Shown here one piece after another: positions 1-64,000 of a DNA stretch of 64,000 nt (positions are counted from its first letter, which is position 1; each line of letters opens with the position of its first letter). Under the pieces are notes generated by a model that was not told the DNA's origin, ran no database searches, and saw only the letters and a program-made list of their open reading frames with translations. This DNA is from Kiritimatiellia bacterium (lineage in GTDB: Bacteria; Verrucomicrobiota; Kiritimatiellia; CAIVKH01): NCBI GenBank assembly GCA_025054615.1, contig JANWZO010000002.1, positions 47,786-111,785 on the forward strand. The letters run 5' to 3'. The position numbers were made by a program, and so were the translations under genes.

Positions 1-161
1 GAAGTGACCGGCAGGTTGAGTTCCTCGTTTCGTTTGCCCCAGTACTTGACAAGAGCGATGTTCGAGGAGGCCGTGGCCGACGCGCAAAATTTCGACGGCA
101 TCCGGCCGAGTTTCTCGCCGAGAATCAGTTTTACGACATCGCTTTTCTTGATCGACGCCAT
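1..161 (-). CDS. mvaD: Diphosphomevalonate decarboxylase, N-terminal fragment
   Basis: Reading the minus strand from the ATG at 161-159 gives 53 residues with no stop before the window edge, so only the N-terminus is present. It contains [19 protein letters not shown], the very conserved N-terminal signature of mevalonate-5-diphosphate decarboxylases (GHMP kinase fold). The family carries out the ATP-dependent decarboxylation that yields isopentenyl diphosphate in the mevalonate pathway. The start has an AAGG about eight bases upstream. No other mevalonate genes are in the window; they may lie beyond the left edge. The closely related phosphomevalonate decarboxylases share this motif, so the exact substrate cannot be settled from the fragment. 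Confidence 0.88.
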
Positions 162-983
162 GGATACGCCTTATCCCAAACCACCCGATAGCAATCAAGC
201 GGAGCGTGGCGAACGCGCTTAGGCGAACCCGAGTATTTGAGAATTCACCGCATCTGGAAGATGCTTTGCAGCGTTGAGAGTTAGAGATCGCCTTCCGATG
301 CCGGACGCGCGCATTTGACCGGTTGACACGCACGGGACATTTACTGGGGCATGAAGTTGGGGAGGTCGCCAGCGGCGGGAATCAAACATTCTTTCGCGGC
401 GAATCGACCTTCATTCGCAATGATCCTGAAGTTCAGATCAAGCACGCCCGCTTAGAGACCTCGAAATTTTGGAAATACTGGCATCTCTGATCCGCGCGTT
501 AGATTCGCTCGGGTTGCCGGTTCGTCGGGCCTGCGGCATGGAATTTTCATGCGAAGCGGCCTGAATCCTGTCCGCTCGTGACTGTCGGCCGATATCAGAA
601 GCCCCCAAAGGAGGTTTTTCCTTTGCCGTTTGTCGCGCGTTTCCGGCGGGTCGAGCAAGGCTCGCGGAGATCGCGGAGACCCGCGGGTCGGTGTTGAGAA
701 TGACTCCGATTGATCGCAGTAGGAGATATTCGCGCGTCGAAACGCCGTGGGCGAGACTTTAGGAAATCGTTTGAGAATCGCCGACCCTGCACCGGGTCGC
801 GTTATTTCGAGTCGGGGGATTCGGGCAGCGTCGACTTCGTGGTGTGAGACGTTCGGCTCGGAATCTCAATTCGATTTCTTGCAATCTCCTCATCAAACCG
901 TAACACGGCGAGACGAGCGTTTCCTCCGGTTGCAGACGCGTGTCTGCAGGATTCCAGCGGATGTAGAGGAGCGAGGAGAAATC
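162..983. other. Gene-free 0.8 kb region between divergent genes
   Basis: This stretch lies between the start of mvaD (minus) and the start of the beta-helix protein gene (plus). Open frames exist on the minus strand (about 452-658 and 595-792), but they show no recognisable motif and no good ribosome binding site. A 7-base inverted repeat (CAAAGGA / TCCTTTG, 606-625) and a loose imperfect repeat around 530-560 are visible. No riboswitch signature like the one at 14385 was found. It presumably holds both promoters and a long leader. Confidence 0.5.
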
Positions 984-2882
984 ATGTTTGGTATGAAACA
1001 TCATTGCATCATTATGGCTGCATTGGCATGGCTTCCGCTCGGGTTCCGGGCGGACGCGGCACAGATCCTGGTGAGCGGGAACATCGGAACGGATACCACG
1101 TGGGTCAATACCAATGAGTATATCCTGACCACGGCCATATTTGTGACCAACGGCGCAACGCTTACCATCCAGCCGGGCACGGTGGTGCGCGGCTATCGGG
1201 ATGGTACCCTCCAAATTGGCACAAACCCGCCGGCGCCGGGCACCCTGATTATCTCTCGCGGGTCGAAACTCATAGCGAAGGGGACTCCGTCCCAGCCCAT
1301 TGTGATGACGACAACGAATGACGATTTCTATCTCGGCCCGAATCCGCTGACTATGCTGGGCACTAGCCCGTGGAATGTCGCGAATAACAACCGCGCTCGG
1401 CAGTGGGGCGGCCTCATTCTTCTCGGGCGCACCTACGTTGCATACGAGGATGTTCCCGGGCCGACGGGTACGAGGTTTGTGCAGATCGAGGGTCTGCAGC
1501 CTTACGGCAGTATTTCGGAATACGGCGGGAATGATGACAACGACAACAGTGGAGAGCTTGAGTACATCTCCATCCGCTACGGTGGTTACGTTCTCGGTGC
1601 AAATAATGAAGTCAATGGATTGACGATGGGCGCTGTCGGGCGCAACACAAAGATCCGCCAGATTGAAGTGGCCTACAACGTGGACGACGGATTTGAATGG
1701 TTTGGCGGCACGGTCGATGGAAAGTATTTGCTGGCTTGGAACTGCACGGATGACCAGTTCGACTGGGATGAGGGCTATCGCGGACGGCTTCAATTTATCA
1801 TGGCCATTCAGGGATCCATCACGATCGGCCCACCGAGTCCTGAGGTGTCTGACCGCGGCTTTGAATGCGACGGCGCAAATGTGGACAACCGGGCGATGCC
1901 GCACTCCTGTCCGACGATTTACAACGCCACGATTATCGGATTGGGCCGTCATGCGGCGAATCTTCGAAATAGTCTTTGCCATATGCGAGACGCCTCCGCC
2001 GGGCGAATTTATAACAGCATGTTCCTCGATTTCGGCGGGGCCGCGGGTCTGATTCAGGGCAGCTTGACGGAGACCAATCCGAGCTCAGCCCTCTTCACAC
2101 TGTCGAATTACTACAACAGCGCGTTTTACACGCATTCGGTTGAGCCGGGTGCGAAGATGCTGGAGTTCAAGAACAACCTCTGGTGGAATTTCAACAGCAA
2201 TTTCTTTGTTGGGGCGGCCCGGGGCTCGACCAATCAGATGACGCCATATGTGGAGGCGGCCTATCGGGGAGAACCCCACTATGCATATCCGGCCTTCACC
2301 GACACGACGCTCTCAAACATCTATCTCGGCTATTCCGGTCCCTATCCGTTTGGCGATGCAACGAACTTGCCGATCATGGCCTTGATTCGTTCCGCTCACA
2401 CCAATTTGGGGTCCGGCGTCTCGAACTACATTGGGGGCCGCACATATTATCCCGTGGAATATGTGGATCCGCGGCCCAAGACAAACTACCTCCATGCGGG
2501 TCGGCTGCCGCCCAGCGATGGCTTCTTCACGCCGGTACAGATGATCGGTGCGTTTGGAAGCCGCAACTGGGCATACTGGACGCTGACGGCGCGTTTGGGC
2601 GTTCTCGACGCGGGGACAAATCATGTCGACTATTCGGCGTTCGAAGACAATCTTCTGGTCTCCGGGATCAATCATACGGTTCCGCCCTTTGCGCCCATCG
2701 CCTTCGTATCCTTCCCGACCGCGGCTGGCGAGACCTACACCGTTGAACGCGCGGCAACGCCGTTCGGACCGTGGACGCCCATCGGGACGATTGTTGGCAC
2801 GGGATCTCAGGTTACCTATTCGGACATGACCCCGCTGCCGACCGAGGGGTACTACCGACTTGTAACCGCTCTCACACCCTGA
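984..2882 (+). CDS. Exported beta-helix-like surface protein paired with TonB receptor
   Basis: A 632-residue secreted protein. The ATG at 984 is chosen because GAGGAGAA lies just upstream and because it opens a clean signal peptide (hydrophobic core, Ala-Asp-Ala-Ala cut near residue 24). The mature part starts with a 'VSGNIGTDTTWV ... GATLTIQPGTVVRG' pattern, followed by 'GGLILLGR', 'NDNSGELEYISIRYGG' and 'DDGFEWFGGTVDGKYL'. From memory these are typical of a family of beta-helix-like cell-surface proteins in Bacteroidota and others that are often encoded near TonB-dependent receptors. The last 60 residues (YTVERAATPFGPW ... YYRL) form a separate C-terminal beta module common in PVC exported proteins. 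The gene precedes a receptor and TonB operon, so a role in surface ligand capture is inferred. The ligand is unknown. Confidence 0.72.
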   Translation: MFGMKHHCIIMAALAWLPLGFRADAAQILVSGNIGTDTTWVNTNEYILTTAIFVTNGATLTIQPGTVVRGYRDGTLQIGTNPPAPGTLIISRGSKLIAKGTPSQPIVMTTTNDDFYLGPNPLTMLGTSPWNVANNNRARQWGGLILLGRTYVAYEDVPGPTGTRFVQIEGLQPYGSISEYGGNDDNDNSGELEYISIRYGGYVLGANNEVNGLTMGAVGRNTKIRQIEVAYNVDDGFEWFGGTVDGKYLLAWNCTDDQFDWDEGYRGRLQFIMAIQGSITIGPPSPEVSDRGFECDGANVDNRAMPHSCPTIYNATIIGLGRHAANLRNSLCHMRDASAGRIYNSMFLDFGGAAGLIQGSLTETNPSSALFTLSNYYNSAFYTHSVEPGAKMLEFKNNLWWNFNSNFFVGAARGSTNQMTPYVEAAYRGEPHYAYPAFTDTTLSNIYLGYSGPYPFGDATNLPIMALIRSAHTNLGSGVSNYIGGRTYYPVEYVDPRPKTNYLHAGRLPPSDGFFTPVQMIGAFGSRNWAYWTLTARLGVLDAGTNHVDYSAFEDNLLVSGINHTVPPFAPIAFVSFPTAAGETYTVERAATPFGPWTPIGTIVGTGSQVTYSDMTPLPTEGYYRLVTALTP

Positions 2883-2903
2883 CCTCATCAAAATCTAACA
2901 GAG

Positions 2904-2939
2904 AACTGGCGGAGTCGGGAGGCTCCGCCAGTTTTATTT
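2904..2939 (+). terminator. Intrinsic terminator after the surface protein gene
   Basis: A perfect 11-bp stem (AACTGGCGGAG / CTCCGCCAGTT) with an 8-base loop is followed by TTATTT. It sits 21 bases after the stop of the surface protein gene and ends only 9 bases before the ATG of the next gene. It therefore separates the surface protein from the receptor operon, or works as a partial terminator that lowers downstream expression. Confidence 0.85.
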
Positions 2940-2948
2940 GGACAGGTC

Positions 2949-4040
2949 ATGAACATGCGGACCGCACATATTGTGTTTATTTGGGCAATGATCGCCCCGT
3001 TTTCGGACGCTGCAGACCCCATCGCCGCTCGATATTGGTCCGAAGCATGGGCAGCCGCCTCTGCGATCACCAACGACGCCCAAGACCAAGCCACATGGCA
3101 GATGCGAGTCTTAGCGGCGGGGTCGGGCCTTGGCCTTCCCGCCGATGAGCTGGAGCAAAAGGCTCGGCAACTCACGGGCTGGTGGAAATGGGGTGCGCTG
3201 GCGGATCTCGCCTTTGACCTTGCCGTGCGCCAACAGACAAATGAAGCGCGGCGCCTTGCGCTGGAAGCCCTCTACAAATCGCCGCTGTTCAGAGAGGACG
3301 AGCACGATCGGATTCTGCTTCGTGCTCTCTGGGCCCTTGCTGCCCTCGGCGACGTGCCGCTGCTCAGCGAATACGAAACCCGTTATGCCGGAGTGGGACG
3401 AACTGCCGCTGAAGTTCGGCGGGCGGCCGCTATCGCAAGTGCGGTACAAGACGGGACGTGGTCTTCTCTGTCCGCCATAGACTCGCTACCGGATGAGCGC
3501 TCCGACGCCGACACTGAATTTCGGCTCCGGCTTGCCCGCCTTGTCGCCGCGCGCTTGAAGGGAGACGAAAGGAACGAATGGGCCGATGCCCTGTGGGCAA
3601 AGACGGCAGATACTTCCGGTTATCGGCGAATTGATGAGCGCCTGGAGCTGATCGACACGTTTGGGGAATTTGTCGGGCCCGAGCGCATGCGCGCATGGCT
3701 GGAGCAGGTCGCCTCCGACATCGCGAATGAGCCGGCTCCGGCCTACGTTCGCGCCCTTCAGTGGGCAGATCTGGCGCACGCGCGCGCCGCGGCAGGCGAC
3801 GTTGCAGGCGCGCGAGCGGCCGCCGGGCATGGCCGGCGGTTGGCGGAACAGTCGGACGGCATTGAACGCCCCGTGATCCTCGGGCGTGTGGCCCGAGCCC
3901 TATCGCGGGCGGGGGATGTTTCGGAGGCCGAGGCGGTTTTTGCCGAGGCGCTGGAGGCCGCGCGCTCGCTGGAGAATCTTCGTCCCCGGAGTATTGCCCT
4001 CGCCCGCATTTATCTGGCACAAGCGGGGGTGATTGAGTAA
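2949..4040 (+). CDS. Exported alpha-helical repeat protein (TPR-like)
   Basis: A 363-residue protein with a short signal peptide (hydrophobic segment about residues 5-20, Ala-Ala-Asp cut) followed by Ala/Arg/Glu-rich helices. Helix pairs such as 'SEAEAVFAEALEAARSLENLRPR' near the C-terminus suggest degenerate TPR or Sel1-like repeats. The ATG at 2949 has GGACAGG just before it. The gene sits between the terminator of the surface protein gene and the TonB-dependent receptor (15-base gap), so it probably works in the periplasm with that receptor. No catalytic motif is visible and I do not recognise a precise family. Confidence 0.6.
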   Translation: MNMRTAHIVFIWAMIAPFSDAADPIAARYWSEAWAAASAITNDAQDQATWQMRVLAAGSGLGLPADELEQKARQLTGWWKWGALADLAFDLAVRQQTNEARRLALEALYKSPLFREDEHDRILLRALWALAALGDVPLLSEYETRYAGVGRTAAEVRRAAAIASAVQDGTWSSLSAIDSLPDERSDADTEFRLRLARLVAARLKGDERNEWADALWAKTADTSGYRRIDERLELIDTFGEFVGPERMRAWLEQVASDIANEPAPAYVRALQWADLAHARAAAGDVAGARAAAGHGRRLAEQSDGIERPVILGRVARALSRAGDVSEAEAVFAEALEAARSLENLRPRSIALARIYLAQAGVIE

Positions 4041-4055
4041 AGACCCTTTCCATTC

Positions 4056-7000
4056 GTGAGGTCATCGGCGCGCATATTGGGGTTGGCGATGGTGATCTGT
4101 TTGACATGGCGCCCGGTAGGCCACGCTCAAGGCGAGCGCGGCGCCCTGCGCGGCCAGGTGATTGACGCCGACTTTGGCGACCCTGTCCAAGGGGCGACGT
4201 TGCGCATTTTGGAACAGGACATCTCTGTGAATTCGGACCGAGAGGGCTTCTTCCTGTTTCCCGATCTGCCGCCAGGCAGCTATTCCGTGGCGGTTACGCG
4301 AGAGGGCTACCAGCGCGCCGTGCTCAGTGGCGTCGTGGTGCCACCGGGCACGGTTGCCGAACTGAATGTCCGACTCTCCTCCGAATTGACCGAAATGGAA
4401 GAGCTCGTGGTCCGTGAGAGCGAGCCGGAGACGGACACCGCCACGGAAGCCGGTCTGCTCACGCTGCGCGCTCAGGCGATCACGTTTCAGGATGCCGTCA
4501 GCCGGGAGCTAATGAGCCGGGCCGGCGCCAGCGACGCCGCGGCAGCAGTTCGACTGGTCGTCGGTACAACGATCGTCGACGGCAAATACGCTTCAGTGCG
4601 CGGCCTCAGCGACCGGTACGTCGGCGCCTCGGTCAATGGGTTTCGAATCCCCAGCGCCGACCCGAAACGCCGAGCCGTGCAACTCGATGTGTTTCCCGCC
4701 GGCACGATCGACAGCATCTCGGTGTCGAAGACCTTTACGCCCGATTTGCCGGGAGACTTCAGCGGCGGGGGAATCAATTTGAAACTGCTGTCCATTCCTG
4801 ACGAGCGGTTTCTCAAATTGAGTTTCAGCCGGGAAATCAACCGTAACTACCACGGTTCGGAACGCTTCATCACCTACGAAGGCGGCGGCGTCGACGTGTG
4901 GGCGCGTCAGCGCGGCGAACGCGACATGCCGGACGGCGCGGCCACGATGGAGGACGATGGACTGCTCGACACTGCGCTGCCCTCCAATCATGAGCAGTTG
5001 CTCGGCGGCGGAGTGGATCATAGTGCACTCTATTTGAGATACGATCGCATCACTCGCAGCATGGCTCCGGCAATGGGCATCAAATACGGACAAATTCCGG
5101 AAAACTTTTCGATTAATGCCTCGATCGGAAACGCGCACCCCCTAATTGGCGACTCGCGTCTTGGTGCGCTGATCGCGTTCACCTACAGTCAGAAGCACTC
5201 CTTGCGCACCAATTTCAACACCGCCTATGTACGTCCGTCTTTGGGGAATCCGCAGGTTACAAATCTGTTCGATACAACCCGTGAGGAGGGCGTTTCGGAG
5301 GTCAAATACGGCTTGCTGATCACCTCGGGCGTCAAGAATCCGGAGCGCAGCGAAATTTCTGTGACATTCTTTCGCGTCCGGTCAGGAACGGACCAGGCAA
5401 GTTTCACCACGGAAGGGTTTGACGATACGACGCTCGAATGGGAGCAGAAGCAGGCCATTCATTACATCGAGCGCAGCACCGACAGCCTTCAATTTCGGGG
5501 CGAGCACAATTTTGACGAAATGATCAACCCCGGGCTTGGCCTCCGCCTTCAGTGGTTCGGCGGCCATAATGTCGTCCGCCAGTACGAGCCGGATGTTCGC
5601 TACTTCGAGAATGTTGTCGTCCGGCAGGGCAATTTATTCCGTTACCAGCAATTGCCCCCTGGAGCCTCCGGGGCGGCGTTTGACAAGACGGCCCGCGTCT
5701 GGCGCGATACGCAAGAAGACAATACGCAGTACGGGCTCAACGTCGCGGTTCCGTTCGACCGCCAGTTCCATCCCCGTAATCCAGATGGCACGCGCGGCGA
5801 CGTGGAAAAATCAGGAGCGCTGAAGTTCGGTTGGGTTCGGGACATAACGCTGCGAACCTACCGGCAAAACTCATTTTTCTACACCTTCGGGGCGCAATTG
5901 GATCCGATTTATACCGGTCCGGTGCGCGCCCAGTTCCCGCCGGGCTTCGCCGGACAAATTGCGTTCATCAATGCCCGAAATGCGTGGCTAGCGTCCTCCA
6001 CGGGCCAGATTTACCTGGCCAAAATGGCGGACGCGGCGGCGGATCGTCTCAAATCCTCGTTTGTCTCGTCATCGCCCACCAGTTTATGGACCGATGTTTT
6101 TCTCAACCCGACCAACATCGGTGTCGGCAGCAAATACAAGGATTCCATGTACTGGTACATCTCGCCGAAACTTTACGACGTCAGTTACGACGGAGACCAA
6201 GATTTCCCCGCCGGTTACGCGATGCTGGAACTGCCGATGAACCACAAGCTCATCGGCCTCATCGGGCTTCGCGCAGAAAATACGCTGATCTCGGTGGATC
6301 CCACCTCGGATATGGACCAACGCGATCCTCCGCGCGCCTTTCAGGTCGCGATTCGTCGCCCCCAAATACTGCCGGACGGCACCGAGACGTACTACTACAC
6401 CATTGGCGGCGTTTCCCGGGAAGAAGCCCGAGTCGACATCGATGAATCCCACCTCCTGCGAGCGGCGGGCCTCGTGTACGAGCCGCGCCCCGACATGAAG
6501 TTGCGATACAATTACGCCCAAACCATCGCGCGGCCGACCTTTTGGGAATTGGCCCCGGTAATCACCTTCGACTACGTGGATGGGATCGCCTATGTCGGCA
6601 ACAAGGACCTCAGGGTGTCCACGGTCGAAAACCACGACATCCGTTGGGAGTGGTACCCCGCGGAAGAAACCGTGGTCTCCGCCAGCGTGTTTGAAAAGCA
6701 AATTGACGATCCGATCGACAAAGAATCCTTTTCCTATCTTAGCCAGGATTACGTTCTCGCGGTGAATTACCCGCACGGCACTGTGCGCGGACTTGAACTG
6801 GAAGTACGCCGGCCTGTCCCGGCGCCGCCCTATCTCCCCGGCCGGCTGATTCTCGGCGCCAACTACACGAAGATCGACGCGTCCGTCGAAATTCCGGATC
6901 AGGTTCGCTACAACCTCGCGCGCCATTCCATTTATATCGATGAGCGCGACATGGAGGGTCAGCCCGATTACCTGCTCAATCTGAACGCGACGTACGAGAT

Positions 7001-7301
7001 TACGCCGCGCGCGTCATTCTCCTATTTCTTCAACAAGCGCGGCGATATGCTAAAAACGGGCGCCGCGGTCGGCGAGGACGGCGCAACTCCAGACATTTAT
7101 TCCCTGGCCCGCGAGACCGTGGACCTCGCGTTCGAGTACAAATTCGGCCGCCAAAAGCAATTCAAGCTGACGCTGCGCGCGAAAAACACCACGGACCCCG
7201 TGATCAAGGAGACCTATCGGCTGCCCGACGGCACGGACATCCCGCGCCGTTCCTATCGCGAGGGTGTGGCATATTCCGTTTCGCTCGGAGGTGAATGGTG
7301 A
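4056..7301 (+). CDS. TonB-dependent receptor, Oar-like with carboxypeptidase regulatory domain
   Basis: A 1081-residue outer-membrane receptor. Order of parts: signal peptide (about 1-25); a carboxypeptidase-regulatory-like domain (about 29-112, 'GALRGQVIDADFGDPVQGATL' style); a possible TonB box near 'EMEELVV'; a plug domain (about 130-260) with 'VDGKYASVRGLSDRYVGASVNG' and 'VFPAGTIDSISVSKTFTPDLPGDFSGG'; then a large beta-barrel ending in an aromatic residue (GEW). The start is a GTG giving the full signal peptide; an ATG at 4089 would cut into it. Its stop overlaps the start of the DUF3450 gene, tying it to the energising operon downstream. These receptors differ from BtuB or FecA types, and their substrates are usually saccharides, peptides or large ligands. 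The ligand here is unknown. Confidence 0.9.
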   Translation: MRSSARILGLAMVICLTWRPVGHAQGERGALRGQVIDADFGDPVQGATLRILEQDISVNSDREGFFLFPDLPPGSYSVAVTREGYQRAVLSGVVVPPGTVAELNVRLSSELTEMEELVVRESEPETDTATEAGLLTLRAQAITFQDAVSRELMSRAGASDAAAAVRLVVGTTIVDGKYASVRGLSDRYVGASVNGFRIPSADPKRRAVQLDVFPAGTIDSISVSKTFTPDLPGDFSGGGINLKLLSIPDERFLKLSFSREINRNYHGSERFITYEGGGVDVWARQRGERDMPDGAATMEDDGLLDTALPSNHEQLLGGGVDHSALYLRYDRITRSMAPAMGIKYGQIPENFSINASIGNAHPLIGDSRLGALIAFTYSQKHSLRTNFNTAYVRPSLGNPQVTNLFDTTREEGVSEVKYGLLITSGVKNPERSEISVTFFRVRSGTDQASFTTEGFDDTTLEWEQKQAIHYIERSTDSLQFRGEHNFDEMINPGLGLRLQWFGGHNVVRQYEPDVRYFENVVVRQGNLFRYQQLPPGASGAAFDKTARVWRDTQEDNTQYGLNVAVPFDRQFHPRNPDGTRGDVEKSGALKFGWVRDITLRTYRQNSFFYTFGAQLDPIYTGPVRAQFPPGFAGQIAFINARNAWLASSTGQIYLAKMADAAADRLKSSFVSSSPTSLWTDVFLNPTNIGVGSKYKDSMYWYISPKLYDVSYDGDQDFPAGYAMLELPMNHKLIGLIGLRAENTLISVDPTSDMDQRDPPRAFQVAIRRPQILPDGTETYYYTIGGVSREEARVDIDESHLLRAAGLVYEPRPDMKLRYNYAQTIARPTFWELAPVITFDYVDGIAYVGNKDLRVSTVENHDIRWEWYPAEETVVSASVFEKQIDDPIDKESFSYLSQDYVLAVNYPHGTVRGLELEVRRPVPAPPYLPGRLILGANYTKIDASVEIPDQVRYNLARHSIYIDERDMEGQPDYLLNLNATYEITPRASFSYFFNKRGDMLKTGAAVGEDGATPDIYSLARETVDLAFEYKFGRQKQFKLTLRAKNTTDPVIKETYRLPDGTDIPRRSYREGVAYSVSLGGEW

Positions 7302-8089
7302 ACCGACCGATTTGTTGCATCATCGCTCTCTTCGCTCTCGGGCTGGCGGCCGCTCCCGGGGTGAGCCGCGCCCAGACGGGCGAACTAGACCGGGCCCAGG
7401 CGATGGAGCGCTGGATCCAGACGCGCCTTTTATTGTCCAAGGAGCGGGAGGAATGGCGCGTGCAGCGAACAATATTGGAAGACCGGATCGATTTGCTGGA
7501 GCGTGAAATCGCTTCGATACGCTCGCGCACCGAGGCCGCAGAGGCGGAACTGGCGAAGACCGAAGATCAGTGGAACGAGTTGAACACTCGGCTGGAGGCC
7601 CTCAAGGAGGCCACGGGCAGCCTCGCGCCCGCGCTCGCCGGCTATGAGGCGCGAGTCCGCGCGATTTTGCCCGCCCTGCCGCCGCCAGTCGCATCCCGCA
7701 TCGAGCCCCTCAGCCGACGGATTCCTGAGAATCCCGACCAGACCAAGCTCGGGATCAGTGAACGATTCCAGAATGTGATCGGCATCCTCAACGAACTTAA
7801 CAAGGCGGCGCGCGAGATCACCGTGGCGGGTGAAGTCCGAGAATTGGAAGACGGCGCGCGCGCCGAGGTCACCGCGATGTACCTCGGCCTGGCGCAGGCG
7901 TTCTACAGTAACGAAAAGGGCGGCATCGGGGGGGTCGGCTATCCGGGGCCACAGGGATGGATATGGCAACCCTGGGATGACCGCGCGGCCGACTTCGCCT
8001 CCGCGTTCGCCATCTACCGGAATGAAAAACCCGCCGCTTATGTGCCGTTGCCGTCGCGGATCGCCAACCGGATGGAGGAGTCGCCGTGA
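7295..8089 (+). CDS. DUF3450 family periplasmic coiled-coil protein
   Basis: A 264-residue exported protein with a signal peptide (about 1-24) and a long coiled coil (about 30-115, Glu/Arg-rich heptads). A globular end follows with 'GGIGGVGYPGPQGW', typical of DUF3450. Proteins of this family are encoded directly upstream of the TtpC-type ExbB gene in TonB2 clusters of Vibrio, Shewanella and Alteromonadales. Here the start overlaps the receptor's stop by 7 bases and the stop overlaps the next start (GTGA), so translation is coupled. The likely role is a periplasmic accessory of the TonB2 complex. This rests on context; no enzyme motif is present. Confidence 0.8.
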   Translation: MVNRPICCIIALFALGLAAAPGVSRAQTGELDRAQAMERWIQTRLLLSKEREEWRVQRTILEDRIDLLEREIASIRSRTEAAEAELAKTEDQWNELNTRLEALKEATGSLAPALAGYEARVRAILPALPPPVASRIEPLSRRIPENPDQTKLGISERFQNVIGILNELNKAAREITVAGEVRELEDGARAEVTAMYLGLAQAFYSNEKGGIGGVGYPGPQGWIWQPWDDRAADFASAFAIYRNEKPAAYVPLPSRIANRMEESP

Positions 8090-9570
8090 AGGCCACATCC
8101 CGATTGATTTTCTCCATCCTCCGCCGGTTTGCCTTCTGTCTGGCATGCCTTGCGTGGCTGGCAACGGTCTCGGCCGTCGCGCAAGAAGATCCGGTACACC
8201 GCGAACTGCAAAAAGCACTCGATCAGCTCGATGCTGAGCGCGCGCGCATCGCGCAGGAAAAGATTCCGCTCGCCGAGCGTGTGTCGGCCCTCGAAGCGAC
8301 GCTGGTTGAGGAACGGCGCCGCATGGAGGAAACCCGGCGCAAGGCCGACAGCCGAAGCCTCGAGTTGAGCAAACTGCGCAACGACATCAAGGCGCGGGAG
8401 CAGGAACAGCAGTACTTGGTCTCTCTGTTCAGCGAATATCTGCGCAACCTCGAGTCGCGCCTTCATATCTCCGAGCTGCAGCTCTACGAGCGAGAGCTGC
8501 GCGACGCGCGCGAGATTCTCGAGCGAGAGGACGCCCCGGCTCCCGAGCGCCTCGCTGCCGCCGCCGGAGCAATATCAAAGAGCCTTAAACGGTTGGAATC
8601 CCTGATTGGCGGCGTTCGGTTCGAGGGGCAGGCGGCGGCCGAGGACGGCCGTCTCCACCGCGGCACCTTTGCGCTCATCGGACCTGTTGCGCTGTTCGCG
8701 GCCGCGGAGAGCGATCTGTGCGGAATCGTCGAACAGCGACTCGGCTCCCTCGAGCCGTCCGTTGCGCCGTTTCAGGATCCCGCGCTGGCCGAAATGACCC
8801 GCCAGCTTTTGCGAGCCGGCGAGGGCGAGATGGCCTTCGACGGAAGCCTCGGCAACGCGCGCAAAATCGAGGCGACGAAGGAGACCCTGTGGGAACACAT
8901 CCAAAAGGGCGGCGTGGTCATGTGGCCGATCTTGACCATGGCGGCGCTAATATTCGGATTTTCCGTATTCAAATGGCTCCGCCTCTCCTTCACGCGGCTG
9001 CCGGATCCACGCAATTTGGATGCGCTTTTCGTCGCTATTCGCGAGGGCCAAGATGACGCGGCGCAGGCCCAGATCAACGGTATGCGCGGTCCTGCGGCCC
9101 GCATGCTGAAAGCCGGATGGTCGCGGCGCGGCCATTCCAAGGACATCATGGAAGAGGCCATGTTCGCCGAGGTCCTCGAGGCGCGGTTTCGGTTGAACAG
9201 CGGGCTGCCCTTCATCGCCGTGGGCGCGGCCACCGCGCCGCTCATGGGGCTTCTCGGCACTGTGACGGGCATCATCGCCACGTTCAAGCTCATCACCGTG
9301 TTTGGATCCGGCGACGTGAAGATGCTGTCGGCTGGCATTTCCGAGGCGCTGATCACGACGGAATTCGGGCTGATCGTCGCGATTCCATCCCTGCTGCTCC
9401 ACGCTTTTCTGTCCCGCAAGGCCCGCTCGATTGTGGAACGGCTCGAACAGATTGCCATCGCATTTCTGGATGCAATGTCCGCGCGATCTGCCTTGCCGAA
9501 CGAAGCGGCATCCGTTTCCAGCGGGCTGGAAAATTCCGGCGAGATCCAGCCGGAGGGCGCCCCGGCATGA
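8086..9570 (+). CDS. TtpC-like long ExbB / MotA-TolQ-ExbB channel protein
   Basis: A 494-residue protein with two parts. The N-terminus has a signal or anchor segment and a coiled-coil periplasmic region (about 35-165). The C-terminus (about 275-465) carries three membrane segments and the MotA/TolQ/ExbB proton channel domain ('PLMGLLGTVTGIIATF', 'GISEALITTEFGLIVAIP'). This architecture matches TtpC of Vibrio TonB2 systems, which is about twice the length of normal ExbB. It starts with GTG overlapping the DUF3450 stop and overlaps the next gene by four bases. It is expected in the inner membrane, helping TonB2 contact the receptor. MotA or TolQ is less likely because of the N-terminal extension and the neighbours. 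Confidence 0.88.
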   Translation: MKATSRLIFSILRRFAFCLACLAWLATVSAVAQEDPVHRELQKALDQLDAERARIAQEKIPLAERVSALEATLVEERRRMEETRRKADSRSLELSKLRNDIKAREQEQQYLVSLFSEYLRNLESRLHISELQLYERELRDAREILEREDAPAPERLAAAAGAISKSLKRLESLIGGVRFEGQAAAEDGRLHRGTFALIGPVALFAAAESDLCGIVEQRLGSLEPSVAPFQDPALAEMTRQLLRAGEGEMAFDGSLGNARKIEATKETLWEHIQKGGVVMWPILTMAALIFGFSVFKWLRLSFTRLPDPRNLDALFVAIREGQDDAAQAQINGMRGPAARMLKAGWSRRGHSKDIMEEAMFAEVLEARFRLNSGLPFIAVGAATAPLMGLLGTVTGIIATFKLITVFGSGDVKMLSAGISEALITTEFGLIVAIPSLLLHAFLSRKARSIVERLEQIAIAFLDAMSARSALPNEAASVSSGLENSGEIQPEGAPA

Positions 9571-10199
9571 GCGAATCCCTAATCAGCTCGCTGGTCAGGG
9601 AAGCCATCCCGATTTGGAAGTCGGGCGGATGGGGAATGTTTGCTCTCGCTGCGGATGCACTGGTTTTGTTCGGGATCGGTTTCCATACCTTGGTGCGTTT
9701 GCTGGAGAAGGGCGCCTTGGCGGATCCCCGTGTGGCATGGGCAAAGTGGAAGCATGACCCCGCCCGAGCGACGGGGCCACTCAGCCGACTTATTCGCGAG
9801 GCGATGTCGCGGCGGAACGAGGAAAGCGTTCAGGCCTTTTTCGCCGAATTGCACCGCGCGGAATTCGCATCGTTTGCCAGCGATCTGAAGGTGATGAACG
9901 TGGCCGTTGCGGCGGCGCCTCTGCTCGGCCTTTTGGGGACCGTCACCGGCATGCTCACCACCTTCAAGGGGCTTGCGGAAGGGGGCGGCGGCGAAAAGAC
10001 CATGTCGGTGATCGCCAGCGGAATTTCGGAGGCGCTGATCACGACGGAAACGGGTCTGGTCATCGGTCTCGGCGGAATGGTCTTCCAGTTCGTGCTGACG
10101 CGCCAACACGAGAAATTCAACAAGATGATCGCCGCGCTGGAGGATAGTTGCCTGCTCGAATGGCGGGCTCGGTCCGACGCCGTACGGAGGGCGGCATGA
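9567..10199 (+). CDS. exbB: ExbB-type TonB energiser subunit (ExbB2)
   Basis: A 210-residue inner-membrane protein with a membrane segment near residues 20-42. The core 'PLLGLLGTVTGMLTTFKGLA' and 'GISEALITTETGLVIGLGGMVFQFVL' covers TM2 and TM3 of the MotA/TolQ/ExbB family. The ATG at 9567 overlaps the end of the TtpC-like gene (ATGA). A longer frame reaches upstream but lies inside the previous gene. With ExbD it forms the proton-driven motor that powers TonB. Having a short ExbB next to a long TtpC-like one is diagnostic of the TonB2 arrangement. Confidence 0.92.
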   Translation: MSESLISSLVREAIPIWKSGGWGMFALAADALVLFGIGFHTLVRLLEKGALADPRVAWAKWKHDPARATGPLSRLIREAMSRRNEESVQAFFAELHRAEFASFASDLKVMNVAVAAAPLLGLLGTVTGMLTTFKGLAEGGGGEKTMSVIASGISEALITTETGLVIGLGGMVFQFVLTRQHEKFNKMIAALEDSCLLEWRARSDAVRRAA

Positions 10200-10612
10200 G
10201 CCGGTTCCGGAACATAGCGGCCGAAGAATCCGCGGAGGCCTCGATCGACATTTCCCCGTTGATCGACTGCATTTTCATCCTCCTGTTGTTTTTTATTGTG
10301 ACGACGACATTTGTCGAAGAAACCGGAGTGGAGGTGGACAAACCGCAGGCGGCCGCATCTGTAAAGCTCGAAAAAAACAGTATTCTGATCGCGATCACGG
10401 CGGAGGGCCAGATTGTCTACGGCGGCCGCGATGTGGGCATCGGCGGCGTCCGCCCGCTGGTCAAACGGCTGCTTGAGAAAGAGGACATGCCGGTGATCAT
10501 ACAGACGGACCAGTCGGTGCCGTCGGGATTGCTGGTTCGGGTCATTGATGAAGCCAAACTCGCGGGGGCGACTCGCGTGAACCTCGCGACAAGGCCGGGA
10601 GGCGCCCGATGA
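10196..10612 (+). CDS. exbD: ExbD-type TonB energiser subunit (ExbD2)
   Basis: A 138-residue protein with one N-terminal membrane helix (about 20-42). The conserved 'IDISPLIDCIFILLLFFIVTTTF' region holds the membrane aspartate of ExbD/TolR that takes part in proton conduction, and a periplasmic domain follows. The ATG at 10196 overlaps the exbB stop (ATGA). Length and topology are normal for ExbD. It should form a complex with the ExbB protein encoded just before it and energise the TonB protein encoded just after it. Confidence 0.93.
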   Translation: MSRFRNIAAEESAEASIDISPLIDCIFILLLFFIVTTTFVEETGVEVDKPQAAASVKLEKNSILIAITAEGQIVYGGRDVGIGGVRPLVKRLLEKEDMPVIIQTDQSVPSGLLVRVIDEAKLAGATRVNLATRPGGAR

Positions 10613-11283
10613 GCAGCCGCCGGTTTGGGTCGGCCCGACGGCCTCTAGTGTCAGCGGCACGCGGCACATTTGTCGCGGTATTGAGCGCGCTGTTCGCCGC
10701 GCTGATGTTCCTGCTCTTGCCCGTGCTGGAGCAGGTGAATCGGATCGGGCGGGAGGAAATGGAAATCCGGTCCGTCGGGACTGCCGATTTGCCGCCGCCT
10801 CCCCCTCCGCCGGAGGAGCCGCCCGAGCAGAAAGAGGAGGAGGAACCGCCGCCGGAGATCGCGGAAGAGGCCCCGCCGCTGGATCTTTCCCAACTTGAGC
10901 TGGCGCTCAATCCCGGTTCGGGCGATGGGTTTGGCGACATGGTGGCGCGTCTGACGCAAATCGACCCCGCTTCAGCGCAGGTTGATGCCGACGCGATCTT
11001 TTCGTCCGCGGATCTCGACCAAATGCCTCGGCCCGTGTTTCAACCGCCCCCGGAGTATCCGGCCGAACTCCGGCGCAAGCGGATCGAAGGCACCGTTTAT
11101 GTCGTGTTTGTCGTGGACAAAAACGGGCGGGTCGTCAATCCCTCCGTTCAAGCCTCGTCCAACCCCGCTTTGGACGCATCCGCGTTGCAAGCCGTACGTC
11201 GCTGGCGGTTTGAGCCCGGGCGGCGGCGCGGCCAGCCCGTCCAGTTCAAAATGAGGGTTCCGATCACATTTGCCGTATCATGA
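10609..11283 (+). CDS. tonB: TonB2-type energy transducer
   Basis: A 224-residue protein with a single membrane segment (about 23-45), a short Pro/Glu-rich periplasmic stretch (about 62-90) and a C-terminal TonB domain (about 140-222). The domain shows 'PPEYPAELRRKRIEGTVYV', 'VVDKNGRVV' and 'ALQAVRRWRFEPG'. The proline-rich spacer is shorter than in E. coli TonB, as is common in TonB2 proteins. It overlaps exbD upstream and the TPR gene downstream by four bases. It transmits motor energy to outer-membrane receptors, most simply the one encoded at 4056-7301. Confidence 0.92.
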   Translation: MSSRRFGSARRPLVSAARGTFVAVLSALFAALMFLLLPVLEQVNRIGREEMEIRSVGTADLPPPPPPPEEPPEQKEEEEPPPEIAEEAPPLDLSQLELALNPGSGDGFGDMVARLTQIDPASAQVDADAIFSSADLDQMPRPVFQPPPEYPAELRRKRIEGTVYVVFVVDKNGRVVNPSVQASSNPALDASALQAVRRWRFEPGRRRGQPVQFKMRVPITFAVS

Positions 11284-12689
11284 GTCCGACATCGAACATT
11301 CGATGGAGCACGACCGCACGCCTGGCGGCATTCGCCCTGGCCGGCTGGCTCGGCGCGCTGCCCGGTCGGGTGACCGCTCAAACGGCCGAGGAACTCCGCC
11401 TCTGGCGCTCCCCTGAATTTCAGCGCGCGTTTCTGGGCACGTATGGTGTGCGCACGGACATCGAGCCGCAACTGACCGAGGCCGAGCGTGCGCTGATGCA
11501 GCAGATCATGGAACTGATGGGCCAGCCGCGCGGGCTCGACAAGGCGCGCGTCGCCATCCTCAAGACCATTACGCCCGCCAGCAGCGCGGCGTTTGACTTC
11601 ACGCTCGGTAATATCTATTTCCAGCAGGACAAACTCGACAAGGCCGCCACCGCGTACCAACGGGCGATTCAAAAATTTCCCGCCTTCCAGCGCGCGTGGA
11701 AAAATCTGGGCATCGTGGAAATCCGCGCGGGTCGGCACGCTGCCGGCCGCGAGGCGCTTGCGCGCGCGATTGAACTCGGCGCGACGGACGGCCTTACGTA
11801 TGGGTTGCTCGGCGTCGCGCTGGCTGCCGAGGATAAATTCATGGCGGCCGAAACCGCTTTTCGCCAGGCCATGCTGTTGCAACCGGACGTGCCGGACTGG
11901 AAGCTTGGCCTCGCCCGCGCGATGTTCCGCCAGAACCGGTTTGGCGAGGTCGCTGCGCTCGCGGATGAGTTGATCGCCAAAAATCCCGAGTCGGCGGATT
12001 TTTATCTTTTGAAAGCGGGTGCACTGCTCGGATTGAAGCAGCCGCTGAAGGCCGCGGAAATTTACGAGTTCCTCGATTTGGACGGCCGTGCCCCGGCGAC
12101 CGCGTTGCAAACGCTGGGCGACATCTACGTCAACGAAGGGGCCTGGGACCTTGCCGCGGGGGCCTACCGGCGTTCGGCTGAAAAGGAAGGTCCGGCCGCG
12201 GCCGAGCGCACGGTGCGGAACGTAGAGGTACTGGCCGCGCGCGGGGCGGCTGACGCAGCCTCCGACCTGATCGCATTCGCGCGAGAGCGGTTTGGCGACG
12301 CGCTTGGCGAGAACGGCCGCATCCGTCTGCTTCGTGTCGAGGCGCGGTTGGCCTCGGGCGAGGGCGGAGAGAACTATCGGCGCATCCTCGAAGAAATTAT
12401 CCGCGTTGACCCGCTCGATGGAGATGCCCTAATTCGGCTGGGCCAACTGGCGGCCAAGGAGGGCCGCCTCGAGCAGGCGGTGCTTTATTTCGAACGCGCT
12501 GCGGCGCTCGATCGGTTCGAGGCCGAGGCGAAGTTGCGCCATGCGCAGGCGCTGGTGCGGAATGGCCGGTTTCAGGAGGCCGTGCCGCTGTTGAAGCGCT
12601 CACAGGAGCTTCGCCCGCGGGAGGATGTGGCGCGGTATTTGGAACAGGTGGAGCGGCTGGCGCGAACGCAAGCCGCCCCCGCAGGATAA
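11280..12689 (+). CDS. TonB2-associated exported TPR protein
   Basis: A 469-residue protein with a signal peptide (about 1-33) and many tetratricopeptide repeats from about residue 95 to the end. Clear examples are 'AAFDFTLGNIYFQQDKLDKAATAYQRAIQ' and 'GDALIRLGQLAAKEGRLEQAVLYFERAAALD' (family recognised by periodicity). TPR proteins close the TtpC-ExbB2-ExbD2-TonB2 operon in Vibrio and relatives, and the ATGA overlap with tonB supports the same role here. It is probably a periplasmic scaffold for the complex. Confidence 0.85.
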   Translation: MSPTSNIRWSTTARLAAFALAGWLGALPGRVTAQTAEELRLWRSPEFQRAFLGTYGVRTDIEPQLTEAERALMQQIMELMGQPRGLDKARVAILKTITPASSAAFDFTLGNIYFQQDKLDKAATAYQRAIQKFPAFQRAWKNLGIVEIRAGRHAAGREALARAIELGATDGLTYGLLGVALAAEDKFMAAETAFRQAMLLQPDVPDWKLGLARAMFRQNRFGEVAALADELIAKNPESADFYLLKAGALLGLKQPLKAAEIYEFLDLDGRAPATALQTLGDIYVNEGAWDLAAGAYRRSAEKEGPAAAERTVRNVEVLAARGAADAASDLIAFARERFGDALGENGRIRLLRVEARLASGEGGENYRRILEEIIRVDPLDGDALIRLGQLAAKEGRLEQAVLYFERAAALDRFEAEAKLRHAQALVRNGRFQEAVPLLKRSQELRPREDVARYLEQVERLARTQAAPAG

Positions 12690-12717
12690 CTCAGGACCAG
12701 GAAAAGGAGATGACCCG

Positions 12718-13632
12718 ATGAATGCATCACAAGCCAGATGGTGGATCCCGTTGGCGATGTGCCTGGCGCTCGGCACGCCAGCCGCTCAAGCCCAACGGAC
12801 GGAATATGAACTCAGCGATGAAGAATTGCTGGAGGAGGGGCTCGTCAAGCGGGAAGACCCCTTCGAACTCTTCCTCGGCGTCGGTACGCGTGTGTATCTC
12901 TTCCAGCACAGCGCGCTCCAGACGCGAATGGACCGGCAGGTCGACAGCTCAAGCGAGTGGCGCGATGGCGACGTGAACGGGAACGGCTGGGGCCTCTCCC
13001 TCGGCGTCGCGCGCAAATCCACACGTATCAGCGGCACCATTGTCTCCTCGGACTACGACTATAAGCTCCGCAAAGGAAAGTTGCGGCACGACATTCAAAC
13101 CGAGCGCCGCGATTTCGACCTGATCTGGGAGGAGCAGAGCGGCCAGTCGGAGCGTGCCCGCTGGGGCTGGTTGCTCGGCGCCCGCTACATCACGCTCGAT
13201 GAGCGATTTGGGATCGTCGAAGGCAGTAAGCGGCTCGATCGCACAGGATCTGTGGAATGGTTCCTTGCTCAGGCCGGCTACTGGGGGTCCATCCAACCGT
13301 TCTACCGCAAGTTCATGAACGTTTATGGCAGCACGCGAGTGTTCCTCGGCGAGGCGGAAGGGCTGGCGCGCTCCGGTTCGGACAAAGCGATCGACGGAAA
13401 GATCGAACAGACCTACAAGGATGACTATTCGCTGGCCTACGGCTGGGACTTCACGGTCGGCCTCTCGCTGCGAATTCGTGACACGGTCGGCGTCCATACC
13501 GAATACTTCCGGCACTATCTGTATTCGTTCGATTCGACTGATTCCGGCATCGTGGTCTTTCCGGACAACAGCGACGCCCTGTTCATCGATGAAGTCCACG
13601 GCGTGCACCTCTACCTCTCTGTGATTTGGTGA
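12718..13632 (+). CDS. Predicted outer-membrane beta-barrel protein
   Basis: A 304-residue exported protein with a clean signal peptide (cut after Ala-Gln-Ala near residue 26). Alternating aromatic and polar strands follow, for example 'FELFLGVGTRVYLF', 'GWGLSLGVARKSTRI', 'WGWLLGARYITLDERFG' and 'LYLSVIW' with a terminal Trp, as in outer-membrane barrels. The ATG at 12718 follows AAGGAG by eight bases. It lies 28 bases after the TPR gene and overlaps the lipoprotein gene, so it belongs to the same operon. The family is not recognised; it may be a co-transported ligand channel or structural partner of the TonB system. Confidence 0.65.
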   Translation: MNASQARWWIPLAMCLALGTPAAQAQRTEYELSDEELLEEGLVKREDPFELFLGVGTRVYLFQHSALQTRMDRQVDSSSEWRDGDVNGNGWGLSLGVARKSTRISGTIVSSDYDYKLRKGKLRHDIQTERRDFDLIWEEQSGQSERARWGWLLGARYITLDERFGIVEGSKRLDRTGSVEWFLAQAGYWGSIQPFYRKFMNVYGSTRVFLGEAEGLARSGSDKAIDGKIEQTYKDDYSLAYGWDFTVGLSLRIRDTVGVHTEYFRHYLYSFDSTDSGIVVFPDNSDALFIDEVHGVHLYLSVIW

Positions 13633-14342
13633 TGACGCCCATGGCCGTTGTCCCCATGGCAGCACGTTGGCGCGCGCTGGCGGGGATCGCCGCCCTCGTC
13701 GCGGCGGCGGGATGCGCTCACGTCCCGCTGGACCACCAGTTGCGCGAGGCCTATCAGCTCTCGCCGGAAACGCTGAAAAATCTGCAGGTCTACACCTCCG
13801 GCGACATCATTCTTGAGCGGCGCGTTGAACGGAAACGCGCGGAGGCAGACGCCGACCGCAAGTTGGTGGTGCAGGAATCCGAACTCATCCGAAAAGTGTA
13901 TATCCCATCCGGCACGCCCGGCGTAATCGTCGGCGTCGAAAATGACCGACTGCATGTCCAGTTTGAACCGGGCGCGACGCTGACCTTCGGGTCCACGGAA
14001 AAAAATCGGGAGAAGCTCGGCGGTCTCTACAATCTCATGGCGCACCGCTGGGAGAACGGTCGTGGTCGCGTCAACTACGGCGGCGAATGGTTCCTGACCC
14101 AACCTGGCGCAGGTTCGGTTCATCTGATCATTCGCAAGCGCGACATTCAACGCACGAAAGTGGTCCAAAAAACGGTCCGCGGCATGCTCGCGACGGATCC
14201 CTCCCTGCGCCTCATGTCGCCGCCCCTGAATCCTGCAGAACGCGAGGAGTGGAGCAGGACCCAACCGTCCGAAGCCGACAGCGGCTCGCCAAGCGGAGAA
14301 CCAGCCGGCGCTTCGGATCGAAACGACGCTCCCGGCACTTGA
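13632..14342 (+). CDS. Predicted lipoprotein at the end of the TonB cassette
   Basis: A 236-residue protein. The ATG at 13632 shares a base with the previous stop (TGATG). The N-terminus has a charged start, a hydrophobic core and a lipobox (Ala-Ala-Gly-Cys near residue 30), so a lipid-anchored periplasmic or outer-membrane protein is likely. The body has a beta-rich part ('GVIVGVENDRLHVQFEPGATLTFGS') and a low-complexity Ser/Gly/Ala/Glu tail from about residue 200. It may pair with the barrel protein before it. No family is recognised. It ends seven bases before the promoter of the riboswitch operon. Confidence 0.6.
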   Translation: MTPMAVVPMAARWRALAGIAALVAAAGCAHVPLDHQLREAYQLSPETLKNLQVYTSGDIILERRVERKRAEADADRKLVVQESELIRKVYIPSGTPGVIVGVENDRLHVQFEPGATLTFGSTEKNREKLGGLYNLMAHRWENGRGRVNYGGEWFLTQPGAGSVHLIIRKRDIQRTKVVQKTVRGMLATDPSLRLMSPPLNPAEREEWSRTQPSEADSGSPSGEPAGASDRNDAPGT

Positions 14343-14348
14343 TCTTCG

Positions 14349-14378
14349 TTGACAATTAGTGAGAAGAATCGCTAATCA
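14349..14378 (+). promoter_or_regulatory. Sigma-70-like promoter for the cobalamin riboswitch operon
   Basis: A perfect TTGACA at 14349-14354 is followed after 18 bases by TAATCA (14373-14378), a plausible -35/-10 pair. It lies immediately after the lipoprotein stop and immediately before the riboswitch aptamer, so the leader would begin near 14385. Confidence 0.6.
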
Positions 14379-14384
14379 GTCCTC

Positions 14385-14555
14385 ACCGATTTGTATCGGT
14401 CCCGGGGCCGCAAACGGAAGTCCGTGAAAATCGGACGCGGTCGCGCCGCTGTAACCGGATACAACTTCCGGGGATCCATTCCCGCAATACAACGGGGAGA
14501 AGGCCGGAAGAAGGACTGAAGCCGGAAGCCAGAAGACGAGCGGACCCGTGGGGAG
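14385..14555 (+). promoter_or_regulatory. Cobalamin (vitamin B12) riboswitch
   Basis: The leader contains the conserved boxes of the cobalamin aptamer in the right order. First is 'GGAAGTCCGTGAAAATCGGACGCGG' at about 14414. Then comes 'CGCCGCTGTAACCGG' (the CCACTGT-type core), 'GGGAGAAGGCCGGAAG', and the B12 box 'GAAGCCGGAAGCCAGAAGAC' near 14518-14537. Ends are approximate. Aptamers of this class normally turn off transport or synthesis genes when adenosyl- or methylcobalamin is abundant. A terminator-like hairpin follows at 14605. Confidence 0.92.
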
Positions 14556-14604
14556 CAGGCTCTTCGCGGTTTGAGAGCTGGTTCGCTCGCGTGAGTGATC
14601 TCTC

Positions 14605-14646
14605 ATGCCCGCGTCGTGTCCTGCCGAAACGCGGGCATTCGCTTTT
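14605..14646 (+). terminator. Terminator-like hairpin of the riboswitch expression platform
   Basis: A 9-bp perfect stem (ATGCCCGCG / CGCGGGCAT) with a 16-base loop is followed by TCGCTTTT. It lies between the aptamer and the first gene (start 14715), the position expected for a transcription attenuator controlled by the aptamer. Confidence 0.65.
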
Positions 14647-14714
14647 GTGCCGCTTCGCGGAGGCACAGGGCGAACCCGCACAATGCCCTCGCGTTTGGGG
14701 CGAAAGGAGAGATC

Positions 14715-15338
14715 ATGAAAAACTGGGTTGCAGGCCTCGCGGTTGCTGTCTGGCTGTGCGCCGGACGCGCGCAGGCACTGTTGGTGGACTGGGGCGCCGT
14801 GGATTTCACTCTGGGTTCAGGACCAAACCGGTCCGCCATTGTCATCGATTGGAACGACGGTTCACCAATCGATTACCTGTCGTGGGCGTTCTATTGGGAC
14901 ACTCCGCCCGGGGCCGGTTATCTGGCCGATCTGCTGATCGCCGTGACCAACGCCGATCCACGCCTATCGGCCTTTTTTACGGACTTCGGCATTTGGGGAC
15001 TGTTTGTGGATGGCTTCGGGTTCGATTCAAATCTCGACAGCGATTTCACCGACCCCGGAGAACATTATCAGCACCGTGGAAGCGGATGGAGTCCGACGTT
15101 CGTGATGTGGCAGGGCGACGCGAATGATCCCGCCTGGACTGTCGGTAGCTCTGGAATTTCCAGCACGCCGGTGAGCAACAACCTCGTGTTTGGATTTGTC
15201 TGGAACACGTCGGGCGGATGGCCGGGCGATCCGCCCCCGGTGGTGCCGGAACCGGGATCTTTTGTTTTGGCAGCGGCCGGAGCCGCAGCCCTTCTCGCCG
15301 CTCGGCGAATGTCCCGACGTTCAGGCGCCTCTCATTGA
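14715..15338 (+). CDS. PEP-CTERM surface protein under cobalamin riboswitch
   Basis: A 207-residue exported protein. The ATG at 14715 follows AAGGAGAG. A signal peptide (cut after Ala-Gln-Ala, about residue 20) leads a domain with 'GSGPNRSAIVIDWNDG', 'AFYWD' and 'TNADPRLSAFF'. The C-terminus is a textbook PEP-CTERM sorting signal: VPEPGS, a hydrophobic stretch, then ArgArg-Met-Ser-ArgArg (about 180-205). Such proteins are processed by an exosortase, which is not in this window. The N-terminal domain is repeated in the next gene. From memory, similar 'VVDWNDG ... WGYRWDG' domains occur in surface proteins of B12-regulated operons in Bacteroidota and Planctomycetota. A corrinoid-capture role is inferred, not shown. 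Confidence 0.82.
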   Translation: MKNWVAGLAVAVWLCAGRAQALLVDWGAVDFTLGSGPNRSAIVIDWNDGSPIDYLSWAFYWDTPPGAGYLADLLIAVTNADPRLSAFFTDFGIWGLFVDGFGFDSNLDSDFTDPGEHYQHRGSGWSPTFVMWQGDANDPAWTVGSSGISSTPVSNNLVFGFVWNTSGGWPGDPPPVVPEPGSFVLAAAGAAALLAARRMSRRSGASH

Positions 15339-15390
15339 GCCGTTCCTGAAACTCCTCTTGCTGATGTTTTGGAGCGATCCGGCCAGGCTC

Positions 15391-17112
15391 ATGCGGATTG
15401 CGTTTGCTTTGGCGATCGTGGTCCTGTCAAACGGATCGGCGGCCGCTTTCGATTTCGCACGCATTGAGCGCTGGACCGGATCGGGTACGAACCGATCGGC
15501 ATTGGTTGTGGACTGGAATCATGGGCGGAACCCCCACGCACTCGCGTGGGGGTTCCGCTGGGACGGGTTCGCCACTACGTACGATCTGTTGCGGGCCATC
15601 ACGAACAACGATCCGGGGCTTTCCATCGAATGGACGAACACCTCCGCCGGGCTTCGCGTCGCTCACATGGTCTATCGCCGCCCTTCCGCTCATGGCGTGA
15701 CTCTCCCGCATTCCCAATCCGAAACGACGTTGATGACGCCGTATGGACGAGATTTCACCAGTATGGTTTTTCAAACGGGAACCTGGACGCACTGGACGTG
15801 CGATGGCGGCATGGCCGTTGTGCCGTCGAACTGTCTTCTGTTTTCGTCAGGCGTCGTGCATCGCTTGTTGGAGCCGGGCAGTTGGGATGTATTCTCGTTT
15901 TCCACCTCGAGCCTTCCGATTCCTCCAAACCGTGCTATTGCGCCGGCTCCTCATTACCCATTCGCAAGCGAAGTCATCAGCTATTGGTACGGGAGTGGCT
16001 CGCCGCCGATCGATTGGCTCAGCGGCGAACCATTCACGAATGCAGCCGCCGCGCTGGGCCGCCCGACAGTGGACACGACATTCCAATCCACAAATGCGCC
16101 GGTCGTTCCGGTTGCGGCCGCGTTCCGCGCGCACGAAGTCGTGAGCCTCGGATCGGGCGGATATATCGAGTTGGCTTTTGACCACCGCGTCTTGGACCAC
16201 CCCGACAATCCTTACGGCCTCGATTTCATCGTGTTCGGCAATAGCTTTCAGTCGATCGCCGGCGGCGCCGCTTGGACCAACGGCGATCCGGCCGCAACGG
16301 TTCTCGGCCACTCCTGCTTCGTTGAAAAGGGTCGAGTCTATGTCAGCCAGGATGCCATCACATGGCATGCATTTACCAACGGGCCGTTTGCGGACGATTT
16401 TGCCCCAACGTTGGGCCGCGTCTTCGATACGAATCACTATGACACCAGCCTTGGCCCGTGGAACCAATGGTGGGGCGGCGCAACGGATCCGACCCTTCCC
16501 ATCGACCCTTCGCTTGCTCCATCGAATTGGGCGGGATTCTCGGTCGCGGCAATTGCGCAACGTTATCGCGGCGGGGCGGGAGGAACAGGTTTCGATATTT
16601 CGACGCTGCCCCTCCAGCCCGATGAAACCACCGGTCTCAAATGGATCCGTTATGTGCGGATCGAGCGCGCCGGCTCGCTCAATCCGGAGATTGATGCCAT
16701 TGCCGATGTCTCGCCGCTGCTGCCGCACGCCCGATGGACGCTGGAGGCCTTCCCGTGGCTGGCCGCCCCCTCCGAGAAAGCCGACGGGTCGGATCCTGAT
16801 GTCGATGGTACGCCCAATTTGCTTGAATACGCGACGGGCCAAAATCCGATGGTGGCGGAGCTGCCCCCACTCATCCAGCTGGGTGTGGCCGCGAGCCATA
16901 TTCGCGTTCGCTACTGGAAGGCTGAGGACGCATCGGACGTCCGCGTGGAAGTCGAGAGCGCGGTGTCGCCGGATGCGGTCTGGCAAACGAACGGCATTTC
17001 ACAGGCGGTGGAAATCGGCGCGCCGTCGAACGGGTTGAGGGCGGTTGATGCGGAGCAGCCCCTGTCCGATAATGCACGATTTTTCCGCCTGCGCGTTCGG
17101 CATGAGGACTGA
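15391..17112 (+). CDS. Large exported surface protein sharing the riboswitch-operon domain
   Basis: A 573-residue protein. The ATG at 15391 gives a classical signal peptide (cut near Ser-Ala-Ala-Ala, residue 19); an in-frame ATG at 15364 is the alternative, and neither has a strong ribosome site. Residues about 20-110 repeat the previous gene's domain ('GSGTNRSALVVDWNHG', 'AWGFRWDG', 'TNNDPGLSIEW'). The middle (about 190-450) is a beta-rich domain with 'LDFIVFGNSF', 'VSQDAITWHAF' and 'WIRYVRIERAG', like surface proteins in B12 operons of other phyla. The end carries an NLLEYATG linker (about 475) and a module ending FFRLRV. It has no PEP-CTERM tail, so it may be released or held by a partner. 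It lies 52 bases after the first gene and overlaps the next. Confidence 0.75.
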   Translation: MRIAFALAIVVLSNGSAAAFDFARIERWTGSGTNRSALVVDWNHGRNPHALAWGFRWDGFATTYDLLRAITNNDPGLSIEWTNTSAGLRVAHMVYRRPSAHGVTLPHSQSETTLMTPYGRDFTSMVFQTGTWTHWTCDGGMAVVPSNCLLFSSGVVHRLLEPGSWDVFSFSTSSLPIPPNRAIAPAPHYPFASEVISYWYGSGSPPIDWLSGEPFTNAAAALGRPTVDTTFQSTNAPVVPVAAAFRAHEVVSLGSGGYIELAFDHRVLDHPDNPYGLDFIVFGNSFQSIAGGAAWTNGDPAATVLGHSCFVEKGRVYVSQDAITWHAFTNGPFADDFAPTLGRVFDTNHYDTSLGPWNQWWGGATDPTLPIDPSLAPSNWAGFSVAAIAQRYRGGAGGTGFDISTLPLQPDETTGLKWIRYVRIERAGSLNPEIDAIADVSPLLPHARWTLEAFPWLAAPSEKADGSDPDVDGTPNLLEYATGQNPMVAELPPLIQLGVAASHIRVRYWKAEDASDVRVEVESAVSPDAVWQTNGISQAVEIGAPSNGLRAVDAEQPLSDNARFFRLRVRHED

Positions 17113-17827
17113 GCGCTCCATCGCTCAAGCTGCCTTTACGCTCGTGGAGCTGCTGGTCGTTTCGGCTACAATAGGCCTTTTGGCGCTGGTTATGGCGACC
17201 GCGCTCTCGAATGCGATCGAAGCGGGACGAGATATGCGCTGCCGGAGCCAATTGCGGCAGATGGCCTTCGGCGCATTGCTCCGCGCCGAACTTGACGGAG
17301 GACTGCTGCCCGCCAGCTATGAACGGGACGTTTTGACCGGCGCCACGCGCACCTGGGAATGGGTTCTGTGGCATCTGGGGACGGAGTATCAGGTTCAGCA
17401 ATGCCCGTCATTCCGCGGCGCGGCTATGTGGGACGGAGACAAATTCACCGGCTACAACTACAATTCGAGCTACCTTGGCGGCCGCATCCTGCGGCGAGGG
17501 GGAGTTCTCCTCGCGGCGTCCTTGACGTCAGCTCGGATTGGCGACATTCGGAATCCATCGGAATGCGCGATGTTTGGCGACGGCGAGTATGAAAACGGCG
17601 CCAACAAATTCATGCGATCGCCGTTTCCGGGGCCCCTTGATCCCGACGCGTCACTGGCGTTGGGGGGCACTCAGGGCTTTCGGCATCGCGGACGAACCAA
17701 CGTGGCGTTCGCGGATGGCCATGTGGAATCCCGATCGAACCGGTATACGACCACGGCGGCGCCGGGCTCGCCGGCGCCGCAATGCGGTTTTTTGTCGCCC
17801 GACAACCGGCTATATGATTTGGAATAA
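17102..17827 (+). CDS. Pseudopilin-like protein with H-x9-DG signature
   Basis: A 241-residue protein starting at the ATG at 17102, inside the end of the previous gene (11-base overlap). It has a type IV prepilin cleavage/methylation N-terminus (FTLVELLVVSATIGLLALV, about residues 12-30), where a PilD-type peptidase cuts before Phe. The C-terminal signature 'FRHRGRTNVAFADGHV' is the H-x9-DG motif of many orphan pseudopilin-like proteins in Planctomycetota and Verrucomicrobiota. No secretion ATPase is nearby. Its place inside the riboswitch operon suggests co-regulation with the surface proteins. Confidence 0.85.
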   Translation: MRTERSIAQAAFTLVELLVVSATIGLLALVMATALSNAIEAGRDMRCRSQLRQMAFGALLRAELDGGLLPASYERDVLTGATRTWEWVLWHLGTEYQVQQCPSFRGAAMWDGDKFTGYNYNSSYLGGRILRRGGVLLAASLTSARIGDIRNPSECAMFGDGEYENGANKFMRSPFPGPLDPDASLALGGTQGFRHRGRTNVAFADGHVESRSNRYTTTAAPGSPAPQCGFLSPDNRLYDLE

Positions 17828-17849
17828 ATCGGAACAAGGAGACATTAAG

Positions 17850-18386
17850 GTGAGAGAATCCCCGTTCAATACTGCTCGGTTTGCCGCGCTGGTCGGCATG
17901 ATTGCGGCCGCTGCCGCGTTTCGGATTCTTCCGCATCCGCCGAATTTTACACCGATCGCCGCGATGGCGCTGTTTGGTGGAGCCCAATTCGCCGACCGGC
18001 GCACGGCCTTTGCCGTGCCCCTCGCGGCCATGTTGTTGTCGGATCTTGCGCTGGGGTTCCACGCGCTTATGCCGGTGATCTATGGCGCTTTCGCCCTGAT
18101 CGTGTGCATCGGGATCTGGCTCCGCCCACGGCGTTCACCGGCAATGATCGCAGCGGCGACCCTCGCTTCATCGGTCCTGTTCTTCGCCATCACCAACTTC
18201 GCGGTATGGGTATCCGGCACCCTGTATCCGAAGACAATCGCCGGCCTCGCCCAGTGTTACGTTGCCGCGATTCCGTTCTTCGGCAATACCGTCCTCGGCG
18301 ATGCTATCTTTTCGGCGGCTCTCTTCGGCGGACTCGCCTTGGCGGAGTGGCGGGTCCCGCGCCTGCGTGAAGCCTGCGCGACATGA
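17850..18386 (+). CDS. DUF6580 membrane protein, candidate ECF-type S component
   Basis: A 178-residue protein with about five membrane helices. A GTG start at 17850 is chosen because AAGGAG lies nine bases upstream and no suitable ATG exists. The N-terminal 'FRILPHPPNFTPIAAMALFGGAQF' and later 'GLAQCYVAAIPFFGNTVLGD' are typical of DUF6580, a family resembling the substrate-binding S components of ECF transporters. Here it is the membrane gene of a cobalamin-riboswitch operon, so inner-membrane uptake of corrinoid or a B12 precursor is the best guess. No EcfA or EcfT genes are in the window. It overlaps the CWC gene by four bases. Confidence 0.8.
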   Translation: MRESPFNTARFAALVGMIAAAAAFRILPHPPNFTPIAAMALFGGAQFADRRTAFAVPLAAMLLSDLALGFHALMPVIYGAFALIVCIGIWLRPRRSPAMIAAATLASSVLFFAITNFAVWVSGTLYPKTIAGLAQCYVAAIPFFGNTVLGDAIFSAALFGGLALAEWRVPRLREACAT

Positions 18387-18652
18387 GCTCCGACGTCGAC
18401 CCGGCCCGTTGCCCTCTCTGCGGGGGTCCGAACCACTGTGCGATGGCAAACGGCTTTCCCGTGACCTCATGCTGGTGCGCGGAGGAATACATCCCACCCG
18501 CTCTCTTGGCGCGGGTTCCCGCCCGCGCGTACGGCCGCGCCTGCATCTGCCGTGCATGCCTGGCCTCACACACGAATCTTGAAGGCCAGTCACTGCACAG
18601 GTTTTCGCCCGCTTGTGGCGGTTCTGCAAGCGGTGTGCCGGGCTCCGCCTAA
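18383..18652 (+). CDS. Cysteine-rich CWC family protein
   Basis: An 89-residue protein that starts in the previous stop (ATGA overlap). It shows the CWC-type pattern: CPLCGGPNHC near the start, 'CWC' at about residue 31, and 'CICRAC' near residue 52. These cysteines suggest a small metal-binding (probably zinc) protein. The function of the family is not known to me. Being the last gene of the riboswitch operon, it may act with the DUF6580 protein. Confidence 0.75.
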   Translation: MSSDVDPARCPLCGGPNHCAMANGFPVTSCWCAEEYIPPALLARVPARAYGRACICRACLASHTNLEGQSLHRFSPACGGSASGVPGSA

Positions 18653-18722
18653 AGTGCCCGGAAGGAACGGATAAACTGCGCGTTGGCCAGGTGGCCCGGC
18701 CGGCGCCACAGTCGGACACAAT

Positions 18723-20045
18723 TTACACCGAGACCAGGGATCGCGCGAAACGAGGCAATTCAGGGTCGCGCGCGCCCATGCCCAAAAGGACATCTCCCGG
18801 CCGGGTTTCCGCGTCGATTCGCTTGCGCAGTTCGGAATACGTCTCGACCAGCTCTGCGTCCACGCCTCTTGCACGGAGCGCCGCGACAAAGTCCTCGGAG
18901 GTTACGGTGCGCCGGACCGTTCCGCCCGCGTAGAAGACGGGCAGGACGAAAAAACGATCCGTTGGGCGGAGGGCTTTTGCCAGCGCTTCAACCAACTCGC
19001 TCATCATCAAAGCGAGCGGCGCAAAGCCGTGGGGGCGCCACCAGCCGATGACGCGATTAGCACCCTCAGCCGCCGCGCGCCAGGAGGCCGCCATCTTGGC
19101 CGGGTTGTGGGCGTAATCGTCGATAACGCGTGCGCCGCGGAACAAACCCACGACCTCGAGTCGCCGATGCACACCCCGAAAAGAGGGCAGCGCGGCGTGG
19201 AGTCGCTCCAACGGGGCGCCCAGCGCATCGCAGAGCGCGATGGCCAGCGCTGCATTTTCCGCATTGTGTCGCCCCGGCATCGCCGTTTCAAAGTGGCAGC
19301 CCCGATAGCGGATGAGCCAGCACGAGTCTCTCCGCGCGATCTCGTACACCGGCTCAATCGCTGGCCGCCCGAGGAAGTGCGCGACGCCCGGGCCGGCGAC
19401 GACCGTCCCGCGAACCTGAGCGGCGAACCGTTGGAAGAGCGCCTGCACTTCGGCCAATTCGAAATGGTCCTTGGATGCGTTTGTGATCAGCGCATGGGCC
19501 GGATGAAAATTCAGCAACGATCGGTCACTCTCATCGGCTTCGATGACCCACCAGTTGGACCGGCCGATTCGAACGTTCCCGAGTCGTGCGGGCCCTCTCC
19601 AGTTCAAAACGATGCCGCCGTTGACAACCGTAGGATCGAATCCGGCTTGCTCCAGCAGCCATCCGACGAGGGCGGTGACGGTCGTCTTGCCCGCCGTGCC
19701 GGTGATCGCCACCACATCCTTGCCGCTCGCAAGACGCGCGAGCATGGCAGCGCGGTGGACGACTTCGATGCCGAGGCGGCGGGCGGCGAGGAGTTCTGGA
19801 TTGTCGGACTCGATCGCCGTGCTGACCGCTAAGGCATACGTGTTCGGTGTGAGCGCCGAACCGTCCTGAGGGGCTAGCCGGAGGCCGGCACGTTTGAGGA
19901 TGGCCACGGCTTCGGAGTCGCCGCCCTGATCCATCGTCCGATCCGAGCCGGAAACGTCGTAGCCGAGCGCGAGCAGGGCTTCTGCCAGCGCGCTCATGCC
20001 CACGCCGCCGACTCCGGCGATGTGAATATGCGGCTTTATAATCAT
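18723..20045 (-). CDS. Mur ligase, MurC/Mpl-like
   Basis: A 440-residue ATP-dependent amide ligase. The N-terminal Rossmann domain 'HIAGVGGVGMSALAEALLALGYDVSGSD' (residues 7-35) is typical of UDP-N-acetylmuramate-L-alanine ligase (MurC) and of the recycling enzyme Mpl. The ATP loop ITGTAGKTT is at 114-122, and 'DDYAHNPAK' marks the C-terminal domain. The ATG at 20045 is chosen because the fold begins a few residues later. It is not in a division/cell-wall cluster, and the usual 'QPHRY' of MurC is replaced by 'RPHGF', so it may be a paralogue with another role. It overlaps no neighbour. Confidence 0.72.
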   Translation of the reverse strand: MIIKPHIHIAGVGGVGMSALAEALLALGYDVSGSDRTMDQGGDSEAVAILKRAGLRLAPQDGSALTPNTYALAVSTAIESDNPELLAARRLGIEVVHRAAMLARLASGKDVVAITGTAGKTTVTALVGWLLEQAGFDPTVVNGGIVLNWRGPARLGNVRIGRSNWWVIEADESDRSLLNFHPAHALITNASKDHFELAEVQALFQRFAAQVRGTVVAGPGVAHFLGRPAIEPVYEIARRDSCWLIRYRGCHFETAMPGRHNAENAALAIALCDALGAPLERLHAALPSFRGVHRRLEVVGLFRGARVIDDYAHNPAKMAASWRAAAEGANRVIGWWRPHGFAPLALMMSELVEALAKALRPTDRFFVLPVFYAGGTVRRTVTSEDFVAALRARGVDAELVETYSELRKRIDAETRPGDVLLGMGARDPELPRFARSLVSV

Positions 20046-20126
20046 GGCTGTACGACCCCGGCCCTCATTCGGGGAGGGGTGGCGAACAAACATCTTACAA
20101 GAGGCGTAGTGGCGGACGAATCGAGA

Positions 20127-20747
20127 TCAGGGCTTTAGCCCGAGTTTTTCCAACTTGGGTCGGATCACGAACTGGCAGTATCCGGCGCGCCGATGGTTGA
20201 CGTAATAGTCCTGATGATACTCTTCGGCCCGGTAGAACACGGTGGCGGGCACGACCTGCGTGACAATGGGCCGGGAGAATTTGCCGGAGGCGTTCAGGCG
20301 GGCGATTGATTCGAGCGCGGCCTCGCGCTGGGCCTCATTGTGATAGAAGATCGCAGACCGATATTGCGTCCCGACATCCGGACCTTGGCGGTTCAGTTGC
20401 GTGGGGTCATGGGCTCGCCAGAACCAATCGAGGAGGTCTTCATAGGTCACGATCGAAGGATCAAACTCGATTTGAACGGCCTCCGCATGACCAGTTTCGC
20501 CGGTGCAGACCTCTTCGTAGGTCGGGTTTTCAACATGGCCGCCGATATATCCCGATTCGGCCCGCAACACGCCAGGCACCTGTTCGAAAACAGCCTCGAT
20601 ACACCAAAAACATCCGCCTGCAAACGTGGCGACCTCTGTACGTGACGGCTTTGACACCTTGGCCTCCTTGGGCGACATCTCGGCCGCGTGGCTAACGAAA
20701 AGACCAGCCGCGGCCACGGCCCAAACACTTTGTATCATTCGATTCAC
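20127..20747 (-). CDS. msrA: Exported peptide methionine sulfoxide reductase MsrA
   Basis: A 206-residue protein. The MsrA core has the catalytic GCFWC (Cys46) and the conserved 'SGYIGGHVENPTYEEVCTG', 'HDPTQLNRQGPDVGTQYRS' and 'EEYHQDYY' blocks. It reduces S-methionine sulfoxide in proteins using thioredoxin-type donors. Before the core there is a hydrophobic signal-like N-terminus (about 5-22, Ala-Ala cut), so the enzyme probably acts in the periplasm. That is less common than cytoplasmic MsrA. No MsrB domain is fused. Confidence 0.93.
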   Translation of the reverse strand: MNRMIQSVWAVAAAGLFVSHAAEMSPKEAKVSKPSRTEVATFAGGCFWCIEAVFEQVPGVLRAESGYIGGHVENPTYEEVCTGETGHAEAVQIEFDPSIVTYEDLLDWFWRAHDPTQLNRQGPDVGTQYRSAIFYHNEAQREAALESIARLNASGKFSRPIVTQVVPATVFYRAEEYHQDYYVNHRRAGYCQFVIRPKLEKLGLKP

Positions 20748-20835
20748 CCATTTATTTTCGGCGAGACCGCCTCAAACTTAGCGGTGACCCGCGTTGTCCC
20801 GTCTCGCGCTGCCGATTTTGCTATCATGTCCGGGC

Positions 20836-22233
20836 ATGCTCGAGAAGGTGTGGAATACTATCGTTCGGCGACGTCTTCTCCGGGGGCGCGATCGCGTGGT
20901 GGTCGGAGTTTCCGGCGGAGCCGATTCGATCGCGTTACTCCATGCGCTCCATGCCTTGGGCCATCGAGCGAAAATCGAGCTAATGGCCGCACACTTGAAT
21001 CATGGGATTCGCGGCTCGGAGGCGGATATCGACGAGGAATTCGTGCGGCTTAGCGCCTGGCGACTGGGTGTGGCGTGTATGACCGATCGCGAGGATGTCC
21101 CTGCCCGAGCGCGCGTGGAGGGCGAAAGCCTTGAAATGGCGGGCCGCGCGGCGCGGCTGCGTTTCTTTGCCCGGGTTGCGGAAGCCTTCGGCGCGGATGC
21201 AGTCGCGGTGGCCCATACGGCGGACGATGCCGCGGAAACTTTTCTCCTGCGGCTGCTTCGGGGCAGCGGAACGGCGGGTCTCGGTGGACTGGCTGCGGAA
21301 TCGCGAATCGGGGGCGTTCGCTTGGTGCGACCGTTAATTGACGTTACGCGCGCCGAAGTCGAGGCGTTCCTTCGCGCGCACCGAATCCCATGGCGCGAGG
21401 ATATGACGAACAGGGATCTGTCGATTCCGCGCAATCGGATGCGGATTGAGCTGATCCCCCTGTTGGAACGCCACTACCAGCCGAGGATTCGCGAAATTCT
21501 CGTCCGGACCGCGGAGGCGGTTCGCGCGGATGCCGAACTTCTTGAGCCGCAGATCCGACGCGCGTTCTCACGGGCTCGAGAGGCAGACGGGCTGTCGGTG
21601 AGAGCGTTGGCCTCGTTGCCGCCCGCGTTGCGGCGGCATGTTTTCGCCCGGTGGCTGAGGGCGGGCGGGGTCGATCCTTCGCGGATCGACGCTCGCATGA
21701 TCGAGCGACTGGACGACCTTGTGCAGCGCGAGGCAAGAGCGGCGGATCTGGCGGACGGGCTCGTCGCGCGGGTCCGTCAGGGCCTTCTGGAAATGGGTTA
21801 CCCGAACGCGCCCAAGCCGGCTCCTGCGCCGGCCTCCCTGCCCATACCCGGCTCGGTACGTTGGGGGGGCTTCAGGGTTAGGGCGGAACTGGGGCATGGG
21901 ATTCTTCGGCCACCTCGCGGCCGCGCGGGCGCGTTTCCCGCGGAAGCGTCGATCCGTTTGCCCGCGGCCGACGAGCAGCTCTCTGTCGCTGCGCCTTGGC
22001 CCGGCGCGCGTATCGCGCCGGTTGGATTGGCTGGATCCGTGAAATTGCAAGACCTTTTTGTAAACCATCGCGTGCCGTCGACGGATCGAAAATTAATGCC
22101 GCTGGTCGTGTGCGGCAGCGAAGTAGTGTGGGTACCTGGTTATCGGGTCGCGCAACGATGGGCCGTTCCGGAGGAAGGGGCAATCTGCGTCCATCTGAAA
22201 GCGGACCGCGGAGAATCGGACGAGGATGAATAG
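20836..22233 (+). CDS. tilS: tRNA(Ile)-lysidine synthase
   Basis: A 465-residue enzyme that converts C34 of tRNA-Ile(CAU) to lysidine, allowing AUA reading. The PP-loop SGGADS lies near residue 26. It is followed by 'HLNHGIRGSEAD', 'AHTADDAAETFLLRLLRGSG' and 'RNRMRIELIPLLE', all hallmarks of TilS. The C-terminal domain is present ('KLQDLFVNHRVPSTDRKLMPLV'). The ATG at 20836 was chosen over an upstream in-frame start at 20794 because family proteins begin about 20 residues before the PP-loop. It is divergent from msrA. Confidence 0.93.
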   Translation: MLEKVWNTIVRRRLLRGRDRVVVGVSGGADSIALLHALHALGHRAKIELMAAHLNHGIRGSEADIDEEFVRLSAWRLGVACMTDREDVPARARVEGESLEMAGRAARLRFFARVAEAFGADAVAVAHTADDAAETFLLRLLRGSGTAGLGGLAAESRIGGVRLVRPLIDVTRAEVEAFLRAHRIPWREDMTNRDLSIPRNRMRIELIPLLERHYQPRIREILVRTAEAVRADAELLEPQIRRAFSRAREADGLSVRALASLPPALRRHVFARWLRAGGVDPSRIDARMIERLDDLVQREARAADLADGLVARVRQGLLEMGYPNAPKPAPAPASLPIPGSVRWGGFRVRAELGHGILRPPRGRAGAFPAEASIRLPAADEQLSVAAPWPGARIAPVGLAGSVKLQDLFVNHRVPSTDRKLMPLVVCGSEVVWVPGYRVAQRWAVPEEGAICVHLKADRGESDEDE

Positions 22234-22246
22234 ACCAGCGCCCGCA

Positions 22247-23212
22247 TCAGGCGCCCGCGAACTCGGCGACCACTCGTTCCAGCGTCAGCATTCCGATCAC
22301 GCCGCGCTCTCCATCGGTAACGAGGACGACGGGCTGTCTGGTGACCCGCATGCGCGGGAGCACGTGATCGGCGGGCACGTCCTTATCCACCAGTTGCGGG
22401 GGGCGCATGTAATCCTTCGCCGTTTTCCCCGCCGGTGAAGGGTCGCAGAGAACGTCCATGACATAAACGATGCCGATGAATTTGCGAGCGTTCCGGTCAT
22501 AGACCGGGAATTGATTGAACGCTCGCGCGCGCGCAAAGAGTTTGATGTCCTCTGCCGAGGTGTCGTGATGAATGTAAACAATCTGGTCCCTCGGCACCAT
22601 GAGTTGTTCGGCTGTAATGGATTTGAGCTCCATGACGCCGGTGATCATGCGGACCTCTTCCGCGGTCAGAACGCCGGCTTTTTGTGTTTCATGAGTGAGG
22701 TGAATCAATTCCTCGCGCGTGATGACCGGCGGGCTGTTTTCCTCGCGGCGGCTCGGAAGCGGCACGAGGGCGCGTACCACGCGCATAAGCAACCAGCTCA
22801 GCGGCCTCAGAACGCGCGCGACCGCGTCGAGGACGGATGCAAAGGGCAGGCAGCGGCGAGTCGGATGACTTTGGAACCACGCTTTCGGGAAATATTCGCA
22901 GAAAATCAGCAGGGAAAGCGTCACCATGACGCTTGCCAACCATGCGCCCGCCGCGCCCATCGCGCGGTCCCCTACGCTGGCCGCAACGACCGACAGCATC
23001 GTGTTCGCGATGTTGTTGCCCACGAGCATCGTTCCCAAAAGGTGGTCCGGATGCTCGAGGAAGTTTTGAAGGATATCCGCTCCGCGGACCTTGCGGCGGA
23101 CGAGATGACGAAGCCGAAGGCGATTCATGGAAATCAGGCCGGTTTCCATCCCGGAGAAAAACCACGAGCCCGCAGCCCCCGCGACAATCAAAATGAGTTC
23201 CAGCGCGCTCAT
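22247..23212 (-). CDS. CNNM/CBS transmembrane protein, second of a pair
   Basis: A 321-residue HlyC/CorC family protein. It has a DUF21 (CNNM) domain with about four membrane segments (about 1-170), starting 'AGSWFFSGMETGLISMNRLRLRHL', followed by two CBS domains (about 190-315: 'MVPRDQIVYIHHDTS', 'FIGIVYVMDVL', 'VVLVTDGERGVIGMLTLERVVAEF'). It lacks the extra C-terminal CorC_HlyC domain seen in its partner. The start overlaps the upstream gene's stop (ATGA). The family is linked to magnesium or cobalt efflux; the substrate here is not shown. Confidence 0.9.
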   Translation of the reverse strand: MSALELILIVAGAAGSWFFSGMETGLISMNRLRLRHLVRRKVRGADILQNFLEHPDHLLGTMLVGNNIANTMLSVVAASVGDRAMGAAGAWLASVMVTLSLLIFCEYFPKAWFQSHPTRRCLPFASVLDAVARVLRPLSWLLMRVVRALVPLPSRREENSPPVITREELIHLTHETQKAGVLTAEEVRMITGVMELKSITAEQLMVPRDQIVYIHHDTSAEDIKLFARARAFNQFPVYDRNARKFIGIVYVMDVLCDPSPAGKTAKDYMRPPQLVDKDVPADHVLPRMRVTRQPVVLVTDGERGVIGMLTLERVVAEFAGA

Positions 23213-24456
23213 CCGGACGCCTCCCCGGAATCCGTGGCGTCCGGCAATTTTTCAAGCTGCGCAAGTGTCACGCGGAGCCGCACCGTCTGCAGCACGGTCA
23301 CTCGAACGCCCTGAGCCACGACGACATCGTCCTTTTCCGGAAGGTGTCCGAGATGGTGCGTGATCCAGCCGGCAAGCCGATCCACACCCTCCGCCTCGAG
23401 GCGGAGGCCGAGCTTGCGGTTGAGTTCCTCGAGGCTGAAATTCGCATCCATCAGCCAGCGGTTGGGTCCCGCGGGCTGGAACAGCGGGCGCGGTCGGTTC
23501 AGTTCTTGGTAGATCTCGCCGGTGATCTCTTCCAGGATGTCGCCGCGGGTCACCAGACCGGCGACCCCTCCGTATTCATCGACCACGATCGCGATCCGAC
23601 GGTGCTCATTTTGGAACTGCAGGAGCAGGCGATTGAGCGGCATGGTTTCCGGAACAAAAAAAGGCGGTTCGCGCGCCCGTTCCACATTGTGGTCTGGATC
23701 CAGCAAAAATCGCCGGACGTTTAGAAATCCCTCGATATTTTCAAGCTGCCCTCGGTATAGAGGCAGAAAATTTCGCCGTGCCGCGCGTGCCTTCGCCACG
23801 AACTCGGACGAATCGCCGTCGAGGTCCAGTCCGATGATGTCCACCCGGGGGGTCATCACGTCGCTGACCTTCATGTCCTCGAGCTGGATAATCGATTTGA
23901 TCATCGCGAGCTCGTCCGCATTGAGGATGCCCTCTTCGTTGCCAATCTCGAGGACTGTTTTGAATTCGTCCTCGCTCAGGCCCCGGCCGCGTGGTCGGAA
24001 CAACGCCTCAAACCGCTTGGTTAGTGCCTCGAGAATGCTGCGTAGGGGACTGAAGGCAATAGCGAGTCCCTCCAAGACAGGGGCATACAGTGGAGCAAAC
24101 CGCTCGGCAAATTTGAGCCCGAATCGTTTGGGGCCGGCCTCCCCAAAGATGATGAGAAGGACAGTGACGACCGGGATGGCCACCGCCTCTCCAAATCCCG
24201 GCACAAGCCTTTTCGCAATGTTGTAGCCGACTGCGGCAATCGCGACATTCACGATGGTGTTGCCGATGAGGATGGTCGACAGCAACCGCGTTGGGTTGGC
24301 GAGCAGGTCGTGAACCTTGCGGCCCAGCTCGGGGTTTCGCTGGGACAACCTTCGTATTTGTAAGGGGTTAAGCGAAAAGAACATCGTCTCGCTGCTGGAA
24401 AAAAACGCGGAGCAGACGAGCAATCCGCAAAACACGAGCAGTTCAAACGCATTCAT
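23209..24456 (-). CDS. CNNM/CBS transmembrane protein, first of a pair
   Basis: A 415-residue HlyC/CorC family protein in full-length form. It has a DUF21 membrane domain (about 1-180, 'FFSSSETMFFSLNPLQIRRL'), paired CBS domains (about 200-320, 'DVMTPRVDIIGLDLD', 'RIAIVVDEYGGVAGLVTRGDILEEI'), and a CorC_HlyC C-terminal domain (about 335-405, 'VTVLQTVRLRVTLAQ'). It is the first gene of a two-gene operon with the shorter paralogue. Family members are tied to Mg2+/Co2+ homeostasis. The pair may form a heteromer, as the four-base overlap favours equal synthesis. Confidence 0.9.
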   Translation of the reverse strand: MNAFELLVFCGLLVCSAFFSSSETMFFSLNPLQIRRLSQRNPELGRKVHDLLANPTRLLSTILIGNTIVNVAIAAVGYNIAKRLVPGFGEAVAIPVVTVLLIIFGEAGPKRFGLKFAERFAPLYAPVLEGLAIAFSPLRSILEALTKRFEALFRPRGRGLSEDEFKTVLEIGNEEGILNADELAMIKSIIQLEDMKVSDVMTPRVDIIGLDLDGDSSEFVAKARAARRNFLPLYRGQLENIEGFLNVRRFLLDPDHNVERAREPPFFVPETMPLNRLLLQFQNEHRRIAIVVDEYGGVAGLVTRGDILEEITGEIYQELNRPRPLFQPAGPNRWLMDANFSLEELNRKLGLRLEAEGVDRLAGWITHHLGHLPEKDDVVVAQGVRVTVLQTVRLRVTLAQLEKLPDATDSGEASG

Positions 24457-24512
24457 CCTTGTAGGCGCTGCGGCTCTTGCGCAGGCTGGCGGAGCGGCCT
24501 AGCATGCGGCGC

Positions 24513-24905
24513 ATGAAACGGTTGTCTCTGCAAACCAACGCACGAACGGATTTTAGGGAAATCACAGCCGCGGTGCAAGACGCAGCGGCCGGGCTGGGGG
24601 TTCGAGATGGCGTCGTGACCGTCTTTGTCCCGCACACCACGGCCGGAATTACGATCAACGAGCACGCGGATCCCGATGTTATGCGAGATGTGGGCCATGC
24701 TCTGGACCGCTTGGTGCCATGGCGCGACCCCGCCTATCGCCATGCGGAGGGCAACTCGGCAGCCCACGTGAAGTCGATCCTCGTGGGGTCGTCAGTCCGC
24801 GTGCCAGTAGTGGGTGGCCGCTTGCAGCTCGGTACGTGGCAGGGCATCTTTTTCTGCGAATTCGACGGCCCGCGGACGCGCGAGGTGTGGGTCGTGGCGG
24901 GATAA
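24513..24905 (+). CDS. YjbQ/UPF0047 family protein
   Basis: A 130-residue protein matching the YjbQ (UPF0047) family over its full length. It shows 'VTVFVPHTTAGITINEHADPDV' and 'GTWQGIFFCEFDGPRTREVWV', which hold the conserved His, Glu and Trp residues. Some members complement thiamine-phosphate synthase mutants weakly, but the true role is unclear. The ATG at 24513 is chosen; an upstream in-frame ATG at 24504 is possible. It is divergent from the CNNM pair. Confidence 0.9.
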   Translation: MKRLSLQTNARTDFREITAAVQDAAAGLGVRDGVVTVFVPHTTAGITINEHADPDVMRDVGHALDRLVPWRDPAYRHAEGNSAAHVKSILVGSSVRVPVVGGRLQLGTWQGIFFCEFDGPRTREVWVVAG

Positions 24906-24980
24906 GTTGCGCTCGCTGATCGGCCCCGCTAGCATCCGCGGCATGGGTTCTTGCCGGCGGCTGGGGTCGCCGTTCCATAC

Positions 24981-27116
24981 ATGCATCAGTCGGCAACATT
25001 TTGGGGCGTCCTTGCGCTCGGTGTGGTTCTCGCGGTGGCAAGCTGCCAAAAACCGCCGGGCCAGGCCGAGTTTGACCGTGGGCTCTATGAGTTGCGCCGT
25101 AACAATCCGGTGCGGGCCCGCGCTCTTCTCGAAAAATCCATCGCGAGGCGTCCGGGCAGCGAGGAGAATGCGTTTGCCTATAACTATCTCGGCATCGCCG
25201 CCTGGAAACTAGGACAGTTCAAGGCTGCGCAAGAGGCGTTTGAAGACAGCCGCCGCCTCAACCCCACGTATGCCGCACCCGTCTATAACCTCGGCTTGTT
25301 GCACAGGCAGGCCGGCGAATTCGTCCAGGCGGCCCAGATGTTTGAACAGGCTGCCAAACTAGATGAGACGGATCCGCGACCACTGGAGATGCTCGCCCTG
25401 CTATACATGCAATCTCGGCAGTGGCCGCTAGCGCGGCGAACGCTCCACGCTGCGCTGAATCGCGCCCCCAATTCCGCGCGAATCTTGACCGCGATCGCGG
25501 TGCTCGACCTTCAGACGCTCGGGCCGGAAAAGAGCATCGAATCGCACCTGATCGCGCTCGAAAAAGATGCCCGTTATGCGCCGGCCCTCTTCAATGTCGG
25601 CCTCATTTACTACACGCGGCTTGGGGATGCGCAGCGGGCGACAACCTATTTCAAACGTTTTCTGGCCCAGAAGCCGTCCGGGCCTGCGGCGGACTATGCG
25701 CGGTCATTTCTTCAGACCCTGGAATCTCGCTCGCTCGCTCAGGCCCCTGCGGCCGGAACGCCCGTCCGTGAGGCGGACGCCCTGGGTGGAGGCGGGGGCG
25801 CGAAGGCCCTTGCGGCAGCCGGCCCCGCTGCCCAACCGCCGCAGCCTGCAACGCCCACCCCCCAGCCGACCGCGCCGCCCGCCGCCCCCGCGCCGTCGCG
25901 GACCTTAGACCAGCGCGATGACGAGCTCATCCGCCAATCGGCCGAGAGGGCAGAACGCGGCGACGTGTCAGGGGCGCTCGAAATGCTTTTGCAGGGAGCT
26001 GAAGTAGCCGCTCTCGAACAGCGGCCTGCGGCCCAGGAGCGGATGCTGCGCGCCGCGGCCCGGATCGCGTTCGACGATCCCCGCGCGCATCTCGCGCTGG
26101 CCGAATTCCTGCTTGCCAACCGGCAGCCCGCCGAGGCGGTACGATCGTTCAAGCAGGCGACCGTTCTGGCACCGCAAAACGTGGCCGCGCACCTTGGCCT
26201 GGCGCGAGCCGCCTCCGCTGCGGGCGAATATGATGCGGCCCTCGTCGGTTATCAGCAGGCCGTCCGGCTTGATCCGCGGAATCCGGACGCCTTGTGGGAG
26301 ATGGCCCAACTCCTGGACCGTCAATTGAAATTCGCGGAGCGCGCGATCGAGGCGTATAGGGATTTCGAGAAATTTTTCCCGACCGATCCGCGGATTCCTC
26401 GCGCGGGCGAGCGAATCCGCGACCTTTCTAAGGCGGTTCGGGCTTCCGCACCGGAAGTCCCCTTGCCGCCGCGCGTGGAGCCGCCCGCTCCCACCCCCGT
26501 GCCGGCGCGTCCGCCGCCCATGCCCGCATCTCCGTCGCCCGCGGCTGTAGCGCAACCGGTCCGCGCCACTCAAATGTCTGGCGATCCGTATTTCGGACGC
26601 GAGCCGACTCCGCCTGCCCGGCGCCTCAATATTCGACCCGCGGCCAATCGAGATCCAAATGTCGCCGTCGCCTCGTTCAACTATGGGGTCGAATGTATGC
26701 GGCAACGGCGCTGGGATCAGGCCGTCACGGCCTTCACGCGCGCGATTGAAAACAATCCACAGTTCTACAGCGCCTACTACAACCTTGGGCTGGTCTATAC
26801 GCAGTTGGGCGATTCGGAATTGGCCAAGGACGCGTATCTTCAGACGCTGGTGATCAAGCCGGAACATGTACAGGCCCGCTACAACCTCGCGCTGCTGTAC
26901 TTCCAGGGCCGCGATCTGCCCTCCGCCGCCGCTCTGGCCACCGATCTGGTGCGTCGCAACCCGCGATATGCCGTTGCCCATTACCTGCTGGGCCAGATTT
27001 ATAGCGAGCGGCCGGAAACCATCCCGCAGGCGCGAGAGGCCTATTCACGTTTCCTGGAGCTGGAACCGAACCACCCCGCCGCAGCGGTGGTTCGACACTG
27101 GCTGGCTACCCACTGA
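24981..27116 (+). CDS. Large TPR lipoprotein
   Basis: A 711-residue protein. The ATG at 24981 opens a lipoprotein signal (hydrophobic core, lipobox Val-Ala-Ser-Cys, Cys22). Two blocks of tetratricopeptide repeats (about 30-230 and 310-470) are followed by a third (about 560-700). They are separated by Ala/Pro-rich linkers (about 245-300 and 495-540). Repeat examples are 'FAYNYLGIAAWKLGQFKAAQ' and 'YSAYYNLGLVYTQLGDSEL'. It is likely a protein-interaction scaffold on the periplasmic side of a membrane. The family is not recognised. The next gene follows after 15 bases. Confidence 0.8.
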   Translation: MHQSATFWGVLALGVVLAVASCQKPPGQAEFDRGLYELRRNNPVRARALLEKSIARRPGSEENAFAYNYLGIAAWKLGQFKAAQEAFEDSRRLNPTYAAPVYNLGLLHRQAGEFVQAAQMFEQAAKLDETDPRPLEMLALLYMQSRQWPLARRTLHAALNRAPNSARILTAIAVLDLQTLGPEKSIESHLIALEKDARYAPALFNVGLIYYTRLGDAQRATTYFKRFLAQKPSGPAADYARSFLQTLESRSLAQAPAAGTPVREADALGGGGGAKALAAAGPAAQPPQPATPTPQPTAPPAAPAPSRTLDQRDDELIRQSAERAERGDVSGALEMLLQGAEVAALEQRPAAQERMLRAAARIAFDDPRAHLALAEFLLANRQPAEAVRSFKQATVLAPQNVAAHLGLARAASAAGEYDAALVGYQQAVRLDPRNPDALWEMAQLLDRQLKFAERAIEAYRDFEKFFPTDPRIPRAGERIRDLSKAVRASAPEVPLPPRVEPPAPTPVPARPPPMPASPSPAAVAQPVRATQMSGDPYFGREPTPPARRLNIRPAANRDPNVAVASFNYGVECMRQRRWDQAVTAFTRAIENNPQFYSAYYNLGLVYTQLGDSELAKDAYLQTLVIKPEHVQARYNLALLYFQGRDLPSAAALATDLVRRNPRYAVAHYLLGQIYSERPETIPQAREAYSRFLELEPNHPAAAVVRHWLATH

Positions 27117-27131
27117 TTGAGAGGCTTGCGC

Positions 27132-27821
27132 ATGGATTTAGGCGTTATCTTCGATATCGATGGAACTCTCGTCGACAACCATGCCTATCACGAGGAGGCT
27201 TGGCTCCGCTGGGGAGAGCTCAACAATACGCCGATCAGCCGGGAATACTACCGGGAGCGCCTCTATGCCCGCACCAACGACCAGATCCTCCGAACCCTCT
27301 TCGGCGAGCAAATTGACCCGGATGAGATCGCCCGCCGCGCCGCGGAAAAAGAGGCGATCTACCGAGAAATTTATGCCCCGGCGATGGCGCCGATGCCTGG
27401 CTTGATCGATCTGCTGAGGAGTCTGCGCGACAGCGGTATACCTTGCGCTGCGGCCTCGAACGCTGACCGCATCAATGTGGATTTCGTCATCGACGGGCTC
27501 TCGCTGCGCCCGTTCTTTCATGTTGTGTTGTCGCGGGACGATGTGCAGCGGGGCAAGCCGGACCCGGAAATGTTTGTGCTCGCGGCGGCACGAATGGGAG
27601 TTCCGCCACGGCGTTGCCTCGTATTCGAGGATTCGGCGACTGGTTTCGAAGCGGCCGCTCGGGCGGGCATGTTGGCAATCGGCGTGGCCGGGCCAGGCCG
27701 AATTCTCGAGCCGCGGCCAGGAATCATCAAAGTGGTGGAAGACTACCGCGGCCTGCGGCCAGAGGACCTCCGCGAGCTGATCCACGCGGGCTTGGCGGCA
27801 GAATCAGTGCGAGGCCAATGA
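27132..27821 (+). CDS. HAD-superfamily phosphatase, beta-phosphoglucomutase-like
   Basis: A 229-residue HAD subfamily IA enzyme. Motif I 'FDIDGTLVDN' has the nucleophile Asp8 and Asp10. Motif II is 'AAASNADR', motif III 'RGKPDPEMF' and motif IV 'LVFEDSATGFEAA'. A helical cap lies between residues about 18 and 85. It probably removes phosphate from a sugar phosphate or phosphoglycolate; the substrate cannot be told. The ATG at 27132 is chosen because motif I must lie close to the N-terminus. It is encoded just upstream of rimO. Confidence 0.9.
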   Translation: MDLGVIFDIDGTLVDNHAYHEEAWLRWGELNNTPISREYYRERLYARTNDQILRTLFGEQIDPDEIARRAAEKEAIYREIYAPAMAPMPGLIDLLRSLRDSGIPCAAASNADRINVDFVIDGLSLRPFFHVVLSRDDVQRGKPDPEMFVLAAARMGVPPRRCLVFEDSATGFEAAARAGMLAIGVAGPGRILEPRPGIIKVVEDYRGLRPEDLRELIHAGLAAESVRGQ

Positions 27822-27869
27822 GTACGGAGTGAAGCTGCCGCGTACCTTGTTGAGCGGGGAGAATTGGGA

Positions 27870-29312
27870 ATGCAGACCGAAGTATCAGCGCGGCCCGTGG
27901 TGAGCTTGGTCAACCTCGGTTGCGCAAAAAACACAGTAGATTCAGAGCGTATTCTCGGGCGACTCGCCGAGAGCGGATATCTGCTCGCATCAGATCCGGC
28001 CGAGGCCGATGTCTGTCTCGTGAATACCTGCGGCTTCATCCACGACGCGCGGGAGGAATCCGCGGCCGTGCTGCGCGAGCTTCAACGCCTCAAGCGCCGC
28101 GGCCGGCTGAAGAGGGTGGTCGCGCTTGGCTGCCTTGTGGAGCGGGCGCATGGCGCGCCGGAATTGGCGGCGTTCCTTGATGCTGCGGATGCAGCGATCG
28201 GCTTCCAGGATTATCCCCGCCTACCGGAGTTGCTGCGCGAATGGGCCGCCGGCAGCCCTGGTTCCACGCCCGCGGTTGGCGCGGTTGAAGTTCTCGACAA
28301 ACGATTCAGCAGCCTCGCCGGACCCGCCCGGCCGTTCACGCAGAGCTACAACAATTTTTTGACGGCTCCTCGATTGCGAATTGGGTCGCCGCATCTTGCC
28401 CATTTGAAAATTTCGGAGGGATGCTCCAATGGATGCCGGTTTTGCGCGATTCCGTTCATGCGCGGCACGCAAGTCAGCCGTCCGATCGAGGACATCGTGA
28501 ACGAGGCGCGCCAGCTTCTCGATTCGGGTGCAAGAGAAATCAGTCTGATTGCGCAGGACACGACCTCCTACGGTCGTGACCTCTATGGCGCTTTGAAACT
28601 GCCTGAACTTCTTCGAGCCTTGCTCGCGCTGCCAACCGATGCGTGGTTCCGGCTCATGTACGCCTTCCCGCGCTACCTGACGGATGAGGTCCTGGACGTC
28701 ATGGCGGGCGATCCCCGGGTATGCCCCTATATCGACCTGCCTCTCCAACATATTTCCGACCGAATCCTATTAGAAATGAACCGAGGGGTCGGGCGCGATG
28801 AAACGGTGCGGCTATTGGATCGAATTGTTGAGAAAATGCCGGGTGCCGCGATCCGCACGACCTTCATCGTCGGCTATCCGGGGGAGACGGACGACGATTT
28901 CAAGGAACTGCTGGAATTCGTTCGCGAAGGTCGTTTTGCCCATGCGGGCGTATTCCTATATTCCAGCGAACCCAAGACACCCGCGGCGAAGCGGCCGGAC
29001 AATGTGCCTCTCGCCGTAAAAAAAGAACGGCGCGACGCGCTGATGGCCGTTCAGCGGGAGGTGTCGCGCCGACGCCTCCGCGCGCGCGTCGGTTCCGTGG
29101 TCGAGGTCATGGTGGACGGGCCGGTACCGCCGGGGTCCGCACATCCCCGCGGTGCGATCGCCGTGGGCCGCACCCGTTTGGAGGCGCCTGAGGTCGATGG
29201 CGTATGCTTCCTGCGAGGACGTTCGTGGAAAAAGGCTGCCCCGGGATCGGTCTTCCGAGCGCCAGTGGAAGATTCGCTCGATTACGACCTGGTGGTGGGG
29301 GAACCGATCTAA
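27870..29312 (+). CDS. rimO: Ribosomal protein S12 methylthiotransferase RimO
   Basis: A 480-residue radical SAM enzyme. The N-terminal UPF0004 domain has the three cysteines for the auxiliary cluster ('[11 protein letters not shown]', 'NTCGFI', 'LGCLVER'). The radical SAM CxxxCxxC '[12 protein letters not shown]' lies at Cys185/189/192. A C-terminal TRAM domain follows (about 410-475). RimO adds a methylthio group to the conserved aspartate of S12. '[13 protein letters not shown]' fits RimO rather than MiaB. An ATG at 27870 follows GGGGAG; a TTG six bases earlier is possible. Confidence 0.93.
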
Positions 29313-29391
29313 TCGGTGGGGGACCCAGTCGCCGCATACCTATGTGGGGATGTGCGGGCGCAGGGGCTAGGGCGCAGGCCGCCGAAAAGAA

Positions 29392-31497
29392 TCAGGCGTT
29401 TTCGCGCTTGTCGAGTTCGGCCAGTGCCTGCTTGCGACTCAGCCGGACCTTGCCATTTTCCTGGACCTCTATGCACTTGACCCACATTAGGTCGCCGACT
29501 TTGCAGATTTCCTCGACATTCCGGATACGGCGATCCGCCATTTCGCTGATGTGGACTAAGCCTTCAATGCCGGGAAGAATTTCGACAAATGCGCCGAATT
29601 CTTTGATGCCAGTTACGGTACCCTGGTAAATCTTGCCCACTTCGGCTTCCGCGGCGATGAGGTTCACCTCTCGCTCCGCGGCGTCCATCGCGCTCTTGCT
29701 GGTCGCGAAAATTTTGACCGTGCCATCGTCCTCGATGTCGATTTGCGTGCCAGTCGTGTCGGTAATCCGGCGGATGTTCTTCCCGCCTGGTCCGATCAGC
29801 GCGCCGATCTTCTCGGGGTTGATTTTGATGACCTTGATACGCGGGGCGTGCGGCGAGAGATCCGGCCGCGGATTTGCGATGACCGTCTGCATGTAGTCGA
29901 GAATTTTGAGCCGTGCCACGCGCGCCATTTCAAAAGCCTTCTGCACGCAGGGCCATGGAAGCCCGCGGATTTTCAGATCCACCTGAAACCCCGTGATGCC
30001 GTCGCGCGTGCCCGAGACCTTGAAGTCCATGTCGCCGCAGTGGTCTTCCGCGCCGATGATATCCGTGACCAATTCTGCCCGGCCGTCCTCGCCGGTGAAG
30101 AGGCCGATCGAAATGCCGGCTACGGGCTTACGGATCGGAATCCCCGCGTCCATCAGCGCGAGGGTGCCAACGCAGACGGTCGCCATCGAGCTGGAGCCGT
30201 TCGACCCCATGATTTCAGACACGACGCGGATCGAATACGGGAAGTCCTTGGGCACGACCGGGTAAAGGGATCGCTCCGCGAGGTTCCCGTGCCCGATTTC
30301 GCGGCGCCCGGTGGCTCCGATTTTGCCCACTTCGCCGACCGAATAAGGCGGAAAGTTGTAGTGCAGTATGAAATTCTTTTCATCCGGTCCGCCTGCAATC
30401 GCGTCCAACTCCTGCGCGTCCTCGCTCGTGCCGAGCGTGACGGTCGCGAGGGCCTGTGTTTCCCCTCGGCTGAACAGCGCGGAGCCGTGCACGCGGGGCA
30501 GCACGCCCACCTGCGCGTAGAGCGGCCGGATTTCATCAAAGGCGCGGCCCCCAATTCGCACCTTATCCTCGAGCACCAGCCGCCGCGTCACGTCGATTTC
30601 TAGCGCGTCGGTGATCTGGAAAATCTCCTCCTTGGTTGTTTGGGGGCGTCGCCTGACGAGTTCCTCGGCGAGGTGCGCCTTGATCGCATTAATCCGCTCG
30701 GCGCGCTCTTGCTTGCCCACGATGCGCAGCGCTTCACGCAGGTCCGCCGCGGCGATCTCGCGCGCGAGCTGGAGCAGCTCGACATTCGGCGGGGCGTCCT
30801 CGACGTGCTTCGGGGGCAGTCCGAGCAGCTCGCGAAGCTTGAGCTGGGCATCGCACAGGGGGATCATCGCCTCGTGGGCGAATCGCATCGCGGCAACCAT
30901 GTCCGCCTCAGAAATTTCGTTCGCATTCCCCTCGATCATGACGGGTAGGTCGCGCGACCCCGCATAGACGAGGTTGAGGTCGCTGTGCTGCATTTCCGAA
31001 TGCGTCGGGTTATAGACGAAGCGCCCGTTGATGCGTCCGACTCGAACGGCGCCGATCGGTCCGAAGAAGGGAATGTCCGAGATGACGAGCGCCGCGCTGG
31101 CCGCGAGGATGCTGAGAATGTCCGATTCGTTCTCCCCGTCAGCACTCAGCAGCATGTTGTTGATCTGGACGTCGTTTCGGTAGCCGTCGGGAAAGAAGGG
31201 GCGCAGGGGCCGGTCGGTGACGCGCGCGGTGATGATCTCCCGCTCGCTCGGTTTGGATTCGCGCTTGAAATAGCCGCCTGGAAATTTGCCAGCCGCATAA
31301 TATTTTTCACGATACTCGACCTGCAACGGGAAGAAGTCGACCCCTTCGCGCGGGGTTTTGGTAGCGGTGACGGCGGAAAATACGATGGTATCGCCGATGC
31401 GCGCGGTGACGGCGCCGTTGGCCTGTTGCGCGAGGAGCCCCGCTTCAAAGGTGATTGTTTTGCCGCCCAGTTCGACGGCGATTTGCTTTGCGCTCAT
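29392..31497 (-). CDS. pnp: Polyribonucleotide nucleotidyltransferase (PNPase)
   Basis: A 701-residue phosphorolytic exoribonuclease. Two RNase PH domains flank a helical domain ('[28 protein letters not shown]' near the start; '[22 protein letters not shown]' at about 440). A KH domain (about 555-615, '[15 protein letters not shown]') and an S1 domain (about 625-695, '[29 protein letters not shown]') complete the standard architecture. The ATG at 31497 has GAGGAAA nine bases upstream. It follows rpsO with a 132-base gap that holds a hairpin, the classic rpsO-pnp operon. Confidence 0.97.
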
Positions 31498-31563
31498 GGA
31501 TGTTTCCTCTTGCTCCAAGGAGCCGAGCCTCGAACGGCGAAACGCATAGACAGCGTCCGCGTG

Positions 31564-31582
31564 AGAGGCCTCGAGGCCCTCT
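31564..31582 (-). promoter_or_regulatory. Hairpin in the rpsO-pnp intergenic leader
   Basis: A stem of AGAGGCCT / AGGCCCTCT (one bulged base) with a two-base tip lies midway between rpsO and pnp. In other bacteria the pnp leader contains a hairpin cut by RNase III and used for autoregulation; this is a candidate for the same by position only. Confidence 0.4.
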
Positions 31583-31629
31583 TGAGCGTTGTTCCGAAAG
31601 ACAGCGATGCCCGGGCAAGCCGGGGGGCG

Positions 31630-31887
31630 CTAGCGGCGCAGGCCGAGGCGACCAATCAAAGCCTGATAGCGTTGATGGTCGTGGCGGTTTAGATAATCCA
31701 GCAGCCGGCGGCGCTGGCCAACCAGGCCAATCAAACCTCGCCGGGAGCTGTGATCTTTGACGTGCTTTTGCAGATGTTCCGTCAACTGCTTAATTCGCTG
31801 CGTCAACAGCGCAACCTGGACCTCGACAGAGCCGGTGTCGTTTTCATGGCGACGGAACGCCTGCTTGATTTCCGCTTTATTTTGCAT
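31630..31887 (-). CDS. rpsO: 30S ribosomal protein S15
   Basis: An 85-residue protein, slightly shorter than the usual 88-89. It has the S15 signature '[50 protein letters not shown]', seen here in segments. It binds the 16S rRNA platform early in assembly. The ATG at 31887 is chosen as the family begins a few residues before 'KAEIKQAF'. It is the first gene of the rpsO-pnp operon and is divergent from an AraC-type regulator. Confidence 0.96.
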
Positions 31888-32051
31888 AACCCATCCAAGC
31901 CCGAAGCAGGCTTGTCTTTCTGTTTTTGTTCCTTTCTTGATTCCGGCCCTGCTTATACGGAGCGCTCCGCCGGTTGGCAAGCGGGAAACATCATGATCTC
32001 CGGAGAAGGCCGACGGTTGCCATTTTTTCGGGATTGAAACAAATTTTGGTC

Positions 32052-33155
32052 ATGAGTTCTTCTCCGCGCGTTGGTTCTGCCCGTCAAATCGTTCCAAGGT
32101 CCGGCCGGCCCCGGGTCCGCTCCGAGGTTCTTTACGCCGGCCAGGAACCGGTTCCTCCGGAGACTGGCATCGAAAAATTGGACGGGCGCTGGTTTGGTTC
32201 GTCCCAGATGGCCATCGCCGGCGTCAATCTGCGGCTGGTCTATTTCGGCCTGAATCGCCAGGTCGGACATCACTCGTTTCCCTTCCACCGGCACGATTTC
32301 GCCGAGCTTGTGCTGACGCTGCGGGGGGAGGGGCACCTGCTGGTCGGAGAACCGGGAACGGAAAAAGCAATCGCATGCCGGGCGGGCGACGTGTATGTCG
32401 TGCCCGCGACGGGACGCCATGGAGCAAGGTGGGACTGTGAGACCGGCGAAAGCTGGGATATCCTTCTACTGCAGTTCGAACTTGAGATCGGCCATCGGGA
32501 ATCCTTCTTCCAGCAGGACCAGTCACTGGCGCTCCAGTTTGCTCCATTTTACGAATATTTTTTTGCCCGTCGCGAATTCTGGCTTCCTCTCCGGGACCGC
32601 CTCAGGCGCCAGGTGATTCGATCGGCAGAGTCGCTGCGGCGTTCACTTGCGGAAGAACCCGATCTGGCGCCCGTGCTGATTCTGAATTTCTGGCTATGGT
32701 TGATCGCGATGATTTCGCGCAGCCTCAAGCAGGAGGGTCGCGCGACCGGCGAGGGCCTGGTGATCCCGTTGAAGGAACGTGACGCTCGAATGGAACGGGC
32801 TCGCGAGCTGCTGGCGGATCCGGCTTCGTGGTCCCTCCCCATGCCGGAAATCGCCCGGAAAGTGGGCATGTCGCTCTACCACTTCATCCGCGAATTCCGC
32901 GCTCGCTACGGTCAGCCGCCCATGCACTACCGGAATCAATGCGTCATGCAGTGCGCGGGCCGTCTGCTCGCGCATTCGGACGAACCAATCTACCTCATCG
33001 CGGAAAAATGCGGCTACGAGTCCCAGAGCGCCTTCGCCAAGGCGTTTCTGCGGCATACGGGTATGGCCCCCCTCGATTACCGGCGAAAGTTCGCCAGATT
33101 GGGATTGGAGGCGGGACCGCCACGCGACCGGGCGGCGGGTCATTCAAACGAGTGA
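32052..33155 (+). CDS. AraC-family transcriptional regulator
   Basis: A 367-residue regulator. The N-terminal half (about 60-170) looks like a cupin sensor ('FPFHRHDFAELVLTLRGEGHLLV', 'AGDVYVVPATGRHGARW'). The C-terminal 100 residues are the double helix-turn-helix of AraC/XylS proteins: 'MPEIARKVGMSLYHFIREFRARYGQPPMHY' and 'IYLIAEKCGYESQSAFAKAFLRHTGMAPLDYRR'. A sugar is the usual ligand. The likely targets are nearby (GH26-like gene) or elsewhere. Its end overlaps by 16 bases the end of the pseudopilin-like gene on the other strand. Confidence 0.92.
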   Translation: MSSSPRVGSARQIVPRSGRPRVRSEVLYAGQEPVPPETGIEKLDGRWFGSSQMAIAGVNLRLVYFGLNRQVGHHSFPFHRHDFAELVLTLRGEGHLLVGEPGTEKAIACRAGDVYVVPATGRHGARWDCETGESWDILLLQFELEIGHRESFFQQDQSLALQFAPFYEYFFARREFWLPLRDRLRRQVIRSAESLRRSLAEEPDLAPVLILNFWLWLIAMISRSLKQEGRATGEGLVIPLKERDARMERARELLADPASWSLPMPEIARKVGMSLYHFIREFRARYGQPPMHYRNQCVMQCAGRLLAHSDEPIYLIAEKCGYESQSAFAKAFLRHTGMAPLDYRRKFARLGLEAGPPRDRAAGHSNE

Positions 33156-33733
33156 CCGCGTCGATAGAACGGCGTTTGACCGCTGCCGAGGCCGAATTCA
33201 CTGGCTGGGAGCCATGCGGCGTGCCCGTCCATGTAGGCGACGTTCATCCCCTCGCGGTGAGAATACTTCAAATCCCAGTGCGGAAAATCGTATGCAAACG
33301 CACAGGAGGAGGGATCCGTGATGCCGCTAATGGGCCGCTGCAGTCCGGACAGGCTGCACAGAAAGCCGTTGAACTCGTACTCGGTGTAGACGTTTGTCCG
33401 GCCAGGAATTTCCGTTTTCCAATCCCGGATTGGATTCTTGTTCGACGGGCAGTCGAGAATCTTCAACGTATTCCCTACAAAAGGCAAAAGGTTGGTCGCG
33501 GCCTCACCCCACCGCTCCGGATGGGAGCGCTGGGGCAGAAAAATGGCTTTCTCGGTGGCCATCTGGATGGCGAAGGCCCATTGCCTCGTGTTGGAGAGGC
33601 ACGCTGTCCGCCGTCCGCGCTCAATCGCGCGCGAAAGACCCACACTCACAAGCGATGCGAGCAGCGCGATGATCGCGACCACCGCGAGGAGTTCGATCAG
33701 AGTAAATCCCTGAGCTAGTTGCCGTCTGCGCAT
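33140..33733 (-). CDS. Pseudopilin-like protein with H-x9-DG signature
   Basis: A 197-residue protein with a prepilin-type N-terminus (FTLIELLAVVAIIALLASLV at about 10-29, cut before Phe). The C-terminal 'YSHREGMNVAYMDGHAAWLP' matches the H-x9-DG motif. It is similar in plan to the protein at 17102 but shorter. The family is abundant in Planctomycetota and Verrucomicrobiota and has no settled function. It is a single gene between an AraC regulator (convergent) and a GH26-like gene (divergent). Confidence 0.88.
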   Translation of the reverse strand: MRRRQLAQGFTLIELLAVVAIIALLASLVSVGLSRAIERGRRTACLSNTRQWAFAIQMATEKAIFLPQRSHPERWGEAATNLLPFVGNTLKILDCPSNKNPIRDWKTEIPGRTNVYTEYEFNGFLCSLSGLQRPISGITDPSSCAFAYDFPHWDLKYSHREGMNVAYMDGHAAWLPASEFGLGSGQTPFYRRGHSFE

Positions 33734-33911
33734 AATTGAAATTTACACCTACACCATACAGAGCGGCTGCATTTCGAATAGGAGCGAAGTTGCGAATCTG
33801 TCGCTCAAAATTGTCACCCGCACCGAGCAAAAATGAGCGGACTTTCCGCAACCTAAACCGTGGTTTCGAAGCATCTCTTCGGCTAAAGGTGCGTTGTTGC
33901 TTATCTGCGCC

Positions 33912-34886
33912 ATGAGTTCGATTCGAGCAGAGTTGCGACCCCGTCGGCGTTGGGGAGCATATGCCGATCTCGATAATATCAAGGGCGATCTCATTCTCGA
34001 GCGCAACGGCCTGCGCGATGTCCTCCAGCTCGAGTCTCTGTGGGGGCGTCCGATCGAGTCGGTGATGTGGTATCCGAAGTGGCGAGTTGGATCGCCAGAA
34101 CGGGCGTTTCCGCGCGCGGCCGCCGACCTCGTTCGCAGTTACGGCGCCATTCCTCACCTGGTCTGGGAGGCCTGTCTGCCGCACGAGGAACCCACCGCCT
34201 CCAGCATCTCGCTGGCGGCCGTTGCCCGCGGTGAGCACGATGACTTTTTGCGCGCCTTTGGCGCGCAGGCTGCCGAGTGGGGCGGCGTCTTCTTCCTCCG
34301 TTTTTTTCACGAATTCAACGGCGGTTGGTACTCGTGGGGCGCTCCGAGGAATGGGTTTGACGCCGCCCTTTACATTGAAGCGTGGATCCGGGTGGTTTCG
34401 TTGCTTCGAGAGGCGGGTGCTGCCAACGCACAAATTGTGTGGAGCCCCAACGTTGTCAACGGCCTGCCGGAGTCGGATGGCCGCAACGCGATCGAACGCT
34501 ACTGGCCCGGCGAAAACTACGTCGATTGGATCGGCATGGATGGGTACAACTTTTTTCCCTATTTCGACGGTCCCCAACCATTGCTGTCGTTCGAAGACAT
34601 TTTTCGCCTCACCTACGAGCGATGTGTCGCGCTGTCCGGGCGTACGCGCCTGATGGTGGCGGAATTCGGGTGCGGCGAATACGATGCGTCAGGCCACCGA
34701 CTTCCCAACAAGGCCGCGTGGATCGCGGATATGTTCGAGACGCTCGAGCGCGGCTACGAGCGGATCGAATGGCTGTTCTGGTTCCACGTGAACAAGGAGC
34801 GAGAATGGCGGGTGGATTCCAGCCCAGCCGCTCTCGCTGCGTTTCGGCGCGGCCTGGAACGCCGGGCGCTCAGCGCAACGCCCTAA
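33912..34886 (+). CDS. Glycoside hydrolase family 26-like enzyme
   Basis: A 324-residue protein with the (beta/alpha)8 pattern of GH26. The acid/base motif 'LRFFHEFNGGWYSWG' places Glu134, and the nucleophile strand 'LMVAEFGCGE' places Glu251; 'VDWIGMDGYNFF' lies between them. GH26 contains mostly beta-mannanases and some beta-1,3-xylanases. No signal peptide is visible with the ATG at 33912, so the enzyme seems cytoplasmic, which would suit small imported oligosaccharides. It is divergent from the pseudopilin-like gene. The exact substrate is unknown. Confidence 0.85.
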   Translation: MSSIRAELRPRRRWGAYADLDNIKGDLILERNGLRDVLQLESLWGRPIESVMWYPKWRVGSPERAFPRAAADLVRSYGAIPHLVWEACLPHEEPTASSISLAAVARGEHDDFLRAFGAQAAEWGGVFFLRFFHEFNGGWYSWGAPRNGFDAALYIEAWIRVVSLLREAGAANAQIVWSPNVVNGLPESDGRNAIERYWPGENYVDWIGMDGYNFFPYFDGPQPLLSFEDIFRLTYERCVALSGRTRLMVAEFGCGEYDASGHRLPNKAAWIADMFETLERGYERIEWLFWFHVNKEREWRVDSSPAALAAFRRGLERRALSATP

Positions 34887-34893
34887 ATGCCGG

Positions 34894-35322
34894 TCAGGCC
34901 CTGCGGACTGCCGCCGAGGATTCCGCGCAAAGTCGAATTCGGTCCCAAACCTTGGTCAGCGCATTTCGTCGGTTGGCGGAGAGATGCTCGGCAATGCCCG
35001 CAGCGCGCAAAAACGACGGGTCATGGGCCAGGATGTCGTCCGGCGTGGCGCCGCTGTAAAATCGGCAGAGCAACCCTGCAATCGATTGGACCACCAAGGA
35101 GTCGGCTCGGCACCTGAACCAGCAGCGTCCTTCTCGCGCTTCGGCAACGAGCCAAAGATTCGACATGCAGCCCTGTACGCGGTTGTCCTCCGTACACTGG
35201 TCCGGCGGCAGCGCATCCATCGACCGCGCAAGATCCATCAAGTATTCCAGCCTCGACAACGGGTCGGAAAAGGCGGACAATTCCTCGAGGAGTTCGCGTT
35301 TGCGTTCCACTAACAGGCTCAT
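34894..35322 (-). CDS. sufE: SufE-family sulfur acceptor
   Basis: A 142-residue protein of the SufE family: 'DPLSRLEYLMDLAR', the sulfur-accepting Cys52 in 'NRVQGCMSNLWLVAE', and 'IAGLLCRFYSGATPDDIL'. SufE takes persulfide sulfur from SufS and passes it on for Fe-S cluster assembly. No suf operon is adjacent, so it is a solitary copy. It is convergent with the GH26-like gene. Confidence 0.93.
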   Translation of the reverse strand: MSLLVERKRELLEELSAFSDPLSRLEYLMDLARSMDALPPDQCTEDNRVQGCMSNLWLVAEAREGRCWFRCRADSLVVQSIAGLLCRFYSGATPDDILAHDPSFLRAAGIAEHLSANRRNALTKVWDRIRLCAESSAAVRRA

Positions 35323-35450
35323 AGCAGTACGGTCCGCGCGCTCGGGCCGCCTGTCAATCCTCGCGAGTCGCCGACGATCGGGAAATCCCCGATACGGAAT
35401 TCGGGATTTGCCCGATTGCCGAATTGACGTGCCGCGCCTACTTAAAAATC

Positions 35451-35993
35451 ATGAGAGAAGGACCGTACCGCGTACTGCTCGCCGATGACCATCCGTTAGT
35501 CCGCAAGGCCATCCGCCGCCTTATTGAAACAGACCCGGCCCTTTTGGTTACCGGAGAAACCTCGTCGCTGAAGCAGGCGATGCGCGCCCTTCGACGCAAG
35601 CCTGTGGATCTGCTCATCATGGACCTTGTGTTCCCGAGGGAGGACGGGCTTGCCTTCATTGCCGAGGTTCGGCGCGCGTTTCCGCGCCTCGGAATTCTCG
35701 TAGCGAGCCTTCATCGCGAGTCTCTGTTTGCCGAGCCTGTGCTTCGAGCGGGGGCGAACGGGTTTATTATGAAAAGTAACGCGCCCGCTGAACTGGCCGC
35801 TGCGGCCCGCGCAGTGCTAGAGCGCCGCTTTTACGTCAGCCCCATGATGCGGGCTCTGCTGCGCGAACGAAAAGGCACGGCCGGTGGAACGCAGCTCTCA
35901 CCGGCGTTGACCGGCGTGCCGATTTGCGGGCCGCCCCTTAGGCAGGTCCGGCGCCGGTCAAAACCGCGCCGAACTCATAATTCAGCACGCTGA
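35451..35993 (+). CDS. Stand-alone response regulator receiver (NarL-type, no output domain)
   Basis: A 180-residue protein. The receiver is complete: acidic pair Asp12/Asp13, phosphorylation site Asp58 ('LLIMDLVFP'), and Lys108 in 'GFIMKSNAPAEL'. The sequence around 'RRFYVSPMMRALL' resembles NarL/FixJ regulators. The expected LuxR helix-turn-helix is absent; instead there is a basic, low-complexity tail. The last 56 bases overlap the end of rsmE on the other strand. It may act as a phosphate sink or protein-binding switch. The partner-switching genes at 38563-40034 lie in the same region, but a link is only inference. Confidence 0.82.
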   Translation: MREGPYRVLLADDHPLVRKAIRRLIETDPALLVTGETSSLKQAMRALRRKPVDLLIMDLVFPREDGLAFIAEVRRAFPRLGILVASLHRESLFAEPVLRAGANGFIMKSNAPAELAAAARAVLERRFYVSPMMRALLRERKGTAGGTQLSPALTGVPICGPPLRQVRRRSKPRRTHNSAR

Positions 35994-36696
35994 GCGCGAA
36001 CAGCGCGGCCGTTTCGCTGCGCAACACCGATGTCGTGAGCCTTACAGGCCGAGCGCCCGCGTTCCGTGCGGCCGCGCGTTCGCGCGCGCTGAAATCGCCT
36101 TCCGGGCCGATGAGGACGGCGATTCGCGCCGGAGGCGATCGCCGTGCGGACGCCAACACGGTGCGGATGGGCTGGGCATCGGGCTCCAGGGAACAAAGCA
36201 AAAGGAGCTCAACGAACGGCAGAGTTGCCAGCGCTTCCGCGAGCGGCCGGACGGGATCAATGGCGGGGATCCAGTGGGCGCCGCATTGCTTCGCCGCGTT
36301 TAGTGCTATCCGCTGCCAGCGCGCCAACTTGGCGGCCTCCATATCCTCCCGAACGCGAACCACGGCGTGGTCGGTTTGCACAGGTATCAGCCGGAGCGCT
36401 CCAAGCTCCGTTGCCTTCTGGATTAGAAAGTCCATCTTTTGCTCTCGAGGCATGCCTTGAAGCAGGATGACCTCGGGCGCCGGTTTGGGGTGTTGGAACT
36501 GCTGGATGACCTCGAGTCGTCCGCTCCGCCGCTCAAGCTCCTCGATGCGGCAGAGTGCCGAACGCCCCGCTCCGTCGAACGCCATGACCTCTTCGCCGCG
36601 ACGGGCCCGCATTACGGTGTGGAGATGATGCACCTCGTCGGGAGGAAGCTGAAGGTGATCCGCCCGCCAATCCCCGGGTGGCACATAGCAGCGCAT
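35938..36696 (-). CDS. rsmE: 16S rRNA (uracil-1498-N3)-methyltransferase RsmE
   Basis: A 252-residue SPOUT-fold methyltransferase. It begins 'MRCYVPP' with a PUA-like N-terminal domain ('HHLHTVMRARRGEEV'). It continues with the family blocks 'KMDFLIQKATELGALRLIPVQTDHAVV', 'AAKQCGAHWIPAI' and the SAM knot 'AVLIGPEGDFSARE' and 'RLTTSVLRSETAALFALSVL'. It methylates U1498 of 16S rRNA. The ATG at 36696 lies seven bases after dnaJ, matching the common dnaJ-rsmE order. Confidence 0.94.
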   Translation of the reverse strand: MRCYVPPGDWRADHLQLPPDEVHHLHTVMRARRGEEVMAFDGAGRSALCRIEELERRSGRLEVIQQFQHPKPAPEVILLQGMPREQKMDFLIQKATELGALRLIPVQTDHAVVRVREDMEAAKLARWQRIALNAAKQCGAHWIPAIDPVRPLAEALATLPFVELLLLCSLEPDAQPIRTVLASARRSPPARIAVLIGPEGDFSARERAAARNAGARPVRLTTSVLRSETAALFALSVLNYEFGAVLTGAGPA

Positions 36697-36703
36697 GGCG
36701 GCC

Positions 36704-37882
36704 TCAACTGCGTTCGACGGCCGCTTTCCGCGCGTAGAATTCGTCGGCAACCCGGCGGAGCTCGCGAAGTTCCCTGTAGTCTTCCGGTCGGATTTCACGA
36801 TCGAGCCGCTGGAGCAGGTCGCGCGCAGAACGGCTGACGTGCTCCGGCACAACGATGTTCAGGCGAACGTGCTGATCGCCAGCGCTATAGCCGTTCGGCG
36901 CGCCAACGCCCTTGCCGCGTAGGCGCATGATCGTGCCGCTCTCCGTACCGGGCGGGATTTTCAGTTTGGCATAGCCGTGGATTGTCGGCACTTCGATTTC
37001 CCCGCCGAGCGCCGCTATGGTGAAGGGGATCGGAACCTCGCAGTAAATGTCGTCGCCGCGACGCTGGAAGAAGGGGTGCGGTCGCACGTGGATGACGACA
37101 TACAAGTCGCCGGGAGGCGCGCCGCGGGATCCGCCCTCGCCCTTGCCGGCCAACCGCAGCCGCGAGCCTGTTTCGACGCCGGGCGGGATCTTGAGCTGAA
37201 TGGTTCGCCGAGCTTTTACCCGCCCCTCCCCGCCGCAGGTCCGGCACGGCCTGGAGATGCGCATGCCGGCGCCGTTGCAGTCCGGGCAGGATTGACGCAC
37301 CTGGAAAAAGCCGCTGCTCATCACGACCATGCCGGTCCCGCCGCAACGCCGGCAGACTTCCTGCTTGGTGCCGGGCTCGGCGCCAGTGCCGCGGCAAACC
37401 TCGCATTCATCCATCATTGTCAACGAGATTTCACGCGTGGAGCCGAACACCGACTCTTCAAAGTCGATTTCCAGATCGACGCGCAAATCGATGCCGCGCG
37501 CCGGGTCCCGGCCGCGTGAGGCGCCGCCGAAAAAGTCGTCGAAGATGCTTCCGCCACCTCCGCCAAAGGCGCTCATGAAGGTGCGGAGCGCCTCTTCCAG
37601 GTCGATGCCCCCGAAGCCGCCGCCCTGGAAGCCGCCCCCACCGCCGGAGGGGCCGAAGGCGCCATGGCCGAACTGATCATACCGTTCGCGCTTAGCAGGG
37701 TCGCTCAGGACTTCGTAGGCCTCGGAGATCTCCTTGAATTTTTCCTCGGCCTCCTTGTTGCCGGGGTTTTTATCCGGATGGTATTGGAGCGCGAGTTTGC
37801 GGTAGGCCTTCTTGATCTCCTCCGTCGTGGCCCCGCGGCTGACGCCGAGAACCTCGTAATAATCCCGTTTATTCGTCGGCAT
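36704..37882 (-). CDS. dnaJ: Chaperone DnaJ
   Basis: A 392-residue type I Hsp40. The J domain (about 5-70) has the HPD motif in '[10 protein letters not shown]'. A Gly/Phe-rich region follows (about 75-130). Four zinc motifs ([32 protein letters not shown]) span about 155-225, then the substrate-binding C-terminal domains. It stimulates DnaK. The start overlaps the end of grpE by 14 bases. dnaK is not in the window. Confidence 0.97.
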
Positions 37883-38504
37883 GGGAGGTTTCCGGCGCCG
37901 GTGCGGCCGGCCCGGGTCCACTAGAGACGATCACCTGCGCCGGCCTCAGCAGGGCGGGGCCCAGCCGATAGCCGCGCCTCGTTTGTTGGAGAATCGTGTC
38001 GGGCCCGTATTGATCGGACGGCGCATGCGAGACCGCCTCATGCTGGTGGGGGTCAAACACGCTGCCCGGCTGAGCGTCAACCGCGGTCAGACCGGCGCGC
38101 TCAAGGACACGCAGCAGTTCATTCTGCACCAGCTCGAATCCGGATCGGATTGCATCATCCGCGCCATGGTCCGCGGCGCTGCGCAGTCCGATCTCGAAAT
38201 GATCAAGAACGGGGAGCAGATTGCGCATCAGCTCCTCCAGCGCGCGGACCTGGGCTTCCGCCCGCTCCCGCTGGGTGCGCCGGCGAAAGTTCTCAAAATC
38301 GGCTTGGAGCCGCAGATGGCGGTCTTTCAGCGTCTCCAGTTCCTCCTGGGCGCGCTCGAGCAGGGCTTCCGCGGAAGCGGTCTCCGCAGAGGGATTTTCG
38401 GCCGGTAATGCCTGCGCATCCGCCGACGGCAGAGGCGTCTCCGCGGGAGGCGCCTCGGTTTCGCCCGGCGAAGATCTCGGGGAAGATTCTGGTGCTTGCA
38501 TCAT
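37869..38504 (-). CDS. grpE: Nucleotide exchange factor GrpE
   Basis: A 211-residue protein. After an acidic, Pro/Ala/Glu-rich N-terminus comes the long coiled coil ('[27 protein letters not shown]', about 58-90) and the beta-wing with '[11 protein letters not shown]' and '[19 protein letters not shown]'. It releases ADP from DnaK. An unusual C-terminal Pro/Ala/Ser tail of about 18 residues overlaps the dnaJ start. Two adjacent ATGs (38504, 38501) exist. Confidence 0.95.
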
Positions 38505-38562
38505 GAGGAACGATTTACGGGGCGACGGTTGGGTCGCCCGACCGTTTCAACGAAGATAATGG

Positions 38563-39024
38563 TCAAAAAAACTTCGTCAACCGGAGGCAGTTACCCGCAG
38601 GCGTGCCGCGCTCGTAGATCGCGTCATCGACAAACTTGCGGATGATGTACATGCCCAGGCCGCGCTGGCGGCCTTCTAGGACGTATGTTTCAGGGTCGAT
38701 GCTAGGCTGGTTGTCGAAGTCAAACCCCTTTCCGCGGTCGTAAATCTCCACAATCACCCGATCCTTGCACTGGATGAGATTGATGCGGATGCCGGGGTGA
38801 TTGGGATTGGCGGTCGCGTTCGCCTCGCCGCCGTAGCTGTGTTCAATGACATTCGCACACGCCTCATCCACGGCCATTTCGAGCTGGGCAGTCTTGACCT
38901 CCGAAAGGCCCGCCCGCGCGCAAATATCGAGCACCGACTGGCGAATCATGCGCAAATAGCTGTATCGGCAGGGCAGGTGAAGGGTCACAAACCCCTCAAT
39001 CTTGAGGTCTTTCTCGGGACTCAT
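38563..39024 (-). CDS. RsbW-like anti-sigma/serine kinase (HATPase)
   Basis: A 153-residue GHKL ATPase of the RsbW/SpoIIAB type. The N box 'EMAVDEACANVIEHSYGG' and G boxes 'IYDRGKGFDF' and 'RGLGMYIIRKFVDD' are present. Such kinases phosphorylate STAS antagonists and bind a sigma factor or other target. The ATG at 39024 follows GGAG; an ATG at 39045 directly after the previous stop is the alternative. It is encoded right after two STAS genes, completing a partner-switching set except for a visible sigma factor and phosphatase. Confidence 0.9.
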   Translation of the reverse strand: MSPEKDLKIEGFVTLHLPCRYSYLRMIRQSVLDICARAGLSEVKTAQLEMAVDEACANVIEHSYGGEANATANPNHPGIRINLIQCKDRVIVEIYDRGKGFDFDNQPSIDPETYVLEGRQRGLGMYIIRKFVDDAIYERGTPAGNCLRLTKFF

Positions 39025-39045
39025 GCGGCGCTCCGAGGTGGGCAT

Positions 39046-39393
39046 TCAGGGCTTGAACTTGTGAATGGCGAGTTCGGCATCTGGGAAGACTTGCAAAATT
39101 TTGTCGAAGCCGAGCAGCTCGACGATGCTCTGAATTTTTGGGGTCAACGCGGCCAGTTTGAGATCGCCGCCGTTTTCGCGAGCCCTGCGGGCGAAACCGA
39201 TTAGCGCGCCGAGGGCAGCGCTGTTGATGTAATCCAGATGCCGGCAGTCGAGGACAATCCGGTGCCGCTGCCGGTCTCGCAGACCGTTGAGGGCGCTTTC
39301 AAGGCGTGGAAACGAGTAGGCATCGAGGGCGCCATCGAGGTGGAGAATGTCAACATCTCCGCGCTCCTCATGCTTGATGTGGCATTCGCGCAT
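39046..39393 (-). CDS. STAS-domain anti-anti-sigma factor
   Basis: A 115-residue single STAS domain. 'VDILHLDGALDAYSFPRLESAL' and 'RIVLDCRHLDYINSAALGALIGFARRAREN' show the typical fold, with Ser in 'YINSAALG' as the expected phosphorylation site. It would bind the RsbW-like kinase encoded immediately downstream and be inactivated by phosphorylation. It lies between another STAS gene (89 bases upstream) and the kinase gene. Confidence 0.9.
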   Translation of the reverse strand: MRECHIKHEERGDVDILHLDGALDAYSFPRLESALNGLRDRQRHRIVLDCRHLDYINSAALGALIGFARRARENGGDLKLAALTPKIQSIVELLGFDKILQVFPDAELAIHKFKP

Positions 39394-39482
39394 ACGTGAG
39401 GGGATTTAGCCATGCGCCTCCCCCCAACGCAAGGCAGAACGATGGCCTCCACAAGAGCTTCGGAGTTACGAGCCTCGGACCT

Positions 39483-40034
39483 TTAAAGCGACGGCGGCTC
39501 CTGCGCTCGGTTCAGGTCCTCGCGAAGATAGCTCAGTACATCCTTGAAGCGCGGAAGATTTTCCGGCGTCAGCGAAACCAGGTGTTCATGCGCCTCGATC
39601 ATCGTACGGGTAATGGCGTCTCTCGACTCCGGGGCCGACTGCAATTCGCGCATTCGGTCGCTCAACTGCGCAAGGTCATAGAGGGAGTCGGGAGTGGCGC
39701 CGGCTTCATAGGCTTCGACGAGCCGGTCCAAGCCGAGCGTGGAGACGAGAGCGCGAACGCGCGGGCTGAGGTTGTAGAGAACCATCCCGCCGTTTTCGTG
39801 CTGGCGAAGGCGCGTGGCGAGTCCGGCCAGCGTGCCCATGAAGGTGCTGTCCATGCCCACGCAGGCGCCCATGTCGAGAACCGCTCGGGTGCAGCCGGCG
39901 CCTATCGCCGACCGGCCGAATTCCTTGAGCGCGGTGCTGGATTTGAAGGAGCCCCGGCCCTCGACGCGGATCAGCGCGACGCGGTCATGGATGGCCACCC
40001 AAACTTTGTCTTGTGAAGCCACGTGATCAGCCAT
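39483..40034 (-). CDS. STAS-domain protein with C-terminal helical extension
   Basis: A 183-residue protein. Residues about 10-105 form a STAS-like domain ('WVAIHDRVALIRVEGRGSFKSS', 'RAVLDMGACVGMDSTFMGTLAGLATRL'), with Ser in 'GMDSTFMG' at the usual phospho-site. The last 80 residues are an extra, mostly helical extension. The ATG at 40034 has GGAG nine bases upstream. It probably is a second antagonist or sensor for the partner-switching module that follows. Confidence 0.85.
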   Translation of the reverse strand: MADHVASQDKVWVAIHDRVALIRVEGRGSFKSSTALKEFGRSAIGAGCTRAVLDMGACVGMDSTFMGTLAGLATRLRQHENGGMVLYNLSPRVRALVSTLGLDRLVEAYEAGATPDSLYDLAQLSDRMRELQSAPESRDAITRTMIEAHEHLVSLTPENLPRFKDVLSYLREDLNRAQEPPSL

Positions 40035-40039
40035 CCGCG

Positions 40040-40510
40040 TTATCTCCACCCCGCCGACGTGATTTCCTCAAGCACTCGCTCGCCCGCCACCACGCGCAGC
40101 CGCCACGCGGTCACCCGCATGCCGCCGGCAGGGGTGAGCGGCATTTCGAAGCGCTCCGTGCGTGGACCTCGCTCCCGCGCAGGTAGCGTTCGGCGAATCG
40201 TGCGCACCCGCGGGTCGCCCGACAGCCGATACTCCAGTTGGAGAGCCGCTCCGGCGGGAGCCAGCCCGGGGGACTGCTCCCAGGTCACTTCCAGGACAGC
40301 GGCCGGAACTTCGACCCCGTCCTCCAAAAAGCGAGTCAGGCGTTCGCCGGCGGCGGGATGGAACCCGGTCGCCGCGCGCGCCACGCCGGTTGTTGGCTGG
40401 ATGCTCAGCACCCGGATGCTTTGTCTGGCTTGGGACCACGACGTTTCGGGCGCGGCACATAGCCACAAGAAAATCCCTGCGGCTGCACCGCTGATCCATC
40501 TCCTCATCAT
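40040..40510 (-). CDS. Small exported protein upstream of the STAS genes
   Basis: A 156-residue protein with a signal peptide (hydrophobic about 6-20, Ser-Gln-Ala cut near 28). The mature part is beta-rich with many Arg and Glu. No family is recognised. It ends six bases before the start of the STAS gene, so it is probably the first gene of that operon. A frame offset by one (40068-40538) is open too but lacks the signal peptide. Confidence 0.6.
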   Translation of the reverse strand: MMRRWISGAAAGIFLWLCAAPETSWSQARQSIRVLSIQPTTGVARAATGFHPAAGERLTRFLEDGVEVPAAVLEVTWEQSPGLAPAGAALQLEYRLSGDPRVRTIRRTLPARERGPRTERFEMPLTPAGGMRVTAWRLRVVAGERVLEEITSAGWR

Positions 40511-40616
40511 CTCGGTTGAATCGCTTCAACGCTAACACCGCGAATGCGGGGGTGTCAACGTGACGGCGCGAACGCGATCGTTTCGGCGGAGGACTCTCGA
40601 GATCGCCCAGACAGAA

Positions 40617-40664
40617 ACCCGCCTCCGGCGCGACCCTAATGAGGCGGTTGCGCCGTGGGCGGGT
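40617..40664 (-). terminator. Candidate terminator downstream of fucI
   Basis: Read on the minus strand, a two-part stem (ACCCGCC / GGCGGGT plus GGCGC / GCGCC) is followed by TTCTGTCT. It begins 31 bases after the fucI stop, so it may end that transcript. The T tract is interrupted, so confidence is moderate. Confidence 0.45.
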
Positions 40665-40694
40665 CTCGAGGATCCGTCGAGCGACCGGGTCAGC

Positions 40695-42458
40695 TCAGGC
40701 GTATAGCGGACCAAAATTGGCGCAAGCGCGGAAGTCGGCGGACTCGCGGTCGGCCGTGCCGAACAGGTTCCACGCCGCGGGCCGGAACAGCGCCTGCTCG
40801 TCCACATTGTGCATGTACACGGGGATCCGCAGCATCGACGCCAGCGTGATCAAGTCGGCGCCGATGTGGCCATAGCTGATTGCGCCATGATTTGCACCCC
40901 AGTTGTTCATGACCGTGTAGACGTCGGCGAATGCCCCTTTGCCCGTGATGCGAGGGACAAACCACGTCGTGGGCCACGTGGGATTCGTCCGCTGGTCGAG
41001 CGCATCGTGCACCTTGGCGGGCAGGTCGATCGTCACGCCCTCCGCGATTTGCAGGGCGGGTCCAAGCCCGGCGACAAGGTTCAGCCGGCACATCGTCACC
41101 GGCATTCCGCCGCGTGTGAGGAATCGCGTGGACCAGCCGCCGCCGGGGAAGTATTCGGTAATCGAGGGGTGCCAGGTCGTCGCGGCGAGGCATTTCTTCA
41201 CCTCGGCCTCCGTGATTTCCCAGAACGGCTTCATTGCGGGTTTGCCATTGCGGCTCTGCTGTCCGGTACCATCGAGTGCGGCCGGTCCGGAATTGATCAG
41301 ATGCAGAATTCCGCCCTCCGCGTCACCTTTGAGCTGGTAGCCGGCCACCCGCTTGACGGCTGCCGGGCTCCAGTAGGTGCGGACGTCCGCGAAAATTTGC
41401 GCGGTGTTGGTGAGCAGATACCCGAAGAGCATGGAGACGCCGTTCAGGGCGTCATTCTCCGTGGCCACGATGTAGGGCGCCCGGATTCCGTTCCAGTCGA
41501 ACGAGCTGTTCAGGATCGCCTCGAGGAAGTCGCCATTGGGCATGTGATCGGTCCACTGGCGCTGGCCTTGGAAACCGCCGGCGAGGCCGTCGTGGCCCAG
41601 CGCCTCTTCGCCATACCCCATTTCGGCGAGCTTCGGGTTGCCGACCATCAGGTCCCGGGCGATCATCGCCATCTTGATCGAAATTTCCCACTCGCGGTCG
41701 AGCTGTTCGCGCGAGCGGCGCTTTTCCTTCGCGTTGTAGTCCTTGCCCTCCTTGCAGTATTGCTTGACCCACGCCTTGGCTTTCTCGAACTCGTCCGGGT
41801 CGTAAATCCCGCGCTCGAGACGTCGGATGAATTCGGTCATGTCGACCGTCTCCACTCGCATGCCGAGATACCGCTCAAAGAAGGACTGGTCGACGATCGA
41901 CCCGGCGATGCCCATCGAAACGCCGCCCATCGCGACGTAGGCGCGCCCGCGCATCATCGCAACGGCGAGGCCGGCCTTCGCGAAGCGCAGAATTTTTTCA
42001 GCGACGTCATCGGGGACGGTGTAATCGCCCGCGTCCTTGACGTCGCGCCCGTAAATCCCGAAGGCCGGCAGGCCCTTCTGGGCGTGGCCCGCCAAAACGG
42101 CGGCAAGGTAAACGGCGCCGGGCCGCTCCGTCCCATTGAAGCCCCACACGGCCTTGGGCGTCAGCGGATCCATGTCCATCGTCTCGGATCCGTAGCACCA
42201 GCATGGCGTGACGGTCAGCGAGACCCCGACGTTTTCGCGGCGGAACTTCGCCGCGCAGGCGGCAGCTTCTGCGGCGCCGCCGATGCAGGTGTCGGCGATG
42301 ACGCACTCCACGGGAGATCCGTTGGGATAGCGGAGCCGTTCCGAGATCAGGTTGGCAGCCGCCTGCGCCAGCTTCATCGTCTGGTCTTCAAGCGATTCGC
42401 GGACGCCGCCGCGGCGGCCGTCGATGGTGGGCCGAATACCGATGCGCGGATAGTTCAT
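40695..42458 (-). CDS. fucI: L-fucose isomerase family protein
   Basis: A 587-residue protein, close to the 591 of E. coli FucI. The start '[20 protein letters not shown]' and later blocks '[18 protein letters not shown]', '[25 protein letters not shown]', '[23 protein letters not shown]' (metal-binding Glu and Asp) and '[22 protein letters not shown]' follow the family throughout. The enzyme interconverts L-fucose and L-fuculose, and often D-arabinose, in the cytoplasm. The ATG at 42458 lies after AGGA. It is divergent from an AraC regulator that likely controls it. Confidence 0.95.
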
Positions 42459-42493
42459 GCGATATCCTCCTAAAATTTTTCTTACATTAGCGC

Positions 42494-42547
42494 CTCGCCG
42501 GCGAGCCGACGAGCGTCCGAGTTGTCCTTTGCCTGTCAAATTTTGAC
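42494..42547. promoter_or_regulatory. Palindromes in the fucI-araC divergent promoter region
   Basis: The 121-base gap between fucI (minus) and the AraC gene (plus) has two perfect inverted repeats: CTCGCCGGCGAG (42494-42505) and GTCAAATTTTGAC (42535-42547). Either could be an operator. AraC proteins more often use direct repeats, so which factor binds is open. Confidence 0.4.
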
Positions 42548-42579
42548 TTTTTCAGCTCTTTGGCGACAATCGTGCGGCG

Positions 42580-43455
42580 ATGAATTCCCGCAACCCGCCG
42601 GACCGGCTCAGCCGTTACTTCAGTTCACAGGTGTCCGAAGCGAGGCGATTTCATTTTCGGCCGGCCGCTCGCAGCCGGAACGGGCTGCGCGTCGTTGGCG
42701 GGGGATATGAGCGGTGTGCGCCGGATTACGCGATCGAGCGCCCTGGATTTCCGCATCCCGTGCTGGAATTCGTGGCGGAAGGCTCCGGCCGGCTTGTCAT
42801 CCACGGGACGACCCATCGGCTCGGTCCTGGCTCGGTTTTTGCCTACGGGCCCGGCATCGCGCACCGCATTGAATGCGATCCTCTCCATCCGATGGGGAAG
42901 TATTTCATTGTGCTCGGCGGGCGCGGCGCTGCGGCGGCGCTACGCGCGGCTCGGCTGCCGCCCGGAACGGCTGCCGCAGTCGGGCGCCCGGAACGGATCC
43001 GCCAGATCCTCGACGACCTGATTGACTTCGCGCTCTCGAACCGGCGCGATCGCGACGCCTGCTGCGCCGAGGCGCTCCGATATGCGCTGATGAAATTGCC
43101 GGATTTGCTGGTGAATGGGTCAGGGGGCCGCGAGCGGGCGTTTTTCAGCTATATGCGGTGCCGCCGTTTTCTAGAGGAAAAGGGCGGGGCGATCCGGTCG
43201 CTCCGCGAGGCGGCAGCCGCCTGTCATGTGGACCCGGCCTATATGTGTCGGCTCTTCCAGCGGTTCGGCGGTGAGCGCCCGTCCCATTACCTTCAGCACA
43301 TCCGGATGAACCGCGCGATGACGCTGCTGCAGACCACGGACCTGCTGGTCAAGGAAATTGCGGAGATTCTGGGTTTCGAGGATCCCGCCAATTTCACGCG
43401 AGCCTTTCGCTCATGGTTTGGTACGCCGCCCGCAGCGGTTCGACGCGGATCGTAG
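42580..43455 (+). CDS. AraC-family regulator of the fucI gene
   Basis: A 291-residue regulator. The N-terminal cupin ('FPHPVLEFVAEGSGRLVIHG', 'GPGSVFAYGPGIAHRIECD') is a probable sugar sensor. The C-terminal double helix-turn-helix ('SLREAAAACHVDPAYMCRLFQRFGGERPSHYL' and 'VKEIAEILGFEDPANFTRAFRSWFGTPP') is typical. It is divergent from fucI with a short shared region, the usual layout for a local activator. Its effector is probably L-fucose or fuculose, by context only. Confidence 0.92.
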   Translation: MNSRNPPDRLSRYFSSQVSEARRFHFRPAARSRNGLRVVGGGYERCAPDYAIERPGFPHPVLEFVAEGSGRLVIHGTTHRLGPGSVFAYGPGIAHRIECDPLHPMGKYFIVLGGRGAAAALRAARLPPGTAAAVGRPERIRQILDDLIDFALSNRRDRDACCAEALRYALMKLPDLLVNGSGGRERAFFSYMRCRRFLEEKGGAIRSLREAAAACHVDPAYMCRLFQRFGGERPSHYLQHIRMNRAMTLLQTTDLLVKEIAEILGFEDPANFTRAFRSWFGTPPAAVRRGS

Positions 43456-43546
43456 AATCCTCCCTTCGCCTCGCGGGCGGGGCGGGATCATCAGCGATTA
43501 GGTTTCCTCTCCGTCGGTGATTAGCCGCACGCGCCGAAACGGCGTG

Positions 43547-44869
43547 TCAGCGTAAACCGAACAGGTACTCGTTGAAGATGTTCTCAAGCATTTCCTGGCG
43601 TCCGCTCGTGCGGGGCGGCTCCCCCACTTTGGCCGCCCATTCTTCCAGCTCCGGCAGCGTCGCCTTGCCGGCCAGGATCTTTTTGCCCATGGCGGTCTTC
43701 CAGCCGGCGTAACGCTCCTCGATGAATTTCTCAAAGACGCCGTCCTCTTTCATGCGGTGTGCGATCAGCAGTCCCTTCGCGAATGTGTCCATGCCGCCGA
43801 TGTGGGCGTGGAACAGGTCCACCGTGTCGAAGGAGCCGCGGCGAACCTTGGCGTCGAAATTCAGGCCGCCGTACTTGAGGCCGCCCTGTTTTAGGAGGAC
43901 GCGCATCACGGCGACCGCGTCATACAAATTGGTCGGGAATTGGTCGGTATCCCAGCCGACGGTCTGGTCGCCCCGGTTGATGTCGAGGCTGCCGAGCTTG
44001 CCCGCATCGGACGCGACGCGCAGCTCATGCTCGAAGGAATGCGTCGCCAGCGTGGCATGGTTCGCCTCGATGTTGAGCTGGAAGTAGGGCTCGAGCTCGA
44101 ATTCCTTGAGGAAGCCGAGCGCGGTCGCCGCGTCAAAATCATATTGGTGCGTCGAGGGCTCCTTGGGTTTCGGCTCGATGAAGAACATGCCCTTGAAGCC
44201 GATTGATTTGGCGTAGTCGACTGCCATGTGCATCATGCGGGCGAGTTGCTCGCGCTCGCGTTTCATATCGGTGTTGATCAGCGAGACGTAGCCTTCCCGG
44301 CCGCCCCAGAAGACATAGCCCGTGCCGCCAAGTTCGACGGTCGCGTCGAGCGCACGGCGAATCTGCGCGGCCGCATGCGCGAAGACGCGAGGGTCTGGAT
44401 TTGTGGCCGCGCCGTGACTGTACCGCGGATGGCTGAAGAGGTTTGCGGTGCCCCACAGCAGCTTGATGCCGGTTGCCTTTTGAAGCGACTTGGCCCGCGC
44501 GACGATTTCCTCCAGCCGTTTGTTGGTCTCCGCAATCGTGTCGCCCTCGGGCGCGATGTCGCGGTCGTGGAAACACCAGTATTTGACGCCGAGCTTCGAA
44601 ATGAACTCAAAGCAGGCGTCCAGCGTGCGCCGCGCGACTTCCATCGGGTCCGATCCGACGTTCCATGGACGGTCGTAAACCGGGCCGCCGAACGGATCGC
44701 TGCCTGTGCCCTTGAAGGTGTGCCAGTAGCAGACGGCGAATTTCAGATGGTCCGCCATGGTGCGCCCCCCCACCTTGGCGGCGGGGTCATACACTTTGAA
44801 GGCGAGTGGATTTTTCGATTCTGGGCCTTCGTAGCGGATCGGAGGAACGTCCGGGAAATATTCGTTCAT
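43547..44869 (-). CDS. xylA: Xylose isomerase
   Basis: A 440-residue class II xylose isomerase, the same length as E. coli XylA. The catalytic 'CFHDRDI' places His101 and Asp104 as in that enzyme. 'WGTANLFSHPRY', 'VFWGGREGY', 'NIEANHATLATHSFEHEL' and 'GLNFDAKVRRGSFDTVDLFHAHIGGMD' cover the metal-site regions. It interconverts D-xylose and D-xylulose. The ATG at 44869 is chosen over an upstream TTG. No xylulokinase gene is adjacent. It stands beside fucI and an AraC gene, forming a small sugar-isomerase island. Confidence 0.97.
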   Translation of the reverse strand: MNEYFPDVPPIRYEGPESKNPLAFKVYDPAAKVGGRTMADHLKFAVCYWHTFKGTGSDPFGGPVYDRPWNVGSDPMEVARRTLDACFEFISKLGVKYWCFHDRDIAPEGDTIAETNKRLEEIVARAKSLQKATGIKLLWGTANLFSHPRYSHGAATNPDPRVFAHAAAQIRRALDATVELGGTGYVFWGGREGYVSLINTDMKREREQLARMMHMAVDYAKSIGFKGMFFIEPKPKEPSTHQYDFDAATALGFLKEFELEPYFQLNIEANHATLATHSFEHELRVASDAGKLGSLDINRGDQTVGWDTDQFPTNLYDAVAVMRVLLKQGGLKYGGLNFDAKVRRGSFDTVDLFHAHIGGMDTFAKGLLIAHRMKEDGVFEKFIEERYAGWKTAMGKKILAGKATLPELEEWAAKVGEPPRTSGRQEMLENIFNEYLFGLR

Positions 44870-44933
44870 GCGCAATCTCCTTCAGCTGCGCTGTTGTAGC
44901 ATTCGGCGGCCCGGCTGGCTACAGCCGGAATTG

Positions 44934-46487
44934 CTACTGGTCGACGGGCGCCGGCGCAGGGGCCGCAGTGTGGCGGGCCTGCCGGATGAGACCTCGGTTC
45001 AGCACGGTCCCGCGCGCGGCTGGCCGCGGGGCGTCGCCAAGATAGGGGGCGAGGAAGCGGGGTCGGTTCCTCGGCGCGGCACGGCAGAGGTCCCTCCAGA
45101 TGGCCTGTGCCAGCGATGCGGGCTCCTCTCCGTGCCGAACGAGCCAGTCAAACAGCGCCTCCGCGGCCTCGTCCAAGGGGATCGAGTGGTCGCGGCCCCA
45201 TCGCGTGTGGAGCCATTCTGAAAAGTCATGAAAGGCCTCGAAGGCCGAAGGCTGGCCGCGCCAGATTTTGGGAGCCGTTTCGACGAAATTGCCGCGGTTC
45301 ACAAAGAGGTCCCAGAAGCGGCCGAACCGCCGCAGCGAAGCGACCTGCTCTGCCGTCAAATCGCGGTTTGACAACAGATCATAAGGCGGCGCGGGGTTAT
45401 AGAGCATCGCAAATTCCTCATCGTGGCGCACGATTGGCGTGCCGCGCAATCGCTTCAGGATGTTGACCTGAATTTCGTGCGGTTCTAGGGCAAGCAGGCG
45501 GTCGAACCCGCGCGCGAAACTGTCCCACGATTCGCCCGGAAGGCCGGCGATCAGATCGGCATGCAAATGGGCGCCGGTGTGCGCGCGGAGCCAGCGCAGA
45601 TTCTCCTCCGTCTTGGCGTAATTCTGCCGGCGGCGGATTCGCGCCGCGACTTCCTCGTTGAACGTTTGGATGCCGACCTCGAATTGCAGTGATCCAGGCG
45701 GGAAACAGGTCAGGATGTCGCGCAGGTCCTCCGGCAGCCGGTCCGGAATCATTTCGAAGTGCAAATAAAGCCCCGGCTCGTAGCGGTCGAGAAAAAACGC
45801 CAAAAGCTCAAGGCTGTATTTGATGCTGAGGTTGAAGGTGCGGTCGACAAACTTGAAATGCCGCACACCGCGCGCCAGCAAGTCTTCGAATGCGGGCAGC
45901 AGGGTCTCCAGCGGAAACCGTCGAACGGGCACGTCCAGCGAGGAAAGGCAAAATTCGCAGGTGAACGGGCAGCCCCGCGAGGCTTCCACGTAGACCACGC
46001 GGTGGCGGATGTCTTCGTCCGTGTAGAGCGAGTAGGGAAGCACAAGCTTGCGAACGTCGACGAACCCTCCGCGGATGACGCGCTCGGCTGGCGGGCAGCC
46101 GGCCAGCAGGTCCCGGCAGAGGGCGGGGAAGACCAGGTCCCCCTCGTCGGTCACGATATGGTCGGCGAGCGCGCACAGTTCCTGTTTTTCGATCTCGTGG
46201 CTCACCTCGGGTCCCCCGAGCACGATCCGAAGCCCGGGGTCCTCGGCGCGGAGGATGCGCACCAACTCGAGCGACTCGAGCGCGTTCCAGATGTAGACGC
46301 CGAGCCCGACGATCCGGGGCCGTTCGGCGAGGATTGTGTTTGCGGCGCGGTGCACGGGCGTCTTGATGTCGAACTCGAGCATGCGCGCCCGCGGGCGCAG
46401 GTCGCCGAGGTTCGCCATCAGGTAGCGCAGGCCGAAAGCCGTGTGGCTGTACCGCGCATTGAACGTGCTCAGGACGATGTCCGCCAT
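44934..46487 (-). CDS. B12-binding-domain radical SAM protein
   Basis: A 517-residue protein. The N-terminus (about 1-130) resembles the cobalamin-binding fold placed before radical SAM domains ('DIVLSTFNARYSHTAFGLRYLMANL', 'RIVGLGVYIWNALESLELV'). The radical SAM motif 'GCPFTCEFC' sets Cys173/177/180. A C-terminal region with 'LYNPAPPYDLLSNRDL' fits DUF4080-type proteins. Substrate unknown; such enzymes are often methyltransferases. The use of cobalamin is inferred and would fit the B12 operon at 14.7 kb. The ATG at 46487 is chosen because the B12 fold begins there. Confidence 0.88.
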   Translation of the reverse strand: MADIVLSTFNARYSHTAFGLRYLMANLGDLRPRARMLEFDIKTPVHRAANTILAERPRIVGLGVYIWNALESLELVRILRAEDPGLRIVLGGPEVSHEIEKQELCALADHIVTDEGDLVFPALCRDLLAGCPPAERVIRGGFVDVRKLVLPYSLYTDEDIRHRVVYVEASRGCPFTCEFCLSSLDVPVRRFPLETLLPAFEDLLARGVRHFKFVDRTFNLSIKYSLELLAFFLDRYEPGLYLHFEMIPDRLPEDLRDILTCFPPGSLQFEVGIQTFNEEVAARIRRRQNYAKTEENLRWLRAHTGAHLHADLIAGLPGESWDSFARGFDRLLALEPHEIQVNILKRLRGTPIVRHDEEFAMLYNPAPPYDLLSNRDLTAEQVASLRRFGRFWDLFVNRGNFVETAPKIWRGQPSAFEAFHDFSEWLHTRWGRDHSIPLDEAAEALFDWLVRHGEEPASLAQAIWRDLCRAAPRNRPRFLAPYLGDAPRPAARGTVLNRGLIRQARHTAAPAPAPVDQ

Positions 46488-46577
46488 GGCCGCCACTATA
46501 CACCGCGACCCACGCCTCGCCAGCACCGCACGCGCTTATAGCGACTTCGTTCTCGTAGCAGTTACGGCGCCGAAAAA

Positions 46578-46624
46578 TTCCATTGTTTGGAAAAACTGTT
46601 CGCAACGGTTTCCATGCTCTGTAA
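46578..46624. repeat. Paired-palindrome element, copy 1
   Basis: TTCCATTGTTTGGAA (46578-46592) and TTCCATGCTCTGTAA (46610-46624) are 32 bases apart start to start. The 17-base spacer is itself an inverted repeat (AACTGTT-CGC-AACGGTT, one G-T pair). It lies in the divergent gap between the radical SAM gene and the epimerase gene, just before the latter's start. The second unit is imperfect on its right arm and identical to the first unit of copy 2. Confidence 0.7.
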
Positions 46625-46634
46625 TTTCACCGGC

Positions 46635-47678
46635 ATGGAAAAGCGGGCGATGAATGGCGGCGCGGATGCCGGCGGGCGCGCGGATTCGTGGGGCGGGGTG
46701 CAGGTGCTCGTGACAGGCGCGACGGGCTTCACCGGCTCCGTGCTGACGAGGAAACTTGTCGAGCGCGGCGCGCGTGTGCGGGCGATCACCCGGCGGGATC
46801 CGCCGGAGTCGCTGCGCGAGCTGCCGGTGGAATGGATCCGGGGCCAGGTATTCGACCCGCAGACGGTGCGCGAAGCTGCGGACGGCGCCGAGTATGTGTT
46901 CCACATCGCGGCCGCGTACCGAACGGCGGGCATCCCGGACGAGATGTATGGACTTGTCCATGTGACGAGCACGAAGCTGTTGGTCGAGGCGGTGTCGCGG
47001 AATCCGGGCTTCAAACGGTTCGTCCATGTTTCCACCGTGGGGGTGCACGGCCACATCGACGATCCGCCGGCGGACGAGTCCTATCGGTTCGCGCCGGGCG
47101 ATGTGTACCAGAAGACGAAAGCGGAGGCGGAACTGTGGCTGCGCGAGAATGCGCCGCGATTTGGTGTGCCGTTCACGGTGATTCGACCCGCGGCGATCAT
47201 GGGGCCGGACGATACACGTCTGTTGAAGCTCTTCAAAATGGCGAAGCGGGGCATCTTCCCGCTGCTGGGCTTTGGGAAATGCCTGTACCACTTGATCCAC
47301 GTGGAGGATTTGTGCGAGGCAATGCTCATCGCGGCGGTTCATCCCGCGGCGGAGGGCGAGGTGTTCATTATTGGGAATCTTGAGCCGATCAGCTTGGAGG
47401 AGATGGGTCGGCTGATTGCGCGGACGCTTGGGCGTCCCTTTGTGCCGTTTCGGATCCCGGCCGCGCCGGTTTTTGCCGCGGCGGCGGCTTGCGAAGCGGT
47501 GTGTCGGGTCCTCGGGAAGGAGCCACCATTGCACCGGCGGCGCGTGGCGTTTTACACCAAGGACCGCGCGTTCAATGTGTCGAAGATGCGGAATCGACTC
47601 GGTTTCACGCCGCGCTACGATAATGAGCGAGGGATTGTGGAAACGGCTCGAGCGTATGTGGCGAAAGGGTGGCTCTGA
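46635..47678 (+). CDS. NAD-dependent epimerase/dehydratase
   Basis: A 347-residue extended short-chain dehydrogenase. The NAD(P) motif 'VLVTGATGFTGSVL' starts at about residue 23. The catalytic 'VYQKTKAEAE' gives Tyr-x3-Lys, and 'FIIGNLEPISLEEMG' and the C-terminal part fit sugar- or sterol/flavanone-type epimerases. The start is uncertain: ATGs at 46614 (inside the palindromic element), 46635 and 46650 are all possible. It is followed by an acyltransferase and a glycosyltransferase, so a role in making a modified sugar or glycolipid is likely. Confidence 0.88.
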   Translation: MEKRAMNGGADAGGRADSWGGVQVLVTGATGFTGSVLTRKLVERGARVRAITRRDPPESLRELPVEWIRGQVFDPQTVREAADGAEYVFHIAAAYRTAGIPDEMYGLVHVTSTKLLVEAVSRNPGFKRFVHVSTVGVHGHIDDPPADESYRFAPGDVYQKTKAEAELWLRENAPRFGVPFTVIRPAAIMGPDDTRLLKLFKMAKRGIFPLLGFGKCLYHLIHVEDLCEAMLIAAVHPAAEGEVFIIGNLEPISLEEMGRLIARTLGRPFVPFRIPAAPVFAAAAACEAVCRVLGKEPPLHRRRVAFYTKDRAFNVSKMRNRLGFTPRYDNERGIVETARAYVAKGWL

Positions 47679-47714
47679 ACGCTGCGAGGGGTGGCGGTTC
47701 GGATGCAGTAGGTT

Positions 47715-48446
47715 ATGCAACGCGAATCGGTCGAGATTCAAAAAGAGCTTTTTGCGGAGAGGAAATCCGCGTTGGCAAAGTACAGGGACCTCGTGGTCGG
47801 GCAGCCGGGCCTCGGCGCTTTGCTGCGGTATGAGCTGGTCACCTCGCTGTGTTACGTGCCGGGCGCGCTGGGGTTGTTCCTGCGGAGCAAGCTGTATCCG
47901 CTGCTGCTCGGCGAGTGCGGACGGGGTGTGGTTTTTGGCGCGGGGGTGGTCCTTCGGCACCCGCACAAGATCCGGATTGGCGATAACGTGGTGATCGACG
48001 ACCACTGCGTGCTGGACGCGAAAGGTACGTCGAACGAGGGGATCCGCATCGGCTCAGGGGTGTTCATTGGGCGCAACACGATTCTGAGCTGCAAGAATGG
48101 CGATATTGTTCTGGGAGATTATGTGAACCTCGGATTCAATTGTGAGATCTTTTCCGGGGCGCGCGTGGAGGTGGGACCGCGAACGATGTTCGCGGCCTAC
48201 ACCTACGTGATCGGCGGGGGGCATGCGTACGACCGCACGGACATGGCGCCGCTGGACCAGCCCCGCACGGCGATCGGTGTGACGATCGGCGAGGGCGCCT
48301 GGCTTGGGGCGGGCGTGAAAGTGCTGGACGGCACGCGAATCGGCGCGGGAGCCATCATCGGCGCGGGCGCCGTTGTGACGAAAGATATCCCAGACCATGC
48401 GATTGCAACAGGCGTGCCCGCCGAGGTGCGCCGGATTCGGAGCTGA
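47715..48446 (+). CDS. Hexapeptide-repeat acyltransferase
   Basis: A 243-residue left-handed beta-helix acyltransferase. Isoleucine-rich hexapeptide repeats run from about residue 75 to the end ('IRIGDNVVIDDHCVLDA', 'VTIGEGAWLGAGVKVLDGTRIGAGAIIGAGAVVTKDIP'). The catalytic His is probably in 'GGGHAY'. An N-terminal helical part (about 1-70) resembles serine acetyltransferase-like colanic acid enzymes. It likely acetylates a sugar. It lies 36 bases after the epimerase and shares one base with the glycosyltransferase start. Confidence 0.9.
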   Translation: MQRESVEIQKELFAERKSALAKYRDLVVGQPGLGALLRYELVTSLCYVPGALGLFLRSKLYPLLLGECGRGVVFGAGVVLRHPHKIRIGDNVVIDDHCVLDAKGTSNEGIRIGSGVFIGRNTILSCKNGDIVLGDYVNLGFNCEIFSGARVEVGPRTMFAAYTYVIGGGHAYDRTDMAPLDQPRTAIGVTIGEGAWLGAGVKVLDGTRIGAGAIIGAGAVVTKDIPDHAIATGVPAEVRRIRS

Positions 48447-49621
48447 TGGACGAGCGCGGGCGGTACACGATTCTGCATTTGTGCGAGCATTTCGGCGGAC
48501 GCGAAGCGACGTTGCACGGCGTCGCGCGCGCGTTCCAATGGTGGATTCCGAATTTCGATTCGACGCGGTTTCGCGTCCTTCTGTGCAGCCGGAAGGGATG
48601 GGATCGGGCGGCGGAGCAGATGGTCGCTGCGGGAATTCACCCAAGGGTCCTGGGCCACGGGCGACTGGACCCGCGAAATCTGACGGCCCTCCTGCGCCTG
48701 ATCCGGGAGGAGCGCGTGGACCTCCTGCATTGCCACGGCTACGGCGCGTGCACGTGGGGCCGGATCGCGGGACGCCTGCTCGGGCTGCCGGTGATCGTGC
48801 ATGAGCGGTGCAACTACGGGCGCGTGCCGGTGTACCAGCGCCCCGTGGAGTGGCTGTTGGCGCCGTGGACAGATTATGCCTTTGCGGTGTCGGAGAGCAC
48901 CCGCCGCTTTTGCATCGAGAAGCGGTACTTGAAGGCGGAGATCGTCGAGACGCTCTACAACGGGATTTTGATGGATGACCTCCCGCCGACCACGCCGGAA
49001 TGGCGAGCCGCGCTGCGCGCGGAGTTCGGGACTTCGCCATCGGATCCGCTGCTGGGGATCGTTGGGCGGATTGAATCGCACAAAGGGCATTTGGATGCCC
49101 TGCAGGCGCTGGAAACCGTGCTGGCGAGCCATCCGGCCGTGAAGTGCTGGATCGTCGGCGATGGAGCGTTCGAGGCGGAGGTCCGGCGCCGCGTGGCAGA
49201 GCGGGGCCTTGAGCGGGCCGTGCGGTTTTTGGGGTTTCGACGGGATGTCCGCCAGGTGATCCAGTGTTTCGACGTGCAGGTGTTTCCGAGCCACCGCGAG
49301 GGCACGCCGAACACGTTGTATGAGGCAATGCTGGCCGGCGTGCCCGCCGTCGCCTCGACCGCCGACGGGCAGGGCGAAATCCTGGAGCATGAGAAGACGG
49401 CTCTGCTGTTCGCGCCCGGCGATTCGGCGATGATGGCGCGACACATTATTCGGCTTCTCGAGGATCCTGCGTTGCGCGCGCGACTCGGCGAGGCAGCGCG
49501 AGAACGGATCCGGGAATTCGACGGGTTGCGGACCATTCGGCGGATGGAGGCGGTCTATCTCGAGCTGCTCGAGGGGCGGGAAAGCCGGGGCCGCGGCGCG
49601 GCGGAGGAACATTCGCCGTGA
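48446..49621 (+). CDS. Glycosyltransferase family 4
   Basis: A 391-residue GT-B glycosyltransferase. The N-terminal domain has 'LLHCHGYGACTWGRIAGRLLGLPVIVHERCN'. The C-terminal domain begins 'LLGIVGRIESHKGHLDALQA' and carries the retaining E-x7-E site in 'SHREGTPNTLYEAMLAGVPAVAS'. It transfers a sugar from an NDP donor; donor and acceptor are unknown. It overlaps the acyltransferase stop by one base (TGATG). With its two neighbours it makes a small polysaccharide or glycolipid set. Confidence 0.92.
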   Translation: MDERGRYTILHLCEHFGGREATLHGVARAFQWWIPNFDSTRFRVLLCSRKGWDRAAEQMVAAGIHPRVLGHGRLDPRNLTALLRLIREERVDLLHCHGYGACTWGRIAGRLLGLPVIVHERCNYGRVPVYQRPVEWLLAPWTDYAFAVSESTRRFCIEKRYLKAEIVETLYNGILMDDLPPTTPEWRAALRAEFGTSPSDPLLGIVGRIESHKGHLDALQALETVLASHPAVKCWIVGDGAFEAEVRRRVAERGLERAVRFLGFRRDVRQVIQCFDVQVFPSHREGTPNTLYEAMLAGVPAVASTADGQGEILEHEKTALLFAPGDSAMMARHIIRLLEDPALRARLGEAARERIREFDGLRTIRRMEAVYLELLEGRESRGRGAAEEHSP

Positions 49622-49682
49622 CAGGGGGGCCGGGGATGGTTTATCAAATGACGGCGCATAGCGCTTGCGAGAGGGAATTTCT

Positions 49683-52259
49683 ATGAAGTCAACCCTTCCG
49701 GATGGGGCGGTAAAAGCCATCGTTTACGGCATGCACGGAGCGCCATTCGATGTCCTCGGCGTTCATCCCTTTCAGGATCGGCAAGTGGTTCGGACCTTTC
49801 AGCCCTTCGCCGCGCACGTCGATCTGATTCGAGGCGGAACGCCGCAGCGGATGGAGAGGACGCACAAGGACGGCCTGTTCGAGCTGGTCACCAGCGGCAT
49901 CGAGAAGGGTCAATATCGGCTGCGCATGACCGGTTTTGACGGGCATGTCTGGGAGGTTTACGACCCATACAGTTTCCCGCTCGTCATCACGGATTTCGAT
50001 CAGTACCTATTCGGCGAGGGCACGCATTACCGCACCTACGAAAAGATGGGCGCCCACCCAATGACGCTCAACGGCGTCGAGGGCGTTCACTTCGCGGTAT
50101 GGGCGCCGAACGCGATCCGCGTGAGCGTAATCGGCAATTTCAACCGGTGGGACGGTCGGCATCACCCGATGCAAAACCGCGGATCATCCGGAGTGTGGGA
50201 GCTCTTCATCCCCGGCTTGCGGCCCGGCGACCTCTACAAGTTTGAGGTCAAGGGCCGCAACGATTTTCTCGCGCAGAAGGCGGATCCGTACGCGTTTTGT
50301 TCCGAGCTGAGGCCGCGGACGGCGTCGGTGGTGTGGGATAACCACAAATACAAATGGAATGACGCCGAGTGGATGGAGAAGCGCAAGACAACCGACTGGT
50401 ACAAGAAGCCCCTCAGCGTCTATGAGGTGCATCTCGGTTCCTGGCGCCGCGTCCCTGAGCAGGGAAACCGTTGGCTCACGTATCGCGAGCTTGCCGATAC
50501 GCTCATACCGTATGTCAAGAAGCTCGGGTTCACACACATCGAGATTTTGCCGCTCTCCGAGCACCCGTTTGACGGCTCTTGGGGTTACCAAACCATTGGT
50601 TACTACTCGATCACCTCCCGTTACGGGACGCCGGACGATTTCAAATATTTCGTGGACCGATGCCATCAGGAAGGTATCGGCGTGATTCTGGACTGGGTCC
50701 CCGCGCATTTTCCGAAGGACGGGCACGGCCTCGCCTATTTTGATGGAACGCATCTCTATGAACACGCCGACCCGCGCAAGGGCGAGCACCGAGATTGGGG
50801 CACGCTGATCTTCAACTACGGACGGAATGAGGTGCGCTCATTCTTGCTTTCGAATGCGATCTTCCTGCTCGACGTCTACCATATTGATGGATTGCGCGTG
50901 GACGCTGTCGCGAGCATGCTGTACCTCGATTACTCCCGCGGCCCGGGCGAGTGGATCCCCAACCAATACGGCGGCCGCGAAAATCTCGAGGCGGTCGATT
51001 TTCTCAAGAAATTCAACGAAATCGTTCACAAGGAATTTCCCGGTATTTTGACGTTCGCGGAAGAGTCCACCGCGTGGCCGAAAGTGTCGCGTCCGGTTTA
51101 TGACGGGGGTCTCGGGTTCGGATTGAAATGGAACATGGGCTGGATGCACGACACGCTGCAATACATGCAGAAGGATCCCATCTACCGTCGGTGGCACCAC
51201 AACAATCTGACGTTCTCGATGATCTACGCTTTCAACGAGAACTTCATCCTGCCGTTCTCCCATGATGAAGTCGTGCACGGGAAAGGCGCGATGCTCAGCA
51301 AGATGCCGGGGGACCTTTGGCAGAAATTTGCGAATCTCCGGTTGCTGTATGCCTACATGTATGCGCATCCGGGCAAGAAATTGCTCTTTATGGGCGCGGA
51401 AATTGGCCAGTGGAATGAGTGGAATTATGCCGCCAGCCTCGACTGGCATCTGTTGCAGTACGATTCTCACAAGAAACTACAGGACTTCGTCGCGTTCCTG
51501 AACCGCGTCTACAAGGCCCATCCGGCGCTGCATGAGATCGACTTCAGTTGGGAAGGGTTTGAGTGGATCGACCTCCACGACCACGACAACAGCATCCTCT
51601 CCTTCCAGCGAAAGGGGTCGCAGCCCGGGGAGTTTGTCGTCTGCGTGTTCAACTTCACCCCCGTGGTCCGTCACGGCTACCGGCTCGGCGTTGCGGAGCC
51701 CGGCGAGTACGAAGTCATTTTGAACAGCGACCTCGCGGAATTTGGCGGCAGCGATGTGGCGCGGGCGACGCGGTTTGTTGCCGAGCCTCGAAAATGGCAC
51801 AACCAAAATTACTCCTTGCTGTTCACGCTGCCGCCCTTGGCTGCAATGTATTTCCGGCGCGTTCGACCCGCCCGCGCTGCGGCAGCCCCGGCGACCACAG
51901 CGGCTGTCAAGCCGGCGCCGGTTTCTGTCGAGGCCACGCCGACGGCCGCGAAAGCGGCAGATCCCGCGTCGCAGGCCGCCAAATCCGCGGGTGAAACCCC
52001 AAAGCCCGCTGCACCGGCAGCGGCCACGGGACCGGTGGTTGCCTCCTCGCCAGGAGCTCAGATCCCGAGTGCGGCGGCTTCGCTACGCCTTGAAACGTCG
52101 CCTGCCGTCCTCCCGGGTGAGCAGAAGAGCGCCGATCCCGCGTCAGCGAGTGCGACGGAATCCCAGAATCCTTCGCCTCCCGCATCGCGACCTTCCGGAG
52201 ATCCCTATCCGAGCAAACCACCTCCGTCCGTCCACCCTCCGGAACCATCTGGGACCTAA
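49683..52259 (+). CDS. glgB: 1,4-alpha-glucan branching enzyme with Ala/Pro-rich tail
   Basis: An 858-residue GH13 branching enzyme. It has two N-terminal CBM48-type modules (about 10-100 and 118-215), then the catalytic barrel: 'GLRVDAV' (nucleophile Asp near 406), '[11 protein letters not shown]' (acid/base Glu near 459) and 'FSHDEVVHG'. A C-terminal beta domain ends near residue 725. It makes alpha-1,6 branches in glycogen. Most GlgB proteins end there; this one adds about 130 residues of Ala/Pro/Ser-rich, probably disordered tail. The ATG at 49683 follows GAGAGGGA. It heads a glgB-unknown-glgA operon. Confidence 0.97.
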
Positions 52260-52279
52260 AGGTTGCCAAGGTGCCCTGC

Positions 52280-52981
52280 ATGATCACGACGCCGTTGTTG
52301 CCCCCCCCTCTGGTGCATCAACTGCGCGCCCGATCCTTCGCCCGTCTCTACCGAATGACCGGAAACCCCGGCAATCGCGGATTCGGCCGGGTTCTTCGCC
52401 AGCGCATCCACACCATCGTACGACGGGAGCGGCATCTGGTCGAAAAAGCGATCACGGTGGCCTATCTCGGGTCTTACCTCACCGACCACATTATCTTCGC
52501 TGAAAAGGAAGCCGCCCGGCTCCTGGAGGGACGCGAGCTGACCGAGCGGGAAGAGCATGAACTTTGGGAGCAGAACTATGGCTCGGTGATTGCCAAGATT
52601 CTGGCGGAATTGCCAGATGGCGAGGCCATCCGAGAAGAGATGACGCTGCTCGACAGGTATACCCGGCTGCCGGAACCCGTATATGCCATGCGCAACCGTC
52701 ACTGGCGCCATCTCCAGGCAATCCTCCGCCACGGTCCAGCAGACGCCGAGGGAAATATCTCCGGAATCCCCATCGTGACACGGGTTCACGATGTGCTCAC
52801 GAGCGGGCGGCCGCTTCACCGGAAGGCCTTCGGCGTGTGCCTTGCAGCCTCTCTGCTAGCGGATGTCGAATGCTGGAATTCGCATCGGCCTTGGCCGGAA
52901 GCCTACGAACACGTGATGACTGAACTCTACCCTCTTTTGCAACGGTATCCGGAAGTGCTTGAAGAAATTATCCGTCTTTGA
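52280..52981 (+). CDS. Unknown helical protein between glgB and glgA
   Basis: A 233-residue, mainly alpha-helical, His/Arg/Glu-rich protein without signal peptide or membrane segments. Visible blocks are 'RRERHLVEKAITVAYLGSYLTDHIIFAEKEAARLLEGRELTE' (seen as long amphipathic helices) and 'YEHVMTELYPLLQRYPEVLEEII'. I do not recognise the family. It lies 20 bases after glgB and 31 bases before glgA, so a role in glycogen metabolism or its control is inferred. The ATG at 52280 is chosen; a GTG at 52271 is possible. Confidence 0.72.
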   Translation: MITTPLLPPPLVHQLRARSFARLYRMTGNPGNRGFGRVLRQRIHTIVRRERHLVEKAITVAYLGSYLTDHIIFAEKEAARLLEGRELTEREEHELWEQNYGSVIAKILAELPDGEAIREEMTLLDRYTRLPEPVYAMRNRHWRHLQAILRHGPADAEGNISGIPIVTRVHDVLTSGRPLHRKAFGVCLAASLLADVECWNSHRPWPEAYEHVMTELYPLLQRYPEVLEEIIRL

Positions 52982-53012
52982 TTGGCTTTAGCGTTTCAGA
53001 TTCGGAGGACCC

Positions 53013-54482
53013 ATGTTTATCATCCAAATCGCTTCAGAATTTGCGACCGTTGCGAAGGTGGGCGGCCTGGCGGACGTCGTTCAGGGGCTTAGCCGCGAAC
53101 TCTCGATCCGAGGACATCATGTCGAGGTGATTCTGCCGAAATACGACGTGATGAAGTATGATCGGATCTGGGGCTTCCACAAATGCTATAGCGACCTGTG
53201 GGTCCCCTTCCATCATTTCTGGGTCCACTGTGACGTCTTCTTTGGGTTTGTGGACGGCGTAAAGTGCTTCTTCATCGAGCCGCATTTCTTCAAGAATTTC
53301 TTCAATCGGGGAATCATTTACGGTCACAACGACGACGACGAGCGATTCGCCTTCTTTAGCAAGGCCGCGCTTGAGTTCATGCTCAAGACCAACAAGCACC
53401 CCGACATCATTCATGTGCACGACTGGCAGACCGGGCTGGTGCCAGTCATGCTCTTCGAGACGTACAAGCACTTCGGCATGACCCATCCGCGGGTGTGCTA
53501 CACCATCCACAACATCCACCACCAGGGCATTACCGGCGAGCACATTCTCCGCCAGATCGGCATGAACCCCGCCCATTACATGACCATGGACCGACTTCAG
53601 GACCCGCGGCACCACAACGCGGTGAACATCATGAAGGGCGGCATCGTGTTTTCGAACTTTGTCACCACCGTCTCCCCCACCTACATGCACGAAATCATGT
53701 GGACAGGACTGGGGCACGGGCTGCAGGGCGTGCTCCAGTACTATCGCAACAAGTGCGGCGGGGTGCTCAACGGGATCGATTACAACGAGTGGAACCCCGA
53801 AGTCGACCGGTTCATTCCGCACCGTTACTCGCTCAACAACCTCGACGACAAATACAAGAACAAGGAGGCGCTTCGTAACCGCTTCTGGCTGCGGCACGAT
53901 TTCAAGCCCATCATCGCCGTCGTCAGCCGGCTCGACCACCAGAAGGGGGTCGGACTAATCCGACATGCCATCTTCTACGCGCTGGCCAACGGCTGCCAGT
54001 TCGTCCTGCTGGGCACCAGTCCCGATCCCGGCATCAGCCACGATTTCTGGAACCTCAAGCGGCACCTCAATGACAACCCCGACTGCCACCTCGAGCTGAG
54101 TTTTGACGAGTATCTCTCCCACCTGATTTTCGCCGGCGCGGACATGATCCTCGTGCCAAGCGCCTTCGAGCCCTGCGGCCTGACCCAGATGATCGGCCTG
54201 AAATACGGAACGGTGCCGGTTGTCCGAAACACGGGCGGGCTTGCAGACACGGTCTTTGACGCGAATTACGCGCATAAACCCTACCACGAGCGGAACGGCT
54301 ACGTCTTCAATGACCTCAACAACGAAGGGCTGGAATCCGCCCTGCGCCGTGCGATCGGCATGTGGTACCACTACCCGCAATACTGGCGAGAGCTGATGGT
54401 CAACGGCATGCGCCAAGACCATTCGTGGAACCATCCAGCTCAGCATTACTTGAACATCTACGAATATATCCGGGAAAAATAA
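53013..54482 (+). CDS. glgA: Glycogen synthase (GT5)
   Basis: A 489-residue glycogen/starch synthase. It begins with the ADP-glucose binding KVGGL motif (Lys15) in 'ATVAKVGGLADVVQGLSREL'. It continues with 'DIIHVHDWQTGLVPV', 'YTIHNIHHQGI', 'GGVLNGIDYNEWNPEVDR' and 'AVVSRLDHQKGV'. It ends with the E-x7-E type site in 'SAFEPCGLTQMIGLKYGTVPVV'. It extends alpha-1,4-glucan from ADP-glucose (some members use UDP-glucose). It works with the branching enzyme encoded 0.75 kb upstream. Confidence 0.96.
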   Translation: MFIIQIASEFATVAKVGGLADVVQGLSRELSIRGHHVEVILPKYDVMKYDRIWGFHKCYSDLWVPFHHFWVHCDVFFGFVDGVKCFFIEPHFFKNFFNRGIIYGHNDDDERFAFFSKAALEFMLKTNKHPDIIHVHDWQTGLVPVMLFETYKHFGMTHPRVCYTIHNIHHQGITGEHILRQIGMNPAHYMTMDRLQDPRHHNAVNIMKGGIVFSNFVTTVSPTYMHEIMWTGLGHGLQGVLQYYRNKCGGVLNGIDYNEWNPEVDRFIPHRYSLNNLDDKYKNKEALRNRFWLRHDFKPIIAVVSRLDHQKGVGLIRHAIFYALANGCQFVLLGTSPDPGISHDFWNLKRHLNDNPDCHLELSFDEYLSHLIFAGADMILVPSAFEPCGLTQMIGLKYGTVPVVRNTGGLADTVFDANYAHKPYHERNGYVFNDLNNEGLESALRRAIGMWYHYPQYWRELMVNGMRQDHSWNHPAQHYLNIYEYIREK

Positions 54483-54580
54483 CGCGCTCCGACCATTCGG
54501 CGGCCTGACTCTTGCCATCGGGACAGTCCTCGAAACCCCCGTATGGACATGGTGTAAATTGATCCCGGTGCGCCATGGCG

Positions 54581-54626
54581 TTCCATGCTCTGTAAAAACG
54601 GCGTCAGCCGTTTCCATGTTATGGAA
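54581..54626. repeat. Paired-palindrome element, copy 2
   Basis: TTCCATGCTCTGTAA (54581-54595) and TTCCATGTTATGGAA (54612-54626, perfect arms TTTCCAT/ATGGAAA) start 31 bases apart. The 16-base spacer is an inverted repeat (AAACGGC-GTCA-GCCGTTT counting flanks). It lies between glgA and the CBM20-esterase gene, and the likely start codon of that gene (ATG at 54616) is inside the second palindrome. Confidence 0.72.
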
Positions 54627-56310
54627 ACTTGCGTTTGCGGCGCTGGCAACCGCCGGCATCTGCGTTCAAACGGCCTGGTGCGATGCCGCGTGGCGTGAGG
54701 TCCTCTCATTCGCCGTAACCACCAACACTGGTCCGGGGCGCAGCCTGTATGTCGTGGGGAACCAGCCAGAGCTGGGGGGCTGGCAGCCCACGGGCGCAAT
54801 CCGCCTGGCCTGGTCGTTCGGCAATGTTTGGAGCGGGCGCGTAGCCGTCCGGGCGGGTTCCACTGTCGAAGTCCAGTTCATCAGCCGGGTCGATTCTGCT
54901 TCCCAGCACTGCCTCAACACTAACGTCCTATGGCCTGGAGTGCCGAATACCACGCAATTCACCGCAGCCCCTCCGCCGGCTCCGTATCCCGGAAAAACGC
55001 TGCTTTATCACAGCGGATGGACAAATGTATTCGTCCTCTTTTCAGTGGATGGGACCAACTTCTCCTCCCAGCCGATGGAGAGGGTCGGGCCCGGCCGGTT
55101 CCCGGGAGAGTATCTCCATGTGGCGACCGGCTTTGCTCGCGCGGGCCTTCCGGTTCAATTCGTCTGTTACGGATTCCTCAACGGCACCCAGTACTGGGAC
55201 AACGCGCCATACCCCGGCTTTGGGGCAGGGGACTATTACACCCCTTTGGACGTGTTCTTCTTGCAGGATGGCCACATCTACAACTACTGGCCGCCCGCAG
55301 CGCCATCCGCCCCGACCATCGTCACTCAGTTCATTCCGTCCTCGTGGGCGCCTGCGGTGCCTGGCCGCCTGGTTCGAATCTACCTGCCGCGCGGTTACTC
55401 CAACAACGTCTGGAAGCGTTACCCGGCGCTTTATATGCACGATGGGCAGAATCTGTTCGATCCGGGTGGATCTTTTGGAAGCTGGGGCGTTGAGCACACG
55501 ATGAACCGCGAAGTCAGCCAAGGTCGCGTCCGGGAGGCGATCGTGGTTGCGGTCGACAACACCACCGGCCGGCTTGCCGAGTACACCCCGCCCGGCGACA
55601 ACGGGGCGGGGCCGTCCGGCATCGGAGACCTATACGCGAATTACCTGGTGCACAACGTTCGACCCGCGGTCGATACCGCGTTCCGAACGCTGACAAACTT
55701 GCCCAATACACTCACAGCCGGCTCGTCGATGGGCGGGCTCATCAGCAGTTATCTCGTTTTCCGGACCAACTCGTTCGGAAAAGCCGGGATTTTTTCCCCT
55801 TCCTGGTGGGCGGCGCCGAATTTCCGTGGCTGGATCGCCTCGAACGAAACCTTGGGCGCTCGCGTGTACATCGACGCAGGAACCTTGGAAGGCCCCTCCA
55901 TGTGGGACCATTTCTGGCCGGTCCGCGGATCCCTTCTCCTTGACGGCTACGCCGAGTACAAGGACCTGTTGACCGTCATCGGGTGTGGACAGGGTCACAA
56001 TGAGGCGGCTTGGTCGAACCGACTGCCCAACGCATTACGATTCCTGCTATCCCCATGGGACGAGCCTAACTTCCTCGCTCTTCAGATGTATCCGCCGAAG
56101 CTGGAGTGGGCGGGTGTCTTGCCCACCGGTTTGGTACACCATGCGTTAGGCGGCATCCGCTACGTCCTCGAAACCGCAGGCTCTCCAACCGGTCCTTGGA
56201 TCGGGCAGTCGACGTCTATGACGGTCCACGTTCCGTGGAACTTGATAGATCTACCGTATTCTCCCACAGCAGGTACCCGTTTCCTCCGCCTTTTTGTCGG
56301 TCCGCCCTGA
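54616..56310 (+). CDS. Secreted esterase with N-terminal CBM20 starch-binding domain
   Basis: A 564-residue exported protein. The signal peptide (about 1-23) is followed by a CBM20-like domain (about 27-110: 'VTTNTGPGRSLYVVGNQPELGGWQP'), a linker domain, and an esterase D/Fes-type alpha/beta hydrolase (about 240-485). The hydrolase has 'YPALYMHDGQNLF', the nucleophile elbow 'GSSMGG' and 'GQGHNEAAW' (His). The last 60 residues form the PVC-type C-terminal module ('YVLETAGSPTGPW ... RFLRL'). It may remove acyl groups from starch-like glucans, or be a glucan-bound esterase. It follows glgA by 133 bases. Confidence 0.85.
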   Translation: MLWKLAFAALATAGICVQTAWCDAAWREVLSFAVTTNTGPGRSLYVVGNQPELGGWQPTGAIRLAWSFGNVWSGRVAVRAGSTVEVQFISRVDSASQHCLNTNVLWPGVPNTTQFTAAPPPAPYPGKTLLYHSGWTNVFVLFSVDGTNFSSQPMERVGPGRFPGEYLHVATGFARAGLPVQFVCYGFLNGTQYWDNAPYPGFGAGDYYTPLDVFFLQDGHIYNYWPPAAPSAPTIVTQFIPSSWAPAVPGRLVRIYLPRGYSNNVWKRYPALYMHDGQNLFDPGGSFGSWGVEHTMNREVSQGRVREAIVVAVDNTTGRLAEYTPPGDNGAGPSGIGDLYANYLVHNVRPAVDTAFRTLTNLPNTLTAGSSMGGLISSYLVFRTNSFGKAGIFSPSWWAAPNFRGWIASNETLGARVYIDAGTLEGPSMWDHFWPVRGSLLLDGYAEYKDLLTVIGCGQGHNEAAWSNRLPNALRFLLSPWDEPNFLALQMYPPKLEWAGVLPTGLVHHALGGIRYVLETAGSPTGPWIGQSTSMTVHVPWNLIDLPYSPTAGTRFLRLFVGPP

Positions 56311-56375
56311 TCTCCGCGGTAGTCGACCTCGAAACCTATGCTTACCAGCTAAACAAATTTTCAAAAACCCCTTAC

Positions 56376-56442
56376 TTGACTTAAACGATTTAGTGTTTAG
56401 TTTGGCCCGTCTGGACTGAACCCCGGCCAACAGGGTGGCCGG
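56376..56442 (+). promoter_or_regulatory. Promoter with embedded palindrome and leader hairpin before the transglycosylase gene
   Basis: TTGACT (56376-56381) and TAGTTT (56398-56403, 16-base spacer) form a weak promoter. Between and into them lies TAAAC-n8-GTTTA (56382-56399), a likely operator. Downstream, CCGGCCA / TGGCCGG (56423-56442) forms a 7-bp leader hairpin. The AT-rich block stands out from the GC-rich surroundings. Confidence 0.4.
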
Positions 56443-56476
56443 CATGAGGTCACCAGGGTGGAAGGGAGGAACCTCG

Positions 56477-57136
56477 ATGAAAAAGGGTCTGATTGGGCTG
56501 GTGAGCGCTGTGGGTTTGGCGCTCGGGATCGAATTGGCGCGGGCGGAAGCGCCAATGAACCGTTACGAAATCGCGGAACGGTTGGATTTGCCTGCACCGG
56601 CGGATGCCGCCCAGACAGGCGAACCCATGTTTCATCAGAGGCGGCCGGATGCGGGAGTGCCGGATCCGAGGTTGGTCGCTGACCTTTTGGTCGAATCGAT
56701 CATCCAACTAGAATCATCCGGCGATCCCAGTAAAATCGGCTCTCGGGGCGAACGGGGTTTGATGCAGATTATGTCCCGAACCTGGGCGGAGGTGACGGCT
56801 CGGCATTTCGGCCGCCGCATCCCTTTTTCTAGCGCTTTTGACCCCGAACTCAACCGGCGGGTCGGCGCGGCCTACCTGAGCGACCTGCAAGCATTCCTTG
56901 CCCGCCATCGGTCCCGCTGGAAGGCCGACGAACGGGCCCTGCTGCTGGCCTGCTATAATGCGGGACCGGAGCGGGTTCGCGCCGCTGGATTCGACATCCG
57001 GCGGCTCCCCGCCTCAACCCGCGACTACGTCCAGCGCGGCGTCGCCCTACACGAGGCATTGCTGGAGGACCATAATATTTCGAGCCGGCAGGTTCGCCTG
57101 GCGATGGAGGCGGTGCGGCGCGGCGGCGGCGCGTGA
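56477..57136 (+). CDS. Lytic transglycosylase (SLT domain)
   Basis: A 219-residue exported protein: signal peptide (about 1-24), a short linker, then a family 1 lytic transglycosylase domain. The catalytic Glu79 lies in 'IIQLESSGDPSKIGSRGERGLMQIM', followed by 'LNRRVGAAYLSDL' and 'LLACYNAGPERV'. It cleaves murein glycan strands, forming 1,6-anhydro ends. The ATG at 56477 follows AAGGGAGGA. Two small membrane-protein genes follow, possibly in the same operon. Confidence 0.93.
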   Translation: MKKGLIGLVSAVGLALGIELARAEAPMNRYEIAERLDLPAPADAAQTGEPMFHQRRPDAGVPDPRLVADLLVESIIQLESSGDPSKIGSRGERGLMQIMSRTWAEVTARHFGRRIPFSSAFDPELNRRVGAAYLSDLQAFLARHRSRWKADERALLLACYNAGPERVRAAGFDIRRLPASTRDYVQRGVALHEALLEDHNISSRQVRLAMEAVRRGGGA

Positions 57137-57228
57137 GAGGGTCTTCAATCCGGAGGGCTGCCCAGACGCTTGCTGCTTGAAGCGTCCAGTGCTAATCATA
57201 GCGAAATTGAGGAGGGTAATTTTCGGCG

Positions 57229-57825
57229 ATGCATTCGCAGATCGATATTTCGAGTGTTTTACGACGCGGTTTCGAATTGTACCGCGATCATTTCCTGGTC
57301 CTGATCCTCTCAACTCTCTTGGCCACCGTGCTTTCGGTTCTTACCGTCGGAATCCTTGCCGGACCCATGATCGCGGGACTGAGCCTCATCGCCCTGGGTT
57401 TGATTGACCGGCGGGATCCTCCGCCGGATGTCGGAAGACTGTTCCAGGGGTTTTCGTTCTTTGTCCCCTCGCTGATATTCGTGATCGCCTACTTGGTGGT
57501 CATGTTCGTTGGCTCATTTGTCCTCGGCCTCATGCCCATGATCGGCGGTCTGTTGTCAACGTTGTACTCCATGGTCATATCGACCTTTGTGATGTTTGCC
57601 ATTTTCAACATCGTGGACCGCGGTGCGGACGTCGCCGCCGCAGTTCAACAAAGCGTGGAGATGGTGAAAGCGAATTTCTGGATCTTCTTCGGCCTCTACA
57701 TCATTGCCTCCGTTTTGAGCTCGCTCGGTGTTATTCTGTGCCTGATCGGCATCTTCCTCACCTTGCCGCTCTACCCATGCTGGATCGCCATTGCGTACCG
57801 CGACCTGTTCCCCGCCCGGACGTGA
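57229..57825 (+). CDS. Polytopic membrane protein, DUF975-like
   Basis: A 198-residue protein with about four or five membrane segments (about 22-60, 75-112, 115-132, 150-185). It begins 'DISSVLRRGFELYRDHF', a pattern seen in glycerophosphoryl-phosphodiesterase membrane-domain and DUF975 proteins. No catalytic motif is visible. A ribosome site (GGAGGG) precedes the ATG. It overlaps the DUF2752 gene start (GTGA), and the two are often neighbours in other bacteria. Confidence 0.8.
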   Translation: MHSQIDISSVLRRGFELYRDHFLVLILSTLLATVLSVLTVGILAGPMIAGLSLIALGLIDRRDPPPDVGRLFQGFSFFVPSLIFVIAYLVVMFVGSFVLGLMPMIGGLLSTLYSMVISTFVMFAIFNIVDRGADVAAAVQQSVEMVKANFWIFFGLYIIASVLSSLGVILCLIGIFLTLPLYPCWIAIAYRDLFPART

Positions 57826-58241
57826 CACAAACCCCGGGTCCTGTCGCGCTGGAAAGACCACGAGGGGCGCGCATAGCGTGGGGTGCGATGGCTGCGGGCG
57901 GGGCGATGGCCACGCTCGCCGGTAGGTGGATTCCTCCGGAGATATGGAGCGCGTTGCCGACGCCGTGCTTGTTTTTCAGGCTGACCGGCCAGCCCTGCCC
58001 GTTTTGCGGCATGAGCCGCGCGTTTTTCAGCGCCGGTGCTGGCGACTGGGTGACCGCACTCGGCTGGTCGCCGCTGGGCGCTCTTCTCTATCCAGCCGTC
58101 GTGGCGCTTATGTTGCTGGGGACCGCGCGGGCCTTTGAAAAGTCCCCCAAACCGATGCGCATCTCCGGCGCCGTTTGGATTGCGATCGGCGCTGCGGTTG
58201 CTGCCAATTGGATCTACCTACTCGGCTGGGGTTGGCGCTGA
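57822..58241 (+). CDS. DUF2752 membrane protein
   Basis: A 139-residue membrane protein with the DUF2752 motif 'TGQPCPFCGMSRAFF' (Cys-Pro-x-Cys-Gly-x-Ser/Thr-Arg) and two or three hydrophobic segments. The GTG at 57822 overlaps the previous stop, supporting coupled translation; an ATG at 57888 is the shorter alternative. Function unknown. Its end overlaps the end of apbE on the opposite strand by 24 bases. Confidence 0.83.
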   Translation: MTQTPGPVALERPRGARIAWGAMAAGGAMATLAGRWIPPEIWSALPTPCLFFRLTGQPCPFCGMSRAFFSAGAGDWVTALGWSPLGALLYPAVVALMLLGTARAFEKSPKPMRISGAVWIAIGAAVAANWIYLLGWGWR

Positions 58242-59309
58242 ACGGTAGCCGGCGCGCGCCGCGAAACCGGGCGATGCCACTTCCGTGAGACCGGTCGCCC
58301 CTTGTCGAACAAAGAAGAGCGCCTCGGCCTCTGAATGCTCGCGCAGCCACGGAATGCCTTCCTCAGGTCCCATGACGAACATCGTCGTCGCCAGCGCGTC
58401 GGCCAGCGCGCCATTCGAAGCGACCACCGTGACGCTCGCCACGCGCCCTTTCGCCGGCCTGCCAATCCTCGGGTCGAACAGGTGCGAATAGGACTGCCCA
58501 TCCTCGCCCAGCAGGAAATTACGATAATCCCCGGAGGTCGCCACTGCCGCGTCCGTGACCTCTAGGACGGCCGCAAGATCCTTGCCGGGTTCAGAACCGG
58601 GGACCGGCCGCTCGATCCCGATCCGCCAGGGGCGCCCGGCGAGATTCACGCCTCGCACAACGATCTCCCCGCCGATTTCCACGAACGTGTTGGTAAACCC
58701 CCGCGAGGCCAACCAGTCAGAGATTTCCTGCGCTGCATGGCCCGGGGCGATGGCATTGAACACAATTTGAACCCCGGGCTTCGCCTTTTGTAGGTGATTC
58801 GACGACAATACCGTCAACAGATGATATCCGCACGACTCCCTCGCTGCCGCTTCCGTATCTGGGTCGGGCACCCGTTTCGGTCCCGTTCTGCCAAACCCCC
58901 ATGCGTCGAACAGCGGCGCGAACGTGACATCGAACGCCCCGCCCGAAGCCCGGCTGATTTCCAGGGACAGGGCAGCCAGTTCCGCAATCCGAGGTGTGAC
59001 CTCAATCGGCGCAAGCGAGGGATCGGCGTTGAACCGAGAAAGCGCGCTGTTGGTCTTCCAGGTCGACAGTTCCGCGTCGATCTCATCCAGCCGCCGCTGG
59101 ATTTCCCCGTGCAGGGCAGCGGCCTCGCGCTCGTTGAGGCGCCGGTCCACGATCTGGACCCTATACGTCGAGCCGAAAATCTCTCCCGACATTCTCCACA
59201 ATTGTGGGGGGCGGTCCCGTCGGGTCGTGTAAACAAACAGCGCTACCAGGACGGCCAGAACCCAAAGAGCCTTTAGCGGCTCGAATCGACGAGGTTGGAT
59301 CAATTTCAT
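58218..59309 (-). CDS. apbE: FAD:protein FMN transferase (ApbE family)
   Basis: A 363-residue protein with an N-terminal membrane anchor (about 14-28). The ApbE domain has 'GSTYRVQI', 'STWKTNSALSRFNAD', 'GGAFDVTFAPLFDAWGFG', 'IAPGHAAQEISDWLASRG' and 'THMFVMGPEEG'-like 'ATTMFVMGPEEG' near the metal site. It attaches FMN to threonine in flavoproteins such as RnfG/D or NqrB/C on the periplasmic side, using FAD. No Rnf or Nqr genes are in the window. Confidence 0.93.
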   Translation of the reverse strand: MKLIQPRRFEPLKALWVLAVLVALFVYTTRRDRPPQLWRMSGEIFGSTYRVQIVDRRLNEREAAALHGEIQRRLDEIDAELSTWKTNSALSRFNADPSLAPIEVTPRIAELAALSLEISRASGGAFDVTFAPLFDAWGFGRTGPKRVPDPDTEAAARESCGYHLLTVLSSNHLQKAKPGVQIVFNAIAPGHAAQEISDWLASRGFTNTFVEIGGEIVVRGVNLAGRPWRIGIERPVPGSEPGKDLAAVLEVTDAAVATSGDYRNFLLGEDGQSYSHLFDPRIGRPAKGRVASVTVVASNGALADALATTMFVMGPEEGIPWLREHSEAEALFFVRQGATGLTEVASPGFAARAGYRSAPTPAE

Positions 59310-59446
59310 GGACCTACCATACCGCCGCGCCGAATCGCGTCCAGTGACGGAATGCGGCTGGAACTCGCGCAAATGCGGATATGGATCGCGGTTGCACTCT
59401 TGGCGCACATCTGTATCTTGGCGCTCTATTTATCCGGAGGCGAATC

Positions 59447-60529
59447 ATGGCGCGCGTGTTCAATTTCAGTGCAGGTCCAGCGATCCTGCCAGAACCTGTC
59501 CTTCGCGAAGCGCAGACGAACCTGGTCGATTATCAGGGCGCCGGGATGTCCATCATGGAGATGAGCCATCGCGGCAAGGAATATGAGGCGGTCCACAACG
59601 AAGCCATCGCCAATCTTCGGCAGCTTATGGGCCTGGGCGATGAACATGCTGTTCTTTTCCAGACCGGCGGCGCTAGCGCGCAATTCGCGCTCGTCCCGAT
59701 GAACCTGCTCGGTCCCGGTCAAACCGCCGACTACGTGAACGCGGGGTCCTGGGGCGCCAAGGCGATCAAGGAGGCGAAGATTGTCGGCTCTGTCAACGTC
59801 GCTGCCGACACCTCAAAGGCAAAGCCCGCCCGAATGCCCGCCCCCGGCGAGCTTCGACTGACCCCTGGCGCCGCCTACCTGCACATCACGACGAATGAGA
59901 CGATTGAAGGGACCCAGATGAAGTACGTCCCGGAGATCGACGCCCCACTCGTTGCAGACATGTCGTCCGATTTCCTATCCCGCCCGATGCCGTTTTCGAA
60001 ATTCGGCCTCATTTACGCCGGCGCGCAGAAAAACATCGGTCCGGCCGGCGTGACGGTCGTGGCGATCCGCAAAGATCTCGCCGAGCGCGCGCCGGCCACG
60101 CTGCCGGCCATCTTTCGCTACAAGACCCACATCGCGGAAAACTCGCTCTACAACACGCCGCCCTGTTTCGCGATCTACATGGTCATGCTTGTCAGCCGCT
60201 GGATTCTGGCACAGGGCGGGCTGGAGGCCCTCGCGAGGCGGAACGCCGAGAAGGCCGCGCTCATTTATGAGACCATCGACAATTCCGGCGGCTTTTACCG
60301 CGGCACAGCGGCCATCGAAGACCGCTCGGACATGAATGTCACCTTTCGCCTGCCCAGCGAGGAGCTCGAGGAAAAATTCGTGAAGGAGGCGTCCGCGCAG
60401 GGCATGAAAGGACTCAAGGGGCATCGGTCCGTCGGCGGGATTCGCGCGTCGATCTACAATGCCTTCCCGCGGGAGGGCGTCGAGGCACTGGTGTCGTTTA
60501 TGCGTGATTTTCTCGCGCGGAACGGGTAG
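59447..60529 (+). CDS. serC: Phosphoserine aminotransferase
   Basis: A 360-residue class V PLP aminotransferase. It shows 'FNFSAGPAILPEPVLREAQ', 'LFQTGGASAQFALVPMNLL', 'ADMSSDFLSRP' and the PLP lysine in 'YAGAQKNIGPAGVTVV', then 'KGLKGHRSVGGIRASIYNAFP', the usual SerC ending. It converts 3-phosphohydroxypyruvate to phosphoserine in serine synthesis and acts in pyridoxal phosphate synthesis. The ATG at 59447 follows GGAGG. A single-gene unit followed by tRNA-Arg. Confidence 0.97.
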   Translation: MARVFNFSAGPAILPEPVLREAQTNLVDYQGAGMSIMEMSHRGKEYEAVHNEAIANLRQLMGLGDEHAVLFQTGGASAQFALVPMNLLGPGQTADYVNAGSWGAKAIKEAKIVGSVNVAADTSKAKPARMPAPGELRLTPGAAYLHITTNETIEGTQMKYVPEIDAPLVADMSSDFLSRPMPFSKFGLIYAGAQKNIGPAGVTVVAIRKDLAERAPATLPAIFRYKTHIAENSLYNTPPCFAIYMVMLVSRWILAQGGLEALARRNAEKAALIYETIDNSGGFYRGTAAIEDRSDMNVTFRLPSEELEEKFVKEASAQGMKGLKGHRSVGGIRASIYNAFPREGVEALVSFMRDFLARNG

Positions 60530-60655
60530 ATTTGATTCCATAAAACTTCTGGGGCGCAGAAGCCGCAGAGAAAAGTTCCGCGTGATGAACATATCGGCTC
60601 TTGCCGTTCGAAAACCCGTGGAGGGAGTGCGGCCTCGACCCGATCGCGTGCCCGT

Positions 60656-60732
60656 GCGCTCGTAGCTCAATTGGACAGAGCGTCGGCCTCCGGAGCCGAA
60701 GGTTGTGGGTTCGACCCCCGCCGAGCGCACCA
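60656..60732 (+). tRNA. tRNA-Arg (anticodon CCG)
   Basis: A 77-base cloverleaf with perfect arms: acceptor GCGCTCG / CGAGCGC, D stem GCTC / GAGC, anticodon stem TCGGC / GCCGA around loop CTCCGGA (anticodon CCG, reading CGG), variable AGGTT, T stem GTGGG / CCCGC with TTCGACC loop. The 3' CCA is encoded. Confidence 0.97.
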
Positions 60733-60781
60733 TCTTTTTCGAAGCGTCGTCCTCTCTGGAGTTGGACGACCAGATCAAGCC

Positions 60782-61408
60782 ATGAACCAAGATCTGATTC
60801 GAAATGTGATGTTCGATTTGGGCGTCGTGCTGGTGCACCTTGAGTACGAATCGGCGCGCGAACGATGCCTTACCTATTGCGATCCGCGTCGCATCGGCAA
60901 GGCGGCCGATTTCTTGAGGCTGCTTGGCCGCTCGCCAGTGGTCGATGCCTATGAGCGGGGCGAACTTACGGCGCGCGAATTTTACCGCTATTTCGTCGAG
61001 CACACGGGTTTTTCCGGCGGGTTTGAAACGTTTGTGGAGATCTGGCGTAGCATTTTCCGCGAGAACGAGCCGATGATCGAGTTCGGCCGCGAGCTGTCGG
61101 CGAGGTATCCGATTTATTTTATGACCAACGCGAGCGACCTGCACGTGCCGTGGATTTTTTCGCGCTTTCCGCGGCTTGCGTTTTTTCGGGACGTCGCCTG
61201 TTCCTGCTACCTTCGCGCCGCGAAGCCGGACCCGGAATATTACCGCCGTGCCCTCGCGCAATTCGGCGTGGGCGCCGGGGAAAGCCTATTCATCGACGAC
61301 CGGCCGGAGAACATCGAGGGGGCGCGCGCGCTAGGGTTCCGATGCGTGCTCTACCAGTCGCCGGAGCAGACGATCGCGGATGTCCGCGCGATGCTCATCG
61401 GGGCTTAG
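60782..61408 (+). CDS. HAD-superfamily hydrolase
   Basis: A 208-residue HAD subfamily IA enzyme. Motif I 'VMFDLGVVLVHLE' keeps the nucleophile Asp (about residue 11) but has Gly instead of the second Asp, as in YihX-type glucose-1-phosphatases ('FDLGNVI'). Later motifs are 'FMTNASDLH', 'RAAKPDPEYYRRAL' and 'LFIDDRPENIEGARALGF'. A sugar-phosphate phosphatase is likely. Its end overlaps the end of the convergent MATE gene by 14 bases. Confidence 0.9.
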   Translation: MNQDLIRNVMFDLGVVLVHLEYESARERCLTYCDPRRIGKAADFLRLLGRSPVVDAYERGELTAREFYRYFVEHTGFSGGFETFVEIWRSIFRENEPMIEFGRELSARYPIYFMTNASDLHVPWIFSRFPRLAFFRDVACSCYLRAAKPDPEYYRRALAQFGVGAGESLFIDDRPENIEGARALGFRCVLYQSPEQTIADVRAMLIGA

Positions 61409-62759
61409 AGGAGAGATCTCGTGCGCGGATCAATTGCCGGAGCACTCGATGCCCCCACCACAGCGTGAAGAGCGCTGCCGACCAAGTGACCGCCGCGATG
61501 CCGAGCCATAGTCCAACCGGGCCAAGGGCGGAGGCCAGCACGGGATACACCGCGAGCGGCGCGGCGATCTGCCGATAGAGTCCAATCCAGAGCGCGTACA
61601 TCGGCTGACGCACCGCCTGCAGCAGCGAGACGGTCACGAATAAGACTACATACGCCCAGAGCACGAACACGGCGATCCGAAGGTAACCCGCGCCAATCGC
61701 AACCACACCCGCGTCGCGGGCGAACAGCGACATCAACTCCGGGGCAAATGCCCAGACGACCGCGCCCCCGGCCGCCATCGCGACGAAACCGTCGCGGAGA
61801 GCGGCCCGCCATGCCACGGCCATTCGCTCAACGAGGCCTGCGCCATGGCACTGCCCCGCGATCGCAAGCGTAGCGGATGTCAACCCTAGCGCGGGCAGTA
61901 GCACCAGTTGCTCGATCCGAGTGGCCACCCCATATGCCGCCACGGCGGCTTCGCCAAACCGCGAGGCCACGCCGGTGATGACAAAGATCCCAATGCCGAT
62001 GGTCAGATGGTTCAACGCGGCTGGTCCACCTTGCCCCAACAGCAGTCGCACGTAGGGCGGCTTGGGAAACATATGCCGAATTGAAAACCTACCCAGCAGA
62101 CCGACCTTTGCCGCGCGGCGGCACAAGTAAAGAAAACCGCCCGCCTGGATAACCAGGGTCGCCGCAGCGATCCCCACAAAACCCATCGCCGGGACACCCA
62201 GGCCTCCGTATATGAACCACGGGTCTAGAACCACGTTCGCCGCCGCGCCGATGGCCATCACGTTGCGGAGGGCGCGCGTGTCGCCCCCGGCGACGAGCCC
62301 GGCGTTGGCCGCATAGCTGCCAATGAAGAACACGGCTCCCGCATAGATCCAGCGGATGTAGGTCACCGCCGACCGGAGATATTCTCCCTGCGCCCCAAGC
62401 GCGGAGAAGAGTGGCTCAGCTGCAACCCACCCGACCACGCTCAGCGCCGCCGAGAGCGCTAGCCCGACCGAAAGCGCCTGCGCCGCCAGCATTCGAGCCT
62501 CATCGCGGTCGCCGCGCCCTAGCGCGTTAGCGATGAGAGCCGTGGCGCCGGCCCCAAGCCCGGCACCCACCGCGATGATGCCGAAAAACAAGGGGAAGGA
62601 GATTGAAAGCCCCGCAACCGCCCAGGTCGAGATGCGCCCAGCAAAAAATGTGTCCGTGAGGTTGTACAGCGTGTTGAAAAACATCCCAGCGGCCGCTGGA
62701 ATTGCGATCCGGCGAATTTGGGATCGGATGGGCCCTGAGGTCAGGTCCTGCAGGTTCAT
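61395..62759 (-). CDS. MATE-family efflux transporter
   Basis: A 454-residue inner-membrane protein with about 12 membrane helices in two similar halves. The start 'GPIRSQIRRIAIPAAAGMFFNTLYNLTDTFFAG' and 'ALRNVMAIGAAANVVLDPWFIYG' are typical of MATE (NorM/DinF-like) exporters, which exchange Na+ or H+ for cationic compounds. The ATG at 62759 is chosen as the family starts there; a longer frame begins inside the palindromic element upstream. Copy 3 of that element lies 41-87 bases before the start. Confidence 0.92.
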   Translation of the reverse strand: MNLQDLTSGPIRSQIRRIAIPAAAGMFFNTLYNLTDTFFAGRISTWAVAGLSISFPLFFGIIAVGAGLGAGATALIANALGRGDRDEARMLAAQALSVGLALSAALSVVGWVAAEPLFSALGAQGEYLRSAVTYIRWIYAGAVFFIGSYAANAGLVAGGDTRALRNVMAIGAAANVVLDPWFIYGGLGVPAMGFVGIAAATLVIQAGGFLYLCRRAAKVGLLGRFSIRHMFPKPPYVRLLLGQGGPAALNHLTIGIGIFVITGVASRFGEAAVAAYGVATRIEQLVLLPALGLTSATLAIAGQCHGAGLVERMAVAWRAALRDGFVAMAAGGAVVWAFAPELMSLFARDAGVVAIGAGYLRIAVFVLWAYVVLFVTVSLLQAVRQPMYALWIGLYRQIAAPLAVYPVLASALGPVGLWLGIAAVTWSAALFTLWWGHRVLRQLIRARDLSSKPR

Positions 62760-62799
62760 GGCAGCAGAGGGCTGGGCGCCGAATTCAATCGGGGAGAAT

Positions 62800-62846
62800 T
62801 TCCATGCGATGGAAGTCCGCGTGCGGCATTTTTCCATCGCATGGAA
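62800..62846. repeat. Paired-palindrome element, copy 3
   Basis: TTCCATGCGATGGAA (62800-62814) and TTCCATCGCATGGAA (62832-62846) are both perfect 6-base-arm palindromes 32 bases apart. The spacer contains CCGC-GT-GCGG, again self-complementary. It lies in the 115-base gap upstream of the MATE gene (minus strand). Confidence 0.75.
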
Positions 62847-62874
62847 TTGGCGCGGAGGTTGCCGAGCTGCAAAC

Positions 62875-63279
62875 TCACAACACGCCGAGCGAAAGGTCGC
62901 CGTATATCTTGAAGGAGTGGCCGTCGCGGTCGACCCTTAGCTCTCGTCCGGGAAAGGCCTCGGGGAGCCAGCGGCGAAGCATATCAGCCACTTCCCGCTC
63001 CATCTGCTCTTGAACATCCGGCGGGACGTGGTCGAGCGTGGCCATTCGAACCTCGACAAGATAGCCGGGGCCGTGGAGCGAGGCGAATCCGGGCGAGAAG
63101 GCGGCCCCGATGTTGAAGAGGCCATCCATTTCAGGGTTCCCGGTCGATCCTCTCTCGGGTCGCGCGGGATGTAGGGAATAGAGCCGGCCGTAGCGGGCTT
63201 CCAACACGGAGTCGATCCGATCAAACACGCGCTTGAGCTGCTGTTCGAATTCGACCGCCCGCGCGTCGCGGAAGCTCAC
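62875..63279 (-). CDS. Small conserved-looking cytoplasmic protein
   Basis: A 134-residue protein with no signal peptide or membrane segment. Features are 'FEQQLKRVFDRIDSVLEARYG' (a helix) and a C-terminal 'GRELRVDRDGHSFKIYGDLSLG'. I do not recognise the family. Its ATG overlaps the stop of the upstream membrane-protein gene (ATGA), so the two form an operon and probably work together. Confidence 0.7.
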   Translation of the reverse strand: MSFRDARAVEFEQQLKRVFDRIDSVLEARYGRLYSLHPARPERGSTGNPEMDGLFNIGAAFSPGFASLHGPGYLVEVRMATLDHVPPDVQEQMEREVADMLRRWLPEAFPGRELRVDRDGHSFKIYGDLSLGVL

Positions 63280-63596
63280 GTGGTGGCCTCCCGATCGCGC
63301 TCATCCAGCAGCCGGATCATCTGGTGTGTCAGCGCCCATCGGTAAATCAGCACCGGTATCGCTAAGAAATAGATGAGCGCGGCGACGTACCGGTACGGCG
63401 CTGGGAGCCAGTAGATCACGGCGAGCATGGACAAGATAAGCGCCCAGCCCACTGCGCAGGCGCGAATCACGAATTTGCGCTCTCGCGGTCCCCGGGCATT
63501 GCGGATGTTTACATAGGACGCGTAGAGACCGCCGGCTAGGGCGACCCCAATCATGACAAATCCTATCAATGCAACTGCACTAATCATGGCATCCAT
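63276..63596 (-). CDS. Small membrane protein
   Basis: A 106-residue protein with three hydrophobic segments (about 5-25, 43-62, 66-85) and a charged C-terminus. No family is recognised. The ATG at 63596 is chosen; an ATG at 63587 is possible, and longer starts add a non-hydrophobic leader. It is translationally coupled to the following gene by a four-base overlap. Confidence 0.7.
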   Translation of the reverse strand: MDAMISAVALIGFVMIGVALAGGLYASYVNIRNARGPRERKFVIRACAVGWALILSMLAVIYWLPAPYRYVAALIYFLAIPVLIYRWALTHQMIRLLDERDREATT

Positions 63597-63661
63597 TCTA
63601 TCGATGATCCGCCCGATTCCTGACAATGTGGTTGCCGACTGCCATCTCGGGCTGATCGCTG

Positions 63662-64000
63662 TCATCCAATAATGAGGATTCGGCCGGTCCTCAAGCGCGA
63701 TCGAACACCCCTGCGGACGTCACCAGCGGCTGAAGACCGCCCGAGGAATACCGTTTTGCGTTCCTTGGTCAAGTTGTGGGGTCGTCGAGCCGGCGTTGTC
63801 CTGAGGTGTTCTTCTGCCGAACGGTGATAAATCCAAATCGTGTTCGAGGAGATCCTAAAGGGGAAGACGTTCATCGCGTATTCATGGCGCTTGAGGCCAG
63901 TCGAATCCCACGTGCACAGTCCGACCTCGAACCCTTGGGTTCCGGTGGGCAGGGCCGAAGGAGCGATCGTCGGGAACGTTTCCGGCGGATAGGCGTTGTC
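63662..64000 (-). CDS. C-terminal part of an unknown gene cut by the window edge
   Basis: Reading the minus strand in from 64000 gives 112 codons without a stop until 63664-63662. The edge-proximal part looks protein-like ('GFEVGLCTWDSTGLKRHEYA', 'NVFPFRISSNTIWIYHR'), followed by an Arg-rich end. An ATG at 63874 is internal to this frame, so it is probably not the start. No family is recognised, and the basic tail may mean the gene is decayed near its end. Confidence 0.4.
   Translation of the reverse strand, partial: DNAYPPETFPTIAPSALPTGTQGFEVGLCTWDSTGLKRHEYAMNVFPFRISSNTIWIYHRSAEEHLRTTPARRPHNLTKERKTVFLGRSSAAGDVRRGVRSRLRTGRILIIG

Follow-up and report, generated by a model that had tools for sequence, protein, structure and literature searches.

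A cobalamin riboswitch-controlled cassette of surface proteins and a pseudopilin points to an undescribed way of scavenging vitamin B12

Introduction

What does a cobalamin riboswitch control when no classical vitamin B12 gene lies behind it? The question is raised by a locus of a Kiritimatiellia bacterium, located within a stretch of 64,000 nucleotides that we analysed as a whole and refer to as the window. Cobalamin riboswitches are established as a class that allows expression at low cobalamin, and surface scavenging of cobamides has been described in detail for Bacteroides. The initial annotation of this locus proposed that its surface proteins capture corrinoid, which an ECF-like component then takes up. 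Here, we describe the locus, its recurrence in other genomes and the readings that compete to explain it.

Results

The riboswitch and its operon

The window holds a single cobalamin riboswitch, which Infernal cmscan places at 14374-14559 on the forward strand. The match to RF00174 is full length (model positions 1-189) and scores 73.6 bits (E 2.9e-16) against a gathering threshold of 31.5, bearing out the aptamer that the initial annotation had read in the leader. Downstream, five co-directional and nearly contiguous ORFs extend to 18652; no gap between them exceeds about 25 bp, and two neighbouring pairs overlap. The features are:

14374..14559, + strand: cobalamin riboswitch aptamer (RF00174; Infernal cmscan)
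14560..14714, + strand: candidate expression platform, with a hairpin at about 14605-14637 and a long-range helix (RNA fold z -2.0; weak in a terminator scan)
14715..15338, + strand: p1, secreted PEP-CTERM protein with the cassette N-domain (PF07589, 22.0 bits; N-domain)
15364..17112, + strand: p2, secreted protein with an N-domain, a BtuH-type middle domain and an Ig-like C-terminal domain (hhalign, BLASTP, structure model)
17102..17827, + strand: p3, dedicated cassette pseudopilin (TIGR04294, 22.7 bits; 28-sequence alignment)
17850..18386, + strand: p4, DUF6580 membrane protein, candidate inner-membrane corrinoid transporter (PF20221, 194 bits)
18383..18652, + strand: p5, Cys-rich CWC protein (Cys_rich_CWC, PF14375, 54 bits)

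Two further elements claimed for the leader fared less well. No promoter passes a sigma-70 scan, though an exact TTGACA is present, and the terminator-like hairpin corresponds to a site that exists but is weak and near the chance level (two sites were found, with 0.7 expected by chance). RNA folding gives a long-range helix in which TGATCTCTC, at about 14590-14600, pairs with GAGAGATCA, the Shine-Dalgarno region directly 5' of the p1 start codon. Because this helix, with a fold z of -2.0, masks the p1 ribosome-binding site that GAGAGATCA overlaps, translational control seems likelier than termination, and the pairing suggests itself as a better candidate for the expression platform than the terminator-like hairpin.

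As the initial annotation had stated, Pfam and NCBIfam identify no BtuB, BtuCDF or synthesis enzyme among p1-p5. Its calls of a pseudopilin-like gene, a DUF6580 membrane protein and a CWC protein also held: p3 combines a prepilin N-terminus with an H-X9-DG domain that exceeds the TIGR04294 cut-off of 19 (its N_methyl match, at 18.0 bits, lies under the cut-off of 21.2), and p4 and p5 match their families as listed above. Both surface proteins had been described as PEP-CTERM proteins, which applies to p1 (the C-terminal signal exceeds the PF07589 cut-off of 20.7) and not to p2, which carries no such signal and belongs to no family in Pfam or NCBIfam. The p1 protein is probably exosortase-anchored. 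The two proteins have in common an N-domain (42% identity), whose cassette motif GSGxNRxAxVIDWNDG is present in p1; a probe like that used below for BtuH retrieved no PDB relative of this domain.

A BtuH-related domain in p2

The p2 protein has 582 residues if translation begins at 15364, or 573 if it begins at 15391, and its middle domain covers about residues 188-452 of the shorter form. Sequence searches of the PDB with p2, with the surface protein of a relative, with a BtuH-like profile and with a 38-sequence profile retrieved no relative. We compared p2 directly with BtuH2 (BT_1956; PDB 7BIZ), which binds B12 at the surface of Bacteroides and whose structure in complex with the vitamin has been solved (PMC8941943). 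Fragments of BtuH2 and of 8BLW_B were drawn from the PDB by an approximate probe modelled on Bacteroides surface proteins, and the comparison covers the residues of these fragments, about 58 columns of the domain. Over these 58 columns, the p2 family profile aligned with the BtuH2/8BLW fragments at an hhalign probability of 95.8 and 40% identity, while two unrelated profiles used as negative controls reached 0.3 and 1.2. The window p2 itself matched the BtuH2 fragment in BLASTP with an E-value of 6e-7 (a single comparison) and 45% identity over 51 residues.

In BtuH2, Asn399 contacts the phosphate of B12 and Phe401 the lower ligand (PMC8941943); the corrin contacts of the family are Tyr510, Trp511, Trp577 and His476. 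The GNAF of the BtuH2 fragment matches the published Asn399-x-Phe401 spacing, which fixes the numbering, and p2 has GNSF at this position. The equivalent Asn is encoded at 16240-16242 and is kept in 36 of 38 sequences. A predicted structure of p2 (pLDDT 85) returned no BtuH among the best 50 Foldseek matches for the whole three-domain model; Ig-like matches were found for the C-terminal domain alone, none of them confident. The signal sequence, MRIAFALAIVVLSNGSAAA, lacks a lipobox Cys, and p2 is thus not a surface lipoprotein of the kind that defines the BtuH family. Given a BtuH-related domain in a protein that is not a lipoprotein, we regard p2 as a BtuH variant. By sequence, its middle domain is related to BtuH over the compared fragment, and p2 may well bind corrinoid. 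Both p1 and p2 are likely to be located at the cell surface.

Recurrence of the cassette

RF00174 was found in all eight genomes of the order to which the window genome belongs. In each of the seven relatives (L012-L018, from G001-G007), a single riboswitch precedes one or more surface protein genes and then a pseudopilin gene, and the cassette is followed, in fixed order, by a small PurA-like gene (PF04845 in L016), a sigma factor gene and a putative anti-sigma gene. The window genome has no such tail and carries another cassette subtype than its relatives, a pattern that would fit a swap of the cassette. At two of the relatives' loci (L013 in G005 and L014 in G004), the surface proteins under riboswitch control bear no relation to the BtuH type but retain the pilin neighbour; neither genome has a Plug-domain receptor.

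Across 338 genomes searched in the phylum, p2 homologues or the N-domain turned up in other families as well. Among the 28 genomes with either that were examined, 24 contain RF00174, mostly with the homologue directly downstream, and p2 homologues usually stand at the sole B12 riboswitch of their genome. A scan of a public genome collection found 267 relatives, from which 80 loci were kept, mainly from Kiritimatiellia and from two planctomycete groups, Phycisphaerae and Sedimentisphaerales. A covariance model trained on 21 riboswitches collected in this analysis (that of L001 being left out) detected a B12 riboswitch upstream on the coding strand at 59 of the 80 loci (E<1e-3) and on the opposite strand at none; about a dozen of these loci are contigs already present in the phylum search and are thus not independent of the model. 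Where more than 700 bp of upstream sequence was available, the count was 55 of 68. Rfam's own model confirmed 9 of 11 other loci checked, at 70-127 bits. At L145, from a genome labelled Lentisphaerae, two cobalamin riboswitches stand in tandem ahead of the cassette (3242-3386 and 3547-3693).

Profile searches of the 80 loci gave a common order: an N-domain protein, either separate or fused to the next, then a BtuH-type protein, then a pseudopilin. A PEP-CTERM-like motif ends 21 of the 29 separate N-domain proteins. The pseudopilin is present at 70 loci, and several of the ten exceptions reach contig ends. BtuC/BtuD/BtuF-like genes lie 3' of the cassette in about nine loci; L055, for instance, has a fused ABC_tran and FecCD (BtuDC) protein and a Peripla_BP_2 (BtuF-like) protein by Pfam. 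Another genome, G139, pairs a TonB receptor with a BtuH-like protein and an N-domain protein with a BtuF-like one. The expectation that the families of the operon recur behind B12 riboswitches was strongly borne out for the pseudopilin and both surface proteins; DUF6580, and probably the CWC gene with it, belongs to the window genome's version of the cassette, outside the conserved core. We also considered that the operon might be a peculiarity of this genome, which its recurrence in relatives, in genomes across the phylum and at the 80 loci rules out.

A dedicated pseudopilin

No other part of the cassette is as conserved as the pseudopilin, which has 37 invariant columns in a 28-sequence alignment covering at least two phyla. 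Its motifs include QCPSF, TGYNYN, FGDGEY..GANKFMRSP and a C-terminal GF[LI]SxDNxxYDL. Although H-X9-DG-like pilins are abundant in cassette genomes, the p3 family profile separates this one clearly: within the window genome p3 scores 292 bits and other pilins at most 71, and in genomes with this cassette type p3-type proteins reach up to 355 bits and the other pilins about 77, mostly over the N-terminus alone. Among the genomes tested, the dedicated C-terminal domain occurs at full length solely in the B12 cassette. The pilins of propeller-type cassettes form a second subfamily. G188, which has two riboswitches with a cassette at each, contains both cassette types and both pilins, which suggests that surface proteins and pilins form matched pairs. 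Of all the partners in the cassette, the pseudopilin is the most constant, and it is no bystander. Since a Foldseek search with the pilin model found no solved fold resembling its C-terminal domain, the part that it would play in B12 handling is argued from synteny and conservation.

The outer membrane and the hand-over of corrinoid

The window genome encodes two Plug-domain proteins. One is a CarboxypepD_reg TonB-dependent receptor upstream of the operon, in a gene set at 4056-12689 that also includes DUF3450, ExbB, ExbD, TonB and a TPR protein. The other is a receptor of 697 aa encoded on another contig near metH, and its plug resembles those of PhuR, Cir and BtuB. This receptor could be a BtuB, in which case passage through the outer membrane may follow the classical route.

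In the closest competitor to our own reading, the surface proteins would pass corrinoid to an ordinary TonB-dependent BtuB encoded elsewhere, and the pseudopilin would merely aid their secretion or anchoring through type II secretion or type IV pilus machinery, taking no direct part in the handling of B12. Bacteroides BtuG and BtuH do act with BtuB (PMC10404256, PMC8941943), and a Plug-domain protein is found in 19 of the 27 cassette genomes. In two genomes, G307 and G232, a second riboswitch stands in front of a TonB receptor; in G232 that receptor (L100, 5787-7790) lies beside genes resembling the Rnf complex. Secretins, moreover, were present in 11 of 11 genomes tested. However, the remaining 8 cassette genomes have no Plug match, and three of these are at least 97% complete. 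Conservation of the pseudopilin's C-terminal domain also far exceeds that of the surface proteins and is higher than a generic secretion helper would need. We give this explanation a real chance, if somewhat less than an even one.

A bolder proposal is that the dedicated pseudopilin forms a short fibre, or sits on one, and with BtuH-type binders carries corrinoid over the outer membrane, replacing TonB and BtuB in lineages where the receptor is missing, with DUF6580 as a new type of inner-membrane cobalamin transporter. We consider such pseudopilus-based uptake rather unlikely.

DUF6580

Several observations connect DUF6580 with cobalamin. In G317, from another family, an AdoCbl-II riboswitch (RF01689, 40.4 bits) is followed by an N-domain protein, a pilin-like ORF and DUF6580, the same order of surface protein, pilin and DUF6580 as in the window, and in three other genomes DUF6580 adjoins a PF01923 cobalamin adenosyltransferase gene. 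The window genome has no FecCD (BtuC-type) match, alone among the eight genomes of its order, so DUF6580 may replace a BtuC-type permease; as the genome is 95% complete, a BtuCDF set could also be absent merely from the assembly. The label of an ECF S-component, and with it the ECF-like uptake of the initial annotation, found no support: a profile of 12 DUF6580 sequences found no S-component in the PDB, and the operon has no ATPase partner for the protein. DUF6580 is thus cobalamin-linked and a fair candidate for a transporter, which would act as an inner-membrane importer.

Alternatively, the riboswitch could govern p1-p3 only, with p4 and p5 separate genes that follow by chance. DUF6580 was found in the window genome alone among the 27 cassette genomes tested, and most other DUF6580 loci have no B12 riboswitch nearby, as this explanation would predict. 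Against it stand the 22-bp gap between p3 and p4, the 4-bp overlap of the p5 start with the p4 stop, the same order behind the AdoCbl-II riboswitch of G317 and the three adenosyltransferase loci. We regard it as unlikely.

The second riboswitch and B12 use

The window genome has two RF00174 riboswitches, one at the operon and one (within L019, 4000-14001) before the small and large subunit genes of a class I ribonucleotide reductase. The latter is an ordinary B12-sparing arrangement. MetH is also encoded, showing that B12 is used. That the operon likewise substitutes a B12-dependent function when the vitamin is short, with no bearing on corrinoid uptake, would parallel the control of the B12-independent reductase, and is very unlikely given the BtuH-type domain with its conserved contact Asn, the BtuF/BtuC/BtuD and TonB receptor neighbours at many loci and a cassette that holds no enzyme.

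Discussion

We think it likely that the locus is a B12-repressed operon for scavenging corrinoids, in which a pseudopilin-linked capture module forms a variant of BtuH-type scavenging. The idea first proposed, that surface proteins controlled by a B12 riboswitch capture corrinoid, gains support from the recurrence of the families and from the BtuH-type domain that comparison of sequences places in p2. In this model, the riboswitch would permit expression of the operon when cobalamin is scarce, and p1 and p2 would bind corrinoid on the outer membrane or beyond it, as suggested by homology and one conserved contact residue. The pseudopilin would work with these binders in one of two ways: it could be a short fibre or piston at the surface, displaying a binder or handing it over, or a subunit that itself contacts corrinoid. 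In the window genome, DUF6580 would then move corrinoid over the inner membrane instead of BtuCDF; in other lineages the BtuF, BtuC and BtuD genes found after the cassette could supply this step. The vitamin would serve MetH and spare the B12-independent class I ribonucleotide reductase.

The literature that we searched, from which most subscription journals are absent, contained no mention of DUF6580 and none of BtuH together with planctomycetes. Judged by title or abstract and within the same coverage, the few papers that join riboswitch, pseudopilin and cobalamin, or cobalamin riboswitch and PEP-CTERM, concern other subjects. The cassette offers functional hypotheses for the N-domain, cassette pseudopilin and DUF6580 families, and makes testable how B12 passes the outer membrane in B12-dependent bacteria without TonB receptors.

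Among known systems, BtuH is the nearest. Similar to BtuH, p2 is a secreted protein of a cobalamin-riboswitch locus, with a homologous stretch of the B12-binding domain and the equivalent of Asn399. It differs in the missing lipobox and in an N-domain in place of PKD domains, none of which were found, and its operon has a pseudopilin partner and no btuB and occurs in other phyla. BtuGH (BT_1490) combines a beta-propeller with a BtuH domain (PMC8941943). In three relatives of the window genome (G002, G003 and G006), the riboswitch is likewise followed by a fusion of a propeller-like N-terminal half with a BtuH-related domain, whereas the window proteins have no propeller and their cassette is of the other subtype. 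BtuJ/DUF4465 proteins are secreted or surface B12 binders of riboswitch loci, also outside Bacteroides, for example in Coraliomargarita (PMC12751083, PMC13398666); p1 and p2 resemble them in being secreted or surface proteins of such loci, but neither these two nor 37 p2 homologues have a DUF4465 Pfam match.

At the inner membrane, DUF6580 would take the same step as the BtuFCD and ECF cobalamin transporters, corrinoid import; unlike these, it has no ATPase partner encoded alongside, and its sequence shows no relation to S-components. The pseudopilin shares its prepilin N-terminus and H-X9-DG motif with the H-X9-DG/DUF1559 pseudopilins and differs by its dedicated C-terminal domain with invariant motifs of its own. 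We know of no described B12 system with a dedicated pseudopilin. The cassette would represent a second, widespread architecture for scavenging at the cell surface, found in Kiritimatiellia and Planctomycetota.
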